From Pseudomonas oryzihabitans (lineage in GTDB: Bacteria > Pseudomonadota > Gammaproteobacteria > Pseudomonadales > Pseudomonadaceae), in the NCBI RefSeq assembly GCF_001518815.1, contig NZ_CP013987.1, positions 4,486,501 through 4,550,500 on the forward strand: 64,000 nt of DNA. Direction: 5' to 3'. The notes under the pieces were generated by a model. That model was given only the letters and a program-made list of their open reading frames with translations, searched no databases and had not been told where the DNA came from. Shown piece after piece: positions 1 through 64,000 of this stretch. The translations under genes were made by a program, and so were the position numbers. The first letter of the stretch is position 1. The number at the start of each line of letters is the position of its first letter.

Positions 1-791
1 TGGAAGTTCACCACCACGAAGTGGCGACCGCTGGCCAGAACGAGATCGGTGTGCAGTTCAACACCCTGGTCAAGAAGGCCGACGAGACCCAGACCCTGAA
101 GTACGTCGTGCACAACGTGGCCGATGCCTACGGCAAGACCGCCACCTTCATGCCCAAGCCCCTGTACGGCGACAACGGCTCCGGCATGCACGTGCACATG
201 TCCATCTCCAAGGATGGCAAGAACACCTTCGCTGGCGAAGGCTATGCCGGCCTGTCCGACACCGCCCTGTATTTCATCGGCGGCATCATCAAGCACGGCA
301 AGGCGCTGAACGGTTTCACCAACCCGTCCACCAACAGCTACAAGCGTCTGGTGCCCGGCTTCGAAGCACCGGTCATGCTGGCCTACTCGGCCCGTAACCG
401 TTCCGCCTCCATCCGTATCCCCTATGTGTCGAGCCCGAAAGCCCGCCGCATCGAAGCCCGCTTCCCGGATCCGGCTGCCAACCCCTACCTGTGCTTTGCC
501 GCCCTGCTGATGGCCGGCCTGGACGGTATCCAGAACAAGATCCACCCCGGCGATGCCGCCGACAAGAACCTGTACGATCTGCCGCCGGAAGAAGGCAAGA
601 AGATCCCGCAGGTCTGCGGCAGCCTGAAGGAAGCCCTGGAAGCCCTGGACGCCGGTCGTGCGTTCCTGACCAAGGGCGGCGTCTTCACCGACGAGTTCAT
701 CGATGCCTACATCGAGCTGAAGTCCGAGGAAGAGATCAAGGTGCGTACCTTCGTGCACCCGCTGGAATACGATCTGTACTACAGCGTCTGA
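1..791 (+). CDS. glnA: Glutamine synthetase type I, C-terminal part (5' end outside window)
   Basis: Makes glutamine from glutamate, ammonia and ATP; the central nitrogen-assimilation enzyme in the cytoplasm, working as a dodecamer. The reading frame is open from the first base (codons start at base 3), so the gene is cut by the window edge; about 262 of roughly 469 residues are visible. Seen: the catalytic-core segment [14 protein letters not shown], the NRSASIRIP segment that helps bind substrate, and NLYDLPPEE, whose tyrosine (codon 573-575) is the adenylylation site known for type I enzymes. Adenylylation control is therefore expected. It is followed by a clear terminator and lies in the same block as ntrBC, which controls glnA in this group. 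Identification is certain; start and promoter are not visible. Confidence 0.98.
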
Positions 792-809
792 TCCCGCTGC
801 GGTAAGCGA

Positions 810-837
810 AAGGCCTCCCTCGGGAGGCCTTTTCTTT
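810..837 (+). terminator. Rho-independent terminator of glnA
   Basis: A nine-base-pair GC-rich stem (AAGGCCTCC pairing with GGAGGCCTT, loop CTCG) followed by TTTTCTTT, 19 bases after the glnA stop. It separates glnA from the downstream DUF4124 pair. Confidence 0.9.
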
Positions 838-949
838 GCGCCACGAAAAGCCGTCGCGACCGACGCAGCGCCACGCACGCCAAGTTGCCTACCGGCGCAC
901 GCGGCGCGCCTGCTACCCTTGGTATCCATCGCCCGGCCGAGATCCTGCC

Positions 950-1468
950 ATGCCTCGCCTGCTTGCCTGCTGTCTGCTCTGCCTCGCCTGCTCCGCCCAG
1001 GCCGCGATCTACAAGTCGGTGGATGCCGAAGGCAACACGGTGTTCAGCGACCAGCCCTCGGCCAATGCCAAGCCCGTGCAGGTGGCGCCCACCAATACCG
1101 TGGACAATCCGCGACCGGCGCCGCCCATCCCCAATGCCCCCACGCCGTCGACACCCGCGGGCCCGGCCTTCAGCCGCCTGGAGGTCAATGTGCCCGACGA
1201 TGAGGCCATCCGCGCTAACAACGGTACCTTCTCGGTGGGCGTGTCCGTGGAGCCGGGCCTGGGCCCGGGGCAGTCGCTGCAACTGCTGGTGGATGGCGCG
1301 CCCTATGGCAGCCCCGGTCAGAGCACCCGCTTCGGCGTGGCCAACCTGGAGCGTGGTGAGCACCGCTTCGCCGCCCAGGTGCTGTCCGGCACGGGCGAGG
1401 TGATCCAGACCAGTGCCGAGAAGACCGTTACCGTGCAGCGCATCAGCGTCAACAGCCCGGCCCGCTGA
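950..1468 (+). CDS. DUF4124 domain-containing envelope protein (first of a tandem pair)
   Basis: A 172-residue protein of unknown function. The start at 950 gives a clean signal peptide (MPRLLACCLLCLACSAQAA), so export to the periplasm is likely. Directly after it comes the DUF4124 signature (IYKSVDAEGNTVFSDQP). The rest is proline-rich (about residues 40-75), then a beta-rich segment ending near the C-terminus. The frame stays open upstream to 836, but that part overlaps the glnA terminator and lacks a signal sequence. Its stop overlaps the start of the next gene, which has the same architecture, so the two are almost certainly one operon born from duplication. Function is not known; the location beside ntrB is typical of Pseudomonas. 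Confidence 0.85.
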   Translation: MPRLLACCLLCLACSAQAAIYKSVDAEGNTVFSDQPSANAKPVQVAPTNTVDNPRPAPPIPNAPTPSTPAGPAFSRLEVNVPDDEAIRANNGTFSVGVSVEPGLGPGQSLQLLVDGAPYGSPGQSTRFGVANLERGEHRFAAQVLSGTGEVIQTSAEKTVTVQRISVNSPAR

Positions 1469-2106
1469 TGCGTTCGCTCCTGACCCTGTTGCTGCTGTGC
1501 CTGCTGCTGCCTGCCCAGGCGGCGGTCTATAGCTACGTCGACAAGGAAGGCAATCGGGTCTACACCGATCAGCCGCCCAAGGGCGTGAAGGCTACGCCGG
1601 TGCCACTGAGCACGCCCAACAACCTCAACCAGCAGGGCCAGCCGACCCGCAAGCTGAGTCCGACTCCCACCGCGCCGGTGGCCAGGACGCCCAAGGCCGC
1701 GCCCTTCCGCTACCAGATGCTGCGCATCCTGGTACCCGAGCCCGACGCCACGGTGATCGATCAGCAAGGGCAGCTCATCGTCAGCCTGGTCAGCGAGCCG
1801 GAGCTGCAGCCGGGTCACAGCTACCGGCTGCTGGTGGATGACAGGGAAGCCGGCGTCGGGCGCAGTCCGGTGTTTCCCCTGGACAACCTGGATCGTGGCA
1901 CCCATAGCCTGGTGGCGGAGATCCTCGCCGCCGACGGCAATGTGCTGGAGCGTACGCCGGCCCAGCCCTTTCACCTGCGGCGTCCCTCCCTGGAGCAGAA
2001 GCGCCGCGCCCATCCCTGCACCGACAAGGATTGGGGCAAACGTCCGGAATGTCCGCTGGACATGAAACCGCCCGAAGCCAAGAAATCCTGGCTACCTTTC
2101 CTCTAG
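1468..2106 (+). CDS. DUF4124 domain-containing envelope protein (second of the pair)
   Basis: A 212-residue paralog of the preceding gene, starting in a TGATG overlap with its stop. It has a signal peptide (MRSLLTLLLLCLLLPAQA), the DUF4124 segment (VYSYVDKEGNRVYTDQPP), a proline/threonine-rich linker and a second beta-rich region (about residues 80-170). The C-terminal tail is basic with two cysteines, which could form a disulfide in the periplasm. Translational coupling with the upstream copy suggests equal amounts of both proteins. No catalytic motif is visible and I do not assign a function. It ends at a good intrinsic terminator. Confidence 0.85.
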   Translation: MRSLLTLLLLCLLLPAQAAVYSYVDKEGNRVYTDQPPKGVKATPVPLSTPNNLNQQGQPTRKLSPTPTAPVARTPKAAPFRYQMLRILVPEPDATVIDQQGQLIVSLVSEPELQPGHSYRLLVDDREAGVGRSPVFPLDNLDRGTHSLVAEILAADGNVLERTPAQPFHLRRPSLEQKRRAHPCTDKDWGKRPECPLDMKPPEAKKSWLPFL

Positions 2107-2129
2107 CGCACCTCTTTGGTGCGCTTTTT
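2106..2129 (+). terminator. Terminator of the DUF4124 pair
   Basis: GCGCACC pairs with GGTGCGC around a five-base loop, then TTTTTG. It starts on the last base of the stop codon and closes the operon before the ntrB promoter region. Confidence 0.88.
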
Positions 2130-2134
2130 GTCCA

Positions 2135-2151
2135 TGCACCATCTTGATACA
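2135..2151 (+). promoter_or_regulatory. Candidate NtrC binding site upstream of ntrB
   Basis: TGCACC-N5-GATACA matches the NtrC dyad consensus TGCACC-N5-GGTGCA with correct spacing and two mismatches in the second half. It is centred about 110 bases before the start predicted from the sigma-54 promoter at 2227-2243, a normal distance for an NtrC enhancer. Visual match only. Confidence 0.4.
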
Positions 2152-2226
2152 AATCCTGCAGGGACTACCGGCCCGCGCGGCGGCTGTTAGTGCACGTTGC
2201 AGGCATCTGCCCTAACTCGGGGCGTC

Positions 2227-2243
2227 TTGGTTTGCTTCTTGCA
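2227..2243 (+). promoter_or_regulatory. Candidate sigma-54 promoter of ntrB-ntrC
   Basis: TTGGTTTGCTTCTTGCA has GG and GC separated by exactly ten bases (GG at 2229-2230, GC at 2241-2242) and a perfect TTGCA -12 box; the -24 box is only partly conserved (TGG then TTTG). Predicted transcript start is near 2254, 24 bases before the ntrB ATG. It would make ntrBC autoregulated. Confidence 0.5.
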
Positions 2244-2277
2244 TTTTCCTATCGTCCCTATAGCGCTGTGGCCCCTC

Positions 2278-3342
2278 ATGCCTACCGACGTCATCCACCG
2301 GCTCCTGCTCGACAACCTCACGACCGCGGTCATCCTGCTCGATGCGGAGCTGCGTCTGGAGTACATGAATCCGGCGGCCGAGATGCTGTTGGCCATCAGC
2401 GGCCAGCGCAGCCACGGCCAGTTCATCAGCGAGTTGTTCACCGAGTCGCCCGAGGCCCTGCAGGCGCTGCGGCAGGCGGTCGATCATGCCCACCCCTTCA
2501 CCAAGCGCGAGGCGCTGCTGGTCTCCACCTCGGGCAACAGCCTCACGGTGGACTATGCGGTGACCCCCATCTTGGACCGCCACAACACCCTGCTGCTGCT
2601 GGAAGTCCATCCGCGCGATCGGCTGCTGCGCATCACCAAGGAGGAGGCACAGCTCTCCAAGCAGGAGACCACCAAGCTCCTAGTGCGCGGCCTGGCCCAC
2701 GAGATCAAGAATCCCCTGGGTGGCATCCGCGGCGCAGCCCAGTTACTGGCCCGCGAGCTGCCCGAAGAGTCACTCAAGGACTACACCAACGTCATCATCG
2801 AGGAAGCGGACCGGCTGCGGAATCTGGTCGACCGCATGCTCGGCTCCAACAAGCTGCCGAAGCTTTCCACCACCAACGTCCACGAGGTGCTCGAACGGGT
2901 CTGCAGCCTGGTGGAAGCGGAAAGCCAGGGGCTGATCAATCTGGTACGCGACTACGATCCGAGCATCCCCGACCTGATGATTGATCGGGAGCAGATGATC
3001 CAGGCAGTGCTCAACATCGTGCGCAACGCCATGCAGGCCATCTCCCAGCAGAATGAACTGCGCCTGGGCCGGGTGACCCTGAGAACCCGTACCCTGCGCC
3101 AGTTCACCATCGCCCATCACCGCCATCGCCTAGTGTGCAAGGTGGAGATCATCGACAACGGTCCGGGCATTCCCCAGGACCTGCAGGAAACCATCTTCTA
3201 TCCCATGGTCAGCGGTCGCCCCGACGGCACCGGCCTCGGGCTCGCCATCACCCAGAACATCATCACCCAGCATCAGGGGCTGATCGAGTGTGAAAGCCAT
3301 CCTGGCCACACCGCCTTCAGCATCTTCCTGCCGCTGGAATAA
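2278..3342 (+). CDS. ntrB: Nitrogen regulation sensor kinase NtrB (GlnL)
   Basis: Cytoplasmic histidine kinase/phosphatase that sets the phosphorylation of NtrC according to nitrogen status, via PII protein in this family. 354 residues from the chosen ATG at 2278; an in-frame GTG at 2197 exists but lies upstream of the candidate promoter start, and homologs begin near the LLLDNLTTA segment. Order: N-terminal PAS domain (about 10-120), phosphoacceptor histidine 141 in LAHEIKNPLGG, then the ATPase domain with the N box (NIVRNAMQAI), G1 box (DNGPGIP) and G2 box (GTGLGLAI). No transmembrane segment, as expected. It is followed 12 bases later by ntrC. Confidence 0.96.
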   Translation: MPTDVIHRLLLDNLTTAVILLDAELRLEYMNPAAEMLLAISGQRSHGQFISELFTESPEALQALRQAVDHAHPFTKREALLVSTSGNSLTVDYAVTPILDRHNTLLLLEVHPRDRLLRITKEEAQLSKQETTKLLVRGLAHEIKNPLGGIRGAAQLLARELPEESLKDYTNVIIEEADRLRNLVDRMLGSNKLPKLSTTNVHEVLERVCSLVEAESQGLINLVRDYDPSIPDLMIDREQMIQAVLNIVRNAMQAISQQNELRLGRVTLRTRTLRQFTIAHHRHRLVCKVEIIDNGPGIPQDLQETIFYPMVSGRPDGTGLGLAITQNIITQHQGLIECESHPGHTAFSIFLPLE

Positions 3343-3354
3343 CGAGGAGTACGC

Positions 3355-4785
<1,431 letters not shown>

Positions 4786-4800
4786 GGCTCTCTACCGAGC

Positions 4801-5787
4801 CGTAGGTTGGGCTGAGCGATAGCGAAGCCCAACGCTTTGTTTTGGCTTAGGGTAGGGTTAGGTTGCCCTCACTGATTATCGTGCTTTGCTGATGGCTCTT
4901 GTTTCGCCTGGCCGGCGACTCATTTTTCTTTGCTTGCGGATCGCCGCCCGGTGCAAAGAAAAGTAAGCAAAAGAAAGCACACCCCACGTTTCGGCCCTCC
5001 GTTTCGCTCCGGGTGATTCGCTTCGCTCACCCTTCGGGCCAGCCTGCGGCTGTTACTCCGCTTCGCTACGTTTCCCTCGCCCCGGCGCCGCTCCAGGGGC
5101 ACGGCACGAAGGGGCCTCCTGCCCCTCGCGCCTTGCTCGGCGTCCTGCCTCGCATTTCCCTCCACGACACCTATGCTCGACCTCACTGACGGGGACGGGC
5201 GCCAGCCTGAGAGTTAGGTATTTCCAGTATCTGTAGCGTGGAAAACCGCGCAGCGTTTTCCACTGGCGCGTAACGCCGATCCCTGTGGACAAGGCTTTGC
5301 CGTTGTCCACGCTACGGGTCACAGCTCTTCGTACTTCTTCAACCAACACTTTCAGGCTGGCGAATCGCCCCGTTCAGAAGGGTGAACGCCAGTGTCGTGG
5401 AGTGGGTCGAGCCGCAGGGATGTGGCGAGAGGTCCAGTGAGCCATGGACGGCCCATCTGGACCGACCCCGGAACGGCGCTGGCGTGAGCGAAGCTTAGCG
5501 AAGCGGAGTAACAGCCGCAGGCTGGCCCGAAGGGTGAGCGCAGCGAATTACCCGGAGCGCAGCGGAGGGCCGGATGATCGGGGCAAGCGTTTTTGCTTAC
5601 TTTTGTCCGGGACGCGTAGTCCGGGACGCGCAGCCGCGACTGAAAAAAGTGAGTCGCCCGGGTGGGCGAAACAAGAGGCACCCACAACACTCGGTAAACA
5701 GCCTTAGCACCTAGCACCTAGCACCTAGCTAGCACTGGCTTCACATTGTTGGGCTTCGGCGATGAAGCCGCCTCAACCCAACCTACG
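4801..5787. repeat. Composite non-coding repeat mosaic bounded by inverted REP-like units (copy A)
   Basis: Left border 4801-4833 is a REP-like hairpin unit (CGTAGGTTGGGCT then AAGCCCAAC); right border 5748-5787 is its inverted partner ending CCCAACCTACG. Inside, blocks recur as nested imperfect inverted repeats: a TTTCGCC/GGCGAAA-bounded, poly-T/A-containing block near 4909-4990 and again inverted near 5585-5685, and a central pair of hairpins at 5233-5263 and 5285-5315 with outer GTAGCGTGGA / TCCACGCTAC arms. A closely related copy in reverse orientation lies at 49014-49843. Short open frames in it are not credible genes. It fills most of the 1.3-kb gap after ntrC. Confidence 0.85.
5705..5725 (+). 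repeat. Three tandem copies of TAGCACC
   Basis: Three perfect seven-base copies followed by TAGC and TAGCACT. It lies 118-138 bases before the predicted sRNA start, where an NtrC enhancer would be expected, and each copy contains the GCACC half of the NtrC site. Whether this is a binding array or slippage is unknown. Confidence 0.6.
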
Positions 5788-5815
5788 AATCCTCCAAAAT
5801 CATCCAAGCCAAAAC

Positions 5816-5832
5816 TTGGCACACCTCCTGCA
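5816..5832 (+). promoter_or_regulatory. Candidate sigma-54 promoter of an NrsZ-like sRNA
   Basis: TTGGCACACCTCCTGCA: a perfect TGGCAC -24 box (GG at 5818-5819), exactly ten bases, then GC (5830-5831) in CTGCA. No protein gene follows in this direction before a strong terminator 70 bases later. Predicted transcript start near 5843. Confidence 0.65.
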
Positions 5833-5842
5833 ATATCCCAGG

Positions 5843-5935
5843 TAACTACCCTTTTGGGGACCTCGGTACAGGCAGGCTGGGGAATCCCCTCTTTTCTTCC
5901 TGAGGCCATCACTCACGGTGATGGCCTCTTTTTTT
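5843..5935 (+). ncRNA. nrsZ: Candidate nitrogen-regulated small RNA (NrsZ-like)
   Basis: Inferred from a sigma-54-type promoter immediately upstream and a strong intrinsic terminator at 5902-5935, with no open frame carrying a ribosome site between them. In P. aeruginosa, as I recall, the NtrBC/RpoN-dependent sRNA NrsZ is encoded just after ntrC and before the gene corresponding to the one at 6095-6652 here; the position matches. The predicted transcript is about 93 bases, shorter than the P. aeruginosa RNA as I remember it, and carries small stem-loops (GGGGAATCCCC near 5879) before the terminator. Identity rests on position and signals, not on a sequence comparison. Confidence 0.55.
5902..5935 (+). 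terminator. Strong Rho-independent terminator of the candidate sRNA
   Basis: An eleven-base-pair perfect stem (GAGGCCATCAC with GTGATGGCCTC, loop TCACG) followed by seven T. It acts on the + strand although the nearest upstream protein gene ends 1.1 kb earlier, which argues for a separate transcript. Confidence 0.92.
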
Positions 5936-6094
5936 CGCCCGCGAAAAGCTGCAAACCCCAGGCTAGAGCGCCTCCTGCTCTATAGCCAAGACAAGGGGAC
6001 TGGCAAAGGCAGCCGAAGCGTCAAGGCACCTCGGCGCTCCACCCCGTTCCGCTCTGGTGCAAACAGCCAGCCTCTTGCCTGATAACGGGGCATT

Positions 6095-6652
6095 TCAGGG
6101 CGTCAGCGGGACCTGGACGTGAAGCACCCAGTCCTCGCCTTCTTCCACGATTCGGTCGCTGGCCTGCAGCGCGCCGCCGACGCCTACCAGCAGCACCTTA
6201 AGGTCCTGCCCCTCCTGGCGTACCGTCCAGGAAAAGCTGCCGCCCGGACGCACCACCCGTCCCTGGCGTTCGCCACCGTCCCAGCGGGCCCGGGGCAGAC
6301 GCAGGCTGAGCGCGCCTTCGGGGCGATAGCGTTCGTAGAACAGCGAGCGATCGGCGGTGATCAGCAATTCGAAGCGGCCGGCTTCCTGGCGACTGTCTAC
6401 TCCCAGGATGACCGGGCGGCGGGCCTCGGCCGACCAGGGATCGGGATGGGTGCGCTGGTACACCAGTTGGCCGATGATCATGCCGAACAGGCCGGCACCC
6501 AGGGCCGCCGAGGCCAGCCAGAGCGTCAGGCGCTGGCGCTGGCTGCGCCATTCGGCCTTGAGCAGCTCGGGATCCTCCACCCGCGCCAGTTCGTCCCGGC
6601 GGGCGCGCTGTTCGCGCAACAGCCAGTCGAACAGCCGGCGCCAGAGGCTCAT
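6095..6652 (-). CDS. Conserved membrane-anchored protein of unknown function
   Basis: A 185-residue protein convergent with ntrC and the candidate sRNA. The start is taken at 6652 (MSLWRRLFDWLLREQRARR); the frame is open further upstream, but that part is antisense to trmL. Seen: a basic amphipathic N-terminus, one transmembrane segment at about residues 46-66 (LWLASAALGAGLFGMIIGQLVY), then a mostly beta-type domain of about 115 residues, probably periplasmic. Pseudomonas genomes carry a hypothetical gene at this place between ntrC and trmL; I recognise no domain and give no function. Its start lies about 70 bases from the trmL start, so the two are divergent. Confidence 0.8.
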   Translation of the reverse strand: MSLWRRLFDWLLREQRARRDELARVEDPELLKAEWRSQRQRLTLWLASAALGAGLFGMIIGQLVYQRTHPDPWSAEARRPVILGVDSRQEAGRFELLITADRSLFYERYRPEGALSLRLPRARWDGGERQGRVVRPGGSFSWTVRQEGQDLKVLLVGVGGALQASDRIVEEGEDWVLHVQVPLTP

Positions 6653-6724
6653 CGCCCTGCCTCGCTCGCGACGCCGCGTCGGCGGCGCAGTACCATAGGC
6701 GCTTTGCCAGGCGCCCTGCCCTTC

Positions 6725-7192
6725 ATGTTCGACATCATCCTCTACCAACCGGAAATTCCGCCCAATACCGGCAACGTCATTCGCCTGTGCGCCATCACTG
6801 GCTGCCGCCTGCATCTGATCGAGCCGCTGGGCTTCGCGCTGGACGACAAGAAATTGCGCCGCGCCGGCTTGGACTATCACGAGTGGTCCAGCGTGCGGAC
6901 CCATGCCAGCCTCGCGGCCTGTATAGCAGATTTGCAGCCGCCGCGACTGCTGGCCTTCACCACCAAGGCCAGCCACCCCTTCACCGAGATCGCCTATGCG
7001 CCGGGCGACGCCCTGCTGTTCGGCCCGGAAAGTCGTGGTCTGCCGGCCGAGGTGCTGGATTCCCTGCCGCCCGAACAACGGCTGCGCCTGCCCATGTTGC
7101 CCAACCGGCGCAGCCTCAACCTGTCCAACACCGTGGCCGTGGCCGTCTATGAAGGCTGGCGCCAGCTGGGCTTCGCTGCACCGCCTGGCTGA
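6725..7192 (+). CDS. trmL: tRNA (cytidine(34)/uridine(34)-2'-O)-methyltransferase TrmL
   Basis: SPOUT-class methyltransferase that 2'-O-methylates the wobble base of tRNA-Leu isoacceptors using SAM. 155 residues, the usual length. Seen: N-terminal LYQPEIPPNTGNVIR (conserved N-x2-R region), LIEPLGF, the FGPESRGLP loop and the C-terminal knot motif RSLNLSNTVAVAVYE. The start at 6725 matches the family N-terminus; the longer open frame upstream is antisense to the preceding gene. In P. aeruginosa secB follows this gene, as I recall; here a molybdopterin oxidoreductase does, so local synteny is broken. Confidence 0.95.
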   Translation: MFDIILYQPEIPPNTGNVIRLCAITGCRLHLIEPLGFALDDKKLRRAGLDYHEWSSVRTHASLAACIADLQPPRLLAFTTKASHPFTEIAYAPGDALLFGPESRGLPAEVLDSLPPEQRLRLPMLPNRRSLNLSNTVAVAVYEGWRQLGFAAPPG

Positions 7193-7268
7193 CCGCCAGA
7201 ACCTTACTGCCAGACGCGCCGTCCCATGACCTACAGGCACATCGCCAGACCGTCACACGAGGCGCATC

Positions 7269-9608
7269 ATGAGCAAGATCGGCAAACCCAAGGTTGAACG
7301 CTACGACGCGCCCTCGGGTGGCTGGGGCTCGGCGCGCTCGGTGACCGAGATCGTCTTGCGCGAGCGAGTGCCACTCAAGTCCGGTGCCCTGCTGGCCCGG
7401 CAGAACAAGCATGGCGGTTTCGCCTGCGTGAGTTGTGCCTGGGCCAAGCCCGGCAAGCCCCACCCACTGGAATTCTGCGAGAACGGCGCCAAGGCCACGG
7501 CCTGGGAGGTCACCAGCAAGAGGTGCGGACCGGAATTCTTCGCCGGCCATTCCCTCACCGAACTGCGCGGCTGGCGCGACTACGATCTGGAAGAGGTCGG
7601 ACGCCTGACCCACCCCCTGCGTTACGACGCCGCGAGCGACCGCTATCGCCCGGTGAGCTGGGCCGAAGCCTTCGCCGACATCGGCGCCGAACTCAAGGCA
7701 CTGGATCCGGATTCGGTGATCTTCTACGCCTCGGGTCGCGCGGCGCTGGAGACCTCCTACCTCTATCAGCTCTATGCCCGCCTGTACGGCACCAACAATC
7801 TGCCGGACAGTTCCAACATGTGCCACGAGAGCACTTCGGTGGCTCTGCCCAAGAGCATCGGCGTGACCGTGGGCACCGTGACCCTCAACGATTTCGATCA
7901 GGCCGACTGCCTGCTGTTCTTTGGCCAGAATCCTGGCAGCAACAGCCCGCGGATGCTGCATGACCTGCAGGAAGCGCGCAAACGCGGCGCGCCCATCATC
8001 ACCTTCAATCCCTTGCGCGAGCGTGGCCTGGAGACCTTCGTCAATCCGCAGTCGCCGGTGGAGATGCTGACCGATCACCCCACCCAGATCAGCACCCAGT
8101 ACCACCAGCTCAAGCCGGGTGGCGACATCGCTGCGCTCACCGGCATGTGCAAGGCCCTGCTGACCGCCGATGACCAGGCCCGCGAGCAAGGCCAGCCCGC
8201 CGTGCTCGACCATGCCTTCATCGCCGAGCACTGCCATGGCTTCGCCGAGTTCTGCGAATGGCTGCAACGCCAGGAATGGCCGCAACTGGAGCGCCAGTCA
8301 GGCCTCACTCGTAGTGCCCTGGAAGCGGCCGCTGCCGTCTACGGACGTTGTCAGAAAGTCATCGGCATCTATGGCATGGGGCTGACCCAGCATCGCTATG
8401 GGGTGGAAACCATCCAGATGCTGGCCAACCTGCTGCTCATGCGCGGCAACATCGGCAAGCCTGGCGCCGGCATCTGCCCGGTGCGGGGTCATTCCAATGT
8501 CCAGGGTCAGCGCACCGTGGGCATCACCGAGAAACCGGAACTGGCGCCGCTGGAGCAGCTCGGCGAGCGCTTCGGCTTCACCCCGCCACAGGACAAGGGG
8601 CGCAATACCGTGGAGGCCTGCGAAGGCATCCTCGATGGTTCGGTAAAGGCCTTCATCGGCCTGGGCGGCAACTTCCTGCGCGCCATTCCCGAGACCAGTC
8701 TGATGGAACCGGCCTGGCGCACCCTGCGCCTGTCGGTGCAAATCGCCACCAAGCTCAATCGCAATCACCTCGTCCCGGCGGACAAGGCCTATCTGCTGCC
8801 CTGCCTGGGGCGTACCGAAATCGATCGCCAGAACGGCGTGGAGCAGGCTCACAGCACCGAGGACAGCACCGGCTGCATCCACGGCTGGCGCGGTGTGGCC
8901 GAGCCGCCCGAGGGCGAACTACTGTCCGAGCCGGCCATCGTCGCTGGCCTGGCCAAGGCCACCCTGCCGGACAACCCCAAGGTCACCTGGGATGCCTGGG
9001 TCGCTGACTATGGCCTTATCCGTAACGAGATCGCCCTCTCCTTCCCGGAGATCTTCCACGACTTCAATGCCAGGATGTGGGAGGTAGGCGGCTTTCATCG
9101 CCCGCTGCCAGCGGCCAAGCGCGAGTGGAAGACCGAAACCGGCAAGGCCAATCTCATCGTGCCGCGCAGCCTGGAAGAAGACCCGGACATGCCCGCCACC
9201 GGACGGGATGTCTTGACCCTGATGACGCTACGCAGCAACGACCAGTTCAACACCACCATCTACGGTTATCACGACCGTTTTCGTGGGGTGAAGGGCACGC
9301 GCGCGGTGCTCCTGATGAATCACAACGACATCGAACGCCTAGGCCTGGCCGAGGGCGACAAGGTGCAGGTGTCGACGGTGGCCGATGACGGCGTGCGGCG
9401 CGAGGTAGGCCCGCTGCGGGTCACGCCCTACAACATTCCGGAAGGCGCCTGTGGCGGCTACTACCCCGAGTGCAACGCCCTGATCCCGCTCTGGCACCAT
9501 GCCGAAGGCAGCAAGGTACCGGCAGCCAAGGCCATTCCGGTGCGCCTGAACAAGCTGATCACGGCGAATGGCGGCTTTCCGGTGGAGCCGGAGGGATATG
9601 GAAACTGA
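7269..9608 (+). CDS. FdhF/YdeP-family molybdopterin oxidoreductase (paralog 1)
   Basis: A 779-residue cytoplasmic molybdopterin enzyme of the YdeP branch, related to formate dehydrogenase alpha subunits; physiological substrate not established. Seen: the reduced N-terminal cysteine set Cys53-x2-Cys56 and Cys70 (FCENGAK), Cys185 in SSNMCHES at the place of the Mo-ligating Cys/Sec of formate dehydrogenase H, FFGQNPGSNSPRM and CPVRGHSNVQGQRT nucleotide-binding segments, and a C-terminal MopB-binding domain (about 640-760). No signal peptide. It stands alone, without fdhD, between trmL and a convergent secretion operon. A second paralog with fdhD lies at 22752-25076; which of the two depends on that FdhD is open. 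Confidence 0.92.
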   Translation: MSKIGKPKVERYDAPSGGWGSARSVTEIVLRERVPLKSGALLARQNKHGGFACVSCAWAKPGKPHPLEFCENGAKATAWEVTSKRCGPEFFAGHSLTELRGWRDYDLEEVGRLTHPLRYDAASDRYRPVSWAEAFADIGAELKALDPDSVIFYASGRAALETSYLYQLYARLYGTNNLPDSSNMCHESTSVALPKSIGVTVGTVTLNDFDQADCLLFFGQNPGSNSPRMLHDLQEARKRGAPIITFNPLRERGLETFVNPQSPVEMLTDHPTQISTQYHQLKPGGDIAALTGMCKALLTADDQAREQGQPAVLDHAFIAEHCHGFAEFCEWLQRQEWPQLERQSGLTRSALEAAAAVYGRCQKVIGIYGMGLTQHRYGVETIQMLANLLLMRGNIGKPGAGICPVRGHSNVQGQRTVGITEKPELAPLEQLGERFGFTPPQDKGRNTVEACEGILDGSVKAFIGLGGNFLRAIPETSLMEPAWRTLRLSVQIATKLNRNHLVPADKAYLLPCLGRTEIDRQNGVEQAHSTEDSTGCIHGWRGVAEPPEGELLSEPAIVAGLAKATLPDNPKVTWDAWVADYGLIRNEIALSFPEIFHDFNARMWEVGGFHRPLPAAKREWKTETGKANLIVPRSLEEDPDMPATGRDVLTLMTLRSNDQFNTTIYGYHDRFRGVKGTRAVLLMNHNDIERLGLAEGDKVQVSTVADDGVRREVGPLRVTPYNIPEGACGGYYPECNALIPLWHHAEGSKVPAAKAIPVRLNKLITANGGFPVEPEGYGN

Positions 9609-9628
9609 ATAGTCGCCAGGAGGTAGAG

Positions 9629-9650
9629 CTGGCACCCGAAACGGTGCCAG
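9629..9650. terminator. Hairpin between convergent ydeP-like and tolC-like genes
   Basis: CTGGCACC pairs with GGTGCCAG around a six-base loop. It lies in the 45-base gap between the two convergent stops. The T tract is short (CTATCTTTT on the + side), so activity is likely but moderate. Confidence 0.6.
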
Positions 9651-9653
9651 ACA

Positions 9654-11027
9654 CTATCTTTTACCCTTCCCAACGGCATTAGCGGTTAGCGATGGTGAAA
9701 GCCAGCCATTGATTCGCTGAATATCTTTCGCAGAAAACTCTCCGCTCCACCTCAGCAATACGAGTTGGTTGGTGACAAAGCCATATTGCGCCCTGAGATA
9801 GTCCCGGCGGCTGAGGTATTCCTGGCGAACGGCATTGAGGATGTCTACGCCAGTGACAGTGCCATAGGCAAAGGACTTTTCCGTAATCTCTCGGGACTTA
9901 ACCGCAGACTCCAGAGCTTTGTGCGCCGAGACGATCTTGCGCAGATTGGCATCGCTTTGGAGATAGGCAGTTTTGGTTTCCTTGACTACCTGTCGACGCA
10001 AGGCTTCGTATTCTTGCTCGGCCACATCGCGTGCGCCATACAGACCCTGGGTACGAGCACTGATGGACCCACCGCTGTAGAGTGGAATCTGTAGATTCAC
10101 ACTGGCAGAAAGGGTATCTACTTTATCCGCCGCTAGGACGTTGTCGTACACGAAGTCACTACGTTGTGCCCCGAAGGCCAGGCTCAAGGTAGGAAGGTGA
10201 GCTGCCTTGGCTTCGCTGATCGCCAGCTCCGAGGAATTCAGCGCACTCTGCTTGGCTTGTAACATAGGATTGTGAGCGATTGCCGAAGCTACCCATTCCT
10301 CCTCGGCACCTGGCAAAGAGGCGAACAGCGCCCCCTCGTCAATCCGCTTCAGCGGTTGATAAACCTCTTGCCCCAACAGCTCGGCCAGCGCCTCGCGAGC
10401 AATCTGAATCTGGTTTGTAGCTTCGATTTCTGCCGTTTCGAGACTGTCCACTCGAGCAGCCAGCTGCAACTTATCGGTAATCGTCGCTAACTGACGCTCG
10501 AATAACGCCGAGACCTGATCGAGACTACGCTGCGTAGCTTGGCGTTCGGCCTTGGCCAGTGCGAGTTCATCTTCAGCGGCCAGGACTGCGAAATAACGTT
10601 GAACGAGATCGACCGCAGACTGGATACGTGCGTCTTCTGCCTGGGATCGATACTGCCGCGTAAGCTCAGAGTACTTCTTGAAACCACGCCAGGCTGCGGG
10701 ATTATAGAGCACCTGAGTCAAACTCAAGTTATAGGTTTGCCCGTCATAGAAGAGTGTCCGAGCTCCCTCGGATCTTTTGATACGGCTACTGGCAGCCCCG
10801 CCCTTGAGCTGTGGCAGTAACTGCCCCAAGGCTTCGCGTTCCTGGCCAGTTCCAGCCCGGATCTGTGCGTCGGCGCCGAGGATGCGCGGATCAGACGCAA
10901 CGGCTCTTTGATAAAGCTGCCAAAGATCAAGTGGACTGGAGTCCTCCGTCGACGCCACGGCAACAACTGGTCCGATGCACATCAGAAACGTGATGGCGCA
11001 CCTTCTTAAGCTGGCCCGATGAAGCAT
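9654..11027 (-). CDS. TolC-family outer-membrane channel of a type I secretion system
   Basis: 457 residues; third gene of the ABC-HlyD-TolC operon. N-terminal signal peptide (about residues 1-26, CAITFLMCIGPVVAVAS), then the two-repeat TolC architecture: long helical and beta segments with QLYQRAVASDPRI and LSLTQVLYNP in repeat 1, and LQIPLYSGGSISARTQ in repeat 2. The start at 11027 is two bases after the hlyD-like stop, with a GAGGAG ribosome site overlapping that stop. It would form the outer-membrane exit duct of the transporter. Third codon positions are visibly less GC-rich than in neighbouring backbone genes. It resembles the PrtF/AprF type; the substrate is unknown. Confidence 0.93.
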   Translation of the reverse strand: MLHRASLRRCAITFLMCIGPVVAVASTEDSSPLDLWQLYQRAVASDPRILGADAQIRAGTGQEREALGQLLPQLKGGAASSRIKRSEGARTLFYDGQTYNLSLTQVLYNPAAWRGFKKYSELTRQYRSQAEDARIQSAVDLVQRYFAVLAAEDELALAKAERQATQRSLDQVSALFERQLATITDKLQLAARVDSLETAEIEATNQIQIAREALAELLGQEVYQPLKRIDEGALFASLPGAEEEWVASAIAHNPMLQAKQSALNSSELAISEAKAAHLPTLSLAFGAQRSDFVYDNVLAADKVDTLSASVNLQIPLYSGGSISARTQGLYGARDVAEQEYEALRRQVVKETKTAYLQSDANLRKIVSAHKALESAVKSREITEKSFAYGTVTGVDILNAVRQEYLSRRDYLRAQYGFVTNQLVLLRWSGEFSAKDIQRINGWLSPSLTANAVGKGKR

Positions 11028-11029
11028 CC

Positions 11030-12355
11030 CTACTCCTCTATCATCGAACGCGCCATGGCGTTACGAGCGGGCTTGAGAAGGTAGTTGAGCAGCGTACGAT
11101 CACCTGTATTGATAAGTACCTCGGCCGGCATCCCTGGCTGCAATTCACGGTGCCCCAGTTCCTGCCGCCCCCGATCAGTCAAGGCCACCCGCGCCAGATA
11201 ATAGGGCGCCCCACTCTTTTCATTTATGAAGCGATCTGCGGAGACGTACACCAGTTCGCCTTCCAATACGGCCGTGGTCGCACCCTTGAAAGCACTGAAA
11301 CGAACCTCGGCAAGCTTGCCCTGGGCGACCCTATCTATGTCGGCCGGTTGAATCTCCACCTCAACCAACAGATCCGCCCCACCTGGGACGATATCCAGCA
11401 GATGACTACCTGGTGCGACCACGCCGCCCAGGGTATGGACGGCTAGCCCCATCACCATGCCGTCCACTGGTGCCTTGATCACCTTTCGGTCAAGCGTATC
11501 CTGCTGCCCTCTTAGCTGTTCACGAAGCTCATAGAGGCGGGATTGGGTGTCCGCTAACTGGCTGGCGACTTCCGCCTTGAACCTCTGATTTGCCTGTAGG
11601 ATCTGCAACTGAGTTTCGCCACGCTGAACGCGCGCCCGAGCAATGGCTGAGCGTTGATCGGCAATCTCGGCCTGTAGCCGAGAGAGGCTGCGTTCCTGAT
11701 CGCGCAACCGCTCGTTGCTGACAAACCCCTGTTTGAGCAGGTCACTCAAATCCTTGATCTCGCCTTCGTAGGATTTGGCCAGGCTCACCTTGCTCTGGAT
11801 GTTCGCTTCGAGTCCGCGAATCTGCTGCTCCAGCTCGACATCCCTATTTCTAAGTACCGCGACCTCCCCCCGCCTGGCCGCACGCCGGGCCGCGAATATC
11901 TGACGCTCACTGCCGCGCGCCTCTCGAACACGTTGATCATCGACGGCAAGGTCGTCTGCGGTGAAAAAAACATCGCCAAGGTCGTCGCGCTCGGCGATCA
12001 ACCGGGCTTCGAGTGCCTGGGCCGCAACACGCTGGCTGCGTATTGCTTCGAGCTGGACGCGATCCTGAGTATCGTCGAGGCGCATGAGCACCTCTCCGGC
12101 ATGTACCCGATCACCGTCGTGCACTCGCAACTCTTGAAGAATGCCTCCCTCCAGATGCTGTACGGTCTTGCGCGAACTCTTCACGGTCACGGAGCCCTGT
12201 GCAAGCACGGCGCTGCTCAAGGGCGCCAGTGCTGCCCAAAGACCGCCCAGGCCAAACACCACGAGAAGAATGGCGAAACCAAGCCTACGGATAGGCTGAT
12301 CGGATACCTTGAGGCCTTCGGCTTCAGCATCGACAAGGGCAGCATGCCTCAACAT
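11030..12355 (-). CDS. HlyD-family periplasmic adaptor of a type I secretion system
   Basis: 441 residues from the chosen ATG at 12355, one base after the stop of the ABC gene; the frame is open to 12517 but that part overlaps the ABC coding region. Seen: a short cytoplasmic N-terminus, one transmembrane helix (about residues 25-45), a lipoyl-like half motif (QHLEGGILQELRVHDGDRV), a long coiled coil (about 100-290, rich in Arg/Glu/Gln heptads) and a C-terminal beta-barrel (KVIKAPVDGMVMGLAVHT, MPAEVLI). It bridges the inner-membrane ABC exporter and the TolC channel. The PrtE/AprE type fits best. Confidence 0.94.
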   Translation of the reverse strand: MLRHAALVDAEAEGLKVSDQPIRRLGFAILLVVFGLGGLWAALAPLSSAVLAQGSVTVKSSRKTVQHLEGGILQELRVHDGDRVHAGEVLMRLDDTQDRVQLEAIRSQRVAAQALEARLIAERDDLGDVFFTADDLAVDDQRVREARGSERQIFAARRAARRGEVAVLRNRDVELEQQIRGLEANIQSKVSLAKSYEGEIKDLSDLLKQGFVSNERLRDQERSLSRLQAEIADQRSAIARARVQRGETQLQILQANQRFKAEVASQLADTQSRLYELREQLRGQQDTLDRKVIKAPVDGMVMGLAVHTLGGVVAPGSHLLDIVPGGADLLVEVEIQPADIDRVAQGKLAEVRFSAFKGATTAVLEGELVYVSADRFINEKSGAPYYLARVALTDRGRQELGHRELQPGMPAEVLINTGDRTLLNYLLKPARNAMARSMIEE

Positions 12356-12356
12356 G

Positions 12357-14108
12357 TCATACCTCCCGCCCTGACGGGTGGATGCCATTGCCTGCCAAGC
12401 CGTCAGGCTCAGCAGACGCCTGCTGCTCCGTGCGGCCTTGCAAATGTGCCAGTACCTTATCGCGTTGACCTGATAGAACGATCTGCCCTTCGTTGAGTAC
12501 CAGAAGGTTTTCGACATAGGCCAGGGCGCTGACGCGATGAGTCACGATGAGCAGCGTGGTTCCGCTTTGCTTGAGCCGGGTCAAGGCGACGCCGAGTGCA
12601 CGCTCGCCGTGCTCGTCCAGATTGGAATTTGGCTCGTCCAGCACCACCAAGCGGGGCCGGCCATAGACGGCCCGGGCCAGACCTATTCGCTGCCGCTGCC
12701 CTCCGGAAAGGGAGCCGCCCTGAGCACCGATGAGCGTGTCGTACCCCTGGGGCAATCGCAGGATCATCTCGTGAACGCCGGCGAGCTCGGCCGCGTCCAC
12801 CACGGCCTTGGGATCCACCGGACCGAAGCGCGCGATGTTGTCGCTGATACTACCCTCGAAAAGTTCTATGTCCTGCGGCAGGTACCCCAGGTGCGGCCCC
12901 AGGTCACTCCGTGGCCATTGGGCAATATCCGCACCATCGAGACGAATCTTGCCAGTCTGTGGCAGCCAGATCCCTAGCAGTGCGCGGGCGAGCGTCGACT
13001 TACCGGCCGCACTTGCCCCCAGGATGCCAACCGAGGCACCTGCAGCTACGGTGAACGTGAGCCCCTTGAGCACAGGCTGAGTGGCTCCGGGGGGTGTCAG
13101 AACGACCTGCTCGACGGCCAGACTGCCCCTCGGCTCGGGCAGAGGCATCCGCTGCGGTTCGGCTGGTATCTGGTGCAACAGTTCGTTGAGGCGCCCATAT
13201 TGACCCCGCGCAGTAACGAATCCCTTCCAGCTGCCGATCATCAGATCTATAGGTGCCAGCGCTCGGCCCAACAGCAGGGAGCCAGCTGTCATCATGCCCG
13301 GTGTGATCTGGTGATCGATAACCAGCCAGGCCCCGAGCCCCAGGATCAGCGACTGCAGGATCATCCGCAAGGTTTTGGAAAGGATGCTGAGGGTACCACC
13401 CCGCTCGCTGGCTCTAGCCTGGAGTGTCAGTACACGGTTATTGCGGCGATGCCAACGTCCGAAAAGGCTGGGCAGCATGCCCATTGCGGTCACTACCTCT
13501 GCATTGCGCAGATTCTTACTGGTGAATTGCGTTGCCCTGGCATGCTCCTGGTTAGCGTCGGCCAGGTGCCTGTTCGTCAAGCGCTCATTGGCATAGGCCA
13601 ACGCGATCAGCATCACCGCACCGACGACGGTAAAAACCCCAAACAGCGGATGAAAGAAGAACATCACCGCGATGTAGATCGGCAGCCAGGGTGCATCAAA
13701 GAAGGCGAACAGCCCTGCGCCGGTAAGAAACTGGCGTAAACCGGTCAGGTCGTGGAGCGCCTGGGCCGAAGTCAAGGCGCCTCCGCTATAGAGCGCCTGC
13801 TTGAAACTTGCCTCATAGAATCGCTGATTCAGCAACAGGTCGAGTCGCGTGGACACCCGAATCAGGATGCGCGACCGAACCCACTCCAGAGCACCATAGG
13901 TGCTCATCAAGAGCAGCATGATCAGGGTCAGCATGATCAGCGTGGTGACGCTGTAGCTGGAGAGTACCCGATCATAAACCTGCAGCATGTAGAACGCAGG
14001 AACCAGCAGCAGTAGGTTGATGAACAGGCTGAAGAAGCCGACCGTCAGGAAGCTACCCTTGCTCTCGGCCAGTGCCCGCTCAAGATCCGTCTTATCGTTG
14101 TAATGCAT
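12357..14108 (-). CDS. Type I secretion ABC transporter, permease/ATPase (PrtD type)
   Basis: 583 residues from the ATG at 14108 (MHYNDKTDLERALAE); an upstream in-frame start at 14162 would add 18 residues of weaker character. Membrane domain with six predicted helices (about 20-290) and no N-terminal C39 peptidase, as in the PrtD/AprD branch that exports proteins with uncleaved C-terminal signals. ATPase domain: Walker A GASAAGKST, signature LSGGQRQR, Walker B LVVLDEP, H-loop VTHR. First gene of the operon with the HlyD- and TolC-like genes. No repeat-in-toxin protein, metalloprotease, lipase or HasA-like substrate is encoded in the window, so cargo must lie elsewhere or be lost. Confidence 0.94.
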   Translation of the reverse strand: MHYNDKTDLERALAESKGSFLTVGFFSLFINLLLLVPAFYMLQVYDRVLSSYSVTTLIMLTLIMLLLMSTYGALEWVRSRILIRVSTRLDLLLNQRFYEASFKQALYSGGALTSAQALHDLTGLRQFLTGAGLFAFFDAPWLPIYIAVMFFFHPLFGVFTVVGAVMLIALAYANERLTNRHLADANQEHARATQFTSKNLRNAEVVTAMGMLPSLFGRWHRRNNRVLTLQARASERGGTLSILSKTLRMILQSLILGLGAWLVIDHQITPGMMTAGSLLLGRALAPIDLMIGSWKGFVTARGQYGRLNELLHQIPAEPQRMPLPEPRGSLAVEQVVLTPPGATQPVLKGLTFTVAAGASVGILGASAAGKSTLARALLGIWLPQTGKIRLDGADIAQWPRSDLGPHLGYLPQDIELFEGSISDNIARFGPVDPKAVVDAAELAGVHEMILRLPQGYDTLIGAQGGSLSGGQRQRIGLARAVYGRPRLVVLDEPNSNLDEHGERALGVALTRLKQSGTTLLIVTHRVSALAYVENLLVLNEGQIVLSGQRDKVLAHLQGRTEQQASAEPDGLAGNGIHPSGREV

Positions 14109-14167
14109 GCAGGTACCAGCTGGAAATCGAAGCGCAAAACCGTGGCCGCCGGACTCTAGCACAGCGC

Positions 14168-14196
14168 TTGATCGCGCCTGCTGCCAAGGCGATCAA
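14168..14196. promoter_or_regulatory. Inverted repeat upstream of the secretion operon
   Basis: TTGATCGC and GCGATCAA form perfect eight-base arms separated by 13 bases, 60-88 bases before the ABC transporter start. It could be an operator; no regulator gene is adjacent and no known family consensus is claimed. Confidence 0.35.
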
Positions 14197-14212
14197 ATGA
14201 GAGTTGGCCAAT

Positions 14213-14250
14213 AAAAAATCCCGATCCTTCCGGCTGGAAGGATCGGGATT
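14213..14250 (-). terminator. Rho-independent terminator of putA
   Basis: A perfect 15-base-pair stem (arms 14217-14231 and 14236-14250, loop of four) followed on the minus strand by a run of T, 60 bases after the putA stop. One of the strongest terminators in the window; it also insulates the secretion operon from putA transcription. Confidence 0.93.
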
Positions 14251-14309
14251 CTAAATGAGCCAAACGATAGGTCTGACAAACGCCTGGGGGCGACGCCTAG
14301 TTCGAGCCC

Positions 14310-17300
14310 TTAGCCGATGGTCATCAGACTGGCATTGCCGCCGGCGGCTGCCGTATTCACGCTCAGGGCGCGCTCGATGAGCAGGCGCTCCAGCGGAATG
14401 GCGGTCTCGCCGCGGGCCAGGCCCTGGACGCCGACGATGGGGCCGTTGCGCTTGGCTACCAACTGGCAGATCTGACGCAGTTGGTCGGAGTCACCGTGGT
14501 GCAGGACCGCCTCGAAGGCGACTTCATCCTTGCGCCAGTCGGCGGTGGCCTGCACCCGCGACCGCACGGCTTGCGGCAGGCGATTCAGGGTGGCCTTGTG
14601 CGCCTCCTCGACCAGCGCGGTGCTACCCACCGCCATGACCGCCGCCAGCTGTAGCAGCAGATCGCTTTCGTCCGCCGCCAGGCACAGGACCCGGCTGCGC
14701 GGCAGCAGGCTGTAGCTGTTGCGCTCGCCCGTCGGGCCGGGCAGCAGGCGGGTCAGGCCGCTCAGGGACTCTTCGGCGAATCTCAGGCAGGCCTGTTCCA
14801 ACTCGCCCAGGCCCTGCTGCTTGGCCCAGTCCTGCAGGGCCCCCAGCGGATTGCCGGCCTGCTGGCGCAGGGCGTCACGCACCTGCCATTCGGTCTCGCC
14901 AGCGCTGCCCTTGGCCAGGGCCACGGCGGGATCGCCATCCGGACGGGTGCTGAGCAGGCGGTAGAGATACAGCGGGCCACCGGCCTTGGGACCGGTACCC
15001 GAGAGGCCTTCGCCACCGAAGGGCTGCACCCCGACCACCGCGCCGACCATGTTGCGGTTGACGTAGAGGTTGCCGGCATGGGCGCGCTCCACCACCTTGG
15101 CGATGGTCTCGTCGATACGGGTATGCACCCCGAAGGTCAGGCCATAGCCGGTGGCATTGATCTGGTCGATGACCTTGTCCAGGTCCTTGCGAGCGTAGCG
15201 CACCACGTGCAGCACCGGACCGAAGACCTCGCGGCCCAGCTCGGCCAGGCTATCCAGCTCGATCAGGGTGGGCATGACGAAGGTGCCACGGTGGATGGCA
15301 TCGCCCTCCACGCGCCCGCCCTGGTGCACCCGACGACCTTTACCTCTCAGTGTCTGGATATGCTTGTCGATGGTGGCCTTGGCCTCGCCATCGATCACCG
15401 GACCGATGTCGATGGCCAGGTTTTCCGGGTTGCCCAGCCGGCATTCGGCCATGGCGCCCTTGAGCATCTCCAGCACACGGTCGGCCACGTCGTCCTGCAC
15501 GCAGAGCACGCGCAGGGCCGAGCAGCGCTGACCGGCGCTGTCGAAGGCGGAGGCGACCACATCGGCCACCACCTGCTCGGCCAGCGCCGAGGAGTCGACG
15601 ATCATGGCGTTCTGGCCGCCAGTCTCGGCGATCAGCGGGATCGGTCGGCCCTGGGCGTCCAGGCGCCCGGCGATGTTGCGCGCCAGGATCTGGGCCACTT
15701 CGGTGGAACCGGTGAACATCACCCCCTTGACCCGCACATCGTTGACCAGGGCGGCGCCGATGGTGGAACCCTCACCCGGCAGCAGTTGCAGCACGCCTTC
15801 GGGGATGCCGGCTTCCAGCAGGAGGCGCACGGCCTGGGCCGCGATGAGCGGAGTCTGCTCGGCCGGCTTGGCCAGCACGGTGTTGCCAGCGGCCAGGGCC
15901 GCGGCGATCTGGCCACTGAAGATGGCCAGGGGGAAGTTCCAGGGGCTGATGCAGACCACCGGACCCAGCGGACGGTGGCTGTCGTTGGCGAAGTCGCGAC
16001 GCACCAGGGCGGCGTAGTAGCGCAGGAAGTCCACCGCCTCGCGCACCTCGGCGATGGCGTTGGCGTAGGTCTTGCCGGCTTCGCGCACCAGCAGGCCCAT
16101 CAGCGGCTGGATCTGGGCTTCCATCAGCTCGGCGGCGCGATCCAGGGCAGCGGCGCGTTGCTCGGGCGGGGTGGATTGCCAGATGGGTGCAGCGGCCAGG
16201 GCCTCTTCCAGGGCGATGTCGACATCGGCACGGGTAGCGTTGCTCACCTGACCGACGCGGTCGCGGCGATCGGCCGGGTTGAGCACCGGCTGCGGAATCG
16301 ACGGCTCACTGGCGCGCCCCAGCAGCGGTCGGGCTTCCCAAGCGGTGTTGCCACTCGCCAGCAGCGCGGCTGACAAGGAACCCAGGCGGTGTTCGCTGGA
16401 CAGGTCCAGGCCGCTGGAATTGCAGCGCTCGGCGCCGTACAGGGCACTCGGATGGGGAATGCGCGGATGCGGTAGGCCGATGCCGCCTTCGTTGGTGGAC
16501 TGCTGCTCGATCTGCACCACCGGATCGGCCACCAGCTCGTCCAGGGAGATGGAGTGGTCGGCGATGCGGTTGACGAAGGAGGTGTTGGCACCGTTTTCCA
16601 GGAGGCGACGGACCAGATAGGCCAGCAGGGTCTCGTGGGTGCCCACCGGGGCATAGATACGGCACGGCCGCGCCAGCTTGCCGTCTTTGATGCTGCCCAC
16701 CACCTGCTCGTACAGCGGCTCGCCCATGCCGTGCAGGCACTGGAATTCGTACTGGCCGGGATAGTAGTTCTGGCCGCCCAGCTGGTAGATGGCCGCCAGG
16801 GTGTGGGCGTTATGGGTGGCGAATTGCGGATAGATGGCTTCCGGCGCCGCCAGCAGCTTGCGGGCACAGGCCAGGTAGGCCACGTCGGTGTAGACCTTGC
16901 GGGTATAGACCGGATAGCCCTCCAGGCCTTCCATCTGGGCCCGCTTGATCTCGCTGTCCCAGTAGGCGCCCTTGACCAGGCGGATCATCAGGCGGCGACG
17001 GCTGCGGCGCGCCAGGTCAATCAGGTAATCGATCACCAGCGGGCAGCGCTTCTGGTAGGCCTGGATGACGAAGCCGATGCCGTTCCAGCCCGCCAGCTGC
17101 GGCTCGAAGGACAGCCGCTCCAGCAGATCCAGGGAGATTTCCAGGCGATCGGCTTCCTCGGCGTCGATGTTCAGGCCGATGTCGTAGCGCTTGGCCAGCA
17201 GGGTCAGCTCCAGCAGGCGCGGATAGAGCTCGCTCATCACCCGGTCGTACTGGGCGCGGCTGTAGCGCGGGTGCAGGGCCGAGAGCTTGATGGAGATGCC

Positions 17301-18278
17301 CGGGCCTTCATAGATGCCGCGACCGTGGGAAGCCTTGCCGATGGAATGGATGGCCTGCTCGTAGGAGGCCAGGTAGCGGCGGGCATCGGCTTCGGTCAGG
17401 GCCGCTTCACCCAGCATGTCGTAGCTGTAGCGGAAGCCCTTCGCCTCGAACTTGCTGGCGTTGGCCAGGGCCTCGGCGATGGTCTCGCCGGTGACGAACT
17501 GCTCGCCCATCAGGCGCATGGCCATGTCCACGCCCTTGCGGATCACCGGCTCGCCGCTCTTGCCAATGAGACGGTTGAGCGAACTGGTGAGGCCGGCTTC
17601 GTTGTGGGTCGAGACCAGGCGACCGGTCAGCAGCAGGCCCCAGGTGGCGGCATTGACGAACAGCGAAGGGCTATTACCCAGGTGCGGCTGCCAGTTGCCG
17701 GTGCTGATCTTGTCGCGGATCAGGGCATCGCGGGTGCCCTTGTCGGGAATGCGTAGCAGGGCCTCGGCCAGGCACATCAGGGCCACGCCTTCCTGGGACG
17801 ACAGTGAGAACTCACGGAGCAGACTCTGCACCATCCCGGAGCGCCCGGTTGCACCCTTGGCGTTGCGAAGCTTTTCGGCGATGCGGTGGGCCAGCTCGTG
17901 GGTGGCCTTGGCCTGGGCAGCGGGCAGGCGCGCCTGCTCCAGCAGCAGCGGCAGCAGCTCTTCTTCTGGGCGGCGATAGGCGGCGGTGATGGCCGAGCGC
18001 AGAACCGATTGCGGCAGGATGCTTTCGGCGAATTCCAAGAAGGGCTGATAGACCGGATCGGCCAGGGCTTCCACCGCCTCGTTGTCCCCCTCGGCCAGCC
18101 GCTGGGCGATGCCCTGCAGATCGGCCAGGGTCGCACCGCTTTCCAGGGTTTCCAGATAGGTGAAGATGGCCTGCTTGATCAGCCAATGGGGCGTCCGATC
18201 GATACGGCGAGCCGCTTCCTTGAGGCGATCGCGAGTGGCTTCGTCGAGCTTTACGCCCAGGGTGGTAGTGGTGGCCAT
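14310..18278 (-). CDS. putA: Trifunctional proline utilisation protein PutA
   Basis: Oxidises proline to glutamate in two channelled steps and represses its own gene. 1322 residues from the ATG at 18278, preceded by GAGGA. Order: N-terminal ribbon-helix-helix DNA-binding domain (about 1-50, TTTTLGVKLDEATRDRLK), FAD-dependent proline dehydrogenase barrel (about 190-560, including IRLVKGAYWDSEIK), glutamate-semialdehyde dehydrogenase (about 580-1100, with ETGGQNAMIVDSSA and catalytic Cys in SAGQRCSALRVL), and the C-terminal ALDH-like domain of long PutAs. putP is not nearby. Three GTTGCA-type sites lie upstream, matching known PutA operator preference. Peripheral membrane enzyme when reduced, in this family. 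Confidence 0.97.
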   Translation of the reverse strand: MATTTTLGVKLDEATRDRLKEAARRIDRTPHWLIKQAIFTYLETLESGATLADLQGIAQRLAEGDNEAVEALADPVYQPFLEFAESILPQSVLRSAITAAYRRPEEELLPLLLEQARLPAAQAKATHELAHRIAEKLRNAKGATGRSGMVQSLLREFSLSSQEGVALMCLAEALLRIPDKGTRDALIRDKISTGNWQPHLGNSPSLFVNAATWGLLLTGRLVSTHNEAGLTSSLNRLIGKSGEPVIRKGVDMAMRLMGEQFVTGETIAEALANASKFEAKGFRYSYDMLGEAALTEADARRYLASYEQAIHSIGKASHGRGIYEGPGISIKLSALHPRYSRAQYDRVMSELYPRLLELTLLAKRYDIGLNIDAEEADRLEISLDLLERLSFEPQLAGWNGIGFVIQAYQKRCPLVIDYLIDLARRSRRRLMIRLVKGAYWDSEIKRAQMEGLEGYPVYTRKVYTDVAYLACARKLLAAPEAIYPQFATHNAHTLAAIYQLGGQNYYPGQYEFQCLHGMGEPLYEQVVGSIKDGKLARPCRIYAPVGTHETLLAYLVRRLLENGANTSFVNRIADHSISLDELVADPVVQIEQQSTNEGGIGLPHPRIPHPSALYGAERCNSSGLDLSSEHRLGSLSAALLASGNTAWEARPLLGRASEPSIPQPVLNPADRRDRVGQVSNATRADVDIALEEALAAAPIWQSTPPEQRAAALDRAAELMEAQIQPLMGLLVREAGKTYANAIAEVREAVDFLRYYAALVRRDFANDSHRPLGPVVCISPWNFPLAIFSGQIAAALAAGNTVLAKPAEQTPLIAAQAVRLLLEAGIPEGVLQLLPGEGSTIGAALVNDVRVKGVMFTGSTEVAQILARNIAGRLDAQGRPIPLIAETGGQNAMIVDSSALAEQVVADVVASAFDSAGQRCSALRVLCVQDDVADRVLEMLKGAMAECRLGNPENLAIDIGPVIDGEAKATIDKHIQTLRGKGRRVHQGGRVEGDAIHRGTFVMPTLIELDSLAELGREVFGPVLHVVRYARKDLDKVIDQINATGYGLTFGVHTRIDETIAKVVERAHAGNLYVNRNMVGAVVGVQPFGGEGLSGTGPKAGGPLYLYRLLSTRPDGDPAVALAKGSAGETEWQVRDALRQQAGNPLGALQDWAKQQGLGELEQACLRFAEESLSGLTRLLPGPTGERNSYSLLPRSRVLCLAADESDLLLQLAAVMAVGSTALVEEAHKATLNRLPQAVRSRVQATADWRKDEVAFEAVLHHGDSDQLRQICQLVAKRNGPIVGVQGLARGETAIPLERLLIERALSVNTAAAGGNASLMTIG

Positions 18279-18340
18279 GCGCAGGTCCTCAAGCAAGAAG
18301 GCATCGAAATTCGGCGCAGCTTAGCGCCGCTCGAAAGAAA

Positions 18341-18390
18341 AGTGCAACCAAGTGCAACCCAGCAGGTTCTACCGTCGATCCGGTTGCACC
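18341..18390. promoter_or_regulatory. Candidate PutA operators
   Basis: Two direct TGCAAC boxes (18343-18348, 18353-18358) ten bases apart, i.e. one helical turn, plus an inverted GTTGCA (18383-18388). GTTGCA is the core recognised by the ribbon-helix-helix domain of E. coli PutA. They lie 65-110 bases before the putA start. Confidence 0.6.
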
Positions 18391-18486
18391 AATGGCAAGG
18401 TAACAGATCGCAAAACTATGCAGAGATCAGGCCAAGGGTTGCGACCTGGTCGAACCCCCGCCACAGAGGAATCGCGCATTCGAATG

Positions 18487-18528
18487 ACGACTTGGGAAAG
18501 TCGTTAGCCAGGCAAGTGTTACCTGGCT
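18487..18528 (-). terminator. Tandem hairpins after the luciferase-like gene
   Basis: Two adjacent stems: ACGACTT/AAGTCGT (18487-18504) and AGCCAGG/CCTGGCT (18506-18528), starting 21 bases past the stop of the minus-strand gene at 18549. No long T tract, so termination may be partial. Confidence 0.5.
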
Positions 18529-18548
18529 TCACACGGGCGCCGGGCCTT

Positions 18549-19538
18549 TCACTGCAGGGAAGGAAAGTGCGGCAGCACGAACTCGCCCAGCTCCTGAACG
18601 ACTTCGCTGGCCGGACGGCGCGAGGGACGCAGATTGAGCGCCAGGTGATTGACGCCCGCCTCCTGCAATTGGGTGAGATAGTCCACCAGCGCTCGCCGCC
18701 CACAGGACAGGCCGGCATGGATGGGCCGCGGGGGCTGGTCCGGATCACTGGCCAGCTCGAAGAACAGGCCCTGAGCGAAGGGCTTGAACAATTCGCGCCC
18801 GCCGATTTCGTTCAGCGCCTCGCGCCAGACCCGCGTCAGCGCCGGGACATGTTCGGCAGGCACGAAGTAATAGAACCAGCCATCGGCCTTGGCGGCGATC
18901 CAGTCCACCGTCTGCCGACTGCGCCCGGTCACCAGCGCCGGGATACGACCGTGCACCGGTTTGGGCACCAGATCGGCCAGCCCCTGCAGATCGCCGAAAC
19001 GGCGGAATTCACCCAGGGGAAAATTGGTTTCGCCGGCCAGCCGGAACATCTCGAAGGCATCGCGAAAGCGCTCGCCCCGTCGCTCGAACTCGCCTTCCAG
19101 GCCGAACGCCGGGTATTCCACCGGGCGATCGCCGGAGGCTACTCCCAACACCAGGCGACCATCGCTCAACTGATCGACCGAGGCCGCCATCTTGGCCAGA
19201 TGCAGGGGATGCCGCAGGGTGATGACGGCACTGCCGGTTGCCAGGGTCAGGTGTTGGGTGATGCCGGCCAGATAGCCGAGATAGGTGAAGGGTTCGAATA
19301 CCTGGCCGGCATCGTTGAAACCAGGATCATAGAAGGGCACGTCGCGTGCCCAGAGCGCGGCGAAGCCCAACTGGTCTGCCAGCCGCGCCAGGCGCGCATG
19401 GTCGCGCAGGGTCGGCATGGGATCATCGGGATAGCCCTCCAGCGGTAGCAGGAAGCCCAGGGTCAGGCGACCGGGTGCGAACAGCCGCGAAAAACCCGGA
19501 TGCTGAAGGAAGGCGCGGCGACGCTCCGTGGTGGACAT
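18549..19538 (-). CDS. LLM-class flavin-dependent oxidoreductase (luciferase-like)
   Basis: 329 residues from the ATG at 19538 (MSTTERRRAFLQHPGF), which has AAGGAA upstream; the frame extends to 19595 without a better start. TIM-barrel flavin monooxygenase of the bacterial-luciferase superfamily: LTLGFLLPLEGYPDDP at strand 1, LGFAALWARDVPF, the ITLRHPLHLAK segment, and DGRLVLGVASGDRPVEY before the phosphate-binding region. Members use reduced FMN or F420; Pseudomonas lacks F420, so FMNH2 supplied by a separate reductase is expected. Substrate unknown. It is transcribed in the same direction as putA but separated from it by operators and hairpins. Confidence 0.88.
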   Translation of the reverse strand: MSTTERRRAFLQHPGFSRLFAPGRLTLGFLLPLEGYPDDPMPTLRDHARLARLADQLGFAALWARDVPFYDPGFNDAGQVFEPFTYLGYLAGITQHLTLATGSAVITLRHPLHLAKMAASVDQLSDGRLVLGVASGDRPVEYPAFGLEGEFERRGERFRDAFEMFRLAGETNFPLGEFRRFGDLQGLADLVPKPVHGRIPALVTGRSRQTVDWIAAKADGWFYYFVPAEHVPALTRVWREALNEIGGRELFKPFAQGLFFELASDPDQPPRPIHAGLSCGRRALVDYLTQLQEAGVNHLALNLRPSRRPASEVVQELGEFVLPHFPSLQ

Positions 19539-20080
19539 GGGGATTCCTTGCCAGAGAGGGAAAGCGAATGACCTTTCTATGGAGTCTAGCGGCATTCCAG
19601 GGTTCGCCGAGTGCCGGCTCGCTCATCCTCGACCCGCCCCCTTGCGACCCAGCGCGCCACGGACTGCGCATTCTCCGCCGCTCCGGCAGCCTGTATCGAC
19701 CTTGGCACTCTCCGTATGCGGTCTTCTTACACCCCACTCTGGCAAGTCATTCTTTCAGAAACATTATTTAACCTACTTTCTTCATATAAAGACAGACTAT
19801 TAGTAAGGATAAACTTTTAGCTCCTTACTTTTATCAACTGCGCGAAATAGTGCTCAAGTATCGCTATAGCTGAAACAAAACGGCTTTTCTTGCAGACGGT
19901 GGTCAGCCAAGCCCCCAAGCAGAGCTTGAAGGGGCACTCCATAAATAGATTTACCAATTTGGCGCATCTTCTTCGAAGCGGAAAATGCTCATCCCAGAGC
20001 CTTTCCAGCTGGTTTAAGATCTTTCCCTTTTTCTTTCCCTTGGCTCCGGAACATTTTTCCGAACATCAGGAATAGCATCC
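19539..20080. other. 542-bp intergenic region, partly AT-rich
   Basis: Between the divergent luciferase-like gene and the chemoreceptor. Bases about 19730-19860 are distinctly AT-rich (runs such as TTATTTAACC and ATTAGTAAGG) compared with the rest of the window. No open frame with a credible ribosome site, no tRNA and no clear sigma-28 promoter were seen. It presumably carries the promoters of both flanking genes. Confidence 0.6.
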
Positions 20081-21970
20081 ATGCAGTTGCACAATATGAG
20101 TGTTCGTACAAAGCTTTTTTCCGGTTTCACCGCCTTGATCATCCTCACACTGGCCATTGCCTACGCAGGCTGGTCTGGCATCCAGGCCTTGGGCCGGCGC
20201 GGCAATCTCATCGAGCAGTTCACCCAGATCGGCCTGCTCACTCGCGACATGCGCAATGCCCGCGGGGCCTTCGCCCTACTGCCGGAAACGGAGCAGGCCA
20301 ATCGCTGGAAGCTCTCCATCGACGCCCTCGAAAAGCAACTGCAGGAAGCTCGCCCGCTGTTTCGACGCCCCCAGAGCCAGGCGCTGCTCGCCCGCACCGA
20401 GCAAACCCTCCAGGAATATCGTGACCTCTATCAGCAGACGCTGAAGGTGACCCAGGACCGCGATGCCACCATCCAGAGCATAAGAGAGACTGGCGATACG
20501 CTAGACAAGCAGCTTCAAGACGCCTCCAGCGCGCTGGATAGCCAGATCGACCATGGCGGCGTGCAATTCTCGTCCCTGCTGGCGGCCCTGCAAAAACTGC
20601 GAATCGACTTCCGCGTCTATGTGCTTAAATCCGCCGGCCCGCAGCAGGAAGCCCTGCAGACCTCACTGGGCAAGGTCGGTGCCGTACTTAAGGCTCTGCC
20701 GGCCAGCAGCGCCTCGACCACGAGCCTGCAGCGACTGCCAGAACTCTTCGACCAGTATCAGCGCCAGATACAGCAGCTGTTCACCATTCAGAAGCAGTTC
20801 GAACAAGCCGACGACGGCCTGGACCAGCGCATCCTGGCGCTGCTCAAGACCGCCGACGAGATGAAGCAGGTGCAGAACCAGTTCCGTCTCGGCGATATCC
20901 GCGATGCCAAGCTGATGCTCTTTGGCGGCCTGCTCCTGGCGGTGCTGCTGAGCCTGGTCGCCGCCTGGATCATCACCCGCTCCATCGTGACGCCACTGCG
21001 CCAGACCCTCGGCACCGTGGAACGGATCGCCGCGGGCGACCTGACCGTCGAGACCCAGGCCGACCGCAAGGACGAACTCGGCCTCCTGCAGGCGGCCATG
21101 CAACGCATGATCGTCAATCTGCGCGAGCTTATCCGCGAGCAGAAAGACGGCGTCGTCCAGGTCGCCAGCGCCGCTGAAGAGCTCTCCGCCATCACCCAGC
21201 AGACGCGGGCGGGCGCCACGGCGCAAAAGGTGGAGACCGAGCAGATCGCCACCGCCATGCAGCAGATGACCGCCACCATTGGCGAGGTGGCCCGCAATGC
21301 CGAGCAGGCCTCCATGACCGCCCGCGAGGCCACGCTCAAGACTCGCGAAGGCGATGAGATGGTCAACCAGGTCGCCACCCAGATCGAAACCCTGGCGCAG
21401 GAAGTGGACAGTACCCAGGTGACCATGGAGCTGCTCAAGCAGGACGCCGACCGCATCGGCGGCGTGCTGGACGTGATCAAGGCTGTCGCCGAACAGACCA
21501 ATCTGCTGGCGCTCAATGCGGCCATCGAGGCGGCCCGTGCCGGCGAGGCAGGTCGTGGCTTTGCCGTGGTGGCCGACGAGGTACGCGGGCTGGCGCAGCG
21601 CACCCGCTCTTCCACCGATGAAATCGCCAGCCTGATCACCAGCCTGCATGGCAGCACCGACAAGATGAGCGAGGCGCTGGAGCGCAACATCCAGTTGACC
21701 GGCGACAGCGTCGGCCTGACCCGCCAAGCCGGCGTGGTACTGGCCAGTGTCAGTAGCGCGGTGGGCGAAATCGAGGCCATGAACGAGCAGATCGCGGCTG
21801 CCGTCGAGCAGCAGAGCGCGGCGGGTGAGAACATCAGTCGCAGCGTGGTCAAGGTTCATGAGGTCGCCGACCAGACCGCCGCCGCTACCGAGGAAACCGC
21901 CGGTTCCAGTACCGAGCTGGCCCGCCTGAGCCTGCAACTGCAGGAGCTGACCGCACGCTTCAAGGTCTGA
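20081..21970 (+). CDS. Methyl-accepting chemotaxis protein
   Basis: 629 residues. First transmembrane helix at about 13-33, a helical periplasmic domain of about 240 residues (four-helix-bundle type, rich in Gln/Leu/Arg, ligand unknown), second helix at about 284-305 ([19 protein letters not shown]), HAMP (about 306-360, [20 protein letters not shown]), then the signalling coiled coil with the hairpin tip [19 protein letters not shown]. It would signal through CheA/CheW to the flagella. No other chemotaxis gene is adjacent, as is normal for Pseudomonas receptors. An alternative start at codon 6 (20096) is possible. Confidence 0.95.
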
Positions 21971-21977
21971 CGCCAGC

Positions 21978-22009
21978 GCCGAAGCGGTTCGCCACCCGCT
22001 TTGGCGTTT
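21978..22009. terminator. Shared terminator between convergent genes
   Basis: GCCGAAGCGG pairs with CCGCTTTGGC (one G-T wobble) followed by GTTTG on the + strand, in the 43-base gap between the chemoreceptor and the nucleotidyltransferase stops. Confidence 0.7.
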
Positions 22010-22013
22010 GCCA

Positions 22014-22574
22014 TCAATCCCGCTCGGCAAACCCAGGCTTCTGCACGTGCAAGCGTGGCCAGCGCGTCAGCCAGCCTTTGCTCGACAGGCGCTGGCGAAA
22101 GGCGTCGAGCCGGGGCCGCCAGGGATTCGGCGTCAGGTGCAAGGCGAAGAGCCCATCCTGGACGAAGGGGCTGACCACCTCGAGTTCGCCCGTCTCGGTG
22201 AGGCGCGCGGCCAGCGCGGACTCCACCTCGACCCAGAAACGCATGGCATCCAGGCTATCGGCATAGGGTGCATCGTCGTTGCGTAGATGCATGGCAGCCT
22301 GGTTGCGCACCGACCAGGGCCACCCCGGCGCCCGCTCCGCCAGCGCCATCTCGATGGCCCTGTCCCGTTCGGGCCGGCAGTCGATTACATCGAAATAGAT
22401 GACATCCAGATCCACCAGCGGTGTCGGCACGGTATAGCCGTGCAGCCGATCCCAGACCAGATTGCGCACGAAGCCGGCCGCCAGCCAGGCATCGGGCAGT
22501 TGTAATCCCGCAAGAACGGCAAGCAGCTGGCAGCGGACCGGATCCTCGCCGAGCCAGGTGGCGATGCGTTGCAT
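22014..22574 (-). CDS. Nucleotidyltransferase-like protein (DUF925/NTP_transf_6 family)
   Basis: 186 residues from the ATG at 22574 (MQRIATWLGEDPVR); the open frame reaches 22652, but the added part lies in a repeat-like sequence. Seen: AAGFVRNLVWDRLHG followed by DLDVIYFD, matching the nucleotidyltransferase-fold layout (G-x-vRN plus D-x-D metal ligands), and RNQAAMHLRN further on. Members are about 190 residues and have no established substrate. Single gene, convergent with the chemoreceptor. Family assignment is good; activity is inferred only from the fold motifs. Confidence 0.85.
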   Translation of the reverse strand: MQRIATWLGEDPVRCQLLAVLAGLQLPDAWLAAGFVRNLVWDRLHGYTVPTPLVDLDVIYFDVIDCRPERDRAIEMALAERAPGWPWSVRNQAAMHLRNDDAPYADSLDAMRFWVEVESALAARLTETGELEVVSPFVQDGLFALHLTPNPWRPRLDAFRQRLSSKGWLTRWPRLHVQKPGFAERD

Positions 22575-22590
22575 CGCTGTCCTCCCCTCG

Positions 22591-22718
22591 GAGCCTGTTG
22601 AAAGGCTGCTGTGCGTTGGCCAAACGGCGTTGGAAAGGCTTCGGATGCTCATTTACCAGTCGTAAACTCCGCTTCCTCAGCCCTTTTCGTCTCGTTTGGC
22701 TCTAGCTCGCGAGACTTT
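22591..22718. repeat. Repeat-like intergenic segment
   Basis: Non-coding stretch upstream of the nucleotidyltransferase containing small palindromes (TTTAC/GTAAA at about 22651-22665 and GTCTCG/CGAGAC arms near 22689-22714). I recall closely similar strings recurring between genes in several gammaproteobacteria; no second copy is in this window, so the repeat status is from memory only. Confidence 0.35.
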
Positions 22719-22751
22719 GTACAGACTTTCCCATAGGACAGCCTACCCCGG

Positions 22752-25076
<2,325 letters not shown>

Positions 25077-25092
25077 GGCGATTCCCGTGGGA

Positions 25093-25908
25093 TCAAGGGG
25101 CAACGGGCGCCGGGGCATAGACCCGCGGTGGCGACCGATGCGGCAGGTGGATCAGATTGAGGCGATGGCGACGCGCCCATTCCACGGCGAGCCCGGTGGG
25201 TGCCGACAGGGTGATGAGGGTGGCGAGCCCGGCGCGTACCGCCTTGTGGATGAGTTCGAGACTGCAGCGGCTGGTGACCACCACGCAGCCCTCGCGTACC
25301 GGCTGGCGCTGGCGCAGCAGGGCCCCGATGAGCTTGTCCAGGGCGTTGTGACGGCCAATGTCTTCGCGGCACAGGGTCAGTTCGCCCTGACCGTCGACGA
25401 ACAGCGCGGCATGCACCGCCCCGCTGCGCTGACCGATATCCTGGGCGGCGTCGATACGTTGGCGCAGGTCGTGCAAGTGGGCGGCCGGTGGCAGCGGCAC
25501 CTTGCGCAGGCGATCCAGCTGCGGCAGCGCCTGCTCCAGTGCCTCAACCCCGCACAGGCCGCAACCGCTGGTACCGGCCAGCTGCCGACGTTGTTGCTTG
25601 AGCGCCCAGAAGGTACGGCTGCTGATCTCGACGTCGACATTGAGGGCTTCACCGACCCGGCGCACCTGGATGCCATAGATGTCATCGATGGCATCGACGA
25701 TGCCCGCGCTGAGGCTGAAACCGACCACGTAGTCTTCCACGTCGGCCGGCGTCGCCATCATCACCGCATGGCTGATGCCGTTGTAGGCGATGGCCAGCGC
25801 CACCTCCTCGGCCAAGAGCTGTTCGCCACGCACGGCAGGCTGCTCCAGCTCGGCGAAAAGATAGCCAGCGGGCAGCGAGGCGACGGGAACGGGCGAGTCC
25901 TGGGACAT
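25093..25908 (-). CDS. fdhD: Formate dehydrogenase accessory sulfurtransferase FdhD
   Basis: Transfers sulfur from IscS to the molybdenum cofactor before its insertion into formate-dehydrogenase-type enzymes. 271 residues from the ATG at 25908 (MSQDSPVPVASLP); a GTG at 25938 is possible but overlaps the candidate ANR box. Seen: the LAEEVALAIAYNGISHAVMMATP region, the sulfur-carrying loop SGCGLCGVE (Cys-x2-Cys), CREDIGRHNALDKLIG and VVTSRCSLELIHKA for cofactor binding. First gene of an operon with the YdeP-like enzyme; a LysR gene lies just upstream in the same direction. Confidence 0.95.
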   Translation of the reverse strand: MSQDSPVPVASLPAGYLFAELEQPAVRGEQLLAEEVALAIAYNGISHAVMMATPADVEDYVVGFSLSAGIVDAIDDIYGIQVRRVGEALNVDVEISSRTFWALKQQRRQLAGTSGCGLCGVEALEQALPQLDRLRKVPLPPAAHLHDLRQRIDAAQDIGQRSGAVHAALFVDGQGELTLCREDIGRHNALDKLIGALLRQRQPVREGCVVVTSRCSLELIHKAVRAGLATLITLSAPTGLAVEWARRHRLNLIHLPHRSPPRVYAPAPVAP

Positions 25909-25931
25909 GGGTAAAAACGACCTGCGGCGGT

Positions 25932-25945
25932 TTGACACAGATCAA
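25932..25945. promoter_or_regulatory. Candidate ANR/FNR box upstream of fdhD
   Basis: TTGACACAGATCAA fits the ANR/FNR dyad TTGAY-N4-ATCAA. Its centre is only about 30 bases before the fdhD ATG at 25908, too close for a classic activator site unless the start is internal or leaderless; repression or a chance match must be considered. Confidence 0.4.
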
Positions 25946-26002
25946 AGATTAACCAGCATATCCCAGGGCGTCTAATCGCTATCCCCAATGCCTTGATAAG
26001 CG

Positions 26003-26896
26003 CTATCTATCACTCTCGGCATAAAGCGCCTTGACGGCCTGGAAACAGGCATCGGCCACCGCCAACCGGGGTTCGGTGCGCCGGATGAGCAAACCCAGCG
26101 GCGCCAGGGTGCGCGCCGTGTCGATGGGAATCAGCCGGGCATGGGGCGTAAGACGATCGAAGCCACCGGCCAGGGGCACCACGGCGCAGCACAGACCGGC
26201 ATTGACGGCCTGCAACAGCAGATAGACGGCATCGGTCTCCAGCACCGGCTGCGGCGTCAGCCCCAGGCTGCGAAAGCCGTGGTCCACCGATTGACGGAAA
26301 TGCATGGCGCCGGTCAGCAGGCCCAGCGGCAGCCCGGCCACCGCCTGCCAGTCCAGCGCGGCCTGGTCGAAGGTGAAATGGCGCTCGTCATAGAGCAGCC
26401 CCATGCGTGTCTCGGTCAGGGTCAGGCTGTCGAAGCGGGCCGGATCCAGATGCTCCAGGTAGGAGATGCCCAGCTCCAGCCGATTGCTGGCCACCGCCTC
26501 GAGAATGCGCTCGGTGCTCAGCACCTGCAGCTGGAAGTGCAGCTTGGGGTGCAGCTGGCGCAGGTGCTGCAGCAGCGGCATGGGATCGAAGCTGGCCAGG
26601 GGCACCAGGCCGACCCTCAGGGTACCTACCAATTGCCCCTGGAAGGCCTGGGCCTCGGCATAGAGACCGTCGTGGGCGGCCATTAGGGTACGTGCCCAGG
26701 CCAGGATGCGCTGACCGGCCTCGGTGAAGCCCTCGAAGCGCTGGCCGCGGCGCACCAGCTCCACACCCAGCTCCTCCTCCAGGCCACGCAAGCGCATGGA
26801 CAGGGTCGGCTGGGTCACATGGCAACGCGCCGCCGCCTGGCCGAAATGGCGCGTCTCGTCCAGGGCGATAAGAAAGCGCAGTTGCTTGATGTCCAC
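26003..26896 (-). CDS. LysR-family transcriptional regulator
   Basis: 297 residues, typical length. N-terminal winged helix (about 1-62: LRFLIALDETRHFGQAAARC, then THVTQPTLSMR-type recognition helix and the LEEELGVELVRR hinge), followed by a periplasmic-binding-protein-like effector domain (about 90-295) with PLGLLTGAMHF and a C-terminal beta segment. It lies 94 bases upstream of fdhD in the same direction, and this LysR-fdhD-ydeP arrangement is the usual Pseudomonas one, so it may regulate that operon. Effector unknown. Confidence 0.9.
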   Translation of the reverse strand: MDIKQLRFLIALDETRHFGQAAARCHVTQPTLSMRLRGLEEELGVELVRRGQRFEGFTEAGQRILAWARTLMAAHDGLYAEAQAFQGQLVGTLRVGLVPLASFDPMPLLQHLRQLHPKLHFQLQVLSTERILEAVASNRLELGISYLEHLDPARFDSLTLTETRMGLLYDERHFTFDQAALDWQAVAGLPLGLLTGAMHFRQSVDHGFRSLGLTPQPVLETDAVYLLLQAVNAGLCCAVVPLAGGFDRLTPHARLIPIDTARTLAPLGLLIRRTEPRLAVADACFQAVKALYAESDR

Positions 26897-26930
26897 GGGT
26901 TACCTCCAGGCGCTCTGCCCTGCTTGGTCT

Positions 26931-26962
26931 CCTCTCCCCCTGGGAGAGGGCTGGGGTGAGGG
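26931..26962. repeat. Widespread intergenic repeat with hairpin
   Basis: CCTCTCCC and GGGAGAGG form eight-base arms with a three-base loop, followed by GCTGGGGTGAGGG. This string recurs between genes in many proteobacteria, from memory. It lies just past the yrfG stop and could act as its terminator. Confidence 0.6.
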
Positions 26963-26970
26963 TCTTCTGT

Positions 26971-27630
26971 TCAGGCTGGCAGCAGCTCCCGATAATCCCG
27001 CACCGCCTCGAACTCCTCGCTGTCCTTGGGCCCGCGGCGGCTGTCCGGCTCGTGGATCGCCAGCAGGTGGGCTATCCCATAGTCACGGGCGCTGCGCAGG
27101 ACCGGCAGGTTGTCGTCGATGAACAGGGTGCGTGCCGGATCGAAGGCGAAGTCGGCCTGCAGGGCGTGCCAGAACTGCTGTTCTTCCTTGGGGAAGCCGT
27201 AGTCGTGGGAGCTGATCAGCCGGTCGAAATAGGGCGCCAGGTCGATGCGCTCCAGCTTCAGCGACAGGGAATCGCGGTGGGCGTTGGTGATCAGCGCCAC
27301 CCGCTTGCCGGCGCGCTGCAGGGCGCCAAGAAAGGTGTCGGCGTCCGGGCGCAGGGCGATCAGGTGAGCGATCTCCTCCTTGAGCTCGCGCATGGAAAAG
27401 CCCAGCTCGGCGCTCCAGAAGTCCAGGCAGTACCAGGTCAGCTTGCCCTGATGGCTGAAAAACAGCGGCTCCAGCTCGGCCTTGGCCAGCGCCAGGGACT
27501 GGCCATGGCGCTCGGCATAGCGCTGCGGCAGGTACTCCAGCCAGAAATGATTGTCGAAGTGCAGGTCGAGCAGAGTGCCGTCCATGTCCAACAACACGGT
27601 GTCGATACGGCTCCAGTCGAGAGGGGTCAT
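26971..27630 (-). CDS. yrfG: GMP/IMP nucleotidase YrfG (HAD superfamily)
   Basis: Cytoplasmic HAD phosphatase that dephosphorylates purine nucleoside monophosphates in E. coli. 219 residues from the ATG at 27630; the frame is open upstream, but that part is antisense to nudE. HAD motifs in order: motif I LLDMDGTLLD, motif II ITNAHRDS, motif III Lys near SSHDYGFPKEE, motif IV LFIDDNLPVL; an alpha-helical cap lies between motifs I and II. Divergent from nudE with only 63 bases between starts, so the promoters are close. In other Pseudomonas genomes yrfG, nudE and cysQ are also neighbours. Confidence 0.93.
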   Translation of the reverse strand: MTPLDWSRIDTVLLDMDGTLLDLHFDNHFWLEYLPQRYAERHGQSLALAKAELEPLFFSHQGKLTWYCLDFWSAELGFSMRELKEEIAHLIALRPDADTFLGALQRAGKRVALITNAHRDSLSLKLERIDLAPYFDRLISSHDYGFPKEEQQFWHALQADFAFDPARTLFIDDNLPVLRSARDYGIAHLLAIHEPDSRRGPKDSEEFEAVRDYRELLPA

Positions 27631-27693
27631 GGTGACTCCGGATAATGTAACAAGCGGGTTATCATACCCGTCCGCCCAGCCCAGGAGCCGTCC

Positions 27694-28260
27694 ATGCGCC
27701 AGAAACCCACTGTTCTCGCCCGACAGATCGTGGCCAAGAGCCGTCTGTTCACCGTCGAGGAGATGCAGTTGCGCTTCGCCAACGGCGAGGAGCGCACCTA
27801 CGAACGCCTGGCCAACAAGGGCACCGGCCATGGCGCGGTGATGGTGGTCGCCCTGCAGGATGCCACGCGCGCCCTGCTTATCGAGGAATACTGCGGCGGC
27901 GTGGAAGACTACGAGCTGTCGCTGCCCAAGGGCCTGGTTGAACCGGGCGAAGAAATCCTCGACGCCGCCAATCGCGAACTCAAGGAAGAAGCCGGTTTCG
28001 GGGCGCACCAGCTGGAATACCTCACCGCCCTGTCACTGAGCCCCGGCTACATGAGCCAGCGTATCCATGTCGTGCTGGCTCGCGACCTCTACCCCGAGCG
28101 CCTGCCCGGTGACGAGCCCGAGCCCCTGGAGGTCAGCAGCGTCGACCTGCGCGAGCTGTCGCAGCTGGTGCAGAATCCGCGCTTTTCCGAAGGCCGTGCC
28201 CTGGCCGCCCTCTATCTGGTGCGCGACCTGCTCACCCAACGCGGAGAACTGCCGGCATGA
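27694..28260 (+). CDS. nudE: ADP compounds hydrolase NudE
   Basis: Nudix pyrophosphatase acting on ADP-ribose, Ap3A and NADH-type compounds. 188 residues. The Nudix box is intact at about residues 84-107 (GLVEPGEEILDAANRELKEE continuing into AGF). The N-terminal segment (residues 1-50) is a small beta domain that helps dimerisation in relatives. The stop overlaps the start of cysQ by four bases (ATGA), so the two are translationally coupled; both remove toxic or signalling adenosine nucleotides. Confidence 0.95.
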   Translation: MRQKPTVLARQIVAKSRLFTVEEMQLRFANGEERTYERLANKGTGHGAVMVVALQDATRALLIEEYCGGVEDYELSLPKGLVEPGEEILDAANRELKEEAGFGAHQLEYLTALSLSPGYMSQRIHVVLARDLYPERLPGDEPEPLEVSSVDLRELSQLVQNPRFSEGRALAALYLVRDLLTQRGELPA

Positions 28261-29099
28261 TGGCGCCCGTTTCCATTACCGCCCCCCTGGTGCTCAACGT
28301 CATCGACCTGGTGCGCCAGGCTGGCGCAGCGATCCTGCCCCATTGGCGCCAGAACGTGGCGGTGCGGCAGAAGAGCGATGATTCGCCGGTGACCGCCGCC
28401 GACCTCGCCGCCCACCGGGTGCTGGCCGAGGGCCTGGCCCGCCTGACCCCGGACGTCCCGGTGCTGTCGGAAGAGGCCTGCGACATTCCCTTCGCGGCAC
28501 GCAGCGCCTGGGACGTCTGGTGGGTAGTCGATCCCCTGGACGGCACCAAGGAATTCATCGATGGCAGCGAGGAATTCACCGTCAACGTAGCCCTGGTCGA
28601 GCGTGGCCAGGTGATCTTCGGCGTGGTCGGGATACCCACGCGGGATGTCTGCTTCAGCGGCGGCCGTGAACTAGGCGCCTGGCGCATCCAGGGTGAAGAC
28701 GGCGTCGAGATCGGCGTGCGCAACCAGCCGGAAGACGCCTTCACCGTGGTCGCCAGCCGCCGTCACGGCAGTCCGGCCCAGCAACGGCTGCTGGACGAGT
28801 TGGGCAATACCCTCGGCGAACCCAAGTTGGTGAGCGTCGGCAGTTCGTTGAAGTTCTGCCTGCTGGCCGAGGGCCTGGCCGACTTCTATCCGCGCCTAGC
28901 CCCCACTTCCCAGTGGGACACCGCCGCTGCCCAGGGCGTGCTGGAAGGCGCCGGCGGCGAGGTCCTGACCCTGGACGGCCAACCCCTCGGCTACGAGATG
29001 CGCGAATCCTTCCTCAACCCGCACTTCCTCGCCCTGCCCCGCGACGCCGAATGGCGCGCCCAGGTACTGGAGCTGGCCGGAACGCTGAGCGAGGCCTGA
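28257..29099 (+). CDS. cysQ: 3'(2'),5'-bisphosphate nucleotidase CysQ
   Basis: Hydrolyses 3'-phosphoadenosine-5'-phosphate, the by-product of sulfate assimilation, to AMP. 280 residues, inositol-monophosphatase fold. Metal-site motifs: SEEACDIPF (conserved EE), the WWVVDPLDGTKEF signature (DPLDGT) and the C-terminal APTSQWDTAAAQGVLE (WDTAA). Mg2+-dependent and Li+-sensitive in this family. Start in a four-base overlap with nudE; a second ATG follows immediately at 28260. It converges on the ubiquinone hydroxylase gene with a 32-base gap holding no clear hairpin. Confidence 0.95.
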   Translation: MMAPVSITAPLVLNVIDLVRQAGAAILPHWRQNVAVRQKSDDSPVTAADLAAHRVLAEGLARLTPDVPVLSEEACDIPFAARSAWDVWWVVDPLDGTKEFIDGSEEFTVNVALVERGQVIFGVVGIPTRDVCFSGGRELGAWRIQGEDGVEIGVRNQPEDAFTVVASRRHGSPAQQRLLDELGNTLGEPKLVSVGSSLKFCLLAEGLADFYPRLAPTSQWDTAAAQGVLEGAGGEVLTLDGQPLGYEMRESFLNPHFLALPRDAEWRAQVLELAGTLSEA

Positions 29100-29131
29100 A
29101 AGGTGCCTGCGCTCGGCGACCTTGGAAAACC

Positions 29132-30361
29132 TTAGGCGACTACCCGCGCCAGCTCCGGCACATCGCCCGACAGCCCGAGGGCGCGGCGCACGAACAGCGC
29201 CTTGGCCTCGAAGTGGCGATCGACCTGCTTGAGTGCGGCGTTGCGCAGCCAGCGCAGCGGTAGACGATCGTCCTGGAACAGCCGCTGGAAACCTTCCATC
29301 GCCGCCATCATCGCCAGGTTGTGCGGTATGCGGCGGCGCTCGTAGCGTTCCAGCACCCGCTGTTCGGCGATAGATTCACCGCGGGCCTGGGCATGGCGCA
29401 GCTCCTCGGCCAGCACCGCGGCGTCGAGAAAGCCCAGGTTGACGCCCTGCCCGGCCAGCGGATGGATAACATGGGCGGCATCGCCGATCAGCGCCAGGCC
29501 AGGCTCCACGTAGCGCTTGGCATGGCGCTGGCGCAGCGGGATGCACAGCCGCGTGTCGCTGCACTCCACCTTGCCCAGGCGATGCTCGAAAGCCTCGCCC
29601 AGGGCCTGGCAGAAGGCCGCGTCGTCCAGGGCCATCAGCCGCTCGCCCTGCTTGGGCGTGCAGGACCAGACAATGGAGCACCAATTCGTGTCGCCGCCGC
29701 GATCCAGCGGTAGGAAGGCCAGCGGCCCGTCGTCGGTGAACCTCTGCCAGGCGGTGCGCTGGTGCGATTCGGCGCAGCGTACGCTGGTGACGATGGCATG
29801 GTGCAGGTAATCCCACTCGCGGGTTTCCAGACCGGCCAGGCGGCGCACGGCAGAGGTGGCGCCATCGGCGGCCACCACCAGCGGGGCGCGAATCTGGCGA
29901 TCGCCGGCCAGCTGCACCAGCCACTGGTCGCCGGAGCGACGCAGCAATTCCAGGCGCGCCTCCGGTAGGAGCAGGACGTTGGCCTCGGCCAGGCGTTCGA
30001 GCAGAGCGTCCTGCACCACGCGATTTTCGACGATATGGCCCAGCACTTCGGCGTGCACGCTGGCGGCATCGAAATGCACGGCGCCGGTGCCGGAGCCATC
30101 CCAGACATGCATCGCCTGGTAGGGACTGACGCGGCGCGCGAGGATGCCATCCCAGGCACCCAGGCGCTGCAGGATGCGCTGGCTGGCCAGCGACAGGGCA
30201 CTGACCCGGGGCTCGAAGGGCAGGTCGCCCTCGGTCGCGCCGGGTGTGAGCGGGCCGCGGTCGAGCAGCACCACCGACAGGCCGCTGTCGGCCAGGGCCA
30301 GGGCCAGGGCGCTGCCGACCATGCCGGCACCGACGATCACCAGATCCGCATGGGTCAGCAT
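29132..30361 (-). CDS. ubiI: FAD-dependent ubiquinone biosynthesis hydroxylase (UbiI/VisC-like)
   Basis: 409 residues from the ATG at 30361. UbiH/UbiF/UbiI-type flavin hydroxylase of the ubiquinone pathway, which works on the membrane-associated Ubi complex. Seen: N-terminal FAD site VIVGAGMVGSALALALADSG, the middle DG motif VVAADGATSAVR and the second FAD signature LIGDAAHVIHPLAGQGVNLG. It follows ubiH by 19 bases in the same operon. The exact ring position it hydroxylates cannot be read from sequence alone; VisC-like genes at this place in Pseudomonas are usually called ubiI. Confidence 0.85.
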   Translation of the reverse strand: MLTHADLVIVGAGMVGSALALALADSGLSVVLLDRGPLTPGATEGDLPFEPRVSALSLASQRILQRLGAWDGILARRVSPYQAMHVWDGSGTGAVHFDAASVHAEVLGHIVENRVVQDALLERLAEANVLLLPEARLELLRRSGDQWLVQLAGDRQIRAPLVVAADGATSAVRRLAGLETREWDYLHHAIVTSVRCAESHQRTAWQRFTDDGPLAFLPLDRGGDTNWCSIVWSCTPKQGERLMALDDAAFCQALGEAFEHRLGKVECSDTRLCIPLRQRHAKRYVEPGLALIGDAAHVIHPLAGQGVNLGFLDAAVLAEELRHAQARGESIAEQRVLERYERRRIPHNLAMMAAMEGFQRLFQDDRLPLRWLRNAALKQVDRHFEAKALFVRRALGLSGDVPELARVVA

Positions 30362-30380
30362 GCTCGTTTCTCCTCGCAGG

Positions 30381-31562
30381 TCAGGGACGGGTACCCAGGC
30401 CCATGGCCTGGCGGGCGAAGGCGCTTTTGGCCGGAGGGCACAGCTCCAGGCCGACCAGGCCCAGGTTGCGTCCGGCACTGAGCCAGGGCCGGCTGTTGGA
30501 AAACAGCCGGGTGATGCGATCGGAAAAGCCGATGGTCAGCTGCTGGTCCAGGCGCTGACGCTGCAGGTACTCCTGCAAGGTGGCGAAGTCACCGGGCGCC
30601 GCAGCGCTCTCCAGCAGGCACTCGGCCAGACTGTCGACATCGCGCAGGGACAGGTTGAAGCCCTGGCCGGCGATGGGGTGCAGGCTGTGGGCGGCATTGC
30701 CCAGGACCACCAGATGCGGGCGGACCTGCTCGCTGGCTTCCAGCAGGGTCAGCGGATAGGCATGGCGGGTGCCGACCTGGGTGAAGCTGCCCAGGCGATA
30801 GCCCACCGCCTGCTGCAATTCGTCGAGAAAGACCGCGTCCGGTGCCCGTTGCAGGCGCAGCGCTTCGCTGTCCGGCTGGGTCCAGACCAGGGCACTGCGC
30901 TTGCCCAGCAGGGGCAACAGCGCCAGGGGGCCATGGGGCGTGAAGCGCTCGAAGGCGCGGCCGCCATGGCCCAGATTGGTCGAGACGTTGGCGATCAGCG
31001 CGGTCTGCTCGTAGAGGGTGCGGCGCACCTCGATACCGAGGGACTCACGTAGTGCCGAGCGCCCGCCGTCGGCCAGCACCGCGAGACCACATTCCAGGGT
31101 CGCGCCGTCATCCAGTTCCAGGCGATAGCCGTCGGCCATGGCGGTGAGGCTGCGCACCTCGGCCGGGCAGCGCCAGTCCACCACCTCGCGATCCAGTGCC
31201 TGCCAGAGCACCTGGCCGATCCAGGCGTTTTCCACCACATAGCCCAGCGCCGGCAGATTCTCGTTTTGGGCAAGCAGCTGGGTCACGCCGAAGCGGCCCT
31301 GATCCGACACCTGGATCTCCCGGATCGCCTCGGCATGGTCGGCCAGGGCGTCCCACACGCCCAGGCGCTGGTAGATCAGCCGCGAGCCGTAGGACAACGC
31401 CGAGGAGCGGGCGTCGTAGCTGGGCTGATAGTTGTCGCCAGGGGCGAAAGGCTCCACCAGCAGGATGCGCCAGCCGCGCGCCTTGGCGCCGGCCTGCAGG
31501 GCCAGGGCCAGGCTGGCGCCGACCAGGCCGCCGCCGATGATGGCGATATCAGGACGTTGCAT
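30381..31562 (-). CDS. ubiH: 2-octaprenyl-6-methoxyphenol hydroxylase UbiH
   Basis: 393 residues. Flavin hydroxylase for a C-1 ring hydroxylation in ubiquinone synthesis. Seen: FAD site DIAIIGGGLVGASLALALQ, SYDARSSALSYGSRLIY (characteristic of UbiH), VLADGGRSALRE and VLGNAAHSLHPIAGQGFNLS; note the N instead of D in the usual GDAAH, which is common in UbiH. It overlaps the pepP 3' end by 14 bases, giving a ygfB-pepP-ubiH-ubiI operon like that known in gammaproteobacteria. Confidence 0.94.
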   Translation of the reverse strand: MQRPDIAIIGGGLVGASLALALQAGAKARGWRILLVEPFAPGDNYQPSYDARSSALSYGSRLIYQRLGVWDALADHAEAIREIQVSDQGRFGVTQLLAQNENLPALGYVVENAWIGQVLWQALDREVVDWRCPAEVRSLTAMADGYRLELDDGATLECGLAVLADGGRSALRESLGIEVRRTLYEQTALIANVSTNLGHGGRAFERFTPHGPLALLPLLGKRSALVWTQPDSEALRLQRAPDAVFLDELQQAVGYRLGSFTQVGTRHAYPLTLLEASEQVRPHLVVLGNAAHSLHPIAGQGFNLSLRDVDSLAECLLESAAAPGDFATLQEYLQRQRLDQQLTIGFSDRITRLFSNSRPWLSAGRNLGLVGLELCPPAKSAFARQAMGLGTRP

Positions 31563-32898
31563 GAGCGTTCTCCCGGCAGCCGCTCGCGGCTGCCATCAAG
31601 CCTTCGATCTCCGCGGCCGCCTTGGGCAGGCCGGCGGTCAGCACCTCGCAGCCACTGCGCGTCACCAGTACTTCGTCTTCGATGCGGATGCCCAGGCCGC
31701 GCCATTTGCGCGGCACCTCGGCGTCCGGCGGGATATAGAGTCCGGGTTCCACGGTCAGCACCATGCCGGGCTCCAGCATCCGCCACTGGTCGCCGATGCG
31801 GTATTCGCCCACGTCATGGACATCCAGCCCTAGCCAGTGACCGGCGCGGTGCATGTAGAACTCGCGACAGGCGCCTGCCTCGATCAGGTCGTCCAGGGCG
31901 CCCTGGAGCAGACCCAGTTTCAACAGGCCCTCGGTGATCACCCTGACCGTGGCCTCATGGGGTTCGTTCCAGTGCCGCCCAGGCGCCACGCAAGCAATGG
32001 CGGCCTGGTTGGCCGCCAGCACGATGTCGTACAGCTGCCGCTGCTCCGGCGAGAAGCGACCACTGACCGGAAAGGTACGGGTCACGTCGCTGGCATAGCA
32101 CTCCAGCTCGCAGCCGGCATCGATCAGCACCAGGTCACCGTCGCGCAGTGGCGCATCGTTGGCCTGGTAATGCATCACGCAGGCGTTGGCCCCCGCCGCG
32201 ACGATGGAGCCATAGGCCGCCAGTCGGGCACCACCCTGGCGAAAGCAATAGTCCAGCTCCGCCTCCAGGTGATACTCGCGCAGCCCCGGCCGGCAGGCCT
32301 GCATGGCACGCAGGTGAGCGGCGCAGGTCAGCTCGGCCGCGGCCTTGAGCAGACGCACCTCGGCGGCTGACTTGTACAGCCGGCTGTCGTGCAGCAGGGT
32401 ATCCAGCGCCAGCAGCTCCCGTGGCGGCGAGGCGCCCTGGTCGGCCTTGGCGCGGATCAGTTCGATCCAGTTGAGCAATTGGCGCTCGAATTCCGGATGG
32501 GCACCCATGGCGTAGTAGACCCGCTCGCGGCCTTCGAGCAGGCCGGGCAGGATGTCGTCCAGATCGCCGATGGGAAAGGCGTCGTCCGCGCCATAGTCGG
32601 CCAGCGCCCCTTCCTGACCCGCGCGCCGTCCCTCCCAGCGCTCCATTTCCGCGTCCCGCTCGCGGCAGAACAGCAGGTATTCACCATGGGCACGGCCGGG
32701 AATCAGCACGGCCAGGGCTTCCGGCTCGGGAAAACCGGTGAGGTACTGGAAGTCGCTGTCCTGGCGATAGGGCTGCTCGATGTCACGGTTGCGCAGGCAC
32801 ACCGGCGCAGCAGGCAACAGGGCGATGCCGCCGTGGCCGATCTCGGCCATCAGGGCGCGGCGGCGACGGGCGAATTCGGCCTTGTGGATCCGCGGCAT
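31549..32898 (-). CDS. pepP: Xaa-Pro aminopeptidase PepP
   Basis: Removes N-terminal residues preceding proline; cytoplasmic pita-bread metallopeptidase. 449 residues. N-terminal creatinase-like domain (about 1-170; CLRNRDIEQPYRQDSDFQYL), catalytic domain with the two-metal ligands: Asp pair in VLIDAGCELECYASDVT, His in YMHRAGHWLGLDVHDVG, Glu in MVLTVEPGLYIP and Glu in GLGIRIEDEV. Six bases after ygfB and overlapping ubiH. It belongs to this operon in most gammaproteobacteria although it has no direct role in ubiquinone synthesis. Confidence 0.96.
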   Translation of the reverse strand: MPRIHKAEFARRRRALMAEIGHGGIALLPAAPVCLRNRDIEQPYRQDSDFQYLTGFPEPEALAVLIPGRAHGEYLLFCRERDAEMERWEGRRAGQEGALADYGADDAFPIGDLDDILPGLLEGRERVYYAMGAHPEFERQLLNWIELIRAKADQGASPPRELLALDTLLHDSRLYKSAAEVRLLKAAAELTCAAHLRAMQACRPGLREYHLEAELDYCFRQGGARLAAYGSIVAAGANACVMHYQANDAPLRDGDLVLIDAGCELECYASDVTRTFPVSGRFSPEQRQLYDIVLAANQAAIACVAPGRHWNEPHEATVRVITEGLLKLGLLQGALDDLIEAGACREFYMHRAGHWLGLDVHDVGEYRIGDQWRMLEPGMVLTVEPGLYIPPDAEVPRKWRGLGIRIEDEVLVTRSGCEVLTAGLPKAAAEIEGLMAAASGCRENAHATS

Positions 32899-32904
32899 GG
32901 CCGC

Positions 32905-33459
32905 TCAGTGCACCAGGGGTGCGGGTTCGGGGATGGGGCCGCGGCCGTATTCGCCATAGAGCAGCAGCGGGGCCACGCGCAGGTATTCGGTGACTTCCAT
33001 GAAGTCGTTCTCACCCTCTTCGCCTTCCTCGGCGGGTTCCTGAATCTGCGCGATGGCTGCCAGGTCTTCGAGTACCTCGCGCGCCTCGCCGGAGACCTCG
33101 CCCGTACGCCCGGACAGGCCGAAGCCGGCCAGAAAGCCCTGACACCACTGACCGAGGGCGGCGGTGCGCTCGGCAAGGGGGAATTCGTCCGGTGGCAGCA
33201 TCAGCACCAGGGCCACCTGCTGGCCGGCGAATTCCTGCTGCACCATGCCCAGCAGCCCCGAGAGCGCCGCCTGCAAACGCTCGCCCGGCGCGCCACCGAG
33301 CAGCTCGCTGGCGGCGGCCAGCCAGTCGTTCTCGTCGAAGCCCGCGCCCCCGCAGACCCGCCCGAGCAGGTGACCGTGGAGTTCGGCGGGCGAGACCGGC
33401 AAAGCGGCCTCGGCGAGCAGGGTGGAGAAGGCGGCGTAGGCGGATGCTGAGCTGGACAT
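32905..33459 (-). CDS. ygfB: UPF0149 family protein YgfB
   Basis: 184 residues, all-helical YecA/YgfB family. Seen: [20 protein letters not shown] near residue 28, [33 protein letters not shown] and the acidic C-terminal third (EEGEEGEND) before the conserved [13 protein letters not shown]. In P. aeruginosa YgfB has been linked to control of ampDh3 and beta-lactam response; that role here is by homology only. First gene of the pepP-ubiH operon, divergent from the small coiled-coil gene and zapA. Confidence 0.92.
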
Positions 33460-33557
33460 GGCGTCGAGGTGAGGCGCTGGCTAGAATGAAGCCTTATCCT
33501 ACGCGCTGACCCCGCCGGCGGCCAATCTCGTTGCACCCTTCTGGAGCTGTAGCCCTC

Positions 33558-33788
33558 ATGCGCGAGTCTCGCGACACGCCCCTCGACGCCGATCTGGAAG
33601 CCCTCGGTGACCGTGTGGAGCGCCTGCTCCTGCGTCTTGAGGAATTGCAGCGGCAGAATCGACAACTGCGCCAAGGCGAGCGCAACTGGCGCCAGGAGCG
33701 CGCCGAGTTGATCGAAAAGAACGAATTGGCCAGATCGAAGGTCGAAGCGATGATTTTACGCCTGAAAGCCTTGGAGCAGGACTCATGA
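33558..33788 (+). CDS. TIGR02449-type small coiled-coil protein (ZapB-like)
   Basis: 76 residues from the ATG at 33558. Almost wholly a charged coiled coil (LEALGDRVERLLLRLEELQR onward, heptads through residue 70). Its stop overlaps the zapA start by four bases, so it is co-translated with zapA, and the family is described as a cell-division ZapB-like protein on that basis. A frame extension to 33531 would need a TTG start. Function in division is inferred from context. Confidence 0.85.
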   Translation: MRESRDTPLDADLEALGDRVERLLLRLEELQRQNRQLRQGERNWRQERAELIEKNELARSKVEAMILRLKALEQDS

Positions 33789-34093
33789 GCATCGAGACCG
33801 TGACCGTCCAGATAATGGAAAAGGAATATCGCATCAGCTGTCCCGCTGACGAGCGTGCCAACCTGGAGAGCACCGCCCGTTACCTGGACGGCAAGATGCG
33901 CGAGATCCGCGCCAGCGGGAAGGTCATCGGCGCCGACCGCGTGGCCGTGATGGCCGCCCTCAACATCACCCACGAACTGCTGCATCGCCAGGATGATGTC
34001 AGCCTGGAAGTGAGCAGCACCCGCGAACGGGTTCGCGACCTGCTGGATCGCGTCGACCGCGCCCTGATCACCGAACACGACACCACTGCCTGA
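33785..34093 (+). CDS. zapA: Cell division protein ZapA
   Basis: 102 residues. Binds and bundles FtsZ filaments at the division ring. N-terminal globular part (VTVQIMEKEYRISCPADERA, then LDGKMREIRASGKVIGADRV), followed by a C-terminal coiled coil (about 62-98). Coupled to the ZapB-like gene upstream by an ATGA overlap and followed by the 6S RNA gene, the standard gammaproteobacterial arrangement. Confidence 0.95.
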   Translation: MSIETVTVQIMEKEYRISCPADERANLESTARYLDGKMREIRASGKVIGADRVAVMAALNITHELLHRQDDVSLEVSSTRERVRDLLDRVDRALITEHDTTA

Positions 34094-34116
34094 CAGCCGA
34101 CCGAGATAGGCGGGGG

Positions 34117-34144
34117 TTTGCATCCCGGCTCAGGGGCGTATACT
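34117..34144 (+). promoter_or_regulatory. Promoter of 6S RNA
   Basis: TATACT at 34139-34144 as -10 box and TTTGCA at 34117-34122 as a weak -35 box, 16 bases apart. The -10 lies the expected few bases before the 6S RNA closing stem. Confidence 0.6.
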
Positions 34145-34149
34145 GGAGA

Positions 34150-34330
34150 TCACTCTCTGGTGTGTGCGCCAGTCGGTCATGTCCCCGAGCCGATAAGCAA
34201 CACCCCGGGGGTTGCTCGTAAGACTGGTGTGCATGTCCGCTACGGCGGAAAGCCTAAAGGTCTACGACTTCTCCCACCTTGAACCAAGGGTTCAAGGGCT
34301 ACACCGGCAGCGGCATTCCGGAGAGCTCAT
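34150..34330 (+). ncRNA. ssrS: 6S RNA
   Basis: Regulator that binds sigma-70 RNA polymerase as a promoter mimic in stationary phase. Located between zapA and the 5-formyl-THF cyclo-ligase gene, its conserved place. The ends form a closing stem: CTCTCTGG (34153-34160) with CCGGAGAG (34318-34325). The internal sequence is the typical long irregular hairpin with a central bubble. Boundaries are estimated from the stem and from the -10 box, to within a few bases. The downstream gene is probably cotranscribed, as in E. coli. Confidence 0.88.
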
Positions 34331-34337
34331 TTCTTTC

Positions 34338-34973
34338 ATGTCCATCCCGCCCTCTTCCGACCTCAGTCGGCCCGCGCTGCGCAAGCTACTGCGCCAGCGA
34401 CGTCGCGCCCTCACGCCCATCCAGCAACGCCAGGCCGCCCGCGAACTGTATCGCCAGCTTGCCCAGCATCCGCTGTTTCGTCGCGCCCGCCATATCGCGT
34501 TCTACCTGCCCAGCGATGGCGAGATCGATCCGCGCCCGTTGCTCGAAGAAGCCCAGCGCCGCGGCAAGGCCACCTACCTCCCGGTACTCTCCCGCTGGCC
34601 GCGCACGGCGATGATCTTTCAACGAGTCGGCCGCGGCGAGTCTTGGGTGCGCAATCGCTTCGGCATCGCCGAGCCACGCCCTGATCGGCGTCTTGGTCGA
34701 CCGACCTGGGCGCTGGACCTGATCCTGATGCCGCTGGTGGGCTTCGATCCCCAGGGCGGACGCCTGGGCATGGGCAAGGGCTTCTATGACCGCAACCTGG
34801 CCTATCTGGCGCGGCGACGGCAGTGGCACAGCCCGCAGCTGATCGGCTGTGCCCATGAATGTCAGAAGGTGGAGCGATTGACCCTGGCGGCCTGGGACGT
34901 GCCCATGGCGGCCGTGGTGAGCGATGGTGGCTGGTACGGTCAGCGCGCGGGCGAGACGCCCCGCGTCGACTGA
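34338..34973 (+). CDS. fau: 5-formyltetrahydrofolate cyclo-ligase
   Basis: Converts 5-formyl-THF to 5,10-methenyl-THF with ATP (E. coli ygfA/fau). 211 residues from the ATG at 34338; the open frame begins inside 6S RNA at 34212, so the downstream ATG is preferred. Seen: basic N-terminus with RKLLRQRRRAL, IAFYLPSDGEIDPRPL, and the C-terminal nucleotide site LILMPLVGFDPQGGRLGMGK followed by GFYDRNL. Its last 34 bases overlap the convergent small membrane protein gene. Linked to persistence in E. coli; no such claim is made here. Confidence 0.94.
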   Translation: MSIPPSSDLSRPALRKLLRQRRRALTPIQQRQAARELYRQLAQHPLFRRARHIAFYLPSDGEIDPRPLLEEAQRRGKATYLPVLSRWPRTAMIFQRVGRGESWVRNRFGIAEPRPDRRLGRPTWALDLILMPLVGFDPQGGRLGMGKGFYDRNLAYLARRRQWHSPQLIGCAHECQKVERLTLAAWDVPMAAVVSDGGWYGQRAGETPRVD

Positions 34974-35107
34974 ACGTCGCCGGCATAGCGGGCGTACTGC
35001 TGCTGGCTTTGGCGCTGTTCCCAGAAACTCTGGGTGTACCCGGTGGTGACCACGCCCAGGGTGAAGATCAGGACCAGCACCCATAACAGATCAGGTTTGC
35101 GTTTCAT
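34940..35107 (-). CDS. Small conserved single-pass membrane protein
   Basis: 55 residues from the ATG at 35107. One transmembrane helix (about residues 7-26, LLWVLVLIFTLGVVTTGY), then a polar Gln/Tyr/Arg-rich tail (FWEQRQSQQQYARY). Homologs of this size sit beside fau in other Pseudomonas genomes, as I recall, which supports it being real. Its 3' end overlaps the fau 3' end by 34 bases on the opposite strand. Function unknown. Confidence 0.7.
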   Translation of the reverse strand: MKRKPDLLWVLVLIFTLGVVTTGYTQSFWEQRQSQQQYARYAGDVQSTRGVSPAR

Positions 35108-35289
35108 CGAGCTGGGCCACCCCCTTGCTGGCACCTTTGGGCAGGACAGGACGTCGCCCTGTTATGCTCAGCGCGTACGGTCAGACTACATCCGGAATGC
35201 GCGGCATTCTGCGACAAGCGGTCGCCCCTTGCAATCGACCAGACCCCTTCCTGGAAGCTCCCGAGCCTCCATTCGTCAGGAGACGAACC

Positions 35290-35745
35290 GTGGCCTGCTG
35301 GCTGTTGAAATCCGAGCCCGATGAGTTCTCACTTAACGACCTGCAACGCCTGGGCCAGGCGCGCTGGGATGGCGTGCGCAATTACCAGGCGCGCAATTTC
35401 CTGCGTGCCATGGCGCACGACGACCTGTTCTTCTTTCATCATTCGAGTTGCGCCGAGCCAGGCATCGCCGGCATCGGCCGAATCGTGGGCGAGGCCTTCG
35501 ACGATCCCACCGCCCTGGATCCAGAGAGCCCCTACCATGCACCCAAGGCCAGCGCCGACAGCAACCCCTGGACGGCGCGCCAGGTCGCCTTCGTCGAAGC
35601 CTTTCCGCGGGTATTGACGCTGCCGCGCCTGCGCGCGCTGCCGGCGCTTGCCGACTTCGCCCTGCTGCGCAAGGGCAACCGGCTTTCGGTGATGCCGGTC
35701 AGCACCACGGAGTGGGCGGCGATCGTCAACGCGGCCCGCGGCTGA
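35290..35745 (+). CDS. EVE domain-containing protein
   Basis: 151 residues from the GTG at 35290, which has an AGGAG ribosome site nine bases upstream and gives the family N-terminus (ACWLLKSEPDEFS). Related to eukaryotic THYN1. Seen: RWDGVRNYQARNFLRAM, FFFHHSSC, GIAGIGRIVGEAF and VEAFPRVLTLPRLR, the pseudobarrel that binds modified bases in PUA-like proteins. The ligand is probably a modified nucleobase, but no specificity is established. The earlier in-frame starts from 35125 lack a ribosome site. Confidence 0.93.
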   Translation: MACWLLKSEPDEFSLNDLQRLGQARWDGVRNYQARNFLRAMAHDDLFFFHHSSCAEPGIAGIGRIVGEAFDDPTALDPESPYHAPKASADSNPWTARQVAFVEAFPRVLTLPRLRALPALADFALLRKGNRLSVMPVSTTEWAAIVNAARG

Positions 35746-35823
35746 ACCGGCGCCAGAGGCTGCTCACGAGGCCGGAACGAAGGCGACATTTTCAACACCG
35801 CCTAGCAGGTCACGCGCAGCTTC

Positions 35824-36231
35824 TCAGGGCTGGATGATCAGGTTGTTGAACAGCAGATCCTCCACCAGGGGCTTGCCCTCCTCCTGGGTGATCACGCTCT
35901 GTACCTGCTTGAGGGCCTCCTGCCGCAGCTTCTCGCGCGCCTCCACGCCGGCCAGGGTCTCGTCGGTCTGCTGGGCGAAGAGCATCACCAGCTGATTGCG
36001 GATCAGCGGCTCGTGGAACTCCACCCGGTCCTTGGCTTCCTTGCCGGTCACCATCAGCGCGATATCGGCCTTGTAATACTTGAGCTTGGGCCCGCTGCCG
36101 TAGTTACCGACCAGCGCCGGGGTCAGGTTGTAGAACTCGGTCTTGGGGGCCTCCCCTTCCTTTTTCTCTTCATTCGCCCAGGCATTGAGGGCCAGGCAGA
36201 AGGACAACAAAACGGCAGCGAAGACTTTCAC
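35824..36231 (-). CDS. FliL-family protein (stand-alone copy)
   Basis: 135 residues from a GTG at 36231 with AGAGGA upstream; an in-frame ATG-type start further out at 36264 has no such site. N-terminal signal or anchor (KVFAAVLLSFCLALNAWA), then a FliL-like stomatin-fold domain: FYNLTPALVGNYG, YYKADIALMV, HEPLIRNQLVMLFAQQTDE and EGKPLVEDLLFNNLIIQ. Flagellar FliL stabilises stators near the motor. This copy is far from any flagellar gene; Pseudomonas genomes carry such an extra FliL-like protein. A motor role is not proven. Confidence 0.85.
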   Translation of the reverse strand: MKVFAAVLLSFCLALNAWANEEKKEGEAPKTEFYNLTPALVGNYGSGPKLKYYKADIALMVTGKEAKDRVEFHEPLIRNQLVMLFAQQTDETLAGVEAREKLRQEALKQVQSVITQEEGKPLVEDLLFNNLIIQP

Positions 36232-36276
36232 GGCAAATCCTCTAGAGGTGGGTGCCTGCAGCATAGCCAGCAGGAC

Positions 36277-37302
36277 TCAAGGGGTCACCTCGAACCTGAG
36301 GGTTCCGATCACCTGGCCGACGTCCGTCACCACTTGCACCTGCCAACGGCCAGTCACGTCGCCGGGAAAGTTCTGCTTGTGGGTCCAGGCGCGATAGCCC
36401 GCCTCCCGACCGCCGCTGATGTCCAGGGGAATGCGATCCACTTCCCGACCGGCATGGCGCCAGACGTGATAGATACGTTCGTTCAGGCCGCGTGGCGCAT
36501 TGATGGCGGTAAAGGCATAGAGCCCCTGGGCGCGCAGCTGGGCACTGCTCAGCGTCTTCACCGAATCGCCGGGCTGGCGCTTGAGGCTGTCGAAGTTGGT
36601 GCTCATGCCCATGTCGGTCAGCCACAGGGTCGCCGGCGGCACCCAGGCGCGCCCCAGCCAACCGAAGGCGCCGATGGCCAGGCACAGCCCCAGCAAGCCC
36701 AGCCAGCGCCAGCCCAGGCGTACCCGGAAGGCCACTGCCAGACTGGGAAAGGACAGCAGTACGGCGACGCCCAGCGCCAGTTCGTAGCTCTGGGTGGTGG
36801 TCAGGTGCAGGATGATCGGCAAGGCGGTGAGCAATACCGCGAACAGCGTCAGGGTGTGGTAGCTGAGGAATACCCAGCGCCGCGGCGCCAGGGTCTTGTA
36901 GTAGAGCGGATCGATGATGGAAACCAGTGCGGCCGCGCCAAGCAGCCCGGTGAACAGCGCCTGGCCACTGTTCCAGGCCGTGGTGATGGCAAAGAACGGC
37001 AGGCAGAAGAACAGACTCTCCTGGTGGATCAGCTGGGTGGCGTAGCGCAACAGCGGCGGCGGCAATTCCCAGCCGAAGCGCCGGCTGACCCAGCCCCTGA
37101 GCACGTTTTCCAGCATCAGCCAGACCCAGCTCGCCAGCATGATCACCGCCATCACGGGCGCGAAGCCTTTCTGCCGGTCCACCAGCAGGAAGCTGCAGAT
37201 CCCCGAGATGAAGCCGGCCAGGGCGATCAGTCGCGGATAGCGCTCGAACAGCGCCAGGGCGAGGTTAAGGGCACGAGAAGACAGGACTTTCCAGGCAGGC
37301 AT
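36277..37302 (-). CDS. DUF5924/DUF2914-type membrane protein
   Basis: 341 residues. Seven or eight hydrophobic helices in the first 235 residues (for instance LIALAGFISGICSFLL and WLGLLGLCLAIGAFGW), then a soluble beta-rich C-terminal domain of about 100 residues (SAQLRAQGLYAFTAI, YHVWRHAGREVDRIPL, GRWQVQVVTDVGQVIG) of the DUF2914 type, likely periplasmic. No catalytic motif recognised; function unknown. It shares direction with the FliL-like gene 45 bases downstream, so an operon is possible. Confidence 0.85.
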   Translation of the reverse strand: MPAWKVLSSRALNLALALFERYPRLIALAGFISGICSFLLVDRQKGFAPVMAVIMLASWVWLMLENVLRGWVSRRFGWELPPPLLRYATQLIHQESLFFCLPFFAITTAWNSGQALFTGLLGAAALVSIIDPLYYKTLAPRRWVFLSYHTLTLFAVLLTALPIILHLTTTQSYELALGVAVLLSFPSLAVAFRVRLGWRWLGLLGLCLAIGAFGWLGRAWVPPATLWLTDMGMSTNFDSLKRQPGDSVKTLSSAQLRAQGLYAFTAINAPRGLNERIYHVWRHAGREVDRIPLDISGGREAGYRAWTHKQNFPGDVTGRWQVQVVTDVGQVIGTLRFEVTP

Positions 37303-37429
37303 AGCGACTCGCGAAAAACGACGACGGCAGGACGCGCCACCCTAGGCGCGCAACCCGTACAGATCAAGGGGCAAACCCGGCCCTGGCTGCCGCAGAGCGG
37401 AAAAGCCTGTTCAGGCTGTAATATCATTG

Positions 37430-37468
37430 TAATATTCGAAAACGAACCTGGAATGTTCGCTTTCGATT
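37430..37468 (+). promoter_or_regulatory. Candidate tandem GlpR operators upstream of glpT
   Basis: Two dyad-like boxes, ATTCGAAAACGAA (37433-37445) and ATGTTCGCTTTCGAT (37453-37467), fit the GlpR half-site AT-K-Y-TCG-W-W with one mismatch each. They lie 28-66 bases before the glpT ATG. GlpR is the glycerol-3-phosphate-sensing repressor of glp genes in Pseudomonas. Confidence 0.6.
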
Positions 37469-37495
37469 AATACTTATAACAATACCGAGGCTCCC

Positions 37496-38836
37496 ATGCT
37501 TGGAATCTTCGCTCCCGCGGCCCATAGCGCGCCGCTGCCCGCCGATCGTATCGACCCCGTCTACCGTCGCCTCCGCTGGCAGATCTTTGCCGGGATCTTT
37601 ATCGGCTACGCGGGCTACTACCTGCTGCGCAAGAACTTCTCGCTGGCCATGCCCTACCTGGTGGAGCAAGGCTACAGTCGGGGTGAACTGGGCGTGGCGC
37701 TCTCCGCGGTGGCCATCGCCTATGGCCTGTCCAAGTTCCTCATGGGTCTGGTCTCGGACCGCTCCAATCCCCGCTATTTCCTGCCCTTCGGGCTGGCCAT
37801 GTCGGCGCTGGTGATGCTGCTGTTCGGATTCGCGCCCTGGGCTACCTCCAGTGTCAGCATCATGTTCGTCCTGCTGTTTCTCAATGGCTGGTTCCAGGGG
37901 ATGGGCTGGCCGCCCAGCGGTCGCACCATGGTGCACTGGTGGTCGCAGAAGGAGCGCGGCGGTGTGGTCTCGGTGTGGAACGTCGCCCACAACGTGGGCG
38001 GCGGTCTGATCGGGCCGCTGTTCCTGCTCGGCCTGGCTTGGTTCAACGACTGGCATGCGGCCTTCTATGTCCCGGCCGTGGTGGCGCTGGCGGTCGCCGT
38101 GTTCGCCTTCATCGCCATGCGCGATACCCCGCAATCCTGCGGCCTGCCATCGGTGGAAAACTGGAAACAGGATTTCCCCGAAGGCTACAGCGAAGGCCAT
38201 GAGCGCGAATTCTCCACCAAGGAGATCTTCGTCGAATACGTACTGAAGAATCGCCTGCTCTGGTACATCGCCCTGGCCAACGTCTTCGTCTACCTGCTGC
38301 GCTATGGCGTGCTGGACTGGGCACCCACCTACCTCAAGGAAGCCAAGCACTTCTCGGTGGACAAGACCTCCTGGGCCTACTTCTTCTACGAATGGGCCGG
38401 CATCCCCGGCACCCTGCTCTGCGGCTGGCTGTCGGACAAGCTGTTCCGCGGCAACCGTGGCGCGACCGGCGTGGTGTTCATGCTCGGCGTACTGGTCGCC
38501 ACCCTGGTCTATTGGCTCAACCCGGAAGGCAACCCCGGTGTCGATCTGGCAGCGCTGGTGTCTATCGGCTTCCTGATCTACGGCCCGGTGATGCTGATCG
38601 GCCTGCAGGCGCTGGAACTGGTGCCCAAGAAGGCTGCCGGCACCGCCGCAGGCTTTACCGGGTTGTTCGGCTACCTGGGCGGCTCGGTGGCAGCCAACGC
38701 CCTGGTGGGCTACACCGTGGACCACTTCGGCTGGGATGGCGGCTTCATGCTGCTGATCGGCTCGTGCGTCCTGGCCATCGTCTTCCTGGCGATGACCCTG
38801 AGACACACCGGCATGGTGGCCAAGTCCGCGCGCTGA
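37496..38836 (+). CDS. glpT: Glycerol-3-phosphate:phosphate antiporter GlpT
   Basis: Major-facilitator exchanger importing glycerol-3-phosphate (and fosfomycin) against phosphate across the inner membrane. 446 residues with twelve predicted helices. Seen: [20 protein letters not shown] with the first helix and substrate-site arginine region, [14 protein letters not shown], the [13 protein letters not shown] loop between helices 2 and 3, and [20 protein letters not shown]. Ribosome site GAGG at 37487-37490. No other glp gene is adjacent. It converges on the ferredoxin-reductase gene across a REP-type hairpin pair. Confidence 0.96.
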
Positions 38837-38851
38837 GCCTAGCGGCGGTCT

Positions 38852-38949
38852 CGTAGGTTGGGCTGAGACGGCTCCATCGTCGAAGCCCAACGCGATCGGC
38901 GCGCAGCGGCAAGAGCTGTTGGGCTTCGCTGCGCTCAACCCAACCTACG
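38852..38949. repeat. Minimal inverted REP pair (REPIN-like)
   Basis: Starts CGTAGGTTGGGCT and ends AACCCAACCTACG, the same termini as the large elements at 4801-5787 and 49014-49843, with only about 30 bases between the two hairpin units. It lies between convergent glpT and the ferredoxin-reductase gene and may act as a terminator or mRNA stabiliser. Confidence 0.85.
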
Positions 38950-38984
38950 GCGGCACATCACTGGTTGCCATGGCCGCGGCGAGC

Positions 38985-39953
38985 CTAACTCCGCGGCGCG
39001 TAGGCGAAGACGTCGGCGCGCATCTGGTGCGCGTCCATGCCGGCTTCCACCAGGGCATCCAGGGTGGCGTAGACCATGGCTGGCGAGCCGCTGGCATAGA
39101 CATGCAGATCGCTCAGGTCGACGAAATCCGCGCGTACCACCTCGTGCAGCAGACCGCAGCGCCCTTCCCAGCCGCAGGCCTCGCTCACCACTCGGTTCAG
39201 GGTGAGATTGGGCAGGTCCGCCCAGGCGTCCCAGGACTCGATGGCATAGAAGTCCTCCGGTGTCCGCACACCCCAGTAGAGGTGCACCGGATGAGCGAAG
39301 CCACGGGTACGAACGTCCTCGATGAGGCTGTGCATCTGCGCCATGCCGGTCCCGGCGGCGATCAGCACCAGGGGGCCATCGGGCAGCTCGGCCAGGTGGG
39401 CATCACCATAGGGCAGTTCGACCTGGGCCATGCCCTTGGTTTCGAATTGCGCCAGCAGTGCCTGGCTGCTGGCCTCGCGGGCCAGCACGTGCAATTCCAG
39501 CTCGCGCCCTTGGTGTGGCGCGGAGGCCAGGGAGAAGGCCGACTGCTTGCCGTCATCCCGCTGGACCATCAGATACTGGCCGGCGTGATAACGCGGTGGC
39601 CGCCCGGCCGGCGCACGCAATCGCACGCGGCGCACATCACCGCCGACATCATCGAGCGCGACGACCTGGCAGGCCAGCTTGCGTACCGGCAACTCGCCTG
39701 GCGCCAGCACCCCGTCCCATTGCAGCAGGCAATCGGTCAGGGGCACGGCCACGCAGACATAGACTTCGCCATGATCGGCGGTCTGCCCGTGCTGGATGAC
39801 CTGACCCTCCACCAGCAGCGCGGCGCAGAGCTGGCAATTGCCATTGCGGCAGCTGTGCGGCCCGCTGTAGCCGAGGCGCTGCGCGGCGGCCAGGATGGCT
39901 TCGCCGGGCTGGGTTTCCAATACCGCACCCGAGGGCTGCAGGGTGACCTTCAT
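38985..39953 (-). CDS. 2Fe-2S ferredoxin/FAD oxidoreductase beside ubiD
   Basis: 322 residues from the ATG at 39953. N-terminal plant-type ferredoxin domain (about 1-90) with the cluster cysteines in HSCRNGNCQLC and VCVAVPLTDC, then an FAD domain (RYHAGQYLMV, SAFSLAS) and an NAD(P)H domain (LIAAGTGMAQMHSLIE, YWGVRTPEDFY). This is the layout of CDP-6-deoxy-glucoseen reductase and NAD(P)H-flavin reductase-type proteins. It lies 11 bases after ubiD and may supply electrons or reduced FMN to the UbiX/UbiD system; that is inference from context. Confidence 0.85.
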   Translation of the reverse strand: MKVTLQPSGAVLETQPGEAILAAAQRLGYSGPHSCRNGNCQLCAALLVEGQVIQHGQTADHGEVYVCVAVPLTDCLLQWDGVLAPGELPVRKLACQVVALDDVGGDVRRVRLRAPAGRPPRYHAGQYLMVQRDDGKQSAFSLASAPHQGRELELHVLAREASSQALLAQFETKGMAQVELPYGDAHLAELPDGPLVLIAAGTGMAQMHSLIEDVRTRGFAHPVHLYWGVRTPEDFYAIESWDAWADLPNLTLNRVVSEACGWEGRCGLLHEVVRADFVDLSDLHVYASGSPAMVYATLDALVEAGMDAHQMRADVFAYAPRS

Positions 39954-39964
39954 CGTCGTCTCCG

Positions 39965-41431
39965 TTAATCGATCCCGAGACTGGACCACATCTCGTCCAC
40001 CCGTTTGACCACCGCTTCGTCCTTGACGATCGCCCGGCCCCATTCGCGGGTGGTTTCACCCGGCCACTTGTGAGTGGCGTCCAGGCCCATCTTCGAGCCC
40101 AGGCCGGAGATCGGCGAGGCGAAGTCCAGGTAGTCGATGGGGGTGTTGTCGATCATCACGGTGTCGCGCTTGGGATCCATGCGCGTGGTGACGGCCCAGA
40201 TGACATCGTTCCAGTCACGCGCATTGATATCGTCGTCGGTGACGATCACGAACTTGGTGTACATGAACTGCCGCAGGAACGACCAGACGCCCAGCATCAC
40301 CCGCTTGGCATGGCCCGGGTACTGCTTCTTGATGGTCACCACCGCCATGCGGTAGGAGCAGCCTTCCGGCGGCAGGTAGAAGTCGACGATTTCCGGAAAC
40401 TGCTTTTGCAGGATGGGCACGAAGACTTCGTTGAGCGCCACGCCGAGGATGGCCGGCTCGTCCGGCGGCCGTCCGGTGTAGGTGCTGTGATAGATGGGGT
40501 CGCGCCGGCGAGTGATGCGCTCCACGGTAAAGACCGGGAAGGTATCGACCTCGTTGTAGTAGCCGGTATGGTCGCCATAGGGGCCTTCCGGCGCCGTCTC
40601 ACCCGGATGGATGACCCCTTCCAGCACGATTTCGGCGCTGGCCGGCACCTGCAGGTCGTTGCCCACGCACTTGATCAGCTCGCTGCGACTGCCGCGCAGA
40701 AGGCCAGCGAAGGCGTATTCGGACAGGGTATCCGGCACCGGCGTGACCGCACCGAGGATGGTGGCCGGATCCGCGCCCAGGGCCACGGCCACCGGATAGG
40801 GCTGGCCGGGATGCTTCTGGCACCACTCGCGGAAATCCAGGGCACCGCCACGGTGGCTCAGCCAGCGCATGATCAGCTTGTTGCGGCCGATGACCTGCTG
40901 GCGATAGATACCGAGGTTCTGGCGCTCCTTGTTGGGCCCGCGGGTGACGGTCAGGCCCCAGGTGATCAACGGCGCCACGTCGCCCGGCCAGCAGTGCTGG
41001 ATCGGCAGCTTGCCCAGATCGACCGCCTCGCCTTCTTCGATCACCTCCTGGCAGGGCGCATCCTTGAGGACCTTGGGCGCCATGCTGATGACCTTCTTGT
41101 AGATCGGCAGCTTCGACCAGGCATCCTTCAGGCCCTTGGGCGGCTCGGGCTCCTTGAGGAAGGCCAGCAGCTTGCCGATCTCGCGCAGGGCACCGACGTC
41201 CTCGGCGCCCATGCCCAGCGCCACGCGCTGGGGCGTACCGAAAAGGTTGCCCAGCACGGGCATGGAAAAGCCCACGGGATTCTCGAACAGCAGCGCCGGG
41301 CCCTGCTTGCGCAAGGTGCGGTCGCAGATTTCGGTCATCTCGAGGATCGGCGAGACCGGGGCGGTCACGCGCTTCAGTTCACCACGCTGCTCCAGGCTGC
41401 GGATGAAGTCACGCAGATCTCGGTATTGCAT
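39965..41431 (-). CDS. ubiD: 4-hydroxy-3-polyprenylbenzoate decarboxylase UbiD
   Basis: Decarboxylates the polyprenylated aromatic ring in ubiquinone synthesis using prenylated FMN made by UbiX. 488 residues, family length. Seen: [19 protein letters not shown] at the N-terminus, [35 protein letters not shown] with the catalytic glutamate region and GDHTGYYN. Starts at 41431, after a gap that contains the rho terminator. UbiX is not in the window. Confidence 0.96.
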
Positions 41432-41510
41432 GCGGCCTCTTGGTGCTGGGGAAAGTCTGGCAGTCTACCGCCTGAGTCGCGCATCGAGAAAGCATTGGCC
41501 CAGAAACGCG

Positions 41511-41535
41511 AAAGGCCGGGATTTCCCCGGCCTTT
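41511..41535 (-). terminator. Terminator of rho
   Basis: AAAGGCCGGG pairs with CCCGGCCTTT around a five-base loop, 15 bases beyond the rho stop on the minus strand. The T tail is short, so termination may be incomplete towards ubiD. Confidence 0.75.
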
Positions 41536-41550
41536 GCATGCGACGGCGCC

Positions 41551-42813
<1,263 letters not shown>

Positions 42814-43000
42814 AGACGTATGTTGACGTGAGAAGAGGCGAGGGAGGGATTCGAGCTGAGCGGCCGGATGCGAGAGTAGTTTCGCGGGATGCGTTCTGAA
42901 GAGGAGAACTGACGGCTACAGCAGATGAGAAGACGGCCCACTGATGGGGTCGTGTCTGGAATCTAGCACCTGCATGGGTACACGTCCAGCCGTCCAGGCA

Positions 43001-43027
43001 TAAAAAAGCCCCGCATGGCGGGGCTTT
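43001..43027 (-). terminator. Terminator of trxA
   Basis: AAAGCCCCGC pairs with GCGGGGCTTT (loop ATG on the + strand) followed on the minus strand by six T, 13 bases past the trxA stop. Confidence 0.93.
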
Positions 43028-43039
43028 CGACCAGATTCC

Positions 43040-43366
43040 TCAGACGTTGGCGTCGAGGAAGGCAGCCAGTTGCGATTTGGACAGAGCGCCGACCTTGGTG
43101 GCCTCGACCGCGCCGTTCTTGAACAGCATCAGGGTCGGGATGCCACGCACGCCGTACTTGGGCGGGGTGTCCTGGTTTTCGTCGATGTTCAGTTTGCAGA
43201 CCTTGAGCTTGCCTTGGTAGTCCTTGGCGATCTCGTCCAGGACCGGGGCAATCATCTTGCAGGGACCGCACCATTCGGCCCAGTAGTCGACCAGCACGGG
43301 GCTGTCGGACTTCAGCACGTCCTGCTCGAAGCTGGCGTCGCTGACGTTGGTGATGTATTCGCTCAT
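43040..43366 (-). CDS. trxA: Thioredoxin 1
   Basis: 108 residues. General cytoplasmic protein-disulfide reductase, recycled by thioredoxin reductase. Active site [10 protein letters not shown], the buried Asp in VLVDYWAEW, and the cis-proline segment [12 protein letters not shown]. Monocistronic with its own strong terminator; rho follows in the same direction. In P. aeruginosa ppx is the next gene upstream, as I recall; here a GntR regulator and an amino-acid transporter operon lie between. Confidence 0.97.
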
Positions 43367-43615
43367 TGACTCTCTCCGAATTCGGGTGCGACTTGAAGTA
43401 TGGCCATGATAGCCCTGCTGCCGTCACTTCGAAAGCATTCGAACATTGATGGTGACTATGACGGGCATTGATGGCAAAGGCAGCTCACGATCTGGCGAGC
43501 CGGCGACAACCAGGGCGGCAAGGCCTCGGAAAGTGGAGTCTACGCGGGGTAAAAGCGCATTCCTAAGGCCTTTTCGCCATCGCTTGCCGACATGCAGCCG
43601 ATCGTGGACAGCGTT

Positions 43616-44308
43616 TTAGACAGCAGGCACCGGGAAGGGGGTTCCACTGCGCAACGCCGCATTGCGGATATGTTCGCGCATGGCCTTCTGCGCAGCCGCT
43701 GGCGAGCGCCGGGTCAGGGCCCGGAGAATGCGCCGATGTTCCTGCCAGGTTTCCAGGGCCCGCTCGGGCCGGACGAAGGGCAGCTTCTGACTTTCGTGAA
43801 AGCGCTCGGGGCTGGTGGTGATCACTGCCAGCATGGCCGGATTGTCCGCGGCCAGCAGCAACTGGCGATGGAAGTCGAAGTCCAGCGCCGCTGCCTCTTC
43901 CAGCTCGTTAGCCCGTAGTGCCCGGTGCAGGGCACCGAGATTGACCTCCAGCCGATCCAGATCGGCGGGACTCAGGGTCATGGCGGCCAGTCCCGCGGCA
44001 AAACCCTCCAGCGCGAAGCGCAACTGGAAGACGTGGGCCGGGGTGACCTCGCCGGTGAAGGGCCAAGGCCCGTCCGCGTGCGTCGCTTCCTGCACATAGA
44101 CCCCACGTCCAGGCTGGACGCTGACCAGTCCCAAGGCGCTGAGGGTGGACAGCGCCTCGCGCAGGGACGCGCGACTCACGCCCAGCCGCTCGGCCAGCTC
44201 GCGTTGCGCCGGCAGCGCCGCGCCGGGTGCATAGCCTTCGGTCTCGATCAGCTGGCGAATGGCGTCGACGGCATAGTGGGGGACGGCGCGGGTGGCTGCG
44301 AGGGGCAT
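43616..44308 (-). CDS. FadR-subfamily GntR transcriptional regulator
   Basis: 230 residues. N-terminal winged helix (about 8-75; PAQRELAERLGVSRASLREA is the recognition region, then LGLVSVQPGRGVYV wing), C-terminal all-helical FCD domain (about 90-215) with the putative metal or ligand residues in DFDFHRQLLLAA and MREHIRNAA. Divergent from the amino-acid ABC operon with 267 bases between, so it probably controls that operon, itself, or both. Ligand unknown. The start at 44308 has no strong ribosome site. Confidence 0.9.
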   Translation of the reverse strand: MPLAATRAVPHYAVDAIRQLIETEGYAPGAALPAQRELAERLGVSRASLREALSTLSALGLVSVQPGRGVYVQEATHADGPWPFTGEVTPAHVFQLRFALEGFAAGLAAMTLSPADLDRLEVNLGALHRALRANELEEAAALDFDFHRQLLLAADNPAMLAVITTSPERFHESQKLPFVRPERALETWQEHRRILRALTRRSPAAAQKAMREHIRNAALRSGTPFPVPAV

Positions 44309-44405
44309 GGAGTGGTCAGGCCAGTCAGTCCGGAAGTTCGCCTTTTATGCCGATTTTCCCGCCAGTTCAAGCCTGGCCCCAAGGCGGAGCACGGCACGAC
44401 AAGCG

Positions 44406-44422
44406 CGCACCAAAGCGGCTCA
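44406..44422 (+). promoter_or_regulatory. Candidate NtrC enhancer of the amino-acid transporter operon
   Basis: CGCACC-N5-GGCTCA fits the NtrC dyad with correct spacing and nine of twelve positions. It is centred about 133 bases before the predicted sigma-54 start. Weak on its own; considered because of the promoter downstream. Confidence 0.35.
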
Positions 44423-44519
44423 CGCTAAAAGCAGAGGTCTGCTTAGCCGCCGGCCAACTGTTCAGACCAGTAAGACCAATCGCCAAGCGTAGTGGCCTCT
44501 GCGGCAGCCCGGCAGGGTG

Positions 44520-44536
44520 CTGGCACATGAAATGCA
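44520..44536 (+). promoter_or_regulatory. Candidate sigma-54 promoter of the amino-acid transporter operon
   Basis: CTGGCACATGAAATGCA: perfect TGGCAC -24 box, ten bases between GG (44522-44523) and GC (44534-44535), and ATGCA at -12. Predicted start near 44547, 29 bases before the ATG of the binding-protein gene. Confidence 0.65.
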
Positions 44537-44575
44537 CTGGGCAGAGCCATCCCATCCTGCTTCCGGAGTCTCGTC

Positions 44576-45358
44576 ATGCTCAAGCGCTGGACCGCCCTCT
44601 CCCTGTTCGCCTTGGGCCTGACCGCCCTGCACGCTCCCGCCCAGGCCGATCAGCTGGCCGATATCCAGCAGCGCGGCACGGTGCGCATCGCCGTACCCCA
44701 GGACTTTCCACCTTTCGGTACCGTGGGCCCGGATCTCAAGCCCCGCGGCCTGGACATCGACACCGCCCAGCTGATCGCCGACAAGCTCGGGGTCAAGCTG
44801 GCCCTGACCCCGGTCACCAGCACCAACCGCATTCCCTTCCTGACCACCGGCAAGGTGGACATGGTCATCTCCAGCCTGGGCAAGAATCCCGAGCGCGAAC
44901 AGGTCATCGACTTCACCAAGCCCTATGCGCCCTTCTTTCTCGGCGTGTTCGGCGCCAAGGGCAGCACCCTGAGCACGCCCGAGGAGCTGGCCGGCAAGAC
45001 CGTCGCCGTGACCCGCGGCGGCATCGAGGACATGGAGCTGAGCAAGGTGGCGCCCAAGGACGCGGTGATCAAGCGCTTCGAGGACAACAACGCCACCATC
45101 GCCGCCTATCTCGCCGGCCAGACCGAATTCATCGCCAGTGGCAGCTCGGTGATGGCGTCCATCGCCAACAAGAAGCCCGACCGCGCACCGGAGATGAAGA
45201 TCACCCTGAAGAATTCGCCCAACTACATCGGCCTGGCCAAGCACGAACCGGCGCTCAAGGCCAAGCTGGACGGCATCCTCGACGCCGCCCGCGCCGACGG
45301 CAGCCTGGATCGCCAGGCCGAGAAGTGGCTGGGCCAGCCGCTACCCAAGGACATGTAA
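44576..45358 (+). CDS. Polar amino-acid ABC transporter, periplasmic binding protein
   Basis: 260 residues; signal peptide (about 1-24, ending ALHAPAQADQ). Family 3 solute-binding fold: RIAVPQDFPPFGTVG, GLDIDTAQLIADKLGV with the conserved Asp, NRIPFLTTGKVDMVIS and the FTKPYAPFFLGV hinge region. It captures an amino acid in the periplasm and delivers it to the two permeases encoded next; the precise ligand cannot be read from sequence. First gene of a four-gene operon behind a sigma-54-type promoter. Ribosome site GGAG upstream. Confidence 0.93.
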   Translation: MLKRWTALSLFALGLTALHAPAQADQLADIQQRGTVRIAVPQDFPPFGTVGPDLKPRGLDIDTAQLIADKLGVKLALTPVTSTNRIPFLTTGKVDMVISSLGKNPEREQVIDFTKPYAPFFLGVFGAKGSTLSTPEELAGKTVAVTRGGIEDMELSKVAPKDAVIKRFEDNNATIAAYLAGQTEFIASGSSVMASIANKKPDRAPEMKITLKNSPNYIGLAKHEPALKAKLDGILDAARADGSLDRQAEKWLGQPLPKDM

Positions 45359-45361
45359 GGC

Positions 45362-46027
45362 ATGGCCTACCAGTTCGACTTCCAGCCGGTACTGCAGCAG
45401 AGCGATCTGCTGCTCAAGGGCGCCCTTTTCACGCTGGAGCTGACCGCCATCGGCGCGGTGCTGGGCATTGCCCTGGGCATTCTTGGCGCGGTCTGCCGCG
45501 CCTGGCGGCTCACGCCCTTCGACCGGGTGTTCGGCGTCTATGTCGAGCTGATCCGCAATACGCCCTTTCTGATCCAGCTGTTCTTCATCTTCTTCGGCCT
45601 GCCTTCGCTGGGGGTGCACATCAGCGAATGGCAGGCGGCGGTGCTGGCCATGGTGATCAACCTGGGCGCCTATTCCACGGAAATCATTCGCGCCGGCATC
45701 CAGGCGGTACCCAAGGGCCAGCTGGAAGCCGCCGCGGCCCTGGCCATGACCCGCGCCGAGACCTTTCGCCACGTGATCCTGCGGCCCGCGCTGGCCAAGG
45801 TCTGGCCGGCCCTGTCGAGCCAGGTGGTGATCGTGATGCTGGGCTCGGCGGTCTGCTCGCAGATCTCCACCGAGGAACTGACTTTCGCCGCCAACTTCAT
45901 CCAGTCGCGCAACTTCCGCGCCTTCGAGACCTATCTGCTGACCACCCTGCTCTACCTGGTCATGGCCATCGGCGTGCGCCAGCTGCTGCACTGGATCGGC
46001 CGGCGCTTCATCCAGGGAGGCCGCTGA
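45362..46027 (+). CDS. Polar amino-acid ABC transporter permease 1
   Basis: 221 residues, HisM/GlnP family, with about five transmembrane helices. Seen: ALFTLELTAIGAVLGIALGI, VYVELIRNTPFLIQLFFIFF (the RNTP signature), and the EAA loop GAYSTEIIRAGIQAVPKGQL that contacts the ATPase. Three bases after the binding-protein stop, and overlapping the next permease start by one base (TGATG). Forms a heterodimeric membrane channel with permease 2. Confidence 0.94.
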   Translation: MAYQFDFQPVLQQSDLLLKGALFTLELTAIGAVLGIALGILGAVCRAWRLTPFDRVFGVYVELIRNTPFLIQLFFIFFGLPSLGVHISEWQAAVLAMVINLGAYSTEIIRAGIQAVPKGQLEAAAALAMTRAETFRHVILRPALAKVWPALSSQVVIVMLGSAVCSQISTEELTFAANFIQSRNFRAFETYLLTTLLYLVMAIGVRQLLHWIGRRFIQGGR

Positions 46028-46674
46028 TGGATTTCACCCTCTGGGATATCGTCCGCAACCTCGGTACCGGGCTGTACTGGACCTTCATCCTGTCGCTGGC
46101 GGCCTTTGCCGGCGGCGGCCTGGCCGGACTGCTGGTGCTCTGGGCACGGCTGTCGCCGCTGCGGGCGCCACGCACGCTGGCGCGCCTGCACATCGAGCTG
46201 TTCCAGGGCACGCCGCTATTGATGCAGCTGTTCCTGGTGTTCTTTGGCGTCTCGCTGCTGGGGCTGGAGATTCCCGCCTGGCTGGCTGCCGGCGTGGCCC
46301 TGACCCTGTTTACCAGCGCCTACCTCGCCGAAATCTGGCGCGGCTGCGTCGAGGCCATTCCCGACGGCCAGTGGGAGGCGTCGGAAAGCCTGGCCCTGAC
46401 CCGCTTCGAGCAGTTGCGTCATGTGATCCTGCCCCAGGCCCTACGCATCGCCGTGGCACCTACCGTGGGCTTCTCGGTACAGGTGGTCAAGGGTACCGCC
46501 GTGACCTCCATCATCGGCTTCACCGAGCTGACCAAGATCGGCGGCATGCTCGCCAATGCCACCTACCAGCCCTTCACCGTCTACGGCCTCGCCGCCCTGG
46601 GCTATTTCATCCTCTGCTACCCGCTGTCGCTGGCCGCGCGCTGGCTGGAAAGGAGACTGCATGCCGCTGCTTAG
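46027..46674 (+). CDS. Polar amino-acid ABC transporter permease 2
   Basis: 215 residues from the ATG at 46027. Same family as permease 1: GLYWTFILSLAAFAGGGLAG, HIELFQGTPLLMQLFLVFFG and the coupling loop AYLAEIWRGCVEAIPDGQW. The GTP in place of NTP in the helix-3 signature is usual for second permeases. Its 3' end overlaps the ATPase start by 14 bases. A large frame running through this region from 44227 is not a single gene. Confidence 0.94.
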   Translation: MDFTLWDIVRNLGTGLYWTFILSLAAFAGGGLAGLLVLWARLSPLRAPRTLARLHIELFQGTPLLMQLFLVFFGVSLLGLEIPAWLAAGVALTLFTSAYLAEIWRGCVEAIPDGQWEASESLALTRFEQLRHVILPQALRIAVAPTVGFSVQVVKGTAVTSIIGFTELTKIGGMLANATYQPFTVYGLAALGYFILCYPLSLAARWLERRLHAAA

Positions 46675-47392
46675 AGTGACCGCCCTGCACAAACACTATG
46701 GCAATCATCATGTGCTCAAGGGCATCGACCTGACCGTCGAGGAAGGCCAGGTGGTGGCCATCATCGGCAAGAGCGGCTCGGGCAAGAGCACCCTGCTGCG
46801 CACCCTGAACGGCCTGGAGTCGATCAACGACGGCGTCATCGAGGTGGACGGCGAGTACCTGGACGCCGCGCGGGTCAACCTGCGTTCACTGCGGCAGAAG
46901 GTCGGCATGGTCTTCCAGCAGTTCAACCTCTTCCCGCACCTCACGGTGGGCGAAAACGTGATGCTGGCGCCCCAGGTGGTCAAGAAGACGAGCAAGGACG
47001 AGGCCCGCGCCCTGGCCCGACAGATGCTCGACCGGGTCGGCCTGGCGGAGAAATTCGACAGCTATCCGGATCGGCTGTCCGGTGGCCAGCAGCAGCGGGT
47101 GGCCATCGCCCGCGCCCTGGCCATGTCGCCACGGGTGCTGCTGTGCGACGAGATCACCTCGGCACTGGATCCAGAGCTGGTCAACGAGGTGCTTGCCGTG
47201 GTCAAACAGCTGGCCCGCGAGGGCATGACCTTGATCATGGTCACCCACGAGATGAGATTCGCCCGCGAAGTGGGCGACAAGCTGGTGTTCATGCACCAGG
47301 GCAAGGTGCACGAGAGCGGCCATCCCCAGGAGCTGTTCGCCCGCCCGCAGACACCGGAACTGGCCCAGTTCATCGGTCAGGTGGCCTCCTGA
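46661..47392 (+). CDS. Polar amino-acid ABC transporter ATPase
   Basis: 243 residues from the ATG at 46661 with AGGAG just upstream. Walker A GKSGSGKST, Q-loop VFQQFNLFPH, signature LSGGQQQR, Walker B VLLCDEITSALD and H-loop VTHEM; note Ile in DEITSALD where most have PTSALD, which occurs in this family. Drives import with the two permeases. Last gene of the operon; no clear hairpin follows, only a short T run near 47406. Confidence 0.95.
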   Translation: MPLLRVTALHKHYGNHHVLKGIDLTVEEGQVVAIIGKSGSGKSTLLRTLNGLESINDGVIEVDGEYLDAARVNLRSLRQKVGMVFQQFNLFPHLTVGENVMLAPQVVKKTSKDEARALARQMLDRVGLAEKFDSYPDRLSGGQQQRVAIARALAMSPRVLLCDEITSALDPELVNEVLAVVKQLAREGMTLIMVTHEMRFAREVGDKLVFMHQGKVHESGHPQELFARPQTPELAQFIGQVAS

Positions 47393-47503
47393 GGCGAAAA
47401 ACCCTATTTTTTCTGCCACTTTGCGCAACCGTAACCGCTGTGCGCTTGAAGCCATCACCGGCTAGCTGGCACGATGGCGCGGTTTATCGCCGAGAGCCTC
47501 CAG

Positions 47504-49003
47504 ATGCAGCCTTCGCCAGCCGAACCCCACGAACTGATCGCCGCCATCGACCTGGGCTCCAACAGCTTTCATATCGTCCGGGCGCGCAATTTCCACGGGG
47601 AGATCCGCATCCTTGAGCGGTTGGGCGAAAAGATCCAGCTGGCCGCCGGCCTGGACGAATCGCGCCTGCTCAGCGAAGAGGCCATCCAGCGTGGCCTGGA
47701 CTGCCTGCGCCGCTTCGCCCAGCTGATCGCCGGCATGCCGCGTGGCGCCGTACGGGTGGTGGGCACCAATGCCCTGCGCGAGGCGCGCAATCGCGCCGAA
47801 TTCATCCAGCGCGCCGAAGCCGTGCTCGGCCATGCGGTCGAGGTCATTTCCGGTCGCGAAGAGGCCCGCCTCATCTATCTGGGCGTGTCCCACTCCATGC
47901 CCGATGTGCCCGGGCGCCGCCTGGTGACCGACATCGGCGGCGGCAGCACCGAATTCATCATCGGCCAGCGCTTCGAGACCCTGCAGCGCGAGAGCCTGCA
48001 GATGGGCTGCGTCAGCTTTACCAAGAGATTCTTCGCCGACGGCAAGATCACCGCGGCCCAATATGCGCGTGCCTACACTGCCGCGCGCCTGGAATTGATG
48101 AATATCGACCAGGGCCTGCGCGAGATGGGCTGGCACCAGGCTCTCGGCGCCTCCGGTACCATCCGCGCCGTGGCTCTGGCGATCCAGGCCGCCGGCCGTG
48201 GCAATGGCGAGATCACCCCGGACGGCATCGAGTGGCTCAAGCGCAAGCTGCTCAAGCAGGGCGACATCAACCTGCTCAACATCGATGGCGTGAAGCCGGA
48301 TCGGCGCGCCATCCTGCCAGGTGGCCTGGCCATCCTCGAAGCCCTGTTCAAGGCCCTGGAACTGCAGGAGATCCACCTTTCCGAAGGTGCCCTGCGCGAA
48401 GGGGTGCTCTACGACATGATCGGCCGGCACAGCCACGAGGACGTCCGCGAACGCACCCTCAAGGGCCTGGCCGAGCGCTACCACGTGGACCAGCGTCACG
48501 CCGAGCGCGTGGAAAAGCGCGCGCTCAAGTCCCTGGCCCAGGTCGCCGACGCCTGGGGCCTGACCGACGAGAACCATGCCGAGCTGCTGCGCTGGGGGGC
48601 GCGCCTGCACTGTGTGGGCCTGGATATCGCCCACTACCAGTACCACAAGCACGGCGCCTACCTGATCGAGCACTCGGACCTGCCCGGCTTCTCCCGCCGT
48701 GACCAGCAAGCCCTGGCACTGCTCGTGCGCGGCCACCGCCGCAACATCCCCCAGGATCGCCTGCAGGAGCTGGGCCCGGAAGGCGAGCCCTTGCTGCGCC
48801 TGACCCTGCTGCTGCGCTTCGCCATCCTCTTCCACCACATCCGCCACAAGAGCATTCCGGACGTCCAGCTCAGCGCTGGCGAGCGCAGCCTGGACGTGCA
48901 GTTCCCCGACGGCTGGCTGGAGGAAAACCCCCTCACCCAGGCCGACTTCGAGCTGGAAGCCCAGTGGTTGGAGCGGGTGGGGTATCGGTTGAGCGTTCGC
49001 TGA
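47504..49003 (+). CDS. ppx: Exopolyphosphatase
   Basis: Removes terminal phosphate from polyphosphate, opposing ppk. 499 residues from the ATG at 47504, which leaves about the same leader before [12 protein letters not shown] as homologs; an earlier ATG at 47474 would give 509. Ppx/GppA fold: phosphate-1 loop [23 protein letters not shown], phosphate-2 loop [19 protein letters not shown], and a C-terminal HD-like helical domain (about 315-490; [16 protein letters not shown]). Convergent with ppk across a large repeat mosaic, so polyphosphate synthesis and degradation genes face each other. Confidence 0.95.
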
Positions 49004-49013
49004 GGGGATTTTT

Positions 49014-49843
49014 CGTAGGTTGGGCTGAGCGGGAGCGAAGCCCAACTGTTGCATGTGCAACTCTGCACCCTAGGTTTTGTAAGTGCCCTGGCTGTTCATC
49101 GAGCTTTGCTGATGTTTCTTGTTTCGCCCACCCGGGCGACTCACTTTTTTCAAACGCGGCTGCGCGCCCCGGAAAAAAGTAAGCAAAAACGCTTGCCCTG
49201 GACATCCGGCCCTCCGCTGCGCTGCGGGTGACTCGCGTTGCTCGCCCTTCGGGCCAGCCTGCGGCTGTTACTCCGCTACGCTACGTTTCGCTCACGCCAG
49301 CGCCGTTCCGGGTCGGCCTACACGAGCCGTCCATGGCCCGTTAGGCCTCTCGCCGCATCCATGCGGCTCGACCCACTCCACGACACTGGCGTTCGCCCTC
49401 CTGAACGGGGCGATTCGCCAGCCTGAAAGTGTTGGTTGAAGAGCCCGTAACCCGTAGCGTGGACAACGGCGCAGCCTTGTCCACTGTTTATGATCAAGCT
49501 CATCAGTGGAAAACGCTGCGCGGTTTTCCACGCTACACCTGTGAACACCCAAGCCTTAGGCTTGCGCCCCGTCCCCATCAGTGAGGCCGAGTGTAGGTGC
49601 CGCTTAGGAGGATGCGAGGCAGGACGCCGAGCAAGGAGCGAGGGGACCCGGAGCGCAGCGGAGGGCCGAAACGTGGGGTGTGCTTTCTTTTGCTTACTTT
49701 TCTTTGCACCGGGCGGCGGTCCGCAAGCAAAGAAAAGTAAGTCGCCGGCCAGGCGAAACAAGAGCCGTCAGCAAAACACGATAATCAGCTCTTGCAGTGA
49801 AAAGCCAACAGTTGGGCTTCGCTGGCGCTCAGCCCAACCTACG
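49014..49843. repeat. Composite non-coding repeat mosaic bounded by inverted REP-like units (copy B)
   Basis: Left border unit 49014-49046 and right border unit 49811-49843 have the CGTAGGTTGGGCT / AGCCCAACCTACG termini. Reading B backwards reproduces much of copy A: the block with CAAAGAAAAGTAAG and its GCGGCGG-type stem (49690-49760) matches 4911-5003 inverted; the GCGATTCGCCAGCCTGAAAG segment (49401-49431) matches 5345-5375 inverted; the central hairpins 49454-49484 and 49506-49536 match 5285-5315 and 5233-5263. It occupies almost all of the 879-base gap between ppx and ppk. Many short open frames here are not genes. Confidence 0.85.
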
Positions 49844-49882
49844 GAACGGCTAGGCCCATGGTGGCATGGGCCCGAAACTCCC

Positions 49883-52108
49883 TCAGCGGGTATTCACCAC
49901 CGGACTGGCCAGCCGCTCCAGCAGCGTCGCCTGCACGCTACGGGCGTTCTGGTTGCCAGTGGGCGACTGCCGCACGTAGCTGCCGTCCTCCTGCAGTACC
50001 CAGGCCTGGGTGTTGTCGGTGAGGTAGCCTTCCAGCTCCTTCTTGACCCGGCTGATGAGCTTCTTGCCCTCCACCGGGAAGCAGGTCTCGACGCGCATGT
50101 CGAGGTTGCGCTCCATCCAGTCGGCGCTGGAGAGATAGAGCTTCTCGTCACCGCCGTTGAGGAAGTAGTAGATGCGGCTGTGCTCCAGGAAGCGGCCGAT
50201 GATGGAGCGCACCTGGATGTTGTGGGACACGCCCGGTACGCCCGGACGCAGGCAGCACATGCCACGCACCACCAGGTCGATCTTCACCCCGGCCTGGCTG
50301 GCCTTGTAGAGGGCGCGGATGACCTTGGGATCGGTGAGGCCGTTGACCTTGGCCATGATCTGCGCCGGACGTCCTTCGCTGGCCGCCACGGCTTCGCGGT
50401 TGATCATCTCCAGCAGGTTCTTCTTCAGGGTGAAGGGCGCGTGCAGCAGCTTCTTCATGCGCAGGGTCTTGCCCATGCCGATCAGCTGGTTGAACAGCTT
50501 GTGCACGTCCTCGGTGAGGGCCACGTCGGCGGTCAGCAGGCTGTAGTCGGTGTACAGCTTGGCATTGCCGGCATGGTAGTTACCGGTACCCAGGTGGGCA
50601 TAGCGACGCAGCTCACCGTTCTCGCGGCGCAGGATGAGCATCATCTTGGCGTGGGTCTTGAAGCCCACCACGCCGTAGATGACCACGGCGCCAGCCTGCT
50701 GCAGGCGGCTGGCCAGCTGCAGGTTGGATTCCTCGTCGAAGCGGGCGCGCAATTCGATGACCGCGGTCACCTCCTTGCCGCTGCGCGCCGCGTCCACCAG
50801 GGCGTCGACGATCTCGGAGTTGGCACCGCTGCGGTAGAGCGTCTGCTTGATCGCCAGGACGTTAGGGTCCTTGGCGGCCTGGCGCATCAGGTCGATCACC
50901 GGGGTGAAGGACTCGAAGGGGTGCAGCAGCAGCACATCGAGCTTGCCCAGCACGTTGAAGAGGTTGTCCTTCTTCTGCAGCAGCTTGGGAATGGTCGGCG
51001 TGAAGGGGGCGCTCTGCAATTCCGGATGGCTATCCAGCCCGGTGATGGAGAACAGCCGGGTCAGGTTGACGGGACCGTTGACCTTGTACAGCTCGCTTTC
51101 GCCCAGATTGAACTGCTTGAGCAGGTAGTCGGTAAGGTGTTTCGGGCAGATGTCCACCACCTCGAGCCGCACCGCATCGCCATAGCGACGCGAGAACAGC
51201 TCGCCGCGCAGGGCACGGGCCAGGTCTTCGACATCCTCGGTGTCCACCGAGAGGTCGGCGTTACGGGTCAGGCGGAACTGGAAGCAGCCCTTGACCTTCA
51301 TGCCGGGGAAGAGATCGTCGGCATGGGCGTGAATCATCGAGGACAGGAAGACGTAGTTGTCCCCGGGACCGGCGACCTCCTCGGGCACCCGGATGATCCG
51401 CGGCAGCAGGCGCGGCGCCGGGATGATGGCCAGGCCCGAGTCACGGCCGAAGGCGTCCATGCCCTCCAGCTCGACGATGAAGTTGAGGCTCTTGTTCACC
51501 AGCAGCGGAAAGGGGTGGGTCGGATCCAGGCCGATGGGCGTGATGATCGGCGCGATCTCGTCGCGGAAGAACTTGCGCACCCAGGCCTTGATCTTGACGT
51601 CCCAGTAGCGCCGCCGGATGAAGCGGATCTGCTGCTCGGCCAAGGCCGGCAGCAGGACGTCGTTGAGGATGGCGTACTGCCGTTCCACCTGGCCGTGGAC
51701 GATTTCGCTGATGCGCGCCAGCGCCTGGTGCGGCAGCAGGCCGTCGGCCCCGGCCTGCTCACGGGCGAAGGCGATCTGCTTCTTGAGGCCCGCCACGCGG
51801 ATCTCGAAGAACTCGTCCAGGTTGCTGGAGAAGATCAGCAGGAACTTGAGGCGTTCGAGCAGCGGATAGGATTCGTCGAGGGCCTGTTCCAGCACCCGGA
51901 TGTTGAACTGCAGCTGCGACAGCTCGCGATGGATATAGAGGCTGCTGTCGTCCACGTTGGCCGCCGGCACGGTAGGCGCGGGCGGCGCCTCCACCACGGG
52001 CGCGGGCTGGACAGCGGCGTCTGGCGCGACCGCCTCGGTGGTCAGGTCCGTGGACTCGACGGTGGCTGATTGTTGCAGATCGGTTTCGACGAAACCCTGG
52101 CTACTCAT
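49883..52108 (-). CDS. ppk1: Polyphosphate kinase 1
   Basis: Polymerises the gamma-phosphate of ATP into polyphosphate; cytoplasmic or membrane-associated tetramer. 741 residues. An acidic, proline/alanine-rich N-terminal extension of about 55 residues precedes the N domain ([20 protein letters not shown]). Catalytic core: [20 protein letters not shown], the autophosphorylated histidine at about 486 in [22 protein letters not shown], and the second histidine in [12 protein letters not shown]. Nine bases downstream of hemB in the same direction. The extension explains the length above the roughly 690 residues usual for E. coli. Confidence 0.97.
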
Positions 52109-52117
52109 TGAAGCTCC

Positions 52118-53167
<1,050 letters not shown>

Positions 53168-53404
53168 TCAGTGTGAGGGGTTATAGGCCACAATCATGAC
53201 CGATTGGTAACAGTAGATGACAATATGGTGTGCCTATAGCGCCTATCCAAGGCAGACGCTGACCGGAGCTGGCGTGACACAGGGTCGCAGTGAAATCTGT
53301 GGCTGACCGCCTGGCACCCGGCGGACGGAAGTCCGTCACACTTTCTTTCCAGGCGCCAACCGGGGTAGGCTGCGCCATCTTCAATTCACCTCGTGTAGCG
53401 CCGA

Positions 53405-53959
53405 ATGCTCCAGCAATTCCTCCACGATTTCGGCTATTTCGCCCTTTTTCTCGGCACCTTCTTCGAGGGCGAAACCATTCTGGTGCTGGCCGGCTTTCTC
53501 GCCTTTCGTGACTACATGAGCATCCAGACCGTCATACTGGTCGCTTTCTGCGGCAGCTATGCCGGCGATCAGCTCTGGTATTTCCTCGGTCGTCGCCACG
53601 GGCGCAAGCTGCTGGCGCGCAAGCCCAAGTGGGAAGCTGCCGGGGATAAGGCGCTGGCGCACATCCGGCGCCACCCGGATCTCTGGGTGCTGAGCTTTCG
53701 CTTCGTCTATGGCCTGCGCACGGTGATGCCGGTAGCCATCGGCCTGTCCGGCTATCCGCCGGCGCGCTATCTGATCCTCAACGGTATCGGCGCCATCGTC
53801 TGGGCCACGGTGCTGGGCTACGCCGCCTACCACTTCGGCGCGGTTCTCGAAGGCGTGCTGGGCAATCTCAAGCGCTATGAACTGATGGTGCTGGGCGGCC
53901 TGGTGGTGATCGGCCTGCTGCTCTGGCTCTGGCGCCGCAGCCGCGCACCCAAGGTCTGA
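53405..53959 (+). CDS. DedA-family membrane protein
   Basis: 184 residues with four or five hydrophobic segments. DedA/SNARE-associated fold: FGYFALFLGTFFEGETILVL near the N-terminus with the conserved acidic residue pair, GSYAGDQLWYFLGRRHGRKL (G-x3-D and FxGR motif), and RFVYGLRTVMPVAIGLSGYP with the essential arginine. Members are proton-driven lipid or undecaprenyl-phosphate flippases; which lipid this one handles is unknown. Divergent from hemB across 264 bases with no other gene. Confidence 0.92.
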   Translation: MLQQFLHDFGYFALFLGTFFEGETILVLAGFLAFRDYMSIQTVILVAFCGSYAGDQLWYFLGRRHGRKLLARKPKWEAAGDKALAHIRRHPDLWVLSFRFVYGLRTVMPVAIGLSGYPPARYLILNGIGAIVWATVLGYAAYHFGAVLEGVLGNLKRYELMVLGGLVVIGLLLWLWRRSRAPKV

Positions 53960-54077
53960 TGGGCGAACGTCCGGTTAGCGGCTACGCCCATCGACCGGAT
54001 TAAAGGCTCGGCCGCCGCTGCCGATGCCCTGAGCATCAACCTCCTTTAACGCCCGTGCGGCAAGCTGGCGATTGAGC

Positions 54078-56198
54078 ATGCTGAATTTCTCCACCTTGCT
54101 TCCCCCCGGTCATCAGGTCCTGGCCGCCAACACGTACGAAGGCGTACTGGTGGTGCTGTCCTACCTTATCGCCAGTGCGGCGGGCTATACCGCCCTGGCC
54201 ATGGCCGACTGGGTGACCAACAGTCGCTCCCGCCGCGGCAGCGAGTTGGCCAAGCTGATCGGCGCCATCGCCCTGGGTGGTGGCATCTGGTCGATGCACT
54301 TCCTGGCCATGCTGTCGTTCAAGATCGGCATCCATGTGCACTATGCCCCGCTGCAGACCCTGGGCTCGCTGCTGATCGCCATTGCCGTGTCCTACACGGT
54401 GATGCACCTGATCGGTCGCGAATCCCTGACCGCACCTCAGTATCTGCTCGCCTCTCTGGCCGCCGGCCTGGGCATCGCGACCATGCACTACACCGGGATG
54501 CTGGCCATGCACTCGGTGGCGGTGCAGCTCTACGATCCGCTGCTGGTGGTGGTCTCGGTGGTGATCGCCAGCCTGGCCTCCCTTGGCGCCCTGCTGCTGG
54601 CTTTCCGCCTGCGCGGCAGGACTGGCCTCAGGACCGTCTGGCTGCGCCTGCTGGGGAGCCTGGGACTCGGCTTCGCCATCGTGTCCATGCACTTCACCGG
54701 CATGGCCGCCCTGACCCTGGCCGTGCCCGTTGGCTTCGAGCCGGATGGCCTGGCGGAAATGAACCAGCATCTGGAGCTGGGCATGGGGATCGCGCTCGGC
54801 ACCCTGTTCATCATCATGGTCGGCCTCCTCGCCGCCTGGGCTGGCGAGCGCTTCCATGCCCAGCGCCTGCGTCTGGAACGGGTCTCCACCACGCTCGACC
54901 AGATCACCCTGCACGACCCCCTCACCCATCTGCTCAACGGCGCCAGCTTCATCCAGACCGTGGATCGGGCCATCGGTCAGGCGCGGACCGGCGAGCAGTT
55001 CGCCCTGTTGATGCTGGACATCGACCACTTCAAACGCATCAATGACAGCCTCGGCCATGCCCTTGGCGATGAATTGCTGATCCAGATGGCGCAGCGGATT
55101 CGCGCCGTGCTCGACAACGATCTACCACTGGCCCGCTATGCCGGCGACGAATTCAGCCTGCTGCTGCCCCTGGGCCAGCGCGGCGACAGCCAGCCCCTGG
55201 CCCTGCGTCTGCTGGAGCAGCTGCGCCCGCCCTTCGAATTGGCCGGGCAGCGCATCGCCATGACCTTCAGCCTGGGGATCGCCCACTATCCCCAGGATGG
55301 CGCCAACGCCGGCCAGCTGCTGCGCAGTGCCGGCCTGGCAGTCGGCCACTGTAAGCGCAGCGGGCGCAATTGCAGCCAGAGGTTCACCACCGAACTCCAG
55401 CGCGAGGCCGATGACCTGCTCAGCCTGGAGATGGACCTGCGCCACGCCCTGGCCCAGGGCGGCCTGCACGTGGCCTACCAGCCTATCGTCGACCCCGCGG
55501 GCGGGCCCGTCGGCCTGGAAGCCCTGGTCCGCTGGCAGCATCCGGTGCTGGGTCCGCTGAGTCCCGAACGCTTCGTTCGCGTCGCCGAGGAAACCGGGCT
55601 GATCGCTGACCTGGATGGCTGGGTCATGCGCCAGGCCTGTGCCGACCTGGCCCAGCTGCGCCGCGAGGGCTACCTGGCGCTCCGGGTGTCGGTGAACTGC
55701 TCGGCGCTGAATCTGAGTGATCGCCTCCTGCCCCAGGCCATCGCCCGGGCGCTGCAGGCCGAAGATCTACCCGCCTCGGCGCTGACTCTCGAAGTGACCG
55801 AAAACGCCCTGATGCACAGTCTCAACGTGGCCGTCGAGGTGCTCGGCGAGATCCGCACCCTGGGTGTGCGGGTCTCCATCGACGACTTCGGCAGTGGCTA
55901 CTCGTCGCTGGCCTACCTGAGTCGGCTACCGGTGGACTCGCTCAAGGTGGACCGCTCCTTCGTTCGCACCATCCCCAAACAGAGCAACGACATGGCCATC
56001 GCCTCGGCGATCATCGCCATGGCGCACAAGCTGGGCCTGAATGTGGTCGCCGAAGGGGTGGAAACCGCCGAACAGCGCCAATTCCTGCAGGCCAACGGCT
56101 GCAACTTCATGCAGGGCTATCTGTTCGGTCGACCCATGCCGTTGCCGCAACTGCGTACCTGGCTGCAGCAGCACAGCATCACGGCCGTTCCCGCCTAG
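54078..56198 (+). CDS. MHYT-GGDEF-EAL membrane protein (MucR-like)
   Basis: 706 residues from the ATG at 54078; a TTG two codons earlier is also possible. Seven-helix MHYT sensor (about 1-250) with motifs WSMHFLAM, ATMHYTGM and VSMHFTGM, which are proposed to bind copper for gas sensing. A GGDEF domain (about 275-430) follows with AGDEF instead of GGDEF, so cyclase activity may be altered. An intact EAL domain (about 445-695) has EALVRW, VTENAL, IDDFGSGYSS and LKVDRSFV, predicting c-di-GMP hydrolysis. The layout equals P. aeruginosa MucR, which affects alginate; that role here is by homology. Confidence 0.93.
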   Translation: MLNFSTLLPPGHQVLAANTYEGVLVVLSYLIASAAGYTALAMADWVTNSRSRRGSELAKLIGAIALGGGIWSMHFLAMLSFKIGIHVHYAPLQTLGSLLIAIAVSYTVMHLIGRESLTAPQYLLASLAAGLGIATMHYTGMLAMHSVAVQLYDPLLVVVSVVIASLASLGALLLAFRLRGRTGLRTVWLRLLGSLGLGFAIVSMHFTGMAALTLAVPVGFEPDGLAEMNQHLELGMGIALGTLFIIMVGLLAAWAGERFHAQRLRLERVSTTLDQITLHDPLTHLLNGASFIQTVDRAIGQARTGEQFALLMLDIDHFKRINDSLGHALGDELLIQMAQRIRAVLDNDLPLARYAGDEFSLLLPLGQRGDSQPLALRLLEQLRPPFELAGQRIAMTFSLGIAHYPQDGANAGQLLRSAGLAVGHCKRSGRNCSQRFTTELQREADDLLSLEMDLRHALAQGGLHVAYQPIVDPAGGPVGLEALVRWQHPVLGPLSPERFVRVAEETGLIADLDGWVMRQACADLAQLRREGYLALRVSVNCSALNLSDRLLPQAIARALQAEDLPASALTLEVTENALMHSLNVAVEVLGEIRTLGVRVSIDDFGSGYSSLAYLSRLPVDSLKVDRSFVRTIPKQSNDMAIASAIIAMAHKLGLNVVAEGVETAEQRQFLQANGCNFMQGYLFGRPMPLPQLRTWLQQHSITAVPA

Positions 56199-56223
56199 GT
56201 CCTGTCCGAAGCATCGGCATTGC

Positions 56224-56694
56224 TCATACAGGCCTGGCGGCGGCCTCGCGCTGGAGACGGGTCAGCAACCGATCCAGCGCATTGGCGAAGGCCTGGCGAT
56301 CCCGCTCGCCGTAGCCGGCCTGGCCGCCGCCCATCTGCCCCTGGTCACGCAGATCGGTCATCAGATTGCGCATGGCCAGACGCTGCCCCATGTTGCGCTC
56401 GTCGAACTCCTGGCCACGCGGATCAAGGGCAGCCACGCCCTTCTTCACCAGGCGATCGGCCAGGGGAATATCGCTGCAGATCACCAGGTCACCCGGCTGT
56501 GCCTGTTCGACCAAGTGATCATCAGCGGCATCGGGGCCGCTGGGTACCACCACCAGGCGGACACAGGCGAAGGGCGGCTTGATCTGCGGCTGTCCGGCCA
56601 CCAGCACCACCTCCAGCTTGCGCTTGAGGGCGAACTTGCAGACCAGCTCCTTGGCGGCGCGCGGACAGGCATCGGCATCGATCCACAGGATCAC
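56224..56694 (-). CDS. YaiI/YqxD (UPF0178) family protein
   Basis: 156 residues from the GTG at 56694, which has GGAGA seven bases upstream; the frame is open to 56796 but without a comparable site. PIN-like fold: ILWIDADACPRAAKELV at the N-terminus with the acidic metal residues, VVVPSGPDAADDHLVEQ, GDLVICSDIPLADRLVKKG and DPRGQEFDERNMGQRLAMR. Possible nuclease, activity unproven. Divergent from the SDR gene by 100 bases. Confidence 0.9.
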   Translation of the reverse strand: MILWIDADACPRAAKELVCKFALKRKLEVVLVAGQPQIKPPFACVRLVVVPSGPDAADDHLVEQAQPGDLVICSDIPLADRLVKKGVAALDPRGQEFDERNMGQRLAMRNLMTDLRDQGQMGGGQAGYGERDRQAFANALDRLLTRLQREAAARPV

Positions 56695-56794
56695 GAGATT
56701 TCTCCGGCAAAAGCCCAGGATACCGCGCCGTGGCGGCGCACCCCAGCGCAGCGGCGCGGTCGGACAGGGATACCGATCCGACCGGAGTCCACCC

Positions 56795-57559
56795 ATGACC
56801 TTCTGGCAACGCCTGGAGCACCCCGCTCAGGCCCTGGTGTACGGTGCCACTGGCGGCCTCGGCCTGGCCCTGTGCGAGCAGCTGCTGACCCGTGACGACG
56901 TGGGCCTGGTCTGGGCCTGCGCGCGCCAGGCTGAAGCCCATGAGGGCCTGACCGAGTTGGCGCGGCAGCACGGCCCGCGTCTGCGCCGGCTTGATGTCGA
57001 TCCGCTCGCCGCAACCGACCTGGCGACCCGGCTAGCGGGCGCGACGCCGCGCCTGGACCTGCTGCTGTGCGCCTCGGGCCTGTTGCAGGGCGAGCAGGCA
57101 CAGGCCGAGAAGAGCCTGGCGCAGGTGGGTCAGGCCGGCCTGGTGGAAAGCTATCTGGCCAATGCCGTACTGCCGCTGTTGCTGATCCGGCAGCTGACGC
57201 CGCTGCTCAAGGGCCAGCATCCCTGCCAGATCGCGGCGCTCTCGGCACGGGTCGGCTCCATTGGCGACAACCGCCTGGGTGGCTGGTATGGCTACCGGAT
57301 GGCCAAGGCCGCGCTCAACCAGGGACTGCGCTGCGCCAGCATCGAACTGGCTCGACTCAACCCCCAGAGTTGCGTGCTGGCCCTGCATCCCGGCACCACC
57401 GATACCGCGCTGTCACGCCCCTTCCAGGCACGGGTGCCGGCTGACAAGCTGTTTACGCCAGGCTATGCGGCGGAGCGGCTGCTGGAAGTACTGGCCGCCC
57501 GCACCCCGGCCGAGACCGGCAGTTTCTGGGATTGGCAGGGTCAGGCGGTGGCCTGGTAG
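56795..57559 (+). CDS. Short-chain dehydrogenase/reductase
   Basis: 254 residues from the ATG at 56795. NAD(P)-binding TGxxxGxG-type motif GATGGLGLALCEQ at about residue 18, LLLCASGLLQ strand, catalytic Ser in AALSARVGSIGDN, and the Y-x3-K pair in WYGYRMAKAALNQ. The segment PGTTDTALSRPF near the C-terminus is typical of the csgA/YciK-like C-factor group. Substrate unknown. Convergent with the LysE-type exporter with a nine-base gap. Confidence 0.92.
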   Translation: MTFWQRLEHPAQALVYGATGGLGLALCEQLLTRDDVGLVWACARQAEAHEGLTELARQHGPRLRRLDVDPLAATDLATRLAGATPRLDLLLCASGLLQGEQAQAEKSLAQVGQAGLVESYLANAVLPLLLIRQLTPLLKGQHPCQIAALSARVGSIGDNRLGGWYGYRMAKAALNQGLRCASIELARLNPQSCVLALHPGTTDTALSRPFQARVPADKLFTPGYAAERLLEVLAARTPAETGSFWDWQGQAVAW

Positions 57560-57568
57560 CGGCCGGCT

Positions 57569-58204
57569 TCAGATCGCGGCGCGGCGCACCGTGGACAGCA
57601 GCGCCGCGGCGGCGAGGAACAGGCTGGCGAAGACCCGGTTGGTGATGCGCTGCTGACGCGGGGTGCGCAGTAGGGTCAGTACCCGGGCGGCGAGGCCCGT
57701 GTAGCCGGCCATGACGATCAGGTCGACGGTGACCATGGTCGCCCCGATGATCAGGTACTGCGCGGCCAGGGGCGCCCGGGGATCGACGAACTGCGGCAAT
57801 ACCGCGAGCAGGAAGATCAGCGCCTTGGGGTTGCTCACGTTGACCAGGAAGCCACGCATGATCAGGGCGCTGATACGCGGTGGCAGACGTTCGCCGGCCA
57901 CCTGTTCGCCCAGGTCCAACGGCGCCGCGCGCCATTGGCGGATGGCCAGGTAGGCGAGATAGAGAACCCCGAACCACTTGATCAGGGTGAAGGCCAGCTG
58001 CGAGGTCGCTAGCAAGGCGCCGACACCCACGGCGACGACGGCGATCTGCAGGGCCAGCCCCAGCTGCAGGCCCAGTGCCGTCCAGTAGCCGCGCCGGAAA
58101 CCGTGGTTGACGCCCGCGCTCATGGAGGCGACAGCGCCTGCCCCCGGCGAGAGGCTGATCATCCAGCAGGCGATGAAGAAACCGGTCCAGACCTGCAGAC
58201 TCAT
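57569..58204 (-). CDS. LysE/RhtB-family amino-acid exporter
   Basis: 211 residues from the ATG at 58204. Six hydrophobic segments. Seen: FFIACWMISLSPGAGAVASM with the family SPGP-like motif near residue 18, GYWTALGLQLGLALQI, and NPKALIFLLAVLPQFVDP (the NPK motif). Exports a small neutral or basic amino acid or homoserine lactone-like compound; specificity unknown. Four bases after the mechanosensitive channel gene, so probably cotranscribed with it. Confidence 0.92.
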   Translation of the reverse strand: MSLQVWTGFFIACWMISLSPGAGAVASMSAGVNHGFRRGYWTALGLQLGLALQIAVVAVGVGALLATSQLAFTLIKWFGVLYLAYLAIRQWRAAPLDLGEQVAGERLPPRISALIMRGFLVNVSNPKALIFLLAVLPQFVDPRAPLAAQYLIIGATMVTVDLIVMAGYTGLAARVLTLLRTPRQQRITNRVFASLFLAAAALLSTVRRAAI

Positions 58205-58208
58205 GGGC

Positions 58209-58787
58209 TTACCTGTCGAGGTGGAAGTCGAAGGAGCCGTCGGCATCACGCCAACGGCGTACCGACTTCTGGAAGAACTGGGTGTTGGGGATCTGCACCA
58301 GGGCGCCTTCCTGGTTGTCGTCCAGCTCCTGCAGGGTCACGAAGAGCATGTTGATGGCCACCACCCGCCCCTTGATGCCGGGCTTGTCCGAGGCGTCCAG
58401 CACCTCGATACGATCGCCCAGGCGGAAGGGCCCGACGGTAAAGATCAGCACCGCGCAGAACAGATTGGACAGCACGCTCCAGATGGCGAAGAAGGCCACC
58501 GCCGCCACGGCGACGAAACCGGAGATGGCCGTCCAGAGCACGGCGGCGGATACGCCGAAGCGCTCCAGAGCCATGAGGATGGCACTGCCCATGATCAGCC
58601 AGCGCAGGGTCCCGCGCAGCCCCAGGACGATCTGCGGCGGCAGCGGATAGCGCTCGCCCAGGCCGGTGACGGCGCGGGCGACGATGCGCTGCAGCACATA
58701 GCCGATCAGCAGCACCAAGGCGACCTGGCCGGCTACCAGCAGGTAGTCGCCCCAGCCGGGCAGCCAGGTGTGCAGCCACTCGATCAT
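58209..58787 (-). CDS. MscS-family mechanosensitive ion channel (short form)
   Basis: 192 residues from the ATG at 58787, which overlaps the ABC-F stop by one base. Three transmembrane helices (about 12-33, 60-80, 84-104), the third being the glycine/alanine pore helix (AISGFVAVAAVAFFAIWSVL), then a short beta domain (FRLGDRIEVLDASDKPGIKG). The C-terminal vestibule of E. coli MscS is mostly missing, as in many small homologs. Releases solutes under osmotic downshock in characterised members. Confidence 0.9.
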   Translation of the reverse strand: MIEWLHTWLPGWGDYLLVAGQVALVLLIGYVLQRIVARAVTGLGERYPLPPQIVLGLRGTLRWLIMGSAILMALERFGVSAAVLWTAISGFVAVAAVAFFAIWSVLSNLFCAVLIFTVGPFRLGDRIEVLDASDKPGIKGRVVAINMLFVTLQELDDNQEGALVQIPNTQFFQKSVRRWRDADGSFDFHLDR

Positions 58788-60700
58788 CAGGCCCCCTCGA
58801 GTTCGGCTTGCAGGCTTTCCAGCCGTTCCAGGGCCTCCAGCCACTGCTCTTCCAGTTCTGCTTCACGGGTCTTGGCGGCGGCCTGGTCGGCCAGTGCCTG
58901 GCGCAGCTCGTCCTTGCGCGCGGCGTCGTAGAGACCGCTGTCACCCAGCCGAGCCTCCAGGGTGGCGAGTTTTTCCTGCAGCTTGCCCAGCTCCGCTTCC
59001 AGCTTGTCGGCGGTCTTCTTCAGCGGCGCCAGCTGCTGGCGCAGGGCCGCGGCGGCCTGACGCTGCGCCTTGCGGTCGGTCTTGTCGACCGCGGCGCCCT
59101 CGCCGGCTACGAGGCCTGGCTCCTGACGGGCGCGGAAATCCACCAGCCAGCGGCTGTAGTCGTCCAGGTCGCCGTCGAAGGCTTGTACCTTGCCGTCGGC
59201 CACCAGCAGGAATTCGTCGGTGGTGCTCTTGAGCAGATGGCGATCGTGAGACACCACCAGTACCGCCCCGGCAAATTCCTGCAGCGCCAGGGTCAGGGCC
59301 AGGCGCATGTCCAGGTCCAGGTGGTTGGTGGGTTCGTCCAGCAGCAGGAGGTTGGGCTTCTGCCAGGCGATCAAGGCCAAGGCCAGACGTGCCTTTTCGC
59401 CACCGGAGAAATTCAGCACCGTCTCATCGCAGCGTGGACCACGGAAGTCGAAGCCACCCAGGAAATCGCGCAGACTCTGCTCGCGCTCGCCAGGGGCGAT
59501 GCGCTGCAGGTGCAGCAGCGGGCTGGCCTTGGCGTCCAGGGAATCGAGCTGATGCTGGGCGAAGTAGCCGATAGCCAGATTCTCGCCCCGCTGCAGCCGG
59601 CCGCCGAGGGGTTCGAGCTCCGCGGCTAGGGTCTTGATCAGGGTCGACTTGCCGGCGCCATTGGGACCGAGCAGGCCGATCCGTGCGCCCGGCGTCAGTT
59701 GCAGCTTGACCGGATGCAGGATGGTGGTCTCGCCGTAGCCCAGCCGGCCCTCGGCCAGGTCGAGCAGCGGGCTGGACAGCTTGTCCGCCTCGCGGAAGAC
59801 GAATTCGAAGGGCGAGTCGACATGAGCCGGCGCCAGCTCTTCCAGGCGTTCCAGGGCCTTGATCCGGCTCTGTGCCTGGCGCGCCTTGGTGGCCTGGGCC
59901 TTGAAGCGGGCGATGTACTTCTCCATGTGGGCGCGCTGGGCCTGCTGCTTGTCGTAGGCCTGCTGCTGCTGCGCCAGGCGTTCGGCGCGGGTGCGCTCGA
60001 AGCTGGAATAGCCGCCGCGATAGAGCACCAGCTTCTGCTGGTCCAGATGCACCACGTGATCGACCACCGCATCAAGGAAATCGCGGTCATGGGAGATCAG
60101 GATCAGGGTGCCGGGATAGCCTTTGAGCCAGTCTTCCAGCCAGAGGATGGCGTCCAGATCCAGGTGGTTGGTGGGTTCGTCCAGCAACAGCAGGTCCGAG
60201 GGACACATCAGCGCCTGCGCCAGGTTCAGGCGCATCCGCCAGCCACCGGAGAAGTCGCCGACCTGGCGCTCCATCTGCGCGGTGGTGAAGCCCAGACCGG
60301 CCAGCAGCTTGCGGGCCCGGGCATCGGCGGTATAGCCGTCGCCGGCCTCGAAGTCGGCATGCAGCCGGCCCAGGGCATTACCGTCCTGGGCCGCTTCGGC
60401 GGCTGCCAACTCGCGCTGGATGCGGCGCAACTCGATGTCGCCATCCAGTACGTAGTCCACCGCCAGCCGCTCCAGGGTATCCACCTCCTGGCGCATGTGG
60501 GCGATGCGCCAGGCGGCCGGGATGTGGCAGTCGCCGGCGTCGGCGCCGAGCTGGCCGCGCAACAGGGCGAAGAGACTGGATTTGCCGGCGCCATTGGCAC
60601 CGATCAGACCGGCTTTCTGGCCGGGATGCAGGGTCAGGTCAGCGCTTTCGAGCAGACGCTGGGGACCACGCTGTAGAGTAAGGTTCTGTAGTCGGATCAT
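58787..60700 (-). CDS. ABC-F ribosome-associated ATPase (YheS type)
   Basis: 637 residues from the ATG at 60700 (MIRLQNLTLQRGPQRLLE). Two ABC domains: Walker A GANGAGKSS and GPNGAGKST, signatures FSGGWRMR and FSGGEKAR, Walker B LLLLDEPTNHLD twice. Between them lies the charged linker (AQQQQAYDKQQAQRAHMEKY) that reaches the ribosomal E/P-site region. The C-terminal coiled coil (about 560-635) is typical of YheS/Uup-like members. No membrane domain, so not a transporter. First gene of an operon with the channel and exporter genes; divergent from the TIGR02444 gene. Confidence 0.93.
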   Translation of the reverse strand: MIRLQNLTLQRGPQRLLESADLTLHPGQKAGLIGANGAGKSSLFALLRGQLGADAGDCHIPAAWRIAHMRQEVDTLERLAVDYVLDGDIELRRIQRELAAAEAAQDGNALGRLHADFEAGDGYTADARARKLLAGLGFTTAQMERQVGDFSGGWRMRLNLAQALMCPSDLLLLDEPTNHLDLDAILWLEDWLKGYPGTLILISHDRDFLDAVVDHVVHLDQQKLVLYRGGYSSFERTRAERLAQQQQAYDKQQAQRAHMEKYIARFKAQATKARQAQSRIKALERLEELAPAHVDSPFEFVFREADKLSSPLLDLAEGRLGYGETTILHPVKLQLTPGARIGLLGPNGAGKSTLIKTLAAELEPLGGRLQRGENLAIGYFAQHQLDSLDAKASPLLHLQRIAPGEREQSLRDFLGGFDFRGPRCDETVLNFSGGEKARLALALIAWQKPNLLLLDEPTNHLDLDMRLALTLALQEFAGAVLVVSHDRHLLKSTTDEFLLVADGKVQAFDGDLDDYSRWLVDFRARQEPGLVAGEGAAVDKTDRKAQRQAAAALRQQLAPLKKTADKLEAELGKLQEKLATLEARLGDSGLYDAARKDELRQALADQAAAKTREAELEEQWLEALERLESLQAELEGA

Positions 60701-60747
60701 GGCGGCGGAGTGTAGCAGCTCCACCACCCACGAATGGGGAGGCGGAC

Positions 60748-61212
60748 ATGCAAGAGGACCTGTGGGAATTCGCGTTGGCAGTATACGCCCGGCCTGGCGT
60801 GGAAGGCGCCTGTTTGCGTCTGCAGGAGGCCGGGGCCGATGTCTGCCTGGTCCTGACGGCGCTCTGGCTGGATCGGCGCGCCTGCGCCCTGGATGCCGAG
60901 GGGCTGACCCGGCTGCAGCGTGCCTCGCAGCACTGGCAGGACACGGTGGTGCGCCCTCTGCGGCAATTGCGCCAGGCCTGGAAGACCCCCTCCGGAGTCG
61001 ATGAACGCCTGGCGGCGCTGCGCGAGCAGCTCAAGGGACTGGAATTGGCGGCGGAACGTGAACAGCTCGCCCGCCTGGCGCGACTGGCGGCGCATTGGCC
61101 GTGCCGCGATGCGCAGCACCCGGGAGGCTGGTTGCATGCCCTGGCACCGCGCGGGGCAGCGCCAGCGGACCTCGACCTGCTGGCCGAGGCGGCACGGGTG
61201 ATCCGGGTCTAG
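60748..61212 (+). CDS. TIGR02444/DUF2390 family protein
   Basis: 154 residues, mostly helical, no signal peptide. Seen: LWEFALAVYARPGVEGACLR at the N-terminus, the conserved DVCLVLTALWLDRR segment and WQDTVVRPLRQLRQAWK. Function unknown. Starts 47 bases from the divergent ABC-F gene. It is convergent with rsd and the two share their stop region: the last bases are an overlapping CTAG palindrome in which each strand reads TAG. Confidence 0.9.
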   Translation: MQEDLWEFALAVYARPGVEGACLRLQEAGADVCLVLTALWLDRRACALDAEGLTRLQRASQHWQDTVVRPLRQLRQAWKTPSGVDERLAALREQLKGLELAAEREQLARLARLAAHWPCRDAQHPGGWLHALAPRGAAPADLDLLAEAARVIRV

Positions 61213-61685
61213 ACCGAGGCCAGCCGCGGCTGCTGGTGCGAGGTGTGCAGCACCTCGATGAGGCAGTCTTCCAACTCGAAGCGTTCGCGCAGGGTTTCGC
61301 CCAGCAGCTTGAGCTCGATGGTCAGCAGCCCCGGGTCGCGATAGGCGCCACGCTCGAATCTGTCGTTGAAGTTGAGGGCGGCGTCGGTCAGGGCCTGCAG
61401 GCGCGGATAGACGCTGTCGGCGAACTCGATGGCGCGCTCGTCCTGGAATTCGCGGGCTTCAGCCACCAATTGCTCGTAGATCTCGAAGTGCGCGGTGGAC
61501 ATGTAGTCGACCAGCATGTCGCAGAGGCGCTCCAATTCGCTCACCTCGCGCACCGGACCCAGCAGGGGCTCCATGTCCAGGGTTTCGTAGGCGGTCACCA
61601 GCTCGCGGCGGGCAATCAGCCAGCGGTCGATCAGCTGGTGGACCCCACCCCAGCGTTCCTGGGCATTGCGGCAGGTTTCTAGCAT
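61209..61685 (-). CDS. algQ: Anti-sigma-70 factor Rsd/AlgQ
   Basis: 158 residues, all-helical Rsd/AlgQ family. Binds free sigma-70 (region 4) and so favours alternative sigma factors; in P. aeruginosa the protein, also called AlgR2, influences alginate and virulence genes. Seen: CRNAQERWGGVHQLIDRWL, ARRELVTAYETLDM, LCDMLVDYMSTAHFEIYEQL and LNFNDRFERGAYRDP. Position beside dsbB and hemYX matches the P. aeruginosa arrangement. Confidence 0.94.
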   Translation of the reverse strand: MLETCRNAQERWGGVHQLIDRWLIARRELVTAYETLDMEPLLGPVREVSELERLCDMLVDYMSTAHFEIYEQLVAEAREFQDERAIEFADSVYPRLQALTDAALNFNDRFERGAYRDPGLLTIELKLLGETLRERFELEDCLIEVLHTSHQQPRLASV

Positions 61686-61715
61686 GACGGCAGCTCTCTA
61701 TACGGGCGAAACGGT

Positions 61716-61733
61716 CCGGGCGCAGGCGCCCGG
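61716..61733. terminator. GC-rich hairpin between rsd and dsbB
   Basis: CCGGGCG pairs with CGCCCGG around CAGG. It lies past the dsbB stop and before the rsd start on the minus strand. No T run, so it may only attenuate. Confidence 0.45.
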
Positions 61734-61793
61734 GTGTTATCAGGAACTATACCGACATCGTCTCGCCAGGCGAGTGCCGTTGCTCGGAGAAAG

Positions 61794-62279
61794 TCAGCGA
61801 CGGCGAAAGATCTTGACCAGGCTCAAGGCCATGAGCAGCACGAAGGCCAACAGGCTCCATTCCGGGATGCTCAGACCGAACAGCGTCCAGTTGACCTCGG
61901 CGCAGTCGGCGGTGCCGTGCAGCACCAGGCGAATGATCTCCTGGAAGGGCAGCGCCTGCATCATGTAGTCCAGGCTGGGCAGGCAGGCCGCCAGCTCTTC
62001 CGCCGGCACCGTCTGCAGATAGACCTGGCGCCCGGCGGTGGCCGCACCGGCCGCGGCCAGCAGTAGCAGGGTGACCCCGTAGATACGGCGGCCTCGCTTG
62101 CCAGGCGCCTGGATGCCGGCGATGAGGGCGACCACACCGACCAGGATGAAGAAGATCCGCTGCATGACGCACAGCGGACAGGGCTCCAGCCCAACCACGT
62201 GCTCAAGATAGAGACCGACGCCCATGAGCACCGCGCAGGTGGCGGCCATGAACAGGAAGATGAAGCGGGGACTAGTCAC
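61794..62279 (-). CDS. dsbB: Disulfide bond formation protein DsbB (DsbH-like)
   Basis: 161 residues from a GTG at 62279 (TSPRFIFLFMAATCAVLM); starting at 62342 would place the N-terminus inside a hairpin. Four transmembrane helices. Quinone-linked oxidase that re-oxidises DsbA: first redox pair in LEPCPLCVMQR, second pair Cys in AACLPSLDYMMQ and in HGTADCAEVNW. Inner membrane with both pairs facing the periplasm. Between hemY and rsd, as in P. aeruginosa. Confidence 0.92.
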   Translation of the reverse strand: MTSPRFIFLFMAATCAVLMGVGLYLEHVVGLEPCPLCVMQRIFFILVGVVALIAGIQAPGKRGRRIYGVTLLLLAAAGAATAGRQVYLQTVPAEELAACLPSLDYMMQALPFQEIIRLVLHGTADCAEVNWTLFGLSIPEWSLLAFVLLMALSLVKIFRRR

Positions 62280-62324
62280 GGACGCGCCGTCTCCAACAGG
62301 GAATTGGGACGTTACGGTAGTGAA

Positions 62325-62353
62325 AGCCCGGGCACCTTTCAAGGACCCGGGCT
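62325..62353 (-). terminator. Terminator after the hemX-hemY operon
   Basis: AGCCCGGG pairs with CCCGGGCT around a 13-base loop, 15 bases past the hemY stop on the minus strand, then TTTCA. Weak T tract. Confidence 0.55.
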
Positions 62354-62367
62354 AGCGAGGGAGGTTG

Positions 62368-63576
62368 TCAGCCCTTCGCCGGGGGTAGCGAACCAGCCGC
62401 CGGATCGCGCCATTGGCTTTGCAAGAGCTGCTGACTGCGGCTCACATCGCCCAGCTGCATGGTCACCCGGGCCAGCTCGCCGGCGGTGATCGCCGAGGGA
62501 CGCTGCGCCAGGCTGCGCTCCAGGTACTCACGCGCCTTGCCCCACAGCTGGTTGTTCATGCACAGCCGCCCCAGGGCCAGCAACAGCACCGGATCCTGGG
62601 GCTTGTCCTTGAGCCAGCCCTCGGCATGGTGCAGTGGCCGGCTGGCGTCGCGAGGACGCAGCTGGCCATAGAGTTCGACCAGGCGCTCGTCCCACTGGCG
62701 ATTGAGGGTGATGTGCAAGACCTCTTCGGCCAGATCGTCACGGCCGATGGCGCGCAACTGGCGGGCATAGGCCAGCACCACCGAGGCATCGCCCTTGAGC
62801 GCCGTGGGGACCTGCTGCCACTGGGCATCCACCGCCGACTCGGCGCCCTGAGCCGGGACCTCGTCAAGGGTAGCGATCCATACCTTGCGCTCCAGGTCGT
62901 CCTGCTCCTGGGGCCGCAAGACCTGCTGCTTGCGCAGCTGCGGCAGCAGGGCGATCAGGGCCGGCCAGTCGCGCAGGGTCACCTGCAGACGCTGCAGCTG
63001 CAGCAGCACCTCGCCATTCTTCGGATACTTGGCCTGCAGCGGTGCCAGGCTGTCACGCGCTTCCAGGTACTGACCCCGGTCGATCTGCAGGCGGGCCTGT
63101 TGCAGGCCGATGGCGAGCTCGGCCTGAGGCTCGCGCTCCCGGGCCTGACGTAGCAGGCGATCGCGCTCTTCCAGGTCGCCAAGTTCGTTGGCGGCGCGGG
63201 CCGCGCCCAGCAGCACGAACAGCGGCTGGTCGGCGTGCTCGGCCGCGCCTTTCAGATGCTTGAGGGCACCGCTCCAGTTCCCCTCGGCAAGTTCCAGCTG
63301 GCCCTTGTGGCGGGCCTGCTCCAGGCGCCGCTGGCGATTGTGCCGCGACCAGGGGTTGAGCACCTTGCCGGTCAGGCCCAGGGCGCCCAACACCAGCTTG
63401 AGGATGTAGAGCGCCAGCCAGATCGCCACCAACAGGGCCAGGAAGGCCCAGAGGCTCGATTCATAACGGAAGTTGCTGTAGGACAGCAGCACATAGCCCG
63501 GCTCCTTGGCCAGCACCACGGCGACGCCCAGACCGACGAGCAGGGCGAACAGGAACAGCAGGTACAGGCGCTTCAT
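62368..63576 (-). CDS. hemY: HemY-like TPR membrane protein
   Basis: 402 residues. Two N-terminal transmembrane helices (about 4-22 and 41-65), then tetratricopeptide-like helical repeats (about 90-390; LAEGNWSGALKHLKGAAEHA and LGRLCMNNQLWGKAREYLER). Associated with late heme synthesis by gene linkage in gammaproteobacteria, not to be confused with the protoporphyrinogen oxidase HemY. Start overlaps the hemX stop (ATGA), so the two are coupled. Confidence 0.92.
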   Translation of the reverse strand: MKRLYLLFLFALLVGLGVAVVLAKEPGYVLLSYSNFRYESSLWAFLALLVAIWLALYILKLVLGALGLTGKVLNPWSRHNRQRRLEQARHKGQLELAEGNWSGALKHLKGAAEHADQPLFVLLGAARAANELGDLEERDRLLRQAREREPQAELAIGLQQARLQIDRGQYLEARDSLAPLQAKYPKNGEVLLQLQRLQVTLRDWPALIALLPQLRKQQVLRPQEQDDLERKVWIATLDEVPAQGAESAVDAQWQQVPTALKGDASVVLAYARQLRAIGRDDLAEEVLHITLNRQWDERLVELYGQLRPRDASRPLHHAEGWLKDKPQDPVLLLALGRLCMNNQLWGKAREYLERSLAQRPSAITAGELARVTMQLGDVSRSQQLLQSQWRDPAAGSLPPAKG

Positions 63577-64000
63577 GGGCGATTCTCCTGAGCCGCGCCG
63601 GCGGCATTGGTCGGCTGGATTTGCTGACGTTGCGCGATATAGGCCTGCAGCGCGGTCAGGGCCGGCGTCAGGTCAGGCGCCTCGAAGGTGACCGGGCGCT
63701 CGGCCAGCTCCTGCAGGCGCAGCTTGACTGCAAGGCTGTCAGGATTCTGGTTGTTGAAATGGGCGGCGAGGACGTCTTGCGCCTGCTCGATGGACAGCCG
63801 ATAGACCTCCTGATTGCCGTTGAGCACGGCCCATTGCGCCTGTTCCAGCGCCAGGCTCATGGCCAGGCGTACCTGGGCCAGGGATTCCTCGGCCAGCAGC
63901 GGGCGGATCGGCTGGTCGGCGGAGAAATCGATGCGGAAATAGCTGGAGATGCGCTGGCGGAAGTCCTGCCACCATTGCTGCAAGGCATTGCTCGGCGGTA
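63573..64000 (-). CDS. hemX: HemX-like protein, C-terminal part (5' end outside window)
   Basis: The frame is open to the window edge; about 142 C-terminal residues are visible of a family of roughly 370-380. Seen: WWQDFRQRISSYFRIDFSAD, LAEESLAQVRLAMSLALEQA and NQEVYRLSIEQAQDVLAAHF, the typical HemX C-terminal helical region, then a low-complexity tail. The N-terminal membrane anchor lies outside. Usually encoded with hemD and hemC upstream. Function in heme synthesis is unproven; named by family. Confidence 0.9.
   Translation of the reverse strand, partial: PPSNALQQWWQDFRQRISSYFRIDFSADQPIRPLLAEESLAQVRLAMSLALEQAQWAVLNGNQEVYRLSIEQAQDVLAAHFNNQNPDSLAVKLRLQELAERPVTFEAPDLTPALTALQAYIAQRQQIQPTNAAGAAQENRP

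What the first reader, a model, noticed from the sequence alone, without database searches (positions are those of the whole stretch)
5816..5935. NrsZ-like sigma-54-driven sRNA after ntrC
A TGGCAC-N5-CTGCA promoter with exact ten-base GG/GC spacing is followed 70 bases later by an eleven-base-pair terminator with seven T, and no protein gene lies between. Established knowledge, from memory: P. aeruginosa has the NtrBC/RpoN-dependent sRNA NrsZ in this same place. Inference: this is its homolog, with a shorter transcript of about 93 bases.
Basis: partly seen in the sequence, partly recalled or inferred. Interest (0 to 1): 0.75.

Follow-up and report, generated by a model that had tools for sequence, protein, structure and literature searches.

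The report
One-module NrsZ small RNA after ntrC
A short regulatory RNA of the NrsZ type, with a promoter for the nitrogen-related sigma factor RpoN, sits after ntrC in a Pseudomonas of the oryzihabitans group and has one copy of a hairpin that P. aeruginosa carries three times.

Summary
Rfam NrsZ (RF02695) matches there, E = 2e-7, but only model positions 13-46 of 236 and 35.2 bits against a gathering score of 76.9, so a scan at that threshold misses it. P. aeruginosa PA7 has three modules; all 13 sampled genomes of the window's genus have one. The module occurs in 163 of 198 Pseudomonadaceae genomes, 1-5 matches each; outside the family, 5 weak hits in a class-wide sample of 274. The stem shows compensatory changes. 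NtrC control is inferred by orthology: no NtrC-like box with up to 3 mismatches lies between 4488 and 6024, and in several genera NrsZ lies far from ntrC. Targets are unknown; the one candidate tested failed conservation. A single-module variant of a known sRNA: solid, modest interest.

The parts
5817..5832 (+). sigma-54 (-24/-12) promoter TGGCACACCTCCTGCA
   Evidence: a promoter match (loose pattern) was found in 41 of 45 family loci, 32-38 nt before the module start in 37 of these 41
5843..5935 (+). predicted NrsZ transcript, about 93 nt (start = 12 nt after the C of the -12 GC)
   Evidence: inferred from promoter and terminator; the same rule puts the PA7 start one base before the Rfam NrsZ match
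5856..5889 (+). NrsZ module hairpin, 12 pairs with a 2-nt bulge
   Evidence: Rfam RF02695 positions 13-46, 35.2 bits, E 2e-7; model R1 69.5 bits, R1 having been built from modules that include this one; compensatory changes across the family
5868..5875 (+). apical loop ACAGGCAG, presumed seed for base pairing
   Evidence: ACAGGCAG in 70 of 78 modules, AGGCAG in 78 of 78; named as the NrsZ conserved motif in a passage of PMC9308961
5890..5900 (+). U-rich tract after the module (UCUUUUCUUCC)
   Evidence: role (Hfq binding or processing) not tested
5902..5935 (+). intrinsic terminator: 12-bp stem, loop of 3, seven T
   Evidence: two-sided changes in 4 of 12 pairs among 12 distinct rows of the genus
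3355..4785 (+). ntrC (response regulator, sigma-54 activator)
   Evidence: Pfam Response_reg, Sigma54_activat, HTH_8
2278..3342 (+). ntrB (PAS, HisKA, HATPase_c)
6095..6652 (-). convergent gene downstream, no Pfam match; occupies the place of the convergent gene seen after NrsZ in other genera
   Evidence: likeness to those genes by eye only
6725..7192 (+). SpoU-family RNA methyltransferase (trmL-like, name recalled)
   Evidence: PF00588, E 1.6e-31

Best explanation
This is the NrsZ small RNA of a Pseudomonas of the oryzihabitans/luteola group, in a single-module form. Sigma-54 RNA polymerase, most likely activated by NtrC~P under nitrogen limitation, starts at about 5843 and the transcript ends at the terminator at about 5935. 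The RNA carries one hairpin that presents ACAGGCAG in its apical loop and most likely acts by base pairing of that loop with mRNA leaders. Shown: promoter, module, terminator, conservation, covariation, homology to NrsZ. Inferred: transcription itself, NtrC as activator, base pairing. Unknown: targets. Because the first 60 nt (one module) of P. aeruginosa NrsZ are reported to be sufficient for function, the one-module RNA should work as made.
For: Rfam NrsZ match at the module. PA7 positive control: 259 bits over the full model, three modules, same promoter spacing. Module in 163 of 198 family genomes; 13 of 13 of the genus with one match. Promoter plus module in 127 of 198. ACAGGCAG in 70 of 78 modules. 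Stem covariation: 7 of 12 pairs with two-sided changes, 96.7% of cells paired, 0 of 500 shuffles as high on either (that alignment was fitted to the model, which leans that way). Terminator and module together in the genus: 10 cells with two-sided change, all in the terminator, 0 of 500 shuffles as high. ntrC upstream in the same orientation in 24 of 45 loci. All 26 module-bearing genomes in which I sought NtrC by search had a close match, E at or below 1e-200 (6, 20). Literature passages: first 60 nt functional, RpoN/NtrBC dependence (PMC8395346, PMC9308961).
Against: Rfam gathering score not reached (35.2 against 76.9). No TGCACC-N5-GGTGCA-like box with up to 3 mismatches between 4488 and 6024, although two 2-mismatch boxes precede ntrB at 2107 and 2135. 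No expression data. In several genera NrsZ is not beside ntrC. Ten genomes have NtrC but no module hit. On the unfitted 26-row alignment stem covariation is weak: 63 of 500 shuffles reach the pairing, 18 of 500 the two-sided pairs. In the genus alignment 126 of 500 shuffles reach the number of two-sided pairs.
Confidence: 0.9

Rival explanations
1. The sRNA is real and sigma-54 driven, but another sigma-54 activator than NtrC drives it in this genus, so that it reports another signal.
For: No NtrC-like box with up to 3 mismatches between 4488 and 6024; poor conservation upstream of the promoter in the ten aligned genomes of the genus; in 8 genomes NrsZ and ntrC sit on one contig but far apart.
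Against: A close NtrC match in all 26 module-bearing genomes searched, while 10 of the 20 module-less genomes searched have none (four of those ten are under 90% complete). Strong NtrC-like boxes upstream of NrsZ in some other genera: 9 of 41 loci at or below 0.02 against mononucleotide shuffles, several of them related. NtrBC dependence reported in P. aeruginosa.
Confidence: 0.15
2. The hairpin is only a terminator or attenuator region at the end of ntrC or before a downstream gene, not a free sRNA.
For: Ends in an intrinsic terminator.
Against: It has its own conserved promoter 1,032 nt after ntrC, the next gene is convergent, and the module is identical in 13 of 13 genomes of the genus.
Confidence: 0.03
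3. The stretch encodes a small protein.
For: A 79-aa TTG-started frame runs through on +.
Against: The frame is broken by indels of 1, 2 or 7 nt in 8 of 9 aligned relatives. Conservation follows the stem and loop, the terminator stem changes by compensation, and the spacer between module and terminator changes length within the genus.
Confidence: 0.02

Closest known systems
NrsZ of Pseudomonas aeruginosa (Rfam RF02695; Wenner et al. 2014, not held; seen through passages of reviews PMC8395346 and PMC9308961)
   Same: sigma-54 promoter, place after ntrC, hairpin with ACAGGCAG loop and U-rich tail, same promoter-to-module distance
   Different: one module, not three; about 93 nt, not about 226; separate strong terminator; 1,032 nt from ntrC (428 in PA7); rhlA as target not tested here
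CrcZ-type sRNAs (CbrAB/RpoN; layout recalled)
   Same: sigma-54-driven sRNA beside a two-component regulator gene (recalled)
   Different: works by sequestering a regulatory protein (passage of PMC5703892); its binding repeats were not looked for here, and the Rfam scans list no CrcZ match
Rfam suhB/mmgR (RF00519)
   Same: hairpin plus terminator layout; 24.2 bits at 5841-5942
   Different: below its gathering score of 41; the match rests mostly on the terminator end

Membership tests
NrsZ (RF02695) | module hairpin with ACAGGCAG loop | tested here: met
NrsZ (RF02695) | reaches the Rfam gathering score (76.9 bits, 236-position three-module model) | tested here: not met
   35.2 bits, positions 13-46 only; the 4 loci of the genus given to cmscan also fail, 35.2-46.2 bits
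NrsZ (RF02695) | three similar modules, about 226 nt | tested here: not met
   one match in the own genome and in 13 of 13 genomes of the genus, own included
NrsZ (RF02695) | sigma-54 promoter just upstream | tested here: met
NrsZ (RF02695) | position downstream of ntrC | tested here: met
   1,032 nt between ntrC stop and promoter
NrsZ (RF02695) | activation by NtrBC under nitrogen limitation | tested here: inconclusive
   sequence only: no NtrC-like box with up to 3 mismatches in 4488-6024; no expression data
NrsZ (RF02695) | processing into short RNAs | not testable with these tools
   needs RNA
NrsZ (RF02695) | activates rhlA by base pairing | not tested
   presence of rhlA in this genome was not examined

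The most novel reading that the evidence does not exclude
The single module is the ancestral NrsZ: a ready-made minimal riboregulator that needs no processing. The three-to-five-module NrsZ of the P. aeruginosa lineage and of other multi-module genera arose later, more than once, by tandem duplication, perhaps to raise dose. The gene travels independently of ntrC, so its conserved role is a family-wide nitrogen regulon that is not tied to rhamnolipids.
Probability: 0.45. Interest if true: 0.45.

Novelty: new variant of a known kind. Interest (0 to 1): 0.3.

Why it matters
It gives a natural one-module NrsZ that the Rfam model misses at its threshold, so NrsZ can be annotated across Pseudomonadaceae with a single-module model. 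The near-fixed loop across 15 genera suggests that the targets are not specific to rhamnolipid producers, and a one-module species is a clean place to look for them.

Tried and rejected
A first guess at the Rfam accession from memory (RF02675) was wrong; it is Ysr141, and that hit is irrelevant. Targets: the reverse complement CCTGCCTGTAC was sought in the own genome with up to 1 mismatch: 106 hits against 73 for the reversed control. I looked at the context of 50 of the 106 (30 loci, 20 stretches; one of the 50 is NrsZ itself). The only exact hit besides NrsZ lies inside an open frame. A site just after the stop of the gene before livH (LivH named by recall from its sequence) looked attractive, but its 10-base match CCTGCCTGTA is present in 5 of 13 genomes of the genus, the own included: it is changed in 4 that were printed and not found in the loci of the other 4. 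Rejected. A site near glnK (named by recall) lies upstream of an NtrC-like box and hence probably outside the glnK mRNA; rejected. NtrC boxes: consensus scan near chance in the window (68 found, 55.8 expected, 3 of 100 shuffles as many) and none with up to 3 mismatches in the spacer. Small-protein and attenuator readings rejected. Of the five weak module hits outside the family, two contain ACAGGCAG, and none has a sigma-54-like match in the 130 nt searched. Structure prediction and PDB searches were not used: the object is an RNA.

Full report
What is there. The sequence has an exact sigma-54 promoter at 5817-5832 and a 12-bp terminator with seven T at 5902-5935. The strand 5842-5935 folds at -40 kcal/mol, z = -4.1.

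Identity. Over the whole window at gathering thresholds Rfam reports only 6S RNA. At an E-value threshold on 5600-6110, RF02695 (NrsZ) matches 5856-5889 with 35.2 bits, E = 2e-7, model positions 13-46 of 236, and heads the 8 matches. P. aeruginosa PA7, fetched by pattern, scores 259 bits over the full model and has three ACAGGCAG modules; the same promoter-to-start rule puts its start one base before the Rfam match. Of the five other loci given to that scan, a P. nitroreducens locus scores 132.4 bits and four loci of the window's genus score 35.2-46.2. Passages of two reviews describe NrsZ as about 226 nt, from the ntrC-PA5126 region, NtrBC and RpoN dependent, with the first 60 nt functional and conserved motif ACAGGCAG (PMC8395346 and PMC9308961). 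The original paper is not held.

Organism. The pattern scan lists P. oryzihabitans, P. luteola, P. duriflava, P. asuensis and P. rhizoryzae among loci with one module.

Conservation. A module covariance model (R1, 26 distinct modules, this one included) finds the module in 163 of 198 Pseudomonadaceae genomes. In a class-wide sample 7 of 274 genomes ring: the window's genome, one family member, and five others at 20.8-25.3 bits, E 2e-4 to 0.008; two of these five contain ACAGGCAG but none has a sigma-54-like match nearby, and I take them for chance. Promoter and module together, as an exact pattern, occur in 127 of 198 family genomes, with the reversed control at 0 in the rows listed. I then examined 45 loci with 78 modules from 15 genera, a choice of mine. 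A promoter match to a loose pattern within 110 nt was found in 41 of 45; the distance to the module start is 32-38 nt in 37 of these and 48-59 nt in the other 4. The four without a match are L103-L106; three of them show near-misses by eye. ACAGGCAG is in 70 of 78 modules, AGGCAG in 78 of 78. On the model-fitted alignment 7 of 12 pairs show two-sided changes; 0 of 500 shuffles reach the pairing, the two-sided counts or the covariation score, and 3 of 500 the number of pair types. On the unfitted 26-row alignment the signal is weak: 63 of 500 reach the pairing, 18 of 500 the number of two-sided pairs, 56 of 500 the covariation score. Within the genus the module helix does not vary, while the terminator stem shows two-sided changes at 4 of 12 pairs; there 0 of 500 shuffles reach the covariation score but 126 of 500 the number of two-sided pairs.

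Module number. Counting whole-genome matches by eye: the window's genus has one in 13 of 13 genomes; genus g8 (which holds PA7) has 1, 2, 3, 4, 5 in 1, 1, 9, 13, 1 of 25; g11 has 3, 4, 5 in 4, 11, 3 of 18; g14 has 1, 2, 3, 4, 5 in 14, 8, 6, 3, 1 of 32. The other positive genomes have one, except G024 and G052 with two. These are matches in the genome, not proven tandem copies; tandem order was seen in the loci. On an NtrC tree of 55 rows (23 of 51 inner branches starred, 17 open), parsimony on the 45 rows with a module, rooted on the g18 side, gives a single-module root and 6 changes. The node joining the window's genus to g8 is ambiguous, so one module as the ancestral state is likely but not proven.

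Place. ntrC lies upstream in the same orientation in 24 of 45 loci; several of the other stretches were too short to tell (L077, L078, L104-L106). In the window the spacer is 1,032 nt; among the five loci of the genus in that call it is 72-1,032 nt, and among nine named congeners with ntrC in the stretch 72-1,058 nt. In G019 and G138 (g8) NrsZ is within 2 kb of ntrC but convergent. In eight genomes both lie on one contig but about 80 kb to 2 Mb apart in contig coordinates (G190, G146, G051, G223, G053, G043, G023, G050). So the place after ntrC is usual but not defining. Of 20 module-less genomes examined (of 35), 10 have no close NtrC match, four of these ten being under 90% complete; the 26 module-bearing genomes searched all have one.

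Regulation and function. Sigma-54 control rests on the conserved promoter. NtrC control rests on orthology: no NtrC-like box with up to 3 mismatches lies between 4488 and 6024, although two 2-mismatch boxes (2107, 2135) precede ntrB (such boxes are near chance in number over the window, 68 against 55.8). In other genera 9 of 41 upstream regions have a box at or below 0.02 against mononucleotide shuffles, but several of these loci are related. The likely action is base pairing by the exposed loop. I could not name a target: the best-looking candidate is conserved in 5 of 13 genomes of the genus only. Whether this genome has rhlA was not tested.

Novelty. Of the 23 held papers with NrsZ I saw passages of ten, one of which has the name only in its references; none of these passages mentions a one-module NrsZ. 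Searches for P. oryzihabitans with small RNA (9 papers listed; titles and abstract starts seen) and for RF02695 (0 papers) listed nothing on it. The 2014 paper may discuss copy number; I could not read it. I therefore call it a new variant of a known kind.

Noticed in passing
window 34151-34328 (+): 6S / SsrS RNA, 109.9 bits, the only Rfam match in the window at gathering threshold.
   Followed up: no
window 4992-5098 and 5466-5572: Inverted repeat with 107-nt arms, 89% complementary, in the ntrC-NrsZ spacer; the spacer is 72-104 nt in three luteola-type relatives, so the long spacer may be later insertion of repeat DNA.
   Followed up: partly
window 2107-2123 and 2135-2151: Two NtrC-like boxes with 2 mismatches just upstream of ntrB.
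   Followed up: no
L049 1604-1747: In P. aeruginosa PA7 the Rfam sRNA P33 (158.3 bits) lies between ntrC and NrsZ; no such match at gathering threshold in the window.
   Followed up: no
G024 contig C8:62316-62398 and C1:734009-734054: One genome of genus g13 has two NrsZ-like matches, one about 2.4 kb past ntrC and one on another contig: a possible duplication or relocation intermediate.
   Followed up: no
L066, L067, L068, L072, L075, L090, L093, L099, L103: The convergent neighbour ends about 41-42 nt after the module start, that is at the module's end, so the module hairpin with its U tract may itself be the terminator there.
   Followed up: partly
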